This document shows, one piece after another, positions 1-34,692 of a stretch of DNA of 34,692 nucleotides. This stretch comes from an uncultured Cellvibrio sp. Its GTDB lineage: Bacteria; Pseudomonadota; Gammaproteobacteria; Pseudomonadales; Cellvibrionaceae. Positions within the stretch are counted from its first letter, which is position 1. Each line of letters begins with the position of its first letter. The position numbers and the translations under genes are program-made. The notes below the pieces were generated by a model. That model was not told the DNA's origin, did not search any database, and was given only the letters and a program-made list of their open reading frames with translations. The DNA is taken from the NCBI GenBank assembly GCA_946481735.1, contig CAMLOU010000027.1:1-34692 (forward strand). The letters run 5' to 3'.

Positions 1-1029
1 TTACTTGGCTCATTTGCAGGGGACAGGGTGTGGATTTCAAACATCGGATGGGCTTGGTCTTTTCTGCTGATGGGGTTATTGCTTGTGCTGGCAGCACTTT
101 CTGGATGGGGACGGCGGGGGGCCACTCACCGTGGTCTGGCATCGGAACAGTCCAGGCACACCCATAATACGGTTGCACTGGGAGTGGCTTCTGCCAGTTG
201 GGCAATAGGGGTTGGCTTGTTCGTGAGTATGCTGGGCTGTTGGTTTACCTTGCCACCAGAGGTCAATGGCTTGGGATTGCAAGTATCACGCGAGTTGGTA
301 GTGGCGGCTATGTTGATCATCATGCTGGCGTTACTGCGCCTGTTTCCGCAGGTACGACAGGACAACGTCCACTCACCCTACAGTATCTTCAATAACAAAC
401 ACACATGGGTCATGAGCGTGATGTGCTCCATGAGTCTCGGGTCATTTCTGGGGTTGGCAGCGGCCTTGCCACTTACCCTGGAGTGGACATTTGGCTACGT
501 GTTAGCCGCGGATGGTATGCGTCAGCCTAACCCCAATGCCCCGGGCGTTTTCACGTATGTCTGGATGGGCCCATTCATTGGCATTTTGATGCGGCCCGTA
601 GGTGGTTGGGCGGCTGACCGGTTTGGCGGCGCACGGACCACTCAATGTTGTGCGTTGGTGATGATGTTGGCGGCAGCGGGTGCTGCTTTCTACCTGGGTG
701 CCGCCTATCGGGCGCCTGAACCGGAACAGTATTTTTTTCCGTTTTGTCTGCTGATGTTTGTGCTTTTTTCGGCGGCAGGGGCTGGCCATGCGTCGGTACT
801 TTTCTCGGTCGAACATTTATTTCCTGCCAGTCAGCAGCGCCATTTAAATACCTGGATGGCTGGCATCGCCGCGTACGGTATGTTTTATATTCCCGGTTTG
901 CTGGCCGAGCAAATACAACGTGGAACACCGGAACAAGCGATGATCAGCTTCGCGTTATTTTATGCACTGTGCTTGCTTCTCAATGGCTGGTTTTACCTGC
1001 GGCGCGAAGGCACTTTTTACAATCCTTGA
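1..1029 (+). CDS. narK: NarK-family nitrate/nitrite transporter, 5' end outside window
   Basis: The frame is open from base 1, so the gene is cut by the window edge and about 342 C-terminal residues are visible. It is an inner-membrane MFS protein of the nitrate/nitrite porter family that would move nitrate in or nitrite out. The second-half signature is clear: a conserved start of the C-terminal bundle (NKHTWVMSV) and the segment GPFIGILMRPVGGWAADRFG, which carries the substrate-binding arginine and the MFS loop motif. Several hydrophobic stretches (for example ELVVAAMLIIMLALLRLF and QYFFPFCLLMFVLFSAAGAG) are membrane helices. It resembles the second half of the fused NarK that follows, so the pair may descend from duplication. 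The stop at 1027-1029 is followed by a NarL-like site. The family assignment is firm; transport direction and subtype are not shown. Confidence 0.88.
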   Translation, partial: LLGSFAGDRVWISNIGWAWSFLLMGLLLVLAALSGWGRRGATHRGLASEQSRHTHNTVALGVASASWAIGVGLFVSMLGCWFTLPPEVNGLGLQVSRELVVAAMLIIMLALLRLFPQVRQDNVHSPYSIFNNKHTWVMSVMCSMSLGSFLGLAAALPLTLEWTFGYVLAADGMRQPNPNAPGVFTYVWMGPFIGILMRPVGGWAADRFGGARTTQCCALVMMLAAAGAAFYLGAAYRAPEPEQYFFPFCLLMFVLFSAAGAGHASVLFSVEHLFPASQQRHLNTWMAGIAAYGMFYIPGLLAEQIQRGTPEQAMISFALFYALCLLLNGWFYLRREGTFYNP

Positions 1030-1041
1030 TCAGACTGAATC

Positions 1042-1057
1042 TACCTCCAGCGAGGTA
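1042..1057. promoter_or_regulatory. NarL/NarP-type 7-2-7 palindrome upstream of the narK fusion
   Basis: The sequence TACCTCC AG CGAGGTA is two facing heptamers with a 2-bp spacer, the arrangement bound by NarL and NarP (consensus TACYYMT, NN, AKRRGTA). It matches 12 of 14 consensus positions. It lies 95 bp before the start codon of the fused narK in the 123-bp gap between the two transporter genes, which suggests that narK has its own nitrate-responsive promoter. Binding is inferred. Confidence 0.6.
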
Positions 1058-1152
1058 TGAGCCCTTCCACCAAGGCATCATAGTTTTAGCCTCATCAGCT
1101 CTCTACTATCAAATTAACCCCTATAGCCATAGGGTTTTGATGGAGGGATTAG

Positions 1153-3813
1153 ATGAACAACGTAAGTGGTGTCTCCCGATCTGAGCAGTATCGGGCTTTA
1201 GGGTTATCAACCCTGGCTTTCACCCTCTGCTTCGCCGTTTGGACGATATTTTCGATCCTCGGCATCAGTATCAAGCAGGATTTGGGATTGAGTGATACCC
1301 AACTCGGTTTGCTGATGGCTACCCCGATCCTGTCCGGCTCTATCAGCCGCATCTTTCTCGGCATCATCACTGACCGTTTTGGTGGGCGCTGGGTATTTGG
1401 CTCGTTGATGCTTCTCTCCGCCGTTTGTGTTTATCTCCTTAGTCTTGCCAACAGTTATGCCATGTTGCTGCTGGCCGCATTGGGAGTTGGTCTTGCTGGC
1501 GGTTCGTTTATTGTCGGGGTGGCCTATACCTCGGCCTGGTACGAACAAGGCAAGCAGGGCACCGCGCTTGGCATCTTCGGAGCCGGCAACGTGGGTTCGG
1601 CGCTGACCAACTTCGGCGCTCCGTTTTTGCTGTTGTTATTTGGTTGGAAAGGCACCGCGCAAATCTACGCAGCGGTTATGGCAACAGCGGGCGTTGGATT
1701 TATCCTGCTGGCAAAGCCTGATCCGGCAGCGCAGCTGCGACAACAGATCAAGACGCCACTGCACGAACAGTTGCAGCCACTGACCGAATTGCGCGTGTGG
1801 CGTTTTGCGCTCTATTATTTTTTCGTCTTCGGTGCCTTTGTCGCACTGGCCTTATGGTTGCCGCATTATTTGATGGAAGTTTACGGCTTGACGATTGTGG
1901 CCGCCGGTATTGTAACCGCGTTGTACACCGTGCCTGCCTCTCTGTTTCGTATTCTTGGCGGTTGGCTATCAGATAAATACGGCGCGCGAAAAGTAATGTA
2001 CTGGACGCTGGTAGCTTCGGTCGCCAGTACTTTTTTACTGAGTTATCCCCCCACGGATTATGTTGTCCACGGTGTGGATCATCAGATTCACTTCAGCCTG
2101 GCAATGAGTTTGACAGCGTTTACCTTGCTCACGGCGGTGCTGGGATTTTTCATGTCCCTTGGTAAAGCTGCGGTATTCAAACATATTCCCGCCTATTATC
2201 CCCGCCACGTCGGGGTAGTGGGCGGCATGGTGGGGATGATTGGAGGCCTGGGCGGATTTTTTTTGCCGCTGACCTTCGGCATGCTCAACGATGTTGTCGG
2301 CATTTGGCAAAGCTGTTTTATGTTGCTGTTCCTCATCTCCAGTGTCTCACTGGGCTGGATGCACTACGCCATTCGGCAGGCGGAGCGGCACGAGTGGTCT
2401 AAAGGGCGTAGCGTTACCGATCTGCCGGAGCTCGCAACGCCGGATTCGTTGGTGTTGCACGAATGGTATCCTGAGGACCCGGCGTTCTGGGCGATCAAAG
2501 GCCGGCGGATTGCCCGGCGTAATTTGTGGATCTCCATTCCCAATTTGTTCCTCGCGTTTGCCGTCTGGTCTTTGTGGAGCATCCTGGTGGTGAAGTTGCC
2601 GCAGCTGGGTTTTCCTTACACGCCTAACCAGCTCTTCTGGCTTGCCGCCCTGCCGGCCCTGTCCGGCGCTACACTGCGCATTTTCTACAGTTTTATGGTG
2701 CCCGCGTTTGGCGGGCGGCGCTGGACTGCCATATCCACGGCGTCATTGCTCCTGCCGTGTTTGTGGCTTGGTGTCGCGTTACAAAATACGCAAACCTCCT
2801 ATCTGGTGATGTTGATATTGGCATTGTTGTGTGGCTTTGGCGGCGGCAATTTTGCATCGAGCATGGCTAATATCAGTTTCTTTTTTCCCAAGGCGGAAAA
2901 GGGTAGCGCTTTGGGTATGAATGCCGGTTTGGGCAATCTGGGTGTGTCGGCCGCGCAATTGCTGGCGCCGTTGATCATTGCAGGTAGCGTGTTCGGGCCT
3001 CTGGGCGGCGAGGGCATGATCGCGATCAGCGGGCCGCAAGCGGGGCAATTGTTGTGGTTGCAAAACGCAGCGTTGGTATGGGTTCCATTTATTGTTATCG
3101 GTGCTGTTGTAGCCTGGTTCGGGATGAATGACATCGCTTCTGCCAAATCTTCGTTTAGTGAGCAAGCCGTCATCTTTAAACGAAAACACACCTGGTTGAT
3201 GTGCTGGTTATACCTGGGTGCCTTCGGAAGCTTTATCGGGTTTGCTGCTGGTTTCCCATTACTGTCCGGCATGTTATTTCCTGATGTAAATGCCATGCAT
3301 TACGCGTTTATCGGTCCGTTACTGGGCGCACTGGCGCGGCCAATGGGCGGCATAGTCGCCGATAAGTTGGGTGGTGCGCGCGTGACACTATGGGTTTTTG
3401 TGACCATGATCATCGGCGTTATTGGTGTGCTGCAATGTCTGCCGGGTGAGGACAACGCGGGATATTTCTGGGGATTCTTTTCGATGTTTTTGCTGCTGTT
3501 TGTGGCGGCCGGCGTTGCGAACGGTTCAACCTTCCGGATGGTGCCGGTGATGTTTCTTACTTTGCGTCAGCGTGCGCTGGGTGCCGGTGAACAAGCGGAT
3601 ATTGAGGGCAATCGCGAAGCGGCGGCGGTGATCGGGTTTATCTCTGCCATTGCGGCCTATGGTGGCTTTTTTATTCCAAAAGCGTACGGCACCTCGTTTG
3701 ATCTGACTGGCGGCGTGGATGCGGCCTTGATGGGATTTATCGTGTTTTATATCAGTTGCGTCGCGCTAACCTGGTGGTATTACGCGCGACGCCATGCGGT
3801 GGTGCCTTGTTGA
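1153..3813 (+). CDS. narK: Fused NarK1-NarK2 nitrate/nitrite transporter (two MFS units in one chain)
   Basis: This 886-residue protein contains two complete NarK-type MFS units, roughly residues 10-430 and 455-880, joined by a short hydrophilic linker, giving about 24 membrane helices. A single NarK is about 430-460 residues, so this is a fusion like the one known from Paracoccus. Each half keeps the TM2 arginine (R66 in SISRIFLG; ATLRIFYS in the second half) and the TM8 arginine (SLFRILGGWLSDKYG; ALARPMGGIVADKLG), so both halves look able to bind nitrate or nitrite. In characterised fusions, the first unit is a proton-coupled nitrate importer and the second a nitrate/nitrite antiporter; that split is known biology, not visible here. 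The ATG at 1153 follows a good ribosome site (TGGAGGG). The gene ends 9 bp from the convergent narX stop. Confidence 0.93.
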   Translation: MNNVSGVSRSEQYRALGLSTLAFTLCFAVWTIFSILGISIKQDLGLSDTQLGLLMATPILSGSISRIFLGIITDRFGGRWVFGSLMLLSAVCVYLLSLANSYAMLLLAALGVGLAGGSFIVGVAYTSAWYEQGKQGTALGIFGAGNVGSALTNFGAPFLLLLFGWKGTAQIYAAVMATAGVGFILLAKPDPAAQLRQQIKTPLHEQLQPLTELRVWRFALYYFFVFGAFVALALWLPHYLMEVYGLTIVAAGIVTALYTVPASLFRILGGWLSDKYGARKVMYWTLVASVASTFLLSYPPTDYVVHGVDHQIHFSLAMSLTAFTLLTAVLGFFMSLGKAAVFKHIPAYYPRHVGVVGGMVGMIGGLGGFFLPLTFGMLNDVVGIWQSCFMLLFLISSVSLGWMHYAIRQAERHEWSKGRSVTDLPELATPDSLVLHEWYPEDPAFWAIKGRRIARRNLWISIPNLFLAFAVWSLWSILVVKLPQLGFPYTPNQLFWLAALPALSGATLRIFYSFMVPAFGGRRWTAISTASLLLPCLWLGVALQNTQTSYLVMLILALLCGFGGGNFASSMANISFFFPKAEKGSALGMNAGLGNLGVSAAQLLAPLIIAGSVFGPLGGEGMIAISGPQAGQLLWLQNAALVWVPFIVIGAVVAWFGMNDIASAKSSFSEQAVIFKRKHTWLMCWLYLGAFGSFIGFAAGFPLLSGMLFPDVNAMHYAFIGPLLGALARPMGGIVADKLGGARVTLWVFVTMIIGVIGVLQCLPGEDNAGYFWGFFSMFLLLFVAAGVANGSTFRMVPVMFLTLRQRALGAGEQADIEGNREAAAVIGFISAIAAYGGFFIPKAYGTSFDLTGGVDAALMGFIVFYISCVALTWWYYARRHAVVPC

Positions 3814-3822
3814 CATGTGAAT

Positions 3823-5664
3823 TTATAACTGTCGGGCAATGAGATTTCGTTGCTGTAGATAATCCGGTGTGAAGCGGAAGTACACACCAGTACCTCCATT
3901 ATCGCGGCGGCGAATGGTTAACTCGCCGCCGAGGTTTTTGCCGCGTTCCTGCATAATAGCCAAACCATAGTGGTTGAGTTTTTCCGGCGATTGAGAAATA
4001 CCTACGCCATCATCCTCGATGCTGAGGCGAACATTTTTTAAGTCGTCCTGAATGACGCTTATCAGTACCTTGTTGCCTTCGCTGTGATGAATTGCATTCT
4101 GGGCTGCTTCACGGATTATCTGCAGTAGGTGAATTTCTTCGTTGGGCGTCAAGGGAAGATTGTTCAATTGATAATCCAGCGTAATCTCCATGTCACATTG
4201 TTCGCTGAGCTGCTTGACACTGGTTTGTAAAGAACTCAGCAGGCCCGGGCCATCGACTTTTAATCGGAAGGTGGTCAGTAACTCTCTTAACTGGCGATAA
4301 GCAGAACTCAATCCCTCTTGCAATTCTGCGGAGACATCTTCCAGGGTCGGCTTGTCATTTTTTTCCAGCGCGCGGTTCAGACGGGTCACTTGTATTTTGA
4401 GATAAGAGAGTGCCTGCGCCAGTGAATCGTGCAATTCCCGCGCAATGACGGTGCGTTCATGCACCAGTGCCAAACGGCGCGCATTGTCTTCCTGACTTTG
4501 CAAACTCAGGGCCACGGCAAGTTGGTCCGCTACGGATTGAATTAACTGCTGTTTCCAATGCTCCAGGGTTTTGCCGTTATTCATACGGCACACCAATACA
4601 CCGTAATGCTGTTGTTCGTAAAGCATCGGAAAGCTGTACCGACAAGCGCCGATAGTGTCGATCGCGCAGGCTTCCATCCCGTTACTGTCGTCGCGGATAA
4701 TTTCGCCTTTCAGGCAGCTGAAGCAATTTTTTGCAGCGCACGGCGTTGTCGTATCATCGACGGGTTTGATTTGAAGATAGGGACTGTTACCAATCTCTGT
4801 CATCAAACATAATTCAATATCATCGGCTTCAATCAGCTGCGCAAGGCGTGTCACGATACGGTCATAATCAATGCCAAGCGGCTCATGCTCAATAATATTC
4901 TTTGCTGTGTCGTACAAAAATTGCAGTGTCGTGTTGCTGCGCTGCAATGCCCGGGTTTGTTGGTCAATCTGTTCCTCCATGCGCTCATGCATGTGCGCAA
5001 TAGCTTCACTCATTCGATTGTGGGTTTGAGCGAGTATGCCCAGTTCATCAAGTTCCTGTGGTGCAATCCGATAACTGAAGTCGCCCTGACCAACGCGTTT
5101 GGCTGCTTGGGTTAATTCCGATAAGGGTTGCTCAACCTTGGCTTTTAACCAGTAGATGACAACCGCCGATAGCAACAAAATCAAGAATAACGCGGTAACC
5201 TGAACCATGCGCAGGTTGCGTGCATTGCGCTCGGCATGTTGTTGAATGCTGGCGACCAATTGGTTAAGCAGATCGACCTGTTCGGCTAGTACAGGCTGAA
5301 TATCTTGCAAGGCTGCCCCGGCTTGCAATTGTGGCTGCACTGTTTGCCAATAATTACGGGCGGCGCGGTAGGTTTCACGCAACTGTGGATTGTCATGGCG
5401 CAGGCTGTTGAAGATCGGGTGTTGCCAGGTCTGCGTCAATTTGTCAGCCACTGCCGCAAGTTGCTGTTCGTCCGTGCCTGACTGGCTGATCAACATGCCG
5501 AAGTGATAACTTTGCGCCCGCAACGAACCGGCAATGTTAACCGCAGCGGCATCGCTGTCCGCTTTATCTGAAATCCAGTAAGACGTCATCATGGTTGCCA
5601 TGGACAAGGCCACAATGCCCGCCAGGGCAATACTGATTCGAATCACAATAGACGATTGACGCAT
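3823..5664 (-). CDS. narX: Nitrate/nitrite sensor histidine kinase NarX
   Basis: This 613-residue inner-membrane kinase matches E. coli NarX (598) in length and layout. An N-terminal helix (about 8-28) is followed by the periplasmic P-box that binds nitrate (around 35-55, including NIAGSLRAQ), a second helix (155-173) and a HAMP region (about 174-225). A central GAF-like module holds five cysteines (C309, C314, C317, C333, C341). The HisKA_3 dimerisation domain has the phosphorylated histidine in ARELHDSLAQ (H412), and the HATPase domain has an N-box (REAAQNAIHHSE) and DDGVG. It should phosphorylate NarL when nitrate is present. No narL is adjacent, unlike the usual narXL pair. The gene is divergent from narG and convergent with narK. 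Its ribosome site is weak. Confidence 0.93.
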   Translation of the reverse strand: MRQSSIVIRISIALAGIVALSMATMMTSYWISDKADSDAAAVNIAGSLRAQSYHFGMLISQSGTDEQQLAAVADKLTQTWQHPIFNSLRHDNPQLRETYRAARNYWQTVQPQLQAGAALQDIQPVLAEQVDLLNQLVASIQQHAERNARNLRMVQVTALFLILLLSAVVIYWLKAKVEQPLSELTQAAKRVGQGDFSYRIAPQELDELGILAQTHNRMSEAIAHMHERMEEQIDQQTRALQRSNTTLQFLYDTAKNIIEHEPLGIDYDRIVTRLAQLIEADDIELCLMTEIGNSPYLQIKPVDDTTTPCAAKNCFSCLKGEIIRDDSNGMEACAIDTIGACRYSFPMLYEQQHYGVLVCRMNNGKTLEHWKQQLIQSVADQLAVALSLQSQEDNARRLALVHERTVIARELHDSLAQALSYLKIQVTRLNRALEKNDKPTLEDVSAELQEGLSSAYRQLRELLTTFRLKVDGPGLLSSLQTSVKQLSEQCDMEITLDYQLNNLPLTPNEEIHLLQIIREAAQNAIHHSEGNKVLISVIQDDLKNVRLSIEDDGVGISQSPEKLNHYGLAIMQERGKNLGGELTIRRRDNGGTGVYFRFTPDYLQQRNLIARQL

Positions 5665-5863
5665 AAAAAATCTCGAAGCCTGCTACGACAAGCATAGAAA
5701 AAAACCGGGATGCCGGCAGTGAACAATTCCTCAAGCCATCATAGAGGATGTATTGCCGAACAGAAACCGTAAAAAGCAGGGCGGGCTGAAGGGATACCTC
5801 TTTTTCGTCTTGCTCCCGATTTTGTCAGATTGGCTTATATCATCTCGCAAAAATTATTTGATA

Positions 5864-5876
5864 AATCAATTCGTTA
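5864..5876. promoter_or_regulatory. IHF consensus site in the narX-narG region
   Basis: AATCAATTCGTTA matches the IHF consensus WATCAANNNNTTR at every fixed position and sits in an AT-rich stretch. It lies 15 bp from the NarL palindrome. IHF bending is an established requirement at nar promoters in E. coli and Pseudomonas, so the site makes sense here. Chance matches to a short consensus are possible. Confidence 0.45.
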
Positions 5877-5891
5877 CATCCATTGGGCTGC

Positions 5892-5907
5892 TACCCCTTT
5901 GGAGGTA
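5892..5907. promoter_or_regulatory. NarL/NarP-type 7-2-7 palindrome upstream of narG
   Basis: TACCCCT TT GGAGGTA fits the NarL palindrome at 13 of 14 consensus positions, the best match in the window. It is 111 bp before the narG start and 227 bp before the narX start, so it could serve either gene. It points to activation by nitrate through the NarX-NarL pair, with NarL encoded elsewhere. Confidence 0.68.
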
Positions 5908-6018
5908 GGTGTACATTTTTCAGGCTCAACGGCGGCGGCGCAGGATGGCGTGAGGTAAAGCATACTGTTGATGAAACAATTTTTCCCGCATTCCAGGATT
6001 CATCAGCAGGAGTTATAC

Positions 6019-9000
6019 ATGAGTCACCTTCTCGACAAGTTGCGCTTTTTTAAAACGCACAGGGAGGCCTTTGCCGACGGCCACGGCGTTACTACAAATG
6101 AAGATCGCCGCTGGGAGCGCGGTTATCGCCAGCGTTGGCAGCATGACAAGATTGTGCGTTCCACCCATGGTGTTAATTGCACGGGTTCGTGCAGTTGGAA
6201 AGTGTATGTAAAAGATGGCTTGGTAACCTGGGAAACCCAGCAAACGGATTATCCACGTACTCGTCCCGATTTACCCAATCATGAACCACGCGGCTGCCCA
6301 CGCGGCGCCAGCTATTCCTGGTATATCTACAGTGCCAACCGCTTGAAATATCCAAAAGTCCGGCAGGAGTTGATTCGCTTATGGCGCGAAGCCCGCGAAC
6401 AATTTTCTGACCCTGTCGATGCCTGGGCCTCCATTGTTGAAAATCCGGCAAAAGCAAAACGTTACAAAGAGCGGCGTGGTTTGGGCGGTTTTATTCGTGC
6501 CCATTGGGAGGAGGTGAATGAAATTATTGCCGCTTCCAATATTTACACCGCCAAAGTGTATGGACCGGATCGGATATCCGGCTTTTCACCTATACCGGCT
6601 ATGTCCATGGTGTCCTACGCGGCGGGCGCGCGTTATTTATCCTTGATAGGCGGCAACTGTTTAAGTTTTTACGATTGGTATTGTGATCTTCCGCCATCAT
6701 CGCCCCAGGTGTGGGGTGAGCAAACCGATGTGCCTGAGTCCGCAGATTGGTATAACTCAAATTACATTATTGTATGGGGATCAAACGTACCCCAGACACG
6801 TACGCCGGATGCGCACTTCCTTACCGAGGTGCGCTATAAGGGCACCAAGACGTGTGTTATCACCTCCGATTATTCCGAAGCGTCCAAATTCGGTGACACC
6901 TGGCTGGCGCCGCGCCAGGGAACTGATGCAGCGCTCGCCATGGCTTTTGGTCATGTGATATTGAAAGAATTTTATGTCGATAGCCAGAGTGACTACTTCA
7001 CTCATTACGTGAAACGTTACACCGATATGCCCATGTTGGTCATCCTGGAAAAAATCGGCGAGCATTTAATCCAGGGACGCTTTTTACGTGCGGCAGATTT
7101 GGTAGACAACCTCGGCGAACACAACAATCCTGACTGGAAAACCATTGCCATCAACAGTGCAGACCAACGCCTTGTCAGCCCCAAAGGCTCTATCGGGTAC
7201 CGATGGGGTGAAGAAGGAAAGTGGAATCTTGAAGCGAAGGAGGGAACGAAAAACACCGACGTGGATTTGCAATTGTCACTTCGAGAAAATGCAGATGAAA
7301 TTGCGGATGTTGCTTTTCCTTATTTCGGCTGTAACACACACGAATACAATTATTTTCAACACACCGATCACAGTGACGTTTTGTTACATAAGGTTCCAGC
7401 ACGCCGTTTGACGTTAGCGAGTGGGAAAGAAGTGCTGGTGGCTACAGTTTATGATTTGTTGCTTGCTAACTACGGTGTAGACAACGGGTTGAACGACATC
7501 AATTGTGCGAGCAGCTTTGAAGACGACAAACCCTATACCCCCGCCTGGCAACAAAAGATTACCGGTGTTAATCCCGCTGATGTCATCCGTGTAGCGCGTG
7601 AATTTGCGCGCAATGCCCATAAAACTCATGGCCGTTCCATGGTGATTGTCGGTGCAGCGTTAAACCACTGGTATAACATGGATATGAACTATCGCGGCCT
7701 CGTCAATATGTTGATGATGTGCGGTTGTGTCGGCCAGAGCGGCGGTGGTTGGGCGCATTATGTTGGCCAGGAAAAACTGCGGCCACAAAATGGTTGGCTG
7801 CCCTTGGCATTTGCGCTGGATTGGCAACGTCCCGCCCGTCAGATGAACGGCACATCGTTTTTTTATAATCACTCTGATCAATGGCGCTATGAAAAACTCG
7901 ATATGAGTGAGGTGGTATCGCCTCTGGCCAATAAAGAAAAATGGACGGGTACTATTCTTGATTTCAATACCCGCGCAGAACGTATGGGTTGGTTGCCCTC
8001 TGCACCGCAGTTGGCGGTCAATCCCTTAACAATAAGTGCTGCGGCTAAAGCGGCCGGTAAAGAGGTAAAAGATTACGTGGTGGACCAGCTCACCAGCGGT
8101 GAGTTGAAGTTTGCTTGTGAAGATCCGGATCACCCACAGAATTTCCCACGCAATATTTTCATTTGGCGATCCAATCTGTTGGGGTCCAGCGGCAAAGGCC
8201 ATGAGTACATGTTGCGCCACTTTCTTGGTACGAAACATGGTTTGCTTGGAAAAGACCTGGGCGAATTCGGTGGAAAAAAGCCGGAAGATGTGGTGTGGCG
8301 AGACAAAGCCCCCGAAGGTAAAGTCGACTTGTGGGTGACATTGGATTTCCGCATGTCCACCACCTGTTTGTATTCAGATATCGTCCTGCCTACTGCCACC
8401 TGGTACGAAAAAGACGATATGAATACCTCGGATATGCATCCGTTTATTCACCCGTTATCCAAAGCAATTGACCCCGTGTGGGAATCCCGCAGTGACTGGG
8501 ATATCTTCAAAGGCATCGCCAAAAAATTCTCCGAATTAAGTAAGGGGCATCTGGGAGTAGAGCAGGATGTCGTTACGACACCCATGCTCCATGATACGCC
8601 GGAAGAACTGGCACAGCCCTATGGGGTAAAAGCCTGGTGGAAAGGTGAATGTCCGGCAATTCCCGGGCAAACGATGCCGAATATCCATCAGGTAGAACGT
8701 GACTATCCCAACACTTACCACCGTTTTGTCTCCCTCGGCCCGGCGCTGGAAAAACTCGGCAATGGCGGTAAAGGCATTAAATGGGATACAAAAGATGAAG
8801 TGAAATTTTTGGGGCAGCTTAATCGCGTTCACCACGAAGAAGGCGCGAATAAAGGACGACCCAAAATTGAGACAGCTATTGATGCCTGTGAAGTCATTTT
8901 ATCGCTGGCGCCAGAGACCAATGGGCAAGTCGCGGTGAAAGCCTGGGCTGCCTTATCTGAAAAAACCGGTTTGGATCATACGCATCTGGCGCGCCCTAAA

Positions 9001-9744
9001 GAAGATGAAAAAATTCGTTTTGCGGATATCGTAGCGCAGCCGCGCAAGATTATCTCCGCACCGACCTGGTCTGGCTTGGAAGACGAACACGTTTCTTATA
9101 ATGCGGGTTATACCAATGTTCACGAGTTAATTCCCTGGCGCACCATCACCGGGAGGCAACAGTTTTACCAGGATCACGAATGGATGCGCGATTTTGGCGA
9201 GACGCTGTGTGTTTACAAACCGCCGGTAAATCTGAAAACCATCGAACCGGTTCACAATCGTACCCCGAACGGAAATAAAGAATTGGTCCTCAACTGGATT
9301 ACGCCACACCAAAAGTGGGGTATTCACAGTACCTATTCCGACAATTTGCTCATGCTGACGTTATCACGTGGTGGCCCAATCGTGTGGCTTAGCGAAGTTG
9401 ATGCTAAAGCGGCGGGTATTGTCGACAATGATTGGATCGATGTCTTTAACGTAAACGGTGCAATTAGCGCACGAGCCGTGGTTTCCCAACGGGTTCCGCA
9501 AGGCATGAGCATGATGTATCACGCCCAGGAGCGCATCGTAAACGTGCCCGGTTCCAGCCTCACCAAAACCCGCGGTGGTATTCATAACTCGGTGACCCGC
9601 GCGGTGATGAAACCAACGCATATGATTGGCGGCTATGCGCAACAAGCCTACGGTTTTAACTATTACGGCACCGTCGGTTGTAATCGCGATGAATTCGTCA
9701 TCGTACGCAAGATGAATAACGTCGATTGGATGGATGAGGAATAA
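6019..9744 (+). CDS. narG: Respiratory nitrate reductase alpha subunit NarG
   Basis: This is the molybdenum catalytic subunit of the membrane-bound nitrate reductase. It reduces nitrate to nitrite on the cytoplasmic face with quinol electrons passed through NarI and NarH. The 1241 residues match the family length. The N-terminal FS0 cluster ligands are H50, C54, C58 and C93 (in HGVNCTGSCSW and RGCPRGASYS). The molybdenum-ligand aspartate is D223 in FYDWYCDLPP. The ATG at 6019 was chosen because AGGAG lies just upstream and the protein then begins MSHLLDKLRFF, in register with E. coli numbering (offset 1). An in-frame TTG at 5968 would add 17 unlikely residues. There is no Tat-type signal, as expected for cytoplasmic NarG. 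narH follows after 3 bp. Confidence 0.98.
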   Translation: MSHLLDKLRFFKTHREAFADGHGVTTNEDRRWERGYRQRWQHDKIVRSTHGVNCTGSCSWKVYVKDGLVTWETQQTDYPRTRPDLPNHEPRGCPRGASYSWYIYSANRLKYPKVRQELIRLWREAREQFSDPVDAWASIVENPAKAKRYKERRGLGGFIRAHWEEVNEIIAASNIYTAKVYGPDRISGFSPIPAMSMVSYAAGARYLSLIGGNCLSFYDWYCDLPPSSPQVWGEQTDVPESADWYNSNYIIVWGSNVPQTRTPDAHFLTEVRYKGTKTCVITSDYSEASKFGDTWLAPRQGTDAALAMAFGHVILKEFYVDSQSDYFTHYVKRYTDMPMLVILEKIGEHLIQGRFLRAADLVDNLGEHNNPDWKTIAINSADQRLVSPKGSIGYRWGEEGKWNLEAKEGTKNTDVDLQLSLRENADEIADVAFPYFGCNTHEYNYFQHTDHSDVLLHKVPARRLTLASGKEVLVATVYDLLLANYGVDNGLNDINCASSFEDDKPYTPAWQQKITGVNPADVIRVAREFARNAHKTHGRSMVIVGAALNHWYNMDMNYRGLVNMLMMCGCVGQSGGGWAHYVGQEKLRPQNGWLPLAFALDWQRPARQMNGTSFFYNHSDQWRYEKLDMSEVVSPLANKEKWTGTILDFNTRAERMGWLPSAPQLAVNPLTISAAAKAAGKEVKDYVVDQLTSGELKFACEDPDHPQNFPRNIFIWRSNLLGSSGKGHEYMLRHFLGTKHGLLGKDLGEFGGKKPEDVVWRDKAPEGKVDLWVTLDFRMSTTCLYSDIVLPTATWYEKDDMNTSDMHPFIHPLSKAIDPVWESRSDWDIFKGIAKKFSELSKGHLGVEQDVVTTPMLHDTPEELAQPYGVKAWWKGECPAIPGQTMPNIHQVERDYPNTYHRFVSLGPALEKLGNGGKGIKWDTKDEVKFLGQLNRVHHEEGANKGRPKIETAIDACEVILSLAPETNGQVAVKAWAALSEKTGLDHTHLARPKEDEKIRFADIVAQPRKIISAPTWSGLEDEHVSYNAGYTNVHELIPWRTITGRQQFYQDHEWMRDFGETLCVYKPPVNLKTIEPVHNRTPNGNKELVLNWITPHQKWGIHSTYSDNLLMLTLSRGGPIVWLSEVDAKAAGIVDNDWIDVFNVNGAISARAVVSQRVPQGMSMMYHAQERIVNVPGSSLTKTRGGIHNSVTRAVMKPTHMIGGYAQQAYGFNYYGTVGCNRDEFVIVRKMNNVDWMDEE

Positions 9745-9747
9745 CCC

Positions 9748-11280
9748 ATGAAAGTCAGAGCCCAAATCGGCATGGTGCTGAACCTCGATAAATGCATCGG
9801 TTGCCATACCTGTTCGATCACCTGTAAGAATGTCTGGACGTCTCGGGAAGGCGTTGAGTACGCCTGGTTCAATAACGTTGAGACCAAACCCGGTATTGGT
9901 TATCCAAAAGAATGGGAGAATCAGGAGAAATGGAATGGCGGATGGCAGTTAACCAGCAAGGGTAAATTACAACCGCGCATCGGTGGGAAATTGCGTGTAC
10001 TGGCCAATATATTTGCCAATCCGGATCTGCCCGAAATCGATGATTATTACGAACCTTTCGACTTCGATTACCAGCACCTGCACACCGCCGGTGCGAAAAA
10101 GCACCAGCCTGTGGCGCGCCCACGTTCGCTGATTACCGGTGAGCGTATGGAGAAAATCGAATGGGGTCCAAACTGGGAAGAGATCCTCGGCACGGAATTT
10201 GAAAAGCGTCGCAAAGACAAGAATTTTGACAAGGTTCAGGCAGATATCTACGGCCAGTTTGAGCAGACCTTTATGATGTATCTGCCGCGACTGTGTGAAC
10301 ACTGCCTTAACCCGGCCTGCGTTTCTTCCTGCCCATCCGGTGCTATCTATAAACGTGAAGAAGACGGCATCGTGTTAATCGATCAGGATAAGTGCCGTGG
10401 CTGGCGCATGTGTGTGTCGGCGTGTCCATACAAGAAAATTTATTACAACTGGAAAAGTGGCAAGTCAGAAAAATGTACGTTTTGTTACCCCCGTATTGAA
10501 GCAGGGCAGCCGACGGTTTGTTCTGAAACCTGCGTCGGCCGCATTCGCTATCTGGGCGTTCTGCTCTATGACGCCGACCGAATTCAGGAGGCAGCCAGTG
10601 TGCCCAACGAAGCGGATTTATATCGAGCTCAATTGGATATCTTCCTTGATCCCCACGACCCTGGTGTGATTGCCGCTGCACAGGCTGAAGGTATACCCGA
10701 GTCCTGGATCACTGCCGCGCAAAATTCACCAACCTACAAGATGGCAATTGATTGGAAGATTGCACTGCCATTGCATCCGGAATATCGCACCTTGCCCATG
10801 GTTTGGTATGTGCCGCCACTGTCACCGATTCAAAGCGCCGTGCAGGCGGGCCATGTGGGGATGAACGGTGAAATTCCGGACCTCAAATCGCTGCGCATCC
10901 CGGTGCGTTATCTGGCTAACTTGCTGACGGCCGGAGAGGAGCAGCCGGTAATTGAAGCACTTGAAAAAATGATTGCCATGCGAGCCTTCAAGCGCGCGCA
11001 ACAAGTCGATGGTGTAGAGGATCTGGACGTGCTGCAACAAGTTGGTTTGAGCGTCGCCCAAGTGGAAGATATGTATCGCTACATGGCGCTGGCTAATTAT
11101 GAAGACCGTTTTGTTATTCCCACCAGCCACCGAGCCTATGCGGAAGAAGCTTATGATTTGAAGGGCGGGTGTGGCTTCAGTTTTGGCAATGGCTGTAGTG
11201 ATGGCAACAATAATGTGAATTTATTTGGTGCTAAGTCAACCGTTGTGCGTCAGGTTGTTCCGGCAAACCATAAGGAGTAA
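9748..11280 (+). CDS. narH: Respiratory nitrate reductase beta subunit NarH
   Basis: This is the electron-transfer subunit, carrying three 4Fe-4S clusters and one 3Fe-4S cluster between NarI haem and NarG. All four cysteine groups are visible: C16/C19/C22/C26, C183/C186/C191/C195, C216/W219/C222/C226 and C243/C246/C258/C262. The tryptophan at 219, in place of a cysteine (CRGWRMC), is the family hallmark of the 3Fe-4S cluster. The length of 510 residues is normal. Only 3 bp separate it from narG and 3 bp from narJ, so translation is probably coupled within narGHJI. Confidence 0.98.
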   Translation: MKVRAQIGMVLNLDKCIGCHTCSITCKNVWTSREGVEYAWFNNVETKPGIGYPKEWENQEKWNGGWQLTSKGKLQPRIGGKLRVLANIFANPDLPEIDDYYEPFDFDYQHLHTAGAKKHQPVARPRSLITGERMEKIEWGPNWEEILGTEFEKRRKDKNFDKVQADIYGQFEQTFMMYLPRLCEHCLNPACVSSCPSGAIYKREEDGIVLIDQDKCRGWRMCVSACPYKKIYYNWKSGKSEKCTFCYPRIEAGQPTVCSETCVGRIRYLGVLLYDADRIQEAASVPNEADLYRAQLDIFLDPHDPGVIAAAQAEGIPESWITAAQNSPTYKMAIDWKIALPLHPEYRTLPMVWYVPPLSPIQSAVQAGHVGMNGEIPDLKSLRIPVRYLANLLTAGEEQPVIEALEKMIAMRAFKRAQQVDGVEDLDVLQQVGLSVAQVEDMYRYMALANYEDRFVIPTSHRAYAEEAYDLKGGCGFSFGNGCSDGNNNVNLFGAKSTVVRQVVPANHKE

Positions 11281-11283
11281 ACA

Positions 11284-12024
11284 ATGAAGTCGCTACGAGT
11301 TCTTTCGCTGCTGCTGGATTATCCAACGGCAGATCTACACAACGCTCGCGCAGGCTTGCTTGAGTTAATTGAGGGGTTGCCGGTGACGCCGAATGCGATT
11401 GAGTCCCTGGCAGATTTTATCAACCAGCGTTGCGCAGGGGACTTGCTGGATTGGCAAGCAGAGTATGACGGTCTTTTTGAGAGGGGACGTTCATTATCGC
11501 TGTTGCTTTTTGAGCATATTCATGGTGAATCACGCGATCGCGGCCAGGCCATGGTGGATCTGCTGCAGCAATACAAAACCGCCGGACTGCAGCTGAACGC
11601 AAAAGAATTGCCGGATTATATTCCGTTATATCTAGAATTTTTATCGACCCAAGGCGAGAAAAATGCGCGCCTCGGCTTGCAGGAAGTAGCTCATATATTG
11701 GCGCTGTTGTTATGTCGTTTGCAGGAGCGCAGTAATAATTATGCGGCGGTTTTTAGCGCGTTATTACAGCTGTCCGGCGCAGACGTCGATTTAACTGATT
11801 TGCGTAAGCAGCTCGCCGATGAAAAGCGCGATGATACGCCCGAAGCCCTGGATAAAGTGTGGGAAGAAGAAGCCGTAACATTTACCGCTCAAAGTGCAGG
11901 TGATGCCTGTTCTGTGGCGAACTATCGGCCTACCGGCGATCAACGCCGCGATCAGGAACAGGTGCTGGATCTGAGTGGGTTTGCTCGCGCAGGAGCATCC
12001 GCAATCCCTGTGCGTGCGGAGTAA
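11284..12024 (+). CDS. narJ: Nitrate reductase assembly chaperone NarJ
   Basis: NarJ is a cytoplasmic chaperone of the TorD/DmsD class that binds apo-NarG and is needed for cofactor insertion and membrane attachment; it is not part of the final enzyme. The 246-residue helical protein shows the family opening (LRVLSLLLDYPTADL) and the core LPDYIPLYLEFLS. Its C-terminal part is acidic and variable, as is usual. It begins with AAGGAG just before the ATG, overlapping the narH stop region. A gap of 59 bp to narI contains its own AAGGAG but no terminator. Confidence 0.96.
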   Translation: MKSLRVLSLLLDYPTADLHNARAGLLELIEGLPVTPNAIESLADFINQRCAGDLLDWQAEYDGLFERGRSLSLLLFEHIHGESRDRGQAMVDLLQQYKTAGLQLNAKELPDYIPLYLEFLSTQGEKNARLGLQEVAHILALLLCRLQERSNNYAAVFSALLQLSGADVDLTDLRKQLADEKRDDTPEALDKVWEEEAVTFTAQSAGDACSVANYRPTGDQRRDQEQVLDLSGFARAGASAIPVRAE

Positions 12025-12083
12025 TACCGCCTAATAACCGCGTTGCGTGAAGTCATTTTATACGCGCGCTTTAAGGAGTCATC

Positions 12084-12773
12084 ATGTCTAATAGTCTTTT
12101 TTTTGCTTTCGGTGTTTATCCTTATATTGCTTTGGCGGTATGCATTATCGGCACCTGGGCGCGGTATGATCGGGAACAATACACCTGGAAAGCCAGCTCC
12201 AGCCAATTGCTGGAGAAAAAGCAACTGCGCCGTGGCAGCCTTCCATTCCATGTCGGTATCCTGGGTATCTTATTCGGTCATTTTGTCGGATTGCTGACCC
12301 CTGCAAGTGTGTGGCATGTATTTGGCATTACTCCTGCCATGAAACAGGTGGTTGCCATTGTGGCGGGTGGATTATTTGGGCTGTTGTGTCTTTACGGATT
12401 GGTTATTCTGGTTCATCGGCGTTTGATGCACGAACGCGTACGTGCGAGCAGCAGTAGAATGGATATCGCTGTGTTGTTGCTATTACTGGCGCAATTGCTG
12501 CTGGGTTTAAGTTCAATCTTTGTTTCACTGGGCCATCTTGATGGGCAAGAAATGCTGAAGTTGATGGCTTGGGCCCAGAACATCGTCACTTTTCATGGTG
12601 TTGCGGCGGCAGAGGCCATTCAAGGTGTGCATTGGGTTTTTAAAGCACATGTCTTTTTGGGCATGACACTGTTTATCGTATTCCCGTTCAGCCGGTTGGT
12701 TCATATCCTCAGTGTTCCATTGAAGTACCTCAATCGTAATTACCAAGTCGTGCGTCGCCGGGGGAATGCATAA
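12084..12773 (+). CDS. narI: Respiratory nitrate reductase gamma subunit NarI (cytochrome b)
   Basis: NarI is the membrane anchor that oxidises quinol and holds two b haems. It has 229 residues with five hydrophobic helices. Candidate haem ligands are H56 and H66 (LPFHVGILGILFGH) and H189 and H207 (KAHVFLGMTLF, RLVHILSV). The 10- and 18-residue spacings are the same as between H56/H66 and H187/H205 of E. coli NarI. The start follows AAGGAGTCATC. Its TAA stop overlaps the ATG of the next gene by one base (TAATG), so the parvulin gene is translated from the same message. Confidence 0.97.
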   Translation: MSNSLFFAFGVYPYIALAVCIIGTWARYDREQYTWKASSSQLLEKKQLRRGSLPFHVGILGILFGHFVGLLTPASVWHVFGITPAMKQVVAIVAGGLFGLLCLYGLVILVHRRLMHERVRASSSRMDIAVLLLLLAQLLLGLSSIFVSLGHLDGQEMLKLMAWAQNIVTFHGVAAAEAIQGVHWVFKAHVFLGMTLFIVFPFSRLVHILSVPLKYLNRNYQVVRRRGNA

Positions 12774-13639
12774 TGACCATACATCACCACACACCCGCCC
12801 AGGACACCACAGCACAAATTAACTCGGCGTTGAAGATTATTCATAGCGATACATTGATGGCCAGCGAGCGTCACAGCGTACCGGCTATACGGGTTAATCA
12901 TCATCACATTTCGGGGGAAAATATTGCAGCCGAGATGCAATATCACCCGGCCACAACGCAACGGGAAGCCATGTTCAAAGCCGCTGAAGCGCTCATTATT
13001 GGTGAATTACTTCGCCAGCGCGCGGCGTCCTTACAGTTAGACAATACCGGAACATCCGAAGATGATTTGCTCGAGGCGTTGCTGAATGCTGAAGTGACAG
13101 CACCGGAAGCAACGGACAAGGAATGTGCCCAGTATTATCACGCTAACACAGCACGTTTCGTTACCTCACCGCTGTTGGAATTGCGTCATATTTTAATCGC
13201 CGCTGCGCCCGATGATGATGAAGCTCGTATCGCAGCAAAAATGCGCGCGCAGCAACTCCTTGTCGCTTTGCAATCCGGTGAGGATTTTTCGGCGCTGGCA
13301 CTGCAGGAGTCAGCATGCCCATCCCGGACGTTGGGGGGCAGCCTCGGCCAGATTACGCGCGGCCAAACAATCCCGGAATTTGAGCGTCACGTATTTGCAG
13401 CCAAGCCCGGATTGCTATCTCATCCGATAGAAAGCCGTTACGGTGTGCATGTGGTGTGGATTGAGCGCAATATTCCCGGCACCCAGTTACCCTACAGTGC
13501 AGTAAAAGATCGGATTGCCGATTATCTGAATGAAAAAGTCCGTACCAAAGCGATTGCGCAGTACATTCACCGGTTGATTGCGCAAGCGGAGATTGAAGGT
13601 TATACGTTTGATGTATCCACTTCGCCATTGATGCAGTGA
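12773..13639 (+). CDS. Parvulin-type peptidyl-prolyl isomerase of the nar operon
   Basis: This 288-residue protein has a C-terminal PpiC/rotamase domain (about 138-235) with the family landmarks LRHILIAA, FSALALQES, GGSLGQITRG, F(E)RHVFAAKPG and SRYGVHVVWIER. The N-terminal 130 residues are helical and poorly conserved, like NifM-type isomerases. There is no signal peptide, so it should act in the cytoplasm, probably on folding or assembly of NarGHI. Similar genes close the nar operon in pseudomonads. It overlaps narI by one base and is followed 117 bp later by the operon terminator. The N-terminus is histidine-rich (MTIHHHTPAQ, RVNHHHIS). The family is clear; the client is inferred. Confidence 0.87.
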   Translation: MTIHHHTPAQDTTAQINSALKIIHSDTLMASERHSVPAIRVNHHHISGENIAAEMQYHPATTQREAMFKAAEALIIGELLRQRAASLQLDNTGTSEDDLLEALLNAEVTAPEATDKECAQYYHANTARFVTSPLLELRHILIAAAPDDDEARIAAKMRAQQLLVALQSGEDFSALALQESACPSRTLGGSLGQITRGQTIPEFERHVFAAKPGLLSHPIESRYGVHVVWIERNIPGTQLPYSAVKDRIADYLNEKVRTKAIAQYIHRLIAQAEIEGYTFDVSTSPLMQ

Positions 13640-13756
13640 CGCCAGAGCGCAGCAACGCCAGCCAGTGACGCACAGTTTTTGGCAACCCTGGCACAAGCCA
13701 TGATCTCTCACCGCGTTTTACCTCCGTTGTTTCCTCTCACTTTTTTTCACGATCTT

Positions 13757-13780
13757 AACGCCGGTTCCCGGCGTTTTTTT
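13757..13780 (+). terminator. Rho-independent terminator of the nar operon
   Basis: A perfect 8-bp stem, AACGCCGG and CCGGCGTT with a TTC loop, runs straight into a T tract (seven T in total). It separates narGHJI-ppi from the nrdG control region. Confidence 0.9.
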
Positions 13781-13803
13781 ACTGCTGCACTTTCTTCTCG
13801 GTC

Positions 13804-13819
13804 TACCTCCGACGGGGTA
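13804..13819. promoter_or_regulatory. NarL/NarP-type 7-2-7 palindrome upstream of nrdG
   Basis: TACCTCC GA CGGGGTA matches 12 of 14 positions of the NarL palindrome. It shares the half-site TACCTCC with the site at 1042. It sits 75 bp before the nrdG start codon and about 24 bp upstream of the proposed -35 element, a position suited to activation. It implies nitrate control of the anaerobic ribonucleotide reductase. Confidence 0.55.
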
Positions 13820-13842
13820 GGGTCACGCTCTGCGTTTTATGT

Positions 13843-13872
13843 TTTACTACATATAGATGGCATATATATAAA
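13843..13872 (+). promoter_or_regulatory. Candidate sigma-70 promoter of nrdGD
   Basis: TTTACT at 13843-13848 and TATAAA at 13867-13872 are separated by 18 bp. A start site near 13879 would give a very short leader before the ATG at 13895. Both elements are flanked or overlapped by the NrdR boxes, which fits repression. Confidence 0.45.
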
Positions 13873-13890
13873 AAACACTATATATGGTGA
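13844..13890. promoter_or_regulatory. Tandem NrdR boxes over the nrdG promoter
   Basis: Box 2 (13875-13890) reads ACACTATATATGGTGA and matches the NrdR consensus acaCwAtATaTwGtgt at 14 of 16 positions. Box 1 (13844-13859) has the core CTACATATAG, 9 of 10 core positions, with weaker flanks. The two boxes start exactly 31 bp apart, the three-turn spacing expected for cooperative NrdR binding. NrdR is the ATP/dATP-sensing repressor of ribonucleotide reductase genes; its gene is not in the window. Confidence 0.75.
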
Positions 13891-13894
13891 TTTC

Positions 13895-14356
13895 ATGGAG
13901 TGTCTTCGCTTTACCAACGAGCAGATTGTCTGGCAGGAAGTACCGGGAGAAACGAGCCTGGCTTATACCATCAGTGGATGCCGATTGGGCTGTGTGGGTT
14001 GTCACAGCCGCCACACCTGGAACCCACATGCAGGCCAACCGCTTACCGACGATTACCTCAGTCGCCGAATTCAGGAGTATCGCGACATGATCACCTGCGT
14101 GCTTTTTCTGGGTGGTGAATGGCAACCACATGCGCTCTTGCCGCTATTGATCCTCGTTCGTAACGCTGGATTATATCGATGTCTCTACACCGGACTGGAA
14201 CACATTTCTCCCTCTTTGCAAGAACACCTTACTTACCTAAAGACAGGTCCATGGCGACCCGAACTCGGCGGACTGACCAGTCCGAAGACAAATCAACGCT
14301 TTATTGATCTTCGCACCAACGAAATCCTGAACCATAAATTTACCCAAACCTTTTAA
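13895..14356 (+). CDS. nrdG: Anaerobic ribonucleotide reductase activating enzyme NrdG
   Basis: NrdG is a radical SAM enzyme that installs the glycyl radical on NrdD under anaerobic conditions. The motif CRLGCVGC (C29, C33, C36) is the CX3CX2C ligand set for the 4Fe-4S/SAM centre. GGEW lies in the expected SAM-contact position, and the 153-residue length is normal. The ATG at 13895 is chosen; the frame is open back to a TTG at 13679, but that extension runs through the terminator and the NrdR boxes. The ribosome site is weak (GGTGA) and overlaps NrdR box 2. nrdD follows after 10 bp. Gene order nrdG-nrdD is the reverse of E. coli. Confidence 0.95.
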   Translation: MECLRFTNEQIVWQEVPGETSLAYTISGCRLGCVGCHSRHTWNPHAGQPLTDDYLSRRIQEYRDMITCVLFLGGEWQPHALLPLLILVRNAGLYRCLYTGLEHISPSLQEHLTYLKTGPWRPELGGLTSPKTNQRFIDLRTNEILNHKFTQTF

Positions 14357-14366
14357 GGAGAATGAC

Positions 14367-16208
14367 ATGTTACGTCTCAATCCGGAGCAGCTGGACCATA
14401 AGCTGAATTTTATTGCGAATTATCTTGCGGCTGACAATGCGGCTGATAGTTCAAGGATGGACCCCAATGCCAATGTGACGCAAAAAAATATTGCGACATT
14501 GGAAACCGAGTTGATGAAAGATTTTTTTGTCCAGGTCAACCGTGCCAAGGTGAAACAAAAAATATCAGCATTATTTGGCGAAGCGTTGGCTAATGAATAC
14601 CTACGCCAAATAGAACACCATGAAATTTATGTGCACGATGAAACCAGCCTGAAGCCTTATTGTGTGTCACTCACGCTCTATCCCTTCCTGCGCGACGGCT
14701 TAACCAAATTAGGTGGGGAGTCCCGCGCACCCCAACACCTCGAATCTTTCTGTGGCAGTTTTGTAAACCTGGTATTCGCGGTAAGCGCGCAATTTGCCGG
14801 CGCAGTAGCAACCGTTGAGTTTCTGACATACTTTGATTACTTCGCACGCCGCGACTATGGAGATAACTATCTGATCACGCATACCCGCGAAGTGAGCAAT
14901 CATCTACAGCATGTGGTCTATGCGCTGAATCAACCTGCCGCAGCCCGGGGTTACCAAAGCGTTTTCTGGAATATCTCGCTCTACGACAGTCATTACTTTG
15001 AGGCTATGTTTGGTAATTTTGTCTTCCCGGATTTTACCAAACCAGATTGGACATCCGTGTGTGCTTTGCAGGATTTCTTTATGGGATGGTTTAATCAGGA
15101 GCGTACAAAAGCCATCCTGACGTTTCCAGTGGTCACGGTTGCGATGTTGACAGAGAAGGGTGGGTGCAAGGATAGCCAATTTGCCAATCGTATGGCGGAA
15201 CAACTGGCCCAGGGAAATTCTTTTTTTATTTATCTGTCAGATAACGCCGATTCACTGGCATCCTGCTGCCGGTTGCGCAGTGAGATTAACGATCACACCT
15301 TCTCCTATACCTTGGGGGCCGGTGGTGTGGCAACGGGTTCAATCAACGTCATTACGCTGAATATGAATCGCCTGGTGCAGGACGGTCGAGATCTTGCTGA
15401 GGAAGTGCATAAGGTCCATCAATACCAGGTAGCGTATCGACAACTGATGGAGGAGTATCTGGCGGCAGGGATATTAAGTGTATACGACGCCGGGTTTATC
15501 AGCCTGGACAAACAATTTCTCACCATTGGTATTAATGGCATGGTTGAGGCCGCTGAATCCCAAGGCTTATTGCCTGGTAATAACCCTGATTACATCGCCT
15601 TTGTCCAGCGCCACCTGAGGATCATCTTTGAAGGGAACAAGACCGCAAGGAAACGCTGGGGTTATTTGTTTAACACGGAATTTGTGCCCGCAGAAAATCT
15701 CGGGGTTAAAAATGCAAAGTGGGATAGGGCAGACGGCTATTTTGTCCCGCGTGATTGTTACAATTCCTATTTCTATCCGGTGGAAGACGAAACTATCAAT
15801 ACGATTGACAAGTTTTTATTACACGGGCGTCAGCTTGTCGACTATCTGGACGGTGGCTCCGCATTACACCTGAATCTAGAGGAAGCATTGGATAAACAGG
15901 GCTTCATATCTTTGCTGAATATTGCGGCGCGTAGTGGCTGTAATTATTTTTGTGTAAACGTAAAAATCACCATCTGTAACCAATGTGACCATATTGATAA
16001 ACGCACCCTGAGCGAATGCCCGGCGTGTCGTTCGCAGGATATCGATTATGGTACCCGTGTCATCGGCTACCTCAAGCGTGTTTCGGCCTTTAGTAGTGGG
16101 CGAAGAAAAGAGCACGCCCTGCGTCATTATCATCGGACACCCAGGGATCTACCCATACAACTACCTAAAAAGGCGCATAGTGCTGCTGCCTTGATACAGT
16201 TACTCTAG
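14367..16208 (+). CDS. nrdD: Anaerobic (class III) ribonucleoside-triphosphate reductase NrdD
   Basis: NrdD makes deoxyribonucleotides by glycyl-radical chemistry, strictly without O2. The glycyl radical site is G567 in RVIGYLKRVSAF. A zinc site of four cysteines (C537, C540, C551, C554) precedes it. The active-site cysteine is likely in DSLASCCRLR, a form common in shorter class III enzymes. The 613 residues are about 100 fewer than E. coli NrdD, and no N-terminal ATP-cone is evident, since the chain begins near the first catalytic-domain helices. If so, dATP control may act through NrdR rather than on the enzyme. The tail after the glycine is 46 residues, longer than the 31 in E. coli, and basic at first. 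AAGGAG precedes the ATG. Confidence 0.94.
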   Translation: MLRLNPEQLDHKLNFIANYLAADNAADSSRMDPNANVTQKNIATLETELMKDFFVQVNRAKVKQKISALFGEALANEYLRQIEHHEIYVHDETSLKPYCVSLTLYPFLRDGLTKLGGESRAPQHLESFCGSFVNLVFAVSAQFAGAVATVEFLTYFDYFARRDYGDNYLITHTREVSNHLQHVVYALNQPAAARGYQSVFWNISLYDSHYFEAMFGNFVFPDFTKPDWTSVCALQDFFMGWFNQERTKAILTFPVVTVAMLTEKGGCKDSQFANRMAEQLAQGNSFFIYLSDNADSLASCCRLRSEINDHTFSYTLGAGGVATGSINVITLNMNRLVQDGRDLAEEVHKVHQYQVAYRQLMEEYLAAGILSVYDAGFISLDKQFLTIGINGMVEAAESQGLLPGNNPDYIAFVQRHLRIIFEGNKTARKRWGYLFNTEFVPAENLGVKNAKWDRADGYFVPRDCYNSYFYPVEDETINTIDKFLLHGRQLVDYLDGGSALHLNLEEALDKQGFISLLNIAARSGCNYFCVNVKITICNQCDHIDKRTLSECPACRSQDIDYGTRVIGYLKRVSAFSSGRRKEHALRHYHRTPRDLPIQLPKKAHSAAALIQLL

Positions 16209-16266
16209 TTCGCTGATCGAGTATTTCATTTCGTGCTCTGTGGAATACTCCTTCTCCCCTTGAACG

Positions 16267-16290
16267 CTCACAAGGACGTGAGTTTTTTTT
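16267..16290 (+). terminator. Terminator after nrdD
   Basis: A 5-bp stem CTCAC/GTGAG with a 6-base loop is followed by eight T. The stem is short but the T tract is strong, and it lies 58 bp after the nrdD stop, before the convergent P450 gene. Confidence 0.65.
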
Positions 16291-16315
16291 GCCGTCCCTG
16301 GCAAATTGGTGGTTG

Positions 16316-17464
16316 TTACGGATGAGCAAACGAAACAAGTAATTTAACGAATCCGCCGGCGGGATAAGCCGCATGAGACGGTGGTTCGGATTGCATTGAG
16401 ATTACCTGGTCGGTATGTGCCAGTAATTCTTCCAGCAAGATACGTAATTCCAATCGCGCCAGTGGGGCGCCGGGACAAATGTGAATGCCACTACCATAGA
16501 GTAAGTTTTTCTGTTGGTCTCTATTCCATTGAAAATTTAAAGCATTCTCGAACACGCTATCGTCGCGGTTTGCAGAGGCCCAAAATAACGTTAACCGTTC
16601 ACCCGCTTGAATGTCCCGTCCGCCGATAACAACCGGCCGGGTAGTCAGGCGCCGGTTGGTTAATAGTGGCCCATGAATTCGAAGGATCTCTTCAATAGCC
16701 TCAGGAATTTTTTCCGGGTGCTGGCGCAGCGTTAACTGTATGTCTTGTCGGCTGACCAAAAAGTAAATAATAATTCCTATCGCTGCGGAAATTGTACCTA
16801 CCTCGCCGCCAGTCCAGTTGCGCACGATGCTAATGATCTCATCGTCATGCAGCGCTCGACCATGCACCTCCGCGCGGGTTAGCGAACCCATCACATCCGT
16901 TGCGCCTGAAAGACGTTTGCTCGCCAGAATATCACTCACCATATGCTGGAAATGCTCAGCCACTTCTGCCATGGCTGTGCGATCCCCCACCAATACGGCG
17001 GCTTGGTTGCGTTTCATCCAGCGTTGCAAATCGTCTTTTTTGTCACCCGGCCAACCGAGAAACGCACATTGAACTTCAAGTGCATAAGGTTCAGCCAATT
17101 GCGCGACACAATCAAAAGACGCTACTTTTGATAGTCCGCGCAGCAATTGGTCGGCCAAATTCCTGCACAGCGGTTCAAAGCGTTGTATGGCGTCAGAGGA
17201 AAAGTAGGGCTCGATTATTGCGCGGTAAACGGTGTGTTCCGGTGGGTCCATACTATTGGGCACAGAAACATGGGCCGATACCGTGCTGCTAAAGGTATTG
17301 TGATCGTGCAATACCTGGGAGATATCCTGGTGGCGAAATAAAGACCATTGCAAATAATCACTGTAGGCCACCGGGCATTGCTTGCGCATTCTATCGTAGG
17401 CGTGGAGAGGGTTATTGAGTACCTGCTCGGCGCGCGGGTTCCAATCATCAGACTTCGTCGTCAT
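16316..17464 (-). CDS. Cytochrome P450
   Basis: This is a soluble bacterial P450 of 382 residues. The haem-thiolate signature LLYGSGIHICPGAPLARL has its cysteine at C330, the ExxR pair is E259/R262, and PPEHTVYR (74-81) and RRLTTRPVVIGG are typical of class I P450s. The I-helix segment reads GGEVGT (219-224), so there is no acidic residue directly before the threonine as in the usual (A/G)GxDT form. The ATG at 17464 follows GAGGT; 23 hydrophobic residues upstream are in frame and could in principle be a membrane start, but most bacterial P450s lack one. No ferredoxin or ferredoxin reductase gene is adjacent. The substrate is unknown. A P450 normally needs O2, or NO in CYP55, which is odd in this anaerobic cluster. 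Confidence 0.93.
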   Translation of the reverse strand: MTTKSDDWNPRAEQVLNNPLHAYDRMRKQCPVAYSDYLQWSLFRHQDISQVLHDHNTFSSTVSAHVSVPNSMDPPEHTVYRAIIEPYFSSDAIQRFEPLCRNLADQLLRGLSKVASFDCVAQLAEPYALEVQCAFLGWPGDKKDDLQRWMKRNQAAVLVGDRTAMAEVAEHFQHMVSDILASKRLSGATDVMGSLTRAEVHGRALHDDEIISIVRNWTGGEVGTISAAIGIIIYFLVSRQDIQLTLRQHPEKIPEAIEEILRIHGPLLTNRRLTTRPVVIGGRDIQAGERLTLFWASANRDDSVFENALNFQWNRDQQKNLLYGSGIHICPGAPLARLELRILLEELLAHTDQVISMQSEPPSHAAYPAGGFVKLLVSFAHP

Positions 17465-17672
17465 AAAATACCTCAATATAAACAGTAACAGGACGAATAG
17501 ATCACTTGAAGATAATTGCTGAATGCTGTTCACTAAATGGGTAGCAACACAAGAAGCATAGTTGATGCAGCATCCTCTACCTATAACGCATTTGTGGTAG
17601 CTGGAATGTATTACTATAGTGGGTGCCAGTGAAAAGTAAATTAACCCGATTTACCTATTGTTGGAGAGCAAA

Positions 17673-18380
17673 ATGCTTACGGTAGAAATTTATCGTTACA
17701 ATCCCGAGGTAGACGATGTGCCTTATATGGCGTCTTATACGGTGGACGATGCTTTCCGCACCCGTATGGTTCTGGATGTTCTTGAATATGTAAAGACGCA
17801 TGATGAAACACTAAGCTTTCGCCGATCATGCCGTGAAGGCGTGTGCGGCTCTGACGGGATGAACATTAATGGTCGAAATGGTCTTGCCTGTATCAATCGC
17901 GTAGAAGATGTGCTCGCTGGTGACAGAATATTAACGCTGAGACCATTAACTGGCATGCCCGTTATTCGCGACTTGGTGGTAGACCTGACGCTATTTTTTA
18001 AACAATACGAACGCATCGCTCCCTATCTGATAAATGATGAGGTGACAGTAGGCAGAGAGCGGCTGCAATCCCCCGAAGACCGGGAAAAACTGGATGGCCT
18101 ATATGAATGCATTCTGTGTGCGTGCTGCAGTTCAGCTTGTCCATCCTACTGGTGGAATCCTGAGAAATACGTAGGGCCCGCTGGTTTGCTCCAGGCGTAT
18201 CGTTTCTTGAATGATTCACGTGACCGCGCCACCGCTGAACGGCTCGAAAAGCTGCAAGATCCTTTTTCTGTCTTTCGGTGCCACAACATCGGCAACTGTG
18301 TTGCGGTGTGTCCCAAAGGACTGAATCCTATGGGAGCAATTGGCCACATAAAACGTATGCTTTTCACGCGGGGTGTTTAA
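17673..18380 (+). CDS. sdhB: Stand-alone succinate dehydrogenase/fumarate reductase iron-sulfur subunit (SdhB type)
   Basis: The 235-residue protein is a full SdhB. Its 2Fe-2S site reads CREGVCGSDG with C53, C58, D61 and C73. The 4Fe-4S ligands C149/C152/C156 and C146 lie in CILCACCSSACPSYWW, and C203/C209/C213 (CHNIGNCVAVCPKGLNP) complete the clusters. The conserved SYWWNPEKYVGPAG segment near the quinone site is intact. In the respiratory complex it carries electrons between the flavin subunit SdhA and quinone. No sdhA, sdhC or sdhD is nearby, so it is either a spare subunit of a complex encoded elsewhere or has been recruited as a free electron carrier. The ATG at 17673 follows GGAGAG. It overlaps the convergent ubiT by 17 bp and is divergent from the P450. 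Confidence 0.92.
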   Translation: MLTVEIYRYNPEVDDVPYMASYTVDDAFRTRMVLDVLEYVKTHDETLSFRRSCREGVCGSDGMNINGRNGLACINRVEDVLAGDRILTLRPLTGMPVIRDLVVDLTLFFKQYERIAPYLINDEVTVGRERLQSPEDREKLDGLYECILCACCSSACPSYWWNPEKYVGPAGLLQAYRFLNDSRDRATAERLEKLQDPFSVFRCHNIGNCVAVCPKGLNPMGAIGHIKRMLFTRGV

Positions 18381-18873
18381 TATCTTGCTCCGCCAATTCC
18401 TCTGTCAACTCCAGCAGGCCGCGATACAAAAACGGTGGCAATATTTTCGTAATCTCTACTCGGTCAAGTAAATTTTTGACAGCGAGTCCCAGTTCCGTAT
18501 CGCCGGTAATCCGCAATCTTCGTCGAAAAAATAATGTATCCGGGTCAATTTTTCCAGCGGCTAATAACATAAAGTCTTTTAACTCCGCTGCCACAAGAAC
18601 ATCAGCTTTATCATTTGTAATGTTGACCACCAGGCGGTTTTTTTTCTGGCCTACCGAAAAACGCAAAGCGATATCAGTAACCTGAATAAGTATCCTGCGC
18701 TGCTTAATAAAATCCAGCTCTCCCTGCTTTATGGGATCGCGAAAGGCGAAATTTAGCCAGTACGCAATGGAGAATCGCAGTAACGCTGAGGGTGTTTGCG
18801 TCACCAGGGTTTTGGTTGCATTAGGTAGCCTAGCTACCACTTTCTGGGTAACCCATTTGCGTTTAAACATCAT
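18364..18873 (-). CDS. ubiT: Ubiquinone biosynthesis accessory factor UbiT (SCP2 domain)
   Basis: UbiT (YhbT) is an SCP2-fold lipid carrier required, with UbiU and UbiV, for O2-independent ubiquinone synthesis; it is thought to bind the hydrophobic intermediates. The 169-residue protein has the family N-terminus (basic, PSALLRFSIAYWLNFAF) and the SCP2 core from about residue 45 (GELDFIKQRRILIQVTD, NITNDKADVLVAAELKDFMLLAAGKIDPDTLFFRRRLRI, split here only for reading). The start is one of two adjacent ATG codons at 18873 and 18870, after GAGGT. It is divergent from ubiU across 76 bp and its 3' end overlaps sdhB. Confidence 0.9.
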   Translation of the reverse strand: MMFKRKWVTQKVVARLPNATKTLVTQTPSALLRFSIAYWLNFAFRDPIKQGELDFIKQRRILIQVTDIALRFSVGQKKNRLVVNITNDKADVLVAAELKDFMLLAAGKIDPDTLFFRRRLRITGDTELGLAVKNLLDRVEITKILPPFLYRGLLELTEELAEQDIKHPA

Positions 18874-18949
18874 GCATACCTCGATAATAAAAAATTTATA
18901 CTAGCAGAACAGAAACAGCCGCCGCAGAGATTTTTTATCAGGTAAAGAT

Positions 18950-19945
18950 ATGGAACTTTTATGCCCCGCAGGCAGCATGCCAACACTCAAGGTTGCGCTC
19001 GAAAAAGGCGCTGATGCAATTTATGTGGGATTGCGCGATGAGACTAACGCACGGCATTTCAGCGGTCTCAACTTTACGCAGGATGAATTAAATCAGGCCG
19101 CGCAATACGTTCATCGTCAACGGCGGAGACTGCATGTGGCGATCAATACCTTTGCACATCCTGGGCACTATAGTCGCTGGCAATCCGCTGTCGATATTGC
19201 GGTAAAGGCCGGTGCCGATGTGCTGATTCTCGGCGATATTGCGTTGTTAGGTTATGCGGCAGAGCGTTATCCCCATGTTGATCGGCATTTGTCTGTGCAG
19301 GCTTCCGCGACCAATGCAGCGGCTATAGATTTTTACCAGCGCATGTACCAGGTCTCCCGCGTTGTCTTACCGCGCGTATTATCCATGCAGCAGGTTGCTG
19401 CACTGGCGCATTCGTGCAGCACAGAACTGGAAGTATTTGCATTCGGAAGTTTATGCATCATGGCGGAAGGGCGATGCTATTTGAGTTCTTACATGACCGG
19501 CGAGTCACCCAATAATTCCGGTGCCTGCTCGCCCGCAAAGTTTGTACGATGGGAGGAGCGTGACGGAAAACTGGAGTCGCGGCTAAACAACTATTTGATT
19601 GATCGGTTTGATCCCGATGAAAATGCTGGCTATCCAACATTATGTAAAGGGCGTTTTACGGTTGATGACCAGCGTTATCATGTGCTGGAAGAACCCACCA
19701 GCCTGAACACCTTGAATTTGTTGCCGAATTTATATCGTGAAGGAATTAAGGCAGTAAAGATCGAAGGCCGGCAGCGCAGCCCGGCCTACGTTGCTCAGGT
19801 TACACATATTTGGCGCGCCGCGATTGATCGCGTGCTGGCGAACCCTGAAGGCTATGTTGCAGCCGAGGAGTGGAACAGGGCGCTTGCACAACTCTCTGAA
19901 GGCAGTCAAACCACGTTGGGCGCCTACCATCGGCACTGGCGTTAG
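18950..19945 (+). CDS. ubiU: O2-independent ubiquinone hydroxylation protein UbiU
   Basis: UbiU belongs to the U32 'peptidase' family and forms a complex with UbiV that hydroxylates the ubiquinone ring without O2, using prephenate as oxygen donor. Its 4Fe-4S ligands C169, C176, C193 and C232 fall at exactly the residue numbers of E. coli UbiU. The opening MELLCPAGSMPTLKVALEKG and EGRQRSPAYV are family signatures. The length of 331 residues is normal. The start follows AGGTAAAG. ubiV begins 32 bp downstream and nrdJa follows, so the three may share a message. Confidence 0.96.
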   Translation: MELLCPAGSMPTLKVALEKGADAIYVGLRDETNARHFSGLNFTQDELNQAAQYVHRQRRRLHVAINTFAHPGHYSRWQSAVDIAVKAGADVLILGDIALLGYAAERYPHVDRHLSVQASATNAAAIDFYQRMYQVSRVVLPRVLSMQQVAALAHSCSTELEVFAFGSLCIMAEGRCYLSSYMTGESPNNSGACSPAKFVRWEERDGKLESRLNNYLIDRFDPDENAGYPTLCKGRFTVDDQRYHVLEEPTSLNTLNLLPNLYREGIKAVKIEGRQRSPAYVAQVTHIWRAAIDRVLANPEGYVAAEEWNRALAQLSEGSQTTLGAYHRHWR

Positions 19946-19977
19946 GGAAGTAAAAATCACTCAACAATGGTTAAACC

Positions 19978-20859
19978 ATGAAATTTTCCTTGGGACCCAT
20001 ACTGTATTTTTGGCCTAAACAAAAAGTGCTGGAGTTTTATATAGCTGCGGCGGAGTCCTCTGCCGATGTTATTTATCTGGGAGAGACGGTTTGCTCAAAG
20101 CGGCGTGAACTGCGGCTGGCGGACTACCTAGCGATTGCGCATCAATTGCGTGAAGCGGGCAAGGAAGTTGTGTTGTCAACAATGACCCTACTGGAATCGC
20201 CGGCCGACCTTCGGGAACTGCGACGCTATTGTGATAACGGTGAATTTCTTGTTGAGGCGAACGATTTCGGCGCAATCGGTCTGTTACAAGAGCAAGGTTT
20301 GCCGTTTGTCGCCGGTGCTGCCATCAACTGTTACAACCATCACAGCTTGCGCCGATTGGTTGCGATGGGCATGCAGCGTTGGCTGATGCCTGTTGAGCTA
20401 TCGCAGGAGTGGCTTGAAGCTATCCTTGTGCAACCAGAGGTCCAGGATGTGCGCGATTGTTTTGAGGTGGAAGTTTTCAGTTTTGGCCATCTACCACTCG
20501 CTTGGTCTGCCCGTTGTTTTACCGCCCGCTCTGAAAATCGACCAAAAGATGAATGCCAATTGTGTTGTATCAACTATCCGCAAGGTCGAGTGGTCAATAA
20601 TCAGGATGGCGAACGGCTATTTTTGCTTAATGGCATTCAGACGCAATCCGGTGACCGCTACAACCTGATTAATGCCGTGCACACAATGGCCGGACTCGTT
20701 GATGTAGTGCGGTTGAGTCCGCAACCGGAAGAGACCTTTGAATGGCTTGAGCGTTTTCGGCTGCGTTACCACGATGGCGTTATGACTACATTAGCGGAAC
20801 ATGATTGCAACGGTTATTGGCATCGTTTGGCTGGTATTCGCCAACTTACGGGTGATTGA
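19978..20859 (+). CDS. ubiV: O2-independent ubiquinone hydroxylation protein UbiV
   Basis: UbiV is the U32-family partner of UbiU. The 4Fe-4S cysteines C39, C180, C193 and C197 match E. coli UbiV by residue number, with an extra cysteine at 196 ([11 protein letters not shown]). The N-terminus [21 protein letters not shown], read across residues 1-20, is typical. The 293-residue length is normal. It should supply ubiquinone for NarGHI and NorB during anaerobic growth. The next gene, nrdJa, starts 36 bp downstream with no terminator between. Confidence 0.96.
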
Positions 20860-20895
20860 TGTTGTTTGCCACAGCCGTTCTACAAAAAGGTAAAT

Positions 20896-23043
20896 ATGAT
20901 GACTCAACAAGATTCTGCTGACGTGGGGATGTCCTCGGATATCACGGATTTACAACCGGCGTCTTATGACATCTGGGATAAAAAATATCGTTTGAAAGAC
21001 GGCGATGTTTGTCTCGATCAAACAATGGCGGACACCTGGCGCCGAGTTGCAAAAGCTTTGGCCGAGGTCGAGCCGAAACGTAAAGCGCATTGGGAAAAAG
21101 AGTTCCTGTGGGCGCTGGAACATGGTGCCATTCCTGCGGGCCGGGTTATTTCCAATGCAGGCGCACAAAGCTGGAAGCCGGCAACGTCTACCATTAATTG
21201 CACGGTATCCGGGACAATCGAGGACTCCATGCACGGCATCCTGGAGAAGAATCTGGAAGCCGGGCTGACATTAAAAGCGGGCTGTGGCATCGGTTATGAA
21301 TTTTCGACGTTACGTCCCAAAGGTGCCTATGTTGCCGGTGCGGGTGCCAATACATCGGGTCCGCTTTCGTTCATGGATATCTTCGATAAGATGTGTTTCA
21401 CAATATCTTCTGCAGGGGGGAGACGCGGTGCGCAGATGGCGACCTTCGATGTATGTCATCCGGACGTCATAGAATTTATTCATGCAAAGCGTGAAGACGG
21501 GCGCTTGCGTCAATTCAATCTGTCCCTGCTCATTACCGATGAATTTATCCAGGCCGTGAAAGCTGATGCCAGCTGGCCGCTGTCTTTTCCATTAACGGAG
21601 CGGGACCTTGAGCGAACAGCGCTAGCGCTGGATGATCCCAGCCAGGTTATATGGCGCCGCCTGGATCACTTGTCCTTAGAATATCGGCATAACGCGATGG
21701 GTGAGGTGGCCTGTAAAATCTATAAAAAAATTCCTGCGCGGCAATTGTGGGACCAGATCATGCGCTCTACTTATGATTTTGCCGAACCCGGTTTTATTCT
21801 GATTGATCGGGTTAATAAATGGAATAACAACTGGTTCTGCGAAACGATTCGCGCCACCAATCCTTGCGGTGAGCAACCTTTACCCCCCTATGGAAGTTGT
21901 TTGCTGGGCTCGGTGAATCTGACCCAGTTTGTTGATCAGCCGTTTAGCGAACAAGCGGCCTTCAATTGGGAAAAATTCCGGCGGGTAGTGAGTGTGTTTA
22001 CGCGGATGCTGGACAATGTTGTGGAGATTAACGGCCTGGCCTTACCGGAACAGCAGCAGGAAATCTATCGCAAGCGACGCCACGGTATGGGATTCCTGGG
22101 GCTTGGCTCGGCATTAACGATGCTACGCATTGCTTACGGCAGCCCGGCATCAGTAGCCTTCACCGAAGAGGTAAGTAAAGAACTGGCGCTGACCGGTTGG
22201 CGTGCCGGGGTCGCCCTTGCCCAAGAGAAAGGCGCCGCACCGATATTTAATGAAGACTTCATATTAACGCCAGGCATGTTGTCTATGCGTCCTGCATTGA
22301 AGCAGCACTACAAAGAAGGTGATAGTGTAGCGGGGAAAGTTTTATTGGCTTATTACAGTCGCTACATGAATTTGCTGGCTGAAGAAGATCCCCAATTGGT
22401 AAAAGATATCGCCACATATGGTTGCCGGTTCACTCACCATAGCTCTATTGCTCCCACCGGAACTATCTCATTGTCGCTGGCTAATAATGCCAGCAATGGC
22501 ATTGAGCCGAGCTTTGCGCATCATTATTCGCGTAATGTTATTCGCGCAGGTCGTAAGACAAAGGAGAACCTGGATGTGTTTTCTTATGAGCTTCTTCGGT
22601 ATCGTGAACTTTGTGATCCGCGGGCAAAACCTCATCCGCAAGAAGGTGAAACGGGCTTGCCTGAGTATTTTGTAGTAAGCGATCAGATTACGCCTGAGCA
22701 GCATGTCGATGTTCAGGCCGCTGCACAAAAATGGATTGACTCCTCTATCTCCAAAACCATCAATGTGCCTACCGACATCTCCTATGAAAATTTCAAGAAT
22801 ATTTATCTCTATGCATATGAAAAAGGGCTCAAGGGGTGCACTACGTTTCGGTATAACCCGGAGGCATTTCAAGGTGTGCTGGTAAAGCGACAGGATCTGG
22901 AAAACACTACGTATGTCTTCGAATTGGCTGATGGTTCCAGGGTGGAATTCAAGGGCAACGAGATGGTGGAGTACGAGGGAGAATTACACATGGCTGCAAA
23001 CCTCTACGATGCACTGAAAGAAGGCTATTATGGGAAATTTTAA
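20896..23043 (+). CDS. nrdJa: B12-dependent (class II) ribonucleotide reductase, large catalytic chain NrdJa
   Basis: This adenosylcobalamin-dependent reductase works with or without O2. The 10-stranded barrel core is complete, with the active-site loop N322-P-C324-G-E326 in TNPCGEQPLPPYGSC, where C324 is the thiyl radical and N322/E326 assist. An N-terminal cysteine of the redox pair lies in STINCTVSGTIEDS. HHSSIAPTGTISL is the phosphate-binding segment. The 715 residues match the NrdJa chain of Pseudomonas, where the enzyme is split in two. The ATG at 20896 (followed by a second ATG) has AAAAAGG upstream; an in-frame TTG at 20866 is less likely. No ATP-cone is evident. nrdJb follows after 9 bp. 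Confidence 0.95.
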   Translation: MMTQQDSADVGMSSDITDLQPASYDIWDKKYRLKDGDVCLDQTMADTWRRVAKALAEVEPKRKAHWEKEFLWALEHGAIPAGRVISNAGAQSWKPATSTINCTVSGTIEDSMHGILEKNLEAGLTLKAGCGIGYEFSTLRPKGAYVAGAGANTSGPLSFMDIFDKMCFTISSAGGRRGAQMATFDVCHPDVIEFIHAKREDGRLRQFNLSLLITDEFIQAVKADASWPLSFPLTERDLERTALALDDPSQVIWRRLDHLSLEYRHNAMGEVACKIYKKIPARQLWDQIMRSTYDFAEPGFILIDRVNKWNNNWFCETIRATNPCGEQPLPPYGSCLLGSVNLTQFVDQPFSEQAAFNWEKFRRVVSVFTRMLDNVVEINGLALPEQQQEIYRKRRHGMGFLGLGSALTMLRIAYGSPASVAFTEEVSKELALTGWRAGVALAQEKGAAPIFNEDFILTPGMLSMRPALKQHYKEGDSVAGKVLLAYYSRYMNLLAEEDPQLVKDIATYGCRFTHHSSIAPTGTISLSLANNASNGIEPSFAHHYSRNVIRAGRKTKENLDVFSYELLRYRELCDPRAKPHPQEGETGLPEYFVVSDQITPEQHVDVQAAAQKWIDSSISKTINVPTDISYENFKNIYLYAYEKGLKGCTTFRYNPEAFQGVLVKRQDLENTTYVFELADGSRVEFKGNEMVEYEGELHMAANLYDALKEGYYGKF

Positions 23044-23052
23044 GGTGAGCCT

Positions 23053-23712
23053 ATGACTGCGAAGATCGACCAGAAAATTACGGGTGTGTATGTAAAACCC
23101 AAAGCGGATGATGGCGCGAACGCGATAGAGCAAATGCATGAAAAATTCGAACGGCCGGAGATGCTGACAGGGTCGACATACAAAATAAAAACACCTTTGT
23201 CGGATCATGCTCTGTATATCACGATCAATGATGTGATTCTGAATGCGGGCACTGATCATGAAACGCGCAGGCCTTTTGAGATATTCATTAACTCAAAGAA
23301 TATGGAACATTTTCAATGGGTGGTTGCATTGACACGGGTTATTTCCGCCGTATTTCGCAAAGGTGGTGACGTGACATTCCTGGTGGAGGAGCTGAAGGCG
23401 GTCTTTGATCCCCAAGGGGGATACTTCAAATCCGGTGGCCGTTTTATGCCGTCACTTGTGGCTGAGATAGGGGATGCCATTGAAGCTCATATGAAACATA
23501 TTGGTCTGATAACCCCGGAGGAGCCAAGCGAATACCAAAAGCAGTTGTTACAGGAAAAGCGTAAGGAATATGAAGATCGTCATAATCTCGTAACCGCGAA
23601 TAACGAATACCCCTCATCCGCTGAATTATGTTTGAAGTGCCATACGAAGGCAGTCATTGTTATGGATGGTTGTAAAACCTGCCTAAGCTGTGGCAATTCA
23701 AAATGTGGTTAA
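23053..23712 (+). CDS. nrdJb: Class II ribonucleotide reductase small chain NrdJb (TSCPD domain, redox tail)
   Basis: This is the second piece of the split class II reductase, 219 residues. The N-terminal two thirds is a TSCPD-type domain (GGDVTFLVEELKAVFDPQGG around 115-135). The C-terminus carries six cysteines, C193, C196, C207, C210, C213 and C218, in the order expected for a zinc finger followed by the redox-active pair at the extreme end (SCGNSKCG), which re-reduces the active site. In Pseudomonas the two chains are both required. A stem of AATCATTA/TAATGATT starts in its stop codon. Confidence 0.92.
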   Translation: MTAKIDQKITGVYVKPKADDGANAIEQMHEKFERPEMLTGSTYKIKTPLSDHALYITINDVILNAGTDHETRRPFEIFINSKNMEHFQWVVALTRVISAVFRKGGDVTFLVEELKAVFDPQGGYFKSGGRFMPSLVAEIGDAIEAHMKHIGLITPEEPSEYQKQLLQEKRKEYEDRHNLVTANNEYPSSAELCLKCHTKAVIVMDGCKTCLSCGNSKCG

Positions 23713-23737
23713 TCATTATCGGCGTCTGTTAATGATT
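23711..23737. repeat. Inverted repeat at the nrdJb stop codon
   Basis: AATCATTA (23711-23718) and TAATGATT (23730-23737) form an 8-bp stem with an 11-base loop. It is AT-rich and has no T tract, so it is a poor terminator. It could be an attenuator, an mRNA end stabiliser or a protein site next to the FNR/Anr box 10 bp downstream. Confidence 0.4.
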
Positions 23738-23747
23738 TCGGGAAAAA

Positions 23748-23761
23748 TTGATCAAAGTCAA
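23748..23761. promoter_or_regulatory. FNR/Anr/Dnr box upstream of the DGC gene
   Basis: TTGAT CAAA GTCAA matches the FNR-family palindrome (TTGATNNNNATCAA, with GTCAA a common right half) at 9 of 10 positions. It is the only strong FNR-type box I find in the window. It lies 68 bp before the start codon of the DGC protein, suggesting anaerobic or NO-dependent activation. Confidence 0.68.
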
Positions 23762-23829
23762 TCTGTCCATTGGGTATCAAGATTAAAATTGCTGCGACAG
23801 TTGATTCCCTCTTTATTCGTGGGAGAAAA

Positions 23830-24213
23830 ATGATGACTAACGTCAAACCTTTGGTTTATTCCTGCTCCGGCTGTTCGAATGTGGCTCAGTTGGCTAATGA
23901 CGTTGCCGTAGTGATGGACCGTGAAGGGCTGGCACAAATGTCCTGTATAGCCGGTGTGGGCGGGCAAGTGAAAAAGCTTGTTAACATCGCAAGATCCGGG
24001 CGCGATATTTTAGCGATTGATGGTTGCCGCCTGGCCTGTGTTAAAAATACCCTGGCGTTGCACGGTGTAACCCCTAAATGGCATCTGGAGTTAACCGAGT
24101 TGGGTTTGAAGAAACGCGATGGAGAAGAGTGTTCGGTCGCCGATTTTTATCGGGTGCTGAGCCACACCTATCGCTTGCCCGATCTGATTCCGGTTAAACA
24201 GCTTCCTGTGTAG
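23830..24213 (+). CDS. DGC-family putative metal-binding cysteine protein
   Basis: This small 127-residue cytoplasmic protein belongs to the DGC family (putative zinc-binding), named for the conserved motif seen here at residues 64-66 (IDGCRLAC). Conserved cysteines are C12, C15, C39, C66 and C70, in YSCSGCSNVAQ, MSCIAGVGG and DGCRLAC. The function is unknown. Genes of this family often sit near denitrification or NO-response genes, as here beside nsrR-nnrS-norB. An FNR/Anr box lies 68 bp upstream. The ATG at 23830 (or the adjacent one at 23833) follows GGGAGA; the frame is open further back but runs across the box region. It is convergent with nsrR. Confidence 0.85.
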   Translation: MMTNVKPLVYSCSGCSNVAQLANDVAVVMDREGLAQMSCIAGVGGQVKKLVNIARSGRDILAIDGCRLACVKNTLALHGVTPKWHLELTELGLKKRDGEECSVADFYRVLSHTYRLPDLIPVKQLPV

Positions 24214-24236
24214 TCAAGTAACCGACAGTTTAACAA

Positions 24237-24266
24237 CAGCTGTTAACCGGGGATGGTTAACAGCTG
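24237..24266 (-). terminator. Long hairpin between the DGC gene and nsrR, probable nsrR-operon terminator
   Basis: CAGCTGTTAACC and GGTTAACAGCTG form a perfect 12-bp inverted repeat with a 6-base loop. It covers the last codons and stop of nsrR. On the minus strand it is followed by TTGTTAAACTGT, a moderate T-rich run; on the plus strand there is none. Confidence 0.6.
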
Positions 24267-24683
24267 GACCAATTCCCCCCGTCGAGCTCCTGGAAGCAAG
24301 TCCGCCAGCGTGTACTTATCCAGCGTCTTAAAAAAAGCCTCAAGCGCTTCTGCCAATACAAATTTTAATTGGCATGCAGGTGTAATAATGCAGCCATTAT
24401 CACTGCCAAAACATTCCACTAATGCAAAGTCCTGTTCAGTGTGTCGAACCAGGGCGCCGATATTAATGTCCTCCGGTCGGCCATTCAGACGCAGCCCACC
24501 ATTTTTGCCGCGCAAGGCAATTAAATAACCTTCGCTATTTAATGCTTGCACGACCTTCATTAAGTGATTTTTGGAGATGTCGTAACTCTCCGCAATTTCG
24601 CGGATCGTTGAAATCTCTTCGCCTTTTAATGCCACATACATCAGTACGCGCAGGGAATAATCGGTGTAGCGGGTGATATGCAT
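24243..24683 (-). CDS. nsrR: Nitric oxide-sensing repressor NsrR (Rrf2 family)
   Basis: NsrR is an iron-sulfur repressor of NO-detoxification genes; NO attacks the cluster and releases DNA. The 146-residue protein has the Rrf2 winged helix (MHITRYTDYSLRVLMYVAL, then EIAESYDISKNHLMKVVQAL as recognition region, and RGKNGGLRL wing). Cluster cysteines are C91, C98 and C104 in ECFGSDNGCIITPACQL. The ATG at 24683 gives the standard N-terminus; 20 residues upstream are in frame but atypical. It is the last gene of a DUF454-nnrS-nsrR minus-strand set, and two NsrR operators precede that set, so autorepression is likely. Confidence 0.94.
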   Translation of the reverse strand: MHITRYTDYSLRVLMYVALKGEEISTIREIAESYDISKNHLMKVVQALNSEGYLIALRGKNGGLRLNGRPEDINIGALVRHTEQDFALVECFGSDNGCIITPACQLKFVLAEALEAFFKTLDKYTLADLLPGARRGELVQLLTIPG

Positions 24684-24720
24684 TTGGTAGCTCTTTAACA
24701 GGGGAGGCCGTCCAGGCGGA

Positions 24721-25899
24721 TTAACCCGGACGACCATCCGCACGGGGGCGACTCAGAATCGGCCAGTAAATAAGTACAAATAAACTGAATGCGAGGGTCC
24801 ATCCGATAGCGGCAATAGACAGACCGGCACGATAATCCATCACATGCACGGCCGTCAGCACGCGACTCAGGGCTCCGAGTGTAATGACCAGATAAATCAA
24901 TACACCGAAAGGCGGCAAGGCGAGCGAGCGCCCGGTATGGCCGAGGGCGACACGGGTCATGATGCCAAGAATCAGTGTGCCCATAGCGCCAACACCCAGC
25001 GCATGCTGCCAGACGCTGGCGGCGACGAGGTTAAAGGCTGCGGCACCTTTGAGCAAGAGTGCAACCACAATCCACACATAACCCAGATGCAGAATCCACA
25101 GCAGCGGTTCGCGGCCCGTTTTCCAGCCGCCCCAGGTCGCCAGTCGCGCACCGTGAAGCACACCGGCAACCGCCGCAAGGAAGCCTGTTATCCAGGGAAA
25201 TCCCATCAGCCAATCGGCGGGCACGAGCAAGGCTGTGGTGATCAGCGCTACACGATCAAGGCGCGCCGAGGGCGCTACCGCCGCAATATCGCCGCCAGTA
25301 TTACGCAGCCAATTGATGGTGAAGAGTGGAATAATTCGTCCGCCGATGACGACCATCATCAGGGTAATCAAATTGAACGCTGTTAACTGGCCAAGGGTCA
25401 GCCAGAATCCACTGCCGGTCATGAATCCCGCATGCATCATTCCGTTAGCAAGGGTGAGCAGTAATAGTATGGCCACCATAATCAGGTTGCGTTTGTTGCC
25501 ATGGGCCAGCAAAACCCGCGCGACGTAGATCGCCATCCAGGGCAAGAACAGCAAATCCACCACGGCGACCCATCCCGCCGGCCACCAACTCGCCGTCCAC
25601 ATCATTACTCGACCTGCCAGCCACAGGCACGCCAATCCCAGCAGCGCGCCGCCATGTAAGGGTGGTGCGCCGGTCCAGTTGCACATGGCGGTCAATAAAA
25701 AACCGGCGATGGCGGCACTGGTTAAACCAAACAGCATCTCATGGGCGTGCCAGTGTACTGAGGACCAGCCGAGCGGAAGTGCCAATCCGCCAAACAAATA
25801 ACTCATCCACGCACCAACCGTGACCACGCCATAGAGCCCCGTTAACAGGAAGAACAAGCGAAACGGGAAATTGAACAATGCAAAGCGCGAATTATTCAT
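24721..25899 (-). CDS. nnrS: NnrS haem-copper membrane protein
   Basis: NnrS is a polytopic inner-membrane protein widespread in denitrifiers, reported to contain haem and copper and to relieve nitrosative stress. This copy has 392 residues and about 12 hydrophobic helices. It carries the family motif HWHAHEMLFG (H49, H51, H53), which is likely to hold metal. The ATG at 25899 was chosen because it gives the usual start NNSRFALFNFPFRLFFL; 39 residues upstream lie inside the preceding gene. It overlaps the end of the DUF454 gene by 8 bp, indicating translational coupling, and nsrR follows after 37 bp. Confidence 0.93.
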   Translation of the reverse strand: MNNSRFALFNFPFRLFFLLTGLYGVVTVGAWMSYLFGGLALPLGWSSVHWHAHEMLFGLTSAAIAGFLLTAMCNWTGAPPLHGGALLGLACLWLAGRVMMWTASWWPAGWVAVVDLLFLPWMAIYVARVLLAHGNKRNLIMVAILLLLTLANGMMHAGFMTGSGFWLTLGQLTAFNLITLMMVVIGGRIIPLFTINWLRNTGGDIAAVAPSARLDRVALITTALLVPADWLMGFPWITGFLAAVAGVLHGARLATWGGWKTGREPLLWILHLGYVWIVVALLLKGAAAFNLVAASVWQHALGVGAMGTLILGIMTRVALGHTGRSLALPPFGVLIYLVITLGALSRVLTAVHVMDYRAGLSIAAIGWTLAFSLFVLIYWPILSRPRADGRPG

Positions 25900-26374
25900 G
25901 GAATGCCTCTGGATCACTGTAAACGCGAAGTTCGGCATACACCGGCATATCCCGGTACAGCAGAATGTTGTCGATCGGTGTGGATTGTTCGTGGGCTGGT
26001 GCCGGGCGAGTAGCAATAAAAGTCGCTATTGCAATTAACACGCCTGATAACAGGACAAGCCCCACGGGTGGTAGCGCCGCCCCGATCAACATCAGCCAGC
26101 TCAAGAACAACATAACCAACGCCATGCGCTTGGCAGAAGAGGGTATCGCACCCTCATTGCGCCAGGCGGCCAAGGGTGCGCGTAACCGTGGATGATTCAC
26201 CAGCCAATTGTGAAGGCGGGGCGAACCTTTGGCCGAGGCCCAGACTGCCAGTAGCAAAAAGGGCGTGGTCGGCAGGAGTGGGGTCACGATACCGATCAGC
26301 CCCAACAATAGAGCCAACATACCTACAGTGAGGTAACCCGCCTGAGCAGATTGCGCTAGCCAATGCTTGAGCAT
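25892..26374 (-). CDS. DUF454 (YbaN-type) inner-membrane protein
   Basis: This 160-residue protein has the YbaN/DUF454 signature (LLGLIGIVTPLLPTTPFLLLA, then WASAKGSPRLHNWL and HPRLRAPLAAWRNEGAIP) and two to four membrane helices. The function is unknown. It has about 30 extra residues at the C-terminus (from PAPAHEQSTP on) compared with the usual length near 120-125, a hydrophilic tail with several acidic residues. The ATG at 26374 has AAGGAGAAGC upstream; an in-frame start at 26440 would place 22 residues inside the NsrR operator and is rejected. It heads the nnrS-nsrR set and is likely repressed by NsrR. Confidence 0.86.
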   Translation of the reverse strand: MLKHWLAQSAQAGYLTVGMLALLLGLIGIVTPLLPTTPFLLLAVWASAKGSPRLHNWLVNHPRLRAPLAAWRNEGAIPSSAKRMALVMLFLSWLMLIGAALPPVGLVLLSGVLIAIATFIATRPAPAHEQSTPIDNILLYRDMPVYAELRVYSDPEAFHE

Positions 26375-26435
26375 GTTGCTTCTCCTTCTTCGGTTTCCGT
26401 TTGGTTTGTCTGGGATCAAAAAATTTGGCTTTTTA

Positions 26436-26458
26436 AACATGTATTTATTTTACATCTT
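26436..26458. promoter_or_regulatory. NsrR operator 1
   Basis: An 11-1-11 palindrome with left arm AACATGTATTT, centre A and right arm TTTTACATCTT. Both arms resemble the NsrR half-site AAGATGCATTT. It covers the -35 of the ytfE promoter and the -10 of the leftward promoter. Confidence 0.72.
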
Positions 26459-26476
26459 TAAAAGATGCATTTACAA
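26447..26476 (-). promoter_or_regulatory. Candidate promoter of the DUF454-nnrS-nsrR operon
   Basis: Read on the minus strand, TTGTAA (26476-26471) and TAAAAT (26452-26447) are 18 bp apart. The pair interlocks with the rightward promoter and both NsrR operators. It precedes the DUF454 start by about 73 bp. Confidence 0.5.
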
Positions 26477-26477
26477 T
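26449..26477 (+). promoter_or_regulatory. Sigma-70 promoter of ytfE-norB
   Basis: TTTACA at 26449-26454 and TACAAT at 26472-26477 with a 17-bp spacer, 5 of 6 matches to the -35 and 5 of 6 to the -10. The -10 lies inside NsrR operator 2 and the -35 inside operator 1, as expected for a repressed promoter. Confidence 0.65.
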
Positions 26478-26484
26478 GAATCTT
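26462..26484. promoter_or_regulatory. NsrR operator 2
   Basis: An 11-1-11 palindrome with left arm AAGATGCATTT, an exact match to the NsrR half-site, centre A and right arm CAATGAATCTT. Its centre is 26 bp from that of operator 1. It covers the -10 of the ytfE promoter. Confidence 0.82.
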
Positions 26485-26549
26485 AAGAAGTGCGTCGATT
26501 TTTTTTAAAGCGCCTTCAATACCTCATATCCGCAACCGGAGATAAGCAC

Positions 26550-27230
26550 ATGACCATCCTCGACCAAAGCCTCGGCCAACTTGCCCGGAGTATTCCCGGC
26601 GCTACGGCCATTTTTCATAAATACCAGCTGGATTTTTGTTGTGGTGGTAAACACAGCCTGCGAGAAGCGGCTGCGGCGCGTGCGCTGGATGCCGAATCAC
26701 TTGCGGGGGAACTGCAAGCTCTCGCACCTGCATCGGAAGGGCAGGACTGGAACAATTTGTCGGATGTGGAATTGATCGAGCATATCCTGACGCGTTACCA
26801 CGACGTTCACCGTCAGCAGCTTCCGGAACTGATTCGCCTTGCCCAGCGGGTTGAATTGGTCCATGGCAGTCACACGGAATGTCCGGTGGGGTTAACGGCG
26901 CACCTGGAAGCGATGCAGCAGGAGCTGGAAAATCACATGAGAAAAGAAGAGCAGATTCTCTTTCCCATGATCTGCCAGGGCATGAAAGGCATGGCGGTAC
27001 AACCCGTGGCGAAGATGCGTCATGAACACGATGACCATGGCCAGGCCTTGGCCAGGATTGAACGTGTTACCCGCGGCATTACGTTACCTAAAGGTGCATG
27101 TAATACCTGGCGCGCACTGTATCTGGGGTTGGCCACCCTGCAAGCGGATTTAATGAACCACATTCATCTGGAAAACAACATTTTATTTGATCGTATCGAT
27201 GGCCAACTTGAGGGCGCACATCATGGCTGA
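26550..27230 (+). CDS. ytfE: Iron-sulfur cluster repair di-iron protein (RIC; YtfE/ScdA)
   Basis: The 226-residue protein repairs iron-sulfur clusters damaged by NO or oxidants. The N-terminal ScdA_N domain has the CC pair (C30, C31 in LDFCCGGKHSLREA). The C-terminal hemerythrin-like domain supplies the di-iron histidines and glutamates in RYHDVHRQQLPEL, LENHMRKEEQILFP, RHEHDDHGQAL and NHIHLENNILF. The ATG at 26550 follows CGGAGA; an in-frame GTG at 26490 is too close to the promoter. The stop overlaps the norB start by 8 bp, so the two are co-translated. NsrR operators directly upstream predict NO induction. Confidence 0.94.
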   Translation: MTILDQSLGQLARSIPGATAIFHKYQLDFCCGGKHSLREAAAARALDAESLAGELQALAPASEGQDWNNLSDVELIEHILTRYHDVHRQQLPELIRLAQRVELVHGSHTECPVGLTAHLEAMQQELENHMRKEEQILFPMICQGMKGMAVQPVAKMRHEHDDHGQALARIERVTRGITLPKGACNTWRALYLGLATLQADLMNHIHLENNILFDRIDGQLEGAHHG

Positions 27231-29571
27231 ATATCGCAAACTCTGGTGGCTGTTGATCGCCATCCTCATGGTTACCTTTGGCATTCTGGGCTACTTCGGC
27301 CGTGAAGTGTATCGCCAGGCACCGCCGATTCCGGCGCAGGTGATTAGCGATAGTGGTGTGGTGTTGATGACCCACGACAGTATTCTTGATGGGCAGACCG
27401 CCTGGCAATCGGTGGGTGGTATGCAGTTGGGGTCGATCTGGGGACACGGTGCTTACCAGGCTCCCGATTGGACCGCTGATTGGTTGCACCGCGAATTAAT
27501 GATGTGGCTGGATCTGGCGGCGCGCGATGTGTTCGGTAAACCTTACGATGCACTAGACGGTGCGCAACAACACTCGCTGCAATACGATTTGAAGAAGGAC
27601 TACCGGACCAACCGCTATAACCCTGACACCGATACGCTGATGGTCAGTGATAGACGTGCGGAAGCCATTGAAAAAACCGCTGCCTATTACGCCAGCCTGT
27701 TCAGTGCAGAGCCGGAGTTACGTAGCACCCGCGTCAGTTATGCAATGAAAGAAAATACCTTGCCTGATGCAGAACGCCGTGAACGATTGACAGAGTTTTT
27801 CTTCTGGACGGCGTGGGCGGCTGCTACAGAGCGGCCTGATAGCGAGGCCACTTACACCAATAATTGGCCTCATGAACCGCTGATTGATAATAAGCCCACC
27901 GCGGAAAATATTATCTGGTCGATAGCCAGTGTGATCTTGCTGATCGCCGGTGTAGGCGGGCTGATCTGGGCGTGGGCATTCCTGCGTAAAGAAGATGAAC
28001 ATGAACCCGCCGCGCCGGAAAGAGATCCCATTTCATTGGTATCGCTGACGCCGTCGCAGCGTGCATTGGGTAAATATCTATTTCTGGTGGTGGCGCTGTT
28101 CTGCTTTCAGGTGATGCTGGGTGGCTTTACCGCGCACTACACCGTAGAAGGGCAGGAGTTTTACGGCATCGATGTATCGCAATGGTTTCCTTATTCGTTG
28201 ACTCGCACCTGGCACATTCAATCGGCATTGTTCTGGATCGCCACCGGCTTTCTTGCAGCGGGTTTATTTCTCGCACCGATTATCAACGGCGGTAAAGATC
28301 CCAAATTTCAAAAGCTCGGTGTGGATATTTTATTCTGGGCGCTGGTCGCGGTTGTTGTCGGTTCCTTTGTCGGTAACTATCTGGCAATTGCCCATATTAT
28401 GCCGGCAAATCTGAACTTCTGGTTGGGTCATCAAGGTTATGAATATGTCGATCTTGGGCGCATCTGGCAAATCGGAAAATTCACCGGCATCGTGTTATGG
28501 CTGGTGCTGATGTTGCGCGGCATTGTGCCGGCGCTGTACAAACCGGGCGATAAAAACCTCCTCGCATTATTGACCGCATCGGTGGTGGCTATCGGTCTGT
28601 TTTATGGGGCAGGTTTCTTTTACGGTGAGCGCACAGTGTTATCCGTGATGGAATATTGGCGCTGGTGGATCGTGCATTTGTGGGTAGAAGGTTTCTTTGA
28701 AGTCTTTGCAACCGCCGCGCTGGCTTTTATCTTTTGCAGCATGGGCCTGGTGTCGCGCACCATGGCCACCGCGGCAAGCCTCGCATCAGCGTCGTTGTTT
28801 ATGTTGGGCGGGATTCCTGGCACATTCCATCACTTGTATTTTGCCGGTACCACCACGCCGGTCATGGCAGTGGGCGCGACCTTCAGTGCGCTGGAAGTCG
28901 TGCCGCTGGTGGTATTGGGTTACGAAGCCTGGGAAAACTGGCGCTTGAAAAACCGCGCTGTCTGGATGCAACACATTAAATGGCCGCTGATCTTTTTTGT
29001 GGCGGTGGCATTCTGGAATATGTTGGGTGCCGGTGTGCTGGGTTTTATGATCAACCCTCCGGTAGCGCTTTATTATATTCAGGGGCTTAACACCACACCG
29101 GTGCACGCACACGCCGCGCTCTTTGGTGTGTATGGCTTCCTGGCCCTTGGTTTTACCTTGTTAGTACTGCGCTACATTCGCCCGGACTTTGTGTTTAACG
29201 ACCGCTTGATGAAAGTTGCCTTTTGGTGGTTGAACGGCGGCTTGGTGTTAATGATTTTCACCAGCCTGTTGCCTATTGGTGCCATCCAGTTTTATGCGAG
29301 TGTGTCGGAAGGCCTGTGGTATGCGCGCAGCGAGGAATTTATGCAGCAGGACTTACTGCAAACACTGCGCTGGGTTCGTACCTTTGGTGATGTGGTATTT
29401 ATCATCGGTGCCCTGGCGGTGAGTTGGCAGGTAGTATTGGGCGTATTCCAGCGGCGCCCGTCTGCGGCGCCCAAAGTTGTCAATCCGGCTGCTCATACTG
29501 AGGCGATATGCTGCGGCAGTTGCGGTGGCAGTAACAAAAAAGCCGGGAGTGCGGATACTTCTGCGGTATGA
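27223..29571 (+). CDS. norB: Quinol-dependent nitric oxide reductase NorB (qNOR)
   Basis: qNOR reduces two NO to N2O with quinol electrons in the inner membrane, needing no NorC. The 782-residue chain has the N-terminal qNOR extension (a helix at about 7-27, then a periplasmic domain with DSILDGQTAWQSVGG and GAYQAPDWTADWLHRE) followed by a 12-helix oxidase-type core. Metal ligands are seen in HIQSALFW (low-spin haem), VHLWVEGFFEVFA (FeB His plus the essential Glu), GTFHHLYF (FeB HisHis) and HAHAALFGVYGF (haem His). The ATG at 27223 follows GAGGG and overlaps ytfE. The C-terminus ends in an unusual cysteine patch (C763, C764, C767). No norD/norQ-type helper genes are in the window. Confidence 0.95.
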   Translation: MAEYRKLWWLLIAILMVTFGILGYFGREVYRQAPPIPAQVISDSGVVLMTHDSILDGQTAWQSVGGMQLGSIWGHGAYQAPDWTADWLHRELMMWLDLAARDVFGKPYDALDGAQQHSLQYDLKKDYRTNRYNPDTDTLMVSDRRAEAIEKTAAYYASLFSAEPELRSTRVSYAMKENTLPDAERRERLTEFFFWTAWAAATERPDSEATYTNNWPHEPLIDNKPTAENIIWSIASVILLIAGVGGLIWAWAFLRKEDEHEPAAPERDPISLVSLTPSQRALGKYLFLVVALFCFQVMLGGFTAHYTVEGQEFYGIDVSQWFPYSLTRTWHIQSALFWIATGFLAAGLFLAPIINGGKDPKFQKLGVDILFWALVAVVVGSFVGNYLAIAHIMPANLNFWLGHQGYEYVDLGRIWQIGKFTGIVLWLVLMLRGIVPALYKPGDKNLLALLTASVVAIGLFYGAGFFYGERTVLSVMEYWRWWIVHLWVEGFFEVFATAALAFIFCSMGLVSRTMATAASLASASLFMLGGIPGTFHHLYFAGTTTPVMAVGATFSALEVVPLVVLGYEAWENWRLKNRAVWMQHIKWPLIFFVAVAFWNMLGAGVLGFMINPPVALYYIQGLNTTPVHAHAALFGVYGFLALGFTLLVLRYIRPDFVFNDRLMKVAFWWLNGGLVLMIFTSLLPIGAIQFYASVSEGLWYARSEEFMQQDLLQTLRWVRTFGDVVFIIGALAVSWQVVLGVFQRRPSAAPKVVNPAAHTEAICCGSCGGSNKKAGSADTSAV

Positions 29572-29717
29572 CCGGTCGTATAAGGCCATACAGGATTGAA
29601 AAATTTACAGTTGTTTACCTTTATACGGGATGCTTTTGATTGCTAACGGATTGTTTTTAGGGAATCCTCACGGACGAATTCCCACCCTGTATTTGCAACC
29701 CTAGCGGAGATGAATCC

Positions 29718-30170
29718 ATGAAGCTGAAATACCTGATGACCCCCGTTCTGTTCACCCTCGTGTCGATGCAGGCTATGGCCGACGATTGCAGTGTAACTAT
29801 CGATAGCACCGACGCCATGAAGTACGATAAAAGCGAGATCGTGATTGATAAATCCTGCAAGGAATTTACCGTCAACCTTACGCATTCCGGCAAGTTGGCA
29901 AAAAATATCATGGGGCACAATGTGGTGATCACCAAAGCGGCTGATGCGCGTGCCGTGGCAAGTGATGCTATCGGCGCGGGTTTGGAGAACAACTACGTGA
30001 AGCCCGATGATAAGCGCGTGATTGCATTTACTGACATCATCGGCGGCGGTGAGAAAACCTCCGTTACCTTCAGCGTGGATAAATTAACGGCTGGTGAAGA
30101 TTACACCTTCTTCTGTTCGTTTCCCGGCCATATCAGCTTGATGCAGGGCTCGGTCTCTGTCGGTTCATAA
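29718..30170 (+). CDS. azu: Azurin, periplasmic blue copper protein
   Basis: Azurin is a small electron carrier. The 150-residue precursor has a Sec signal (1-21, ending SMQAMA) and a 129-residue mature chain beginning DDCSV. In mature numbering the copper ligands are H46 (in MGHNVV), C112 (FFCSFPGH), H117 and M121, and the C3-C26 disulfide is present, all at the canonical azurin numbers. It follows norB by 146 bp, with GCGGAG before the ATG. In denitrifiers azurin feeds nitrite reductase or cytochrome oxidase; here no nir gene is in view, and qNOR uses quinol, so the partner is uncertain. A hairpin terminator follows. Confidence 0.97.
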
Positions 30171-30178
30171 ACCGGAGC

Positions 30179-30216
30179 GGGTAGCGGTGATATGCCGCTA
30201 CCCTTGTATATATTTT
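30179..30216 (+). terminator. Terminator after azurin
   Basis: GGGTAGCGG and CCGCTACCC form a perfect 9-bp stem with a 7-base loop, followed by TTGTATATATTTT. It starts 9 bp after the azurin stop. Confidence 0.8.
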
Positions 30217-30594
30217 CGCTGGAGCTCGCCAGCCGCTTTTTGAGATCCTCCGCTACAACATACCCTGACGCATTTTTCTTCTGCTATCCGTTCCTGCCGC
30301 CTGTTTTCCGCCAGATTTTTAACTATTTCCTTCCCGCACTATGCTGATGGTAGAAAAGTGGAACCAACCAGCATCTCCCCCCTGAAGTTCCCCTGTCACA
30401 AAAATTTCATCTAAATGTATAAAAGCGCGCAATAAAAATGAAACGAACGCCGTTTACCTTGCCGTTGCGTTTCTATTTCCCATCAGGAACCTGGGTACTC
30501 ACAGGCACCGGGAAGGAGTCTTCTCTTGTTTACAAGAAGTAGAAATAGCTGAGCATTCATTTTTACTAACTGCGATGAATAAGAGGTAGGCAAG
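30217..30594 (+). other. Leader region of the TonB-dependent receptor, no gene seen
   Basis: This 378-bp stretch holds no convincing ORF. A candidate promoter lies at 30395-30423. The leader downstream of it, about 165 bases, can fold: CTATTTC (30473-30479) pairs with GAAATAG (30542-30548), enclosing CCTG/CAGG and a hairpin TCTTGT-TT-ACAAGA near 30530. It does not match a riboswitch class I recognise. Confidence 0.35.
30395..30423 (+). promoter_or_regulatory. Candidate promoter of the TonB-dependent receptor
   Basis: GTCACA at 30395-30400 and TATAAA at 30418-30423 are 17 bp apart. The match to -35 is 4 of 6 and to -10 is 5 of 6. It leaves a leader of about 165 bases. Confidence 0.4.
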
Positions 30595-33399
30595 TTGAAA
30601 AACAGCACAACACATACCATCAAGTTAAACAAGAATAACTTGAGCCTGGCAATCGGCAGAACTATCGTGGGCGCGGCACTGGCGACGGGCTCCATTCATG
30701 CAATGGCGCAAGCGCCGAGTGAATCACAGCCATTCCTTGAGGAAATCGTTGTCACCGGCGGTTATGCAAAAAGCCTTGAACAAGCCATCGACATTAAACG
30801 TTCTTCGGTCGGTTTTTCTGATTCAATCGTTGCTACCGACATCGCTGACTTCCCTGAACAAAACCTGGCGGAAGCCTTGCAGCGTATGCCTGGCGTTACC
30901 ATTGAGCGCAACAAAGGTTTGGGAAGCCGCGTTAATGTGCGCAGTTTACCCAGTGAATTTACCCACGTTTCCATCAACGATCTGGCGACGGCGTCTGGCA
31001 GTGGCGGTCGTGATGTTGAGTTCGATATCTTCGCCTCTGAAATTATTCAAAGTGTCACCGTACAAAAATCGCCCACCGCTGCCGATGAAGAGGGTGGCAT
31101 TGCCGGTTCGGTGCTGATTTCTACGGCGCGCCCGTTCGATTACAACGAACCCAAATTTGTTGTCTCAGCTGAGGCGGCCCATAATTCAATCTCTGAAGAG
31201 GTTGATCCAAAAGTGTCTTTCCTGGCCAGCAACACCTTTGGCAACTGGGGTGCGCTGGTATCTTTCTCCGCATCCGAGCGTACCAACAGAACTGACTCCA
31301 ATTCCGGTATCAACTTCCGTCCGTTATCACGCTGGACTGAAAAAACCGGTTCATCACAATGGCAATCAGATCAAACCATTGAAGTGCTTGAGCGCGATAC
31401 CGGTGTGGTGATTACCGATCCGTTTGATCAGGAACAAACCAATCGCGTGGTATTCCACGATAAAGTCGGTGACCGTGCTTATTTGAATGAACAGGAAAAG
31501 TGGGGCGCGACAACCTCCTTGCAATTCCAGCCCAGTGGTAGTTTCAGTCTGACCTTTGATGCGATGCTCGGCGGTTACGACAATACCGAAGACGAATACG
31601 ATGCAGCGGCTTACACAGCATCCAGTATCAGCGCGCTGGAAACCGTGCATGAGTTCGATAGCACCACCCTGGCTGAACACGGTATTGTTGTGTTGCGCGA
31701 TGTGTCTTATGCGGCTACGCAGCACGAATTCCTGAGCAAGGAAAACGTTCATAAAACCGACTACACCCAATACAGCCTGGCGATGGATTGGGAAATTGCC
31801 GGTTGGATCATTGAAGGTTTGGTGGGTTACTCAGGTGCAGAAAAAACCTCTGATACCAGCAACCTGAAACACGTTGCTTTTGCACCATCGCGCTCACGTT
31901 TTACCTCAACCGGTGGTGTAACCGTTGTTAGCGACAATCCAGACAGCATCGACATGTATAACTCGCCAGAGCGGTATCTGTTCGATTCATATGAAGTCAA
32001 TCTGGAGGAGATCCAGGACGATAAATCTGCGGCACAGCTGGATTTCATCAAGCCGCTGCAGTTGGATTTCCTGCCGGTTTTGGATCAGGTTCAATTTGGT
32101 GTGCGTTACACCGATAAATCCAAAGAGCGCAACCGCGGCACAAATAATGTGAGAGGCCCGGCAGAGGGTGATACCTCCTGGCGCAATGTGCGAACCTTGC
32201 AAGACAGCGAGTTAACCCCGATTTCCGATCTGGTTCCCGGTGGTGAATATTTGTCTGAGTCATCCAACAGTCCGAGCTGGTCGCAAGTCTCCAACAGCTA
32301 TGCGCGGAACGAATTCCGTTACGATGGTTTCGGTGTGGATTTTGCCGATAGCGAGTACTATCGCGTTGACGAAGAAGTCGTAAGCCTCTATGCCATGGCC
32401 GACTTCAAGTTTGACATCGCTGATATGCCGGTACTGATCAACGCGGGTGTACGCTCGGTAGATACCTCGGTGCTGTCGTTTGGTTATCACCAGGTGCAAA
32501 ATACAGACGGCTCTACGGGTTATACACCGACGCCGATCTCCAAAGAAGGTAGTTACACCGACGTATTGCCCAGCCTCAACATGACCATGGAGCTGACCGA
32601 TACCTTGTTGCTTCGTGCAGCGGCGTCTGAGACGTTAATGCGCCCGGCCCTGGGTGATATTGCTTACAAGCGCACCGTTAGCGTCAACGATTTTAAATAC
32701 TACGACGGCAACCCGGATCTGAAACCCACTTATGCTGATCAGTGGGAAATTGGTTTGGAATGGTACATGGATGAAGGTGTGCTTTTTGCCGCATCCTATT
32801 TTGAAAAAGAAATTGAAGGCGTTGTGCGTGAATCCCTGACCGGTATCGTCAGAGACGTCATCAAATACAATGCTAACGGTACCGTTGACGGCGTGTATGA
32901 CTTCGAGATTTATCAGAAGGTCAATGCGGAAGGTGCTTATGATGTGTCCGGTGTTGAATTGATTGCACAATTCCCCTTGAACATCATTCACGAATCTCTG
33001 GACGGTTTTGGTATCAACGCCAACCTCACCATGCTGGATAACTCATTGACCGGTGAATCTGATCTGGATATTCCGGCACCACCGGAAGGTCTGGCGGATG
33101 AAACCTATAACCTGACGGCCTACTACGAAAACGATAAGTTCGACGCGCGTATTTCCTACAACTACAAAGACAAGTATGTAGAGTACATCGCGAGCGATAT
33201 GTATCCGGTTTATCGTGATGCCTACGGCCAGACAGATATGGCGTTGGGATATCAGGTGACTGACAACGTGAAGGTTACCCTGGAAGGTATCAACATCACG
33301 GATGAAGAAACCTCTGCGTACACCATTGATCCGTCGTTCCCGAGTATGTACGAGTTTTCGGGCCGCCGTATCAGCCTTGGCGTCAGAGCTGACTTCTAA
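30595..33399 (+). CDS. TonB-dependent outer-membrane receptor
   Basis: This 934-residue protein has a signal peptide (about 1-38, ending HAMA), a TonB box (EEIVVTGG, 49-56), a plug domain (ADFPEQNLAEALQRMPGV, RGLGSRVNVRSLPSE-like region around 85-125) and a long beta barrel ending in phenylalanine (LGVRADF), as outer-membrane proteins do. The IDIKRSSVGFSDSIVATDI segment places it in the TonB-Xanth-Caul type, often used for oligosaccharide import in Cellvibrio, Xanthomonas and Caulobacter. The start is TTG at 30595 with AGAGGT 8 bases upstream; no in-frame ATG lies before the signal peptide. The substrate is unknown. It has its own promoter region and terminator and does not obviously belong to the nitrogen-oxide genes. 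Confidence 0.92.
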   Translation: MKNSTTHTIKLNKNNLSLAIGRTIVGAALATGSIHAMAQAPSESQPFLEEIVVTGGYAKSLEQAIDIKRSSVGFSDSIVATDIADFPEQNLAEALQRMPGVTIERNKGLGSRVNVRSLPSEFTHVSINDLATASGSGGRDVEFDIFASEIIQSVTVQKSPTAADEEGGIAGSVLISTARPFDYNEPKFVVSAEAAHNSISEEVDPKVSFLASNTFGNWGALVSFSASERTNRTDSNSGINFRPLSRWTEKTGSSQWQSDQTIEVLERDTGVVITDPFDQEQTNRVVFHDKVGDRAYLNEQEKWGATTSLQFQPSGSFSLTFDAMLGGYDNTEDEYDAAAYTASSISALETVHEFDSTTLAEHGIVVLRDVSYAATQHEFLSKENVHKTDYTQYSLAMDWEIAGWIIEGLVGYSGAEKTSDTSNLKHVAFAPSRSRFTSTGGVTVVSDNPDSIDMYNSPERYLFDSYEVNLEEIQDDKSAAQLDFIKPLQLDFLPVLDQVQFGVRYTDKSKERNRGTNNVRGPAEGDTSWRNVRTLQDSELTPISDLVPGGEYLSESSNSPSWSQVSNSYARNEFRYDGFGVDFADSEYYRVDEEVVSLYAMADFKFDIADMPVLINAGVRSVDTSVLSFGYHQVQNTDGSTGYTPTPISKEGSYTDVLPSLNMTMELTDTLLLRAAASETLMRPALGDIAYKRTVSVNDFKYYDGNPDLKPTYADQWEIGLEWYMDEGVLFAASYFEKEIEGVVRESLTGIVRDVIKYNANGTVDGVYDFEIYQKVNAEGAYDVSGVELIAQFPLNIIHESLDGFGINANLTMLDNSLTGESDLDIPAPPEGLADETYNLTAYYENDKFDARISYNYKDKYVEYIASDMYPVYRDAYGQTDMALGYQVTDNVKVTLEGINITDEETSAYTIDPSFPSMYEFSGRRISLGVRADF

Positions 33400-33422
33400 G
33401 TGTAACGGTTATCGACCTGCCA

Positions 33423-33456
33423 AAAGGGATGCCCGCGAGGGCATCCCTTTTTTATT
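33423..33456. terminator. Bidirectional terminator between the receptor and phosphoketolase genes
   Basis: AAAGGGATGCCC and GGGCATCCCTTT form a perfect 12-bp stem with a GCGA loop. The T run on the plus strand and the A run ahead of the stem let it work for both convergent genes. Confidence 0.9.
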
Positions 33457-33466
33457 TCTCCGCACA

Positions 33467-34692
33467 TTATTTACGCAGGCCCTGCCATCGCCAATGGCGA
33501 ATCTCCGGCATGTCTTCACCGTGTTCCTCAATATAAAATGTATGCTCCCTGAGTTTGTCATTGATCATCTGCCGTAGGCCGTCCAGGTCGAATCCGCTGT
33601 GGGGGATGCGCTCAATCACGGCGCGTAACAGGTGAAAGCGATCCAGCTTGTTCATCACCACCATATCAAAAGGCGTGGTTGTGGTGCCTTCTTCCTGAAA
33701 GCCGTGCACATGAAAATTCTGATGGTTGGTGCGGCGATAGGTCAGGCGATGAATCAGGGCAGGGTAGCCGTGATAGGCGAAGATCACTGGCTTGTCACGC
33801 GTAAACAGATTATCAAAATCTTCATTATGTAAGCCGTGAGGATGTTCACTGGGCGATTGGAGTTTCATTAAATCCACAACATTGATCAAGCGCACTTTTA
33901 GCTCGGGCAAATGCGTATGCAACAACTGTACGGTGGCCAGAGCTTCTATTGTCGGCACATCCCCGGCGCAGGCAATAACCACATCCGGTTCCTGCTCACC
34001 CGTATTGCTTGCCCATTCCCACACACCGATACCCGCCGCACAATGATCAATAGCGGCATCCATACTTAACCATTGCGGCTGTTCATTTTTACCGGCGACA
34101 ATGACATTGATGTAGTTGCGACTGCGCAAGCAGTGGTCGGTAACAGACAGTAAGGTATTGGCATCTGGCGGCAAATAAATACGAATAACCTCGGCTTTTT
34201 TATTAACGACATGATCGATAAAGCCCGGGTCCTGATGGCTGGTGCCATTATGGTCCTGTCGCCAGACGTGCGAAGACAGCAAATAATTCAGGGACGCTAT
34301 CGAGCGGCGCCAGGGAATATGGTTAGCCACTTTTAACCACTTGGCATGTTGATTGACCATGGAATCAACAATATGAATAAACGCTTCGTAACAGGAGAAA
34401 AATCCATGGCGCCCGGTAAGCAGATAACCTTCCAGCCAGCCCTGGCATTGATGCTCGCTTAATACTTCCATCACGCGCCCATCGGCAGCCAGTTTGTCAT
34501 CGCCGCTAACTGTTTCTGCCATCCAGGTGCGCGCCGTCACGTCCAGTACATCCTGCCAGCGATTGGAATTATTTTCGTCGGGGCTGAAGAGGCGGAAGTT
34601 TTTACTCGGCAGATTCCGTGTCATTACGTCGGCCAAAAATTTTCCCATCACACGGGTTGCTTCGGCATCAACTGCGCCGGGTGCAGGAATAG
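33467..34692 (-). CDS. xfp: Phosphoketolase, C-terminal half (5' end outside window)
   Basis: The frame stays open to the window edge, so the start is missing and about 408 C-terminal residues are seen. Phosphoketolase is a thiamine diphosphate enzyme that splits xylulose 5-phosphate, and often fructose 6-phosphate, into acetyl phosphate and an aldose phosphate. Family landmarks include [14 protein letters not shown], the Glu-bearing [14 protein letters not shown] (equivalent to the transketolase pyrimidine-binding region), [15 protein letters not shown] and [21 protein letters not shown]. The complete enzyme is near 800 residues. It converges on the TonB-dependent receptor with a shared terminator. 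It can yield ATP from sugars without O2, but a link to the other genes is only positional. Confidence 0.92.

Follow-up and report, generated by a model that had tools for sequence, protein, structure and literature searches.

The question raised by this locus is whether an anaerobic ribonucleotide reductase operon, nrdGD, is placed under the joint control of the nitrate response regulator NarL and the repressor NrdR, as a first-pass annotation of the DNA had suggested. In the window (the whole stretch of DNA analyzed here, 34,692 nt), nrdG and nrdD lie within a nitrate-respiration island from a bacterium resembling Cellvibrio, and the nearest genome, G001, belongs to the genus Cellvibrio. The island encodes narK genes, narX, narGHJI, ubiTUV, nrdJab, nsrR, nnrS, and norB (several of these names were assigned by eye). 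The activase of the class III reductase, a radical SAM protein, is encoded by nrdG (13895..14356, forward strand, with the ATG at 13895), and the class III (anaerobic) ribonucleotide reductase itself by nrdD (14367..16208, forward strand; PF13597, E 6e-104). Upstream of nrdG, ppiC ends at 13639 and is followed on the forward strand by a terminator-like hairpin with a T tail (13757..13780, stem 13757-13775), which splits nrdG from the upstream nar operon and makes it probable that nrdG has its own promoter. From sequence comparison, we propose with moderate confidence that nrdGD is a nitrate-activated (NarX/NarL), NrdR-repressed class III reductase operon, in which NarL takes the place of FNR in this strain.

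The NarL-type 7-2-7 palindrome reported by the first-pass annotation, TACCTCCGACGGGGTA, is confirmed in letters and coordinates at 13804..13819 (forward strand); its center lies 83.5 bp before the nrdG ATG, and it is conserved in relatives. The consensus used for NarL and NarP consists of inverted heptamers, TACYYMT-N2-AKRRGTA. Compared with TACYYMTNNAKRRGTA, the palindrome fits this arrangement with two mismatches, both of which fall where the heptamers meet the spacer. The NarL consensus of Pseudomonas aeruginosa, TAC(C/T)N(A/C)T, agrees with the heptamer (PMC4409342, excerpted text). Two further sites lie on the forward strand, one located by motif scan upstream of narG (TACCCCTTTGGAGGTA, 5892..5907) and one upstream of the second narK (TACCTCCAGCGAGGTA, 1042..1057), the latter with a left heptamer identical to that of the nrdG site. 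The window holds six 7-2-7 sites at ≤2 mismatches, compared with 1.51 expected, and 2 of 100 shuffles reach six; for the 255-bp intergenic region, a site arises in 76 of 5000 shuffles. Taken singly, the palindrome has a chance origin that is only modestly unlikely. Across 340 kb, comprising the window and seven islands related to it, 20 sites occur at ≤1 mismatch, several of them ahead of narG, narK, narX, and narL, compared with 2.3 in shuffles that preserve single-base content only; at ≤2 mismatches, 68 sites were observed and 40.1 were found in the same kind of shuffles.

Two other readings of the region ahead of nrdG were considered and rejected. A coding constraint on the palindrome is not favored, given that 33 of 40 sites (from 39 named loci) lie in no open reading frame of ≥90 codons, with the remaining 7 set aside, and an RNA leader ahead of nrdG has as its sole Rfam match one at chance level.

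Among 21 Cellvibrio genomes, nrdG occurs in seven, nrdD in the same seven, and a NarL protein 56-59% identical to that of Escherichia coli again in the same seven; in two further genomes the only NarL matches are at 29-34%, as are those of second copies in four of these seven. The recognition-helix stretch of NarL, TVKVHVKH, is identical to that of E. coli in all seven genomes. The cognate sensor kinase, narX, is encoded in the window (3823..5664, reverse strand) with 96% identity to the G001 copy, and its product contains a P-box-like stretch, AGSLRAQSY (AGSLRMQSY in E. coli NarX). Every Cellvibrio genome with nrdGD, G001 included, also encodes the partner, narL; no narL was seen in the window itself, where by analogy with the G001 layout the gene would lie just beyond the edge. 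The narG gene accompanies nrdGD in five of the seven genomes and is absent from G016, a complete assembly; it was not found in G021, an assembly of 77% completeness in which a contig breaks off at narHJI.

The check on close relatives proposed by the first-pass annotation, in which loss of the palindrome would have counted against a regulatory role, came out in its favor: a 7-2-7 site at ≤2 mismatches is kept upstream of nrdG in six of the seven Cellvibrio nrdGD genomes, and the seventh (G014) carries a form one base shorter. An FNR site is likewise found upstream of nrdG in six of the seven (in one case with one mismatch), centered at -86.5 or -87.5 relative to the start codon. Among these six FNR-bearing promoters, the NarL site precedes the FNR site by 29 bp in four and by 39 bp in G021.

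For the second half of the proposed control, the first-pass annotation had claimed two NrdR boxes 31 bp apart, and this claim holds. Box 1, TTACTACATATAGATG (13844..13859, forward strand), is weak when considered singly, with six mismatches, and is recognized by its pairing with box 2 at 31 bp, a pairing conserved in relatives. Box 2, ACACTATATATGGTGA (13875..13890, forward strand), is strong, is separated from the start codon by 4 bp, and is the sole match at ≤3 mismatches in the window, where 0.26 are expected and 24 of 100 shuffles have one. The distance of 31 bp from center to center corresponds to a 15-bp spacer, within the 15-16 bp that separate paired NrdR boxes. According to the available portion of one source, two boxes with a 15-bp spacer are the usual arrangement, and NrdR binds such pairs (PMC12051234). 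The window shares these features with NrdR-repressed ribonucleotide reductase promoters, and it would differ from them in that its boxes lie at and downstream of the start, if transcription begins near 13850. The nrdR gene itself is found in all seven Cellvibrio nrdGD genomes, the G021 copy being in two pieces that fall below the cut-off.

The position of the start of transcription determines how NarL and NrdR would act. In FNR-bearing relatives, the consensus between the FNR site and NrdR box 1 contains a -10-like element, CTAAGCTAAA, that immediately precedes box 1; this would place FNR at class II distance and the start inside box 1. The -10-like elements of related promoters read TAAGCT, TATGCT, and TAGCCT, and the window has TATGTT (13838..13843, forward strand) within 3 bp of their place, with a predicted start near 13850. 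The first-pass annotation had instead recognized a sigma-70-like promoter, TTTACT and TATAAA with 18 bp between them; these hexamers lie on the forward strand at 13843-13848 and 13867-13872 and would give a start near 13879. The letters and the 18-bp spacing of that promoter are as described, but its identity as a promoter is doubtful: TTTACT fits the consensus at four of six positions and TATAAA at five of six, and G001 has AATAAA at equal spacing. A promoter scanner did not list this pair of hexamers, which is no test of it, because the scanner's rule requires T at position 6 and thus excludes such a hexamer. Since TATGTT is identical in G001 and TATAAA is not, we infer a start near 13850, with the NarL center near -38.5, and regard the conserved -10 just upstream of NrdR box 1 as more likely to be the promoter than the hexamers of the first-pass annotation.

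If transcription nevertheless began near 13879, NarL would be centered at about -67.5 and would act as an upstream helper of TTTACT-18-TATAAA in the manner of nirB, with the NrdR boxes at -27.5 and +3.5. This distance resembles the upstream NarL position at nirB, which is about -69.5, and the five-of-six fit of TATAAA is in keeping with it. The substitution to AATAAA in the nearest relative, the poorer fit of TTTACT, and the alignment of relatives, which are merely A-rich between the boxes and have the -10-like element before box 1, all weigh against an upstream-helper position, and we consider it rather unlikely.

The comparison was extended to the best 80 of 186 named loci, all of which have the order nrdG-nrdD; four of these (L072, L082, L089, and L090) come from Cellvibrio-genus genomes that also figure in the counts above. 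Loci were termed linked when any of narG, narH, narI, narJ, narK, narX, ppiC, or ubiU was present, which applies to 62 of the 80. A NarL site at ≤2 mismatches within 300 bp was found in 39 of the 62 linked loci (38 of 62 when the spurious-looking L066 site at -291.5 is left out), compared with 2.07 expected by shuffles, and in none of the 18 unlinked loci; two Mannheimia loci with only a narH match had been moved by hand to the unlinked group, and with these two placed in the linked group the counts become 39 of 64 and 0 of 16. At ≤1 mismatch, 19 of the 62 linked loci have a site, and 0.13 are expected. The site-bearing genera include Rheinheimera, Arsukibacterium, Alishewanella, Aliidiomarina, Idiomarina, Thalassolituus, Paraglaciecola, and Pseudoalteromonas, and the unlinked loci belong to Neisseria, Pasteurellaceae, Cardiobacteriaceae, and one Saccharospirillum; because the two groups also differ in kinship, the effect of linkage cannot be separated from that of descent. 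FNR sites occur ahead of nrdG in 57 of the 62 linked loci and in 5 of the 18 unlinked ones, and FNR is likely the main activator in most relatives. The claim of joint control by NarL and NrdR is supported by comparison within Cellvibrio and across the linked loci.

The spacing between NarL and FNR sites in this group of loci is concentrated in a few fixed values: 73 bp in 23 loci, 72 bp in three, and 29 bp in six, with single cases of 39, 57, 59, 66, and 203 bp. Over 20 non-redundant rows of the 23 in the 73-bp class, the palindrome columns carry 1.54 bits, compared with 0.28 in the left flank and 0.63 in the right, and the FNR site carries 1.90. Between its NarL and FNR sites, the same class (e.g., L057 and L080) has another conserved patch, about CTGCGnCnTnGCGC, to which no regulator was matched. 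Among the 23 linked loci that lack a site at ≤2 mismatches, seven have a 7-1-7 form, six have a three-mismatch site (five at the homologous -160.5 position and one at -71.5), and ten have neither. In L059, L060, L065, L070, L071, L076, and L077, a 7-1-7 palindrome lies about 20.5-21.5 bp upstream of FNR with GGGGTA directly before it. Sites within 350 bp of other genes are rare at nrdD (3/80), narH (2/36), narJ (5/42), narI (1/42), and ubiV (0/34), and are more frequent at norB (9/35) and ubiU (7/40). Across the order, an nrdG match was obtained in 9 of 390 genomes; in the seven further nrdGD genomes, which lie outside Cellvibrio (G001 and one poor match left out) and were taken without regard to nar linkage, the FNR site is present in all seven and the NarL site in one, 29 bp from FNR, so that the arrangement is common without being general.

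Within Cellvibrio, the window and G001 alone depart from this pattern. No FNR site (TTGATNNNNATCAA) was found ahead of nrdG at ≤2 mismatches in either, including at the class II position near -41.5, and in both the NarL site is centered at -83.5 from the ATG, the position that FNR holds in relatives. An FNR homologue is encoded in G001 and in all 13 other Cellvibrio genomes searched, and FNR sites persist elsewhere in the G001 island, including one in front of the gene that immediately precedes nrdG; transcription driven by FNR could consequently read through into nrdG in G001, although the same hairpin-forming sequence stands between the two genes. The G001 gene in question, HemN-like by eye and situated between ppiC and nrdG, is absent from the window together with its upstream FNR site.

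When promoter types are placed on an NrdD tree (a quick-method tree with some long branches, whose filter left out 7 of the 80 named loci, and on which the label for a weak or 7-1-7 site was assigned by hand), the group with NarL and without FNR (five rows) requires three changes: in Cellvibrio (the window and G001), in Paraglaciecola, and in Pseudoalteromonas. The NarL site of Paraglaciecola, at -148.5, lies outside FNR's slot, and that of Pseudoalteromonas, at -71.5 or -72.5 and 34 bp from box 1, lies near it; none of the three NarL-bearing Paraglaciecola and Pseudoalteromonas promoters has an FNR-like site at ≤1 mismatch. It is conceivable, if somewhat less than probable, that nitrate sensing has replaced oxygen sensing in all three lineages and that, in the window lineage, NarL is the sole activator from FNR's former slot, with nitrate licensing the anaerobic supply of DNA precursors. 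Nitrate, rather than the lack of oxygen, may therefore be the switch for nrdGD in this strain.

In the mechanism that we favor, NarX, encoded in the same island, would sense nitrate, and phosphorylated NarL would bind the palindrome at 13804-13819 and raise the transcription of nrdGD. An NrdR tetramer with ATP/dATP would occupy both boxes, at and downstream of the start, and would repress the operon when dNTPs suffice. The ancestral promoter, still recognizable in most relatives, would have been FNR class II-like, with FNR near -41.5 and the -10 just before NrdR box 1, and with NarL further upstream, at 29 bp from FNR in most Cellvibrio and at 73 bp in Rheinheimera and its relatives. In the window lineage, the FNR site would have been lost and the NarL palindrome would have come to lie in its slot, near -38.5 when counted from the start predicted around 13850. 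We infer NarL binding, activation in preference to repression, the start site, and the substitution of NarL for FNR from the DNA letters and their conservation.

The same position is compatible with an opposite effect, in which NarL covers the -35 region and represses nrdGD, so that nitrate would lower the class III enzyme and nrdJab would take over. The palindrome would indeed overlie the -35 region of the predicted promoter, and nrdJ, at E ≤1e-40, is present in the window and, of the 21 Cellvibrio genomes, only in G001; furthermore, NarL is known to repress one FNR promoter, that of dmsA (PMC3688515, excerpted text). Against repression, nrdGD in Cellvibrio is confined to the genomes with a close NarL, mostly with narG (5/7), which argues for its use during nitrate respiration, and no nrdJ match was found in any of 11 genomes, the NarL-without-FNR Paraglaciecola and Pseudoalteromonas genomes among them (with no positive control and with L096 outside the search). 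We regard repression by NarL as quite unlikely. The presence of nrdJ as a general cause of FNR loss was likewise unsupported by this search.

Finally, a relic or chance origin of the palindrome, with only NrdR and a constitutive promoter acting, is very unlikely: the modest significance of the single site, its two mismatches, and the prior loss of FNR in the lineage would allow this, but the palindrome is conserved across the wider group, and 15 of its 16 letters are kept between the window and G001, the latter being weak evidence because the surrounding 140-bp region is itself at least 81% identical (an ungapped underestimate).

Activation by NarL, with repression by NrdR, can be compared with known systems. 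At E. coli nirB, a 7-2-7 NarL site lies upstream of the FNR site at 28 bp from center to center, similar to the 29 bp in four of the six FNR-bearing Cellvibrio nrdG promoters, and NarL displaces IHF there and enhances FNR-dependent transcription (PMC3688515, in the portion available). The window differs from nirB in its target, a ribonucleotide reductase, in the added NrdR boxes, and in the missing FNR site. The nrdDG operon of E. coli is likewise a class III reductase under anaerobic control, although its gene order is nrdD-nrdG rather than nrdG-nrdD. The accessible text of PMC3688515 places E. coli nrdD among the genes that FNR activates in nitrate and nitrite, and suggests co-activation by NarL/NarP; in that of PMC1805755, FNR is assigned to E. 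coli nrdDG, and NarP is a candidate regulator of nrdDG in 1 of 10 genomes, without conservation. Within 393 bp upstream of E. coli nrdD, neither a 7-2-7 site at ≤3 mismatches nor an exact heptamer occurs, and FNR-like sites are present.

In P. aeruginosa, NarL activates nrdR, and NrdR acts on reductases of all three classes (PMC4409342, excerpt), so that NarL is tied to nrd control through nrdR, whereas NarL control of nrdR was rejected for Cellvibrio, with no site at ≤2 mismatches in the six of the seven genomes scanned. Furthermore, nrdD of P. aeruginosa is activated by Dnr, with a damaged Dnr box in the PAO1 nrdD promoter (PMC5645315, excerpt), and is unchanged in a narL mutant of strain PAO1 (PMC4860495, excerpt). 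This result, like the lack of a 7-2-7 site at E. coli nrdD, counts against the favored mechanism. As for the view that activation of a class III reductase by NarL is not a standard arrangement, a link between nitrate and nrd genes is itself precedented in the available portions of PMC3688515 and PMC4409342. Among the matches listed, no title was recognized as describing NarL sites conserved ahead of nrdGD or an FNR site lost from that promoter, most subscription papers being outside the coverage, and the accessible parts of PMC1274295, PMC3223726, PMC8139620, and PMC8575079 contain nothing on NarL at nrdGD.

Under the proposed mechanism, DNA synthesis without oxygen would be tied to the electron acceptor that is actually at hand, and the class III enzyme in these bacteria would be part of a nitrate-respiration module, as opposed to serving a general anaerobic function. 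The promoter types, with NarL and FNR at 73 bp, NarL and FNR at 29 bp, and NarL without FNR, would also provide a natural series on the replacement of one activator by another.

Several additional features of these islands were observed. A split class II reductase (nrdJa and nrdJb) is located at 20899-23712 of the window, directly after ubiUV. The 5' end of ubiT, on the side toward ubiU, bears a NarL-like palindrome (window 18835-18850); among the other islands scanned, only G001 has one at that place. An FNR-like site lies ahead of a DGC-domain gene (window 23748-23761), and ahead of dgc in the G016 island, a NarL site is situated 29 bp upstream of an FNR site, in the same layout as at nrdG.
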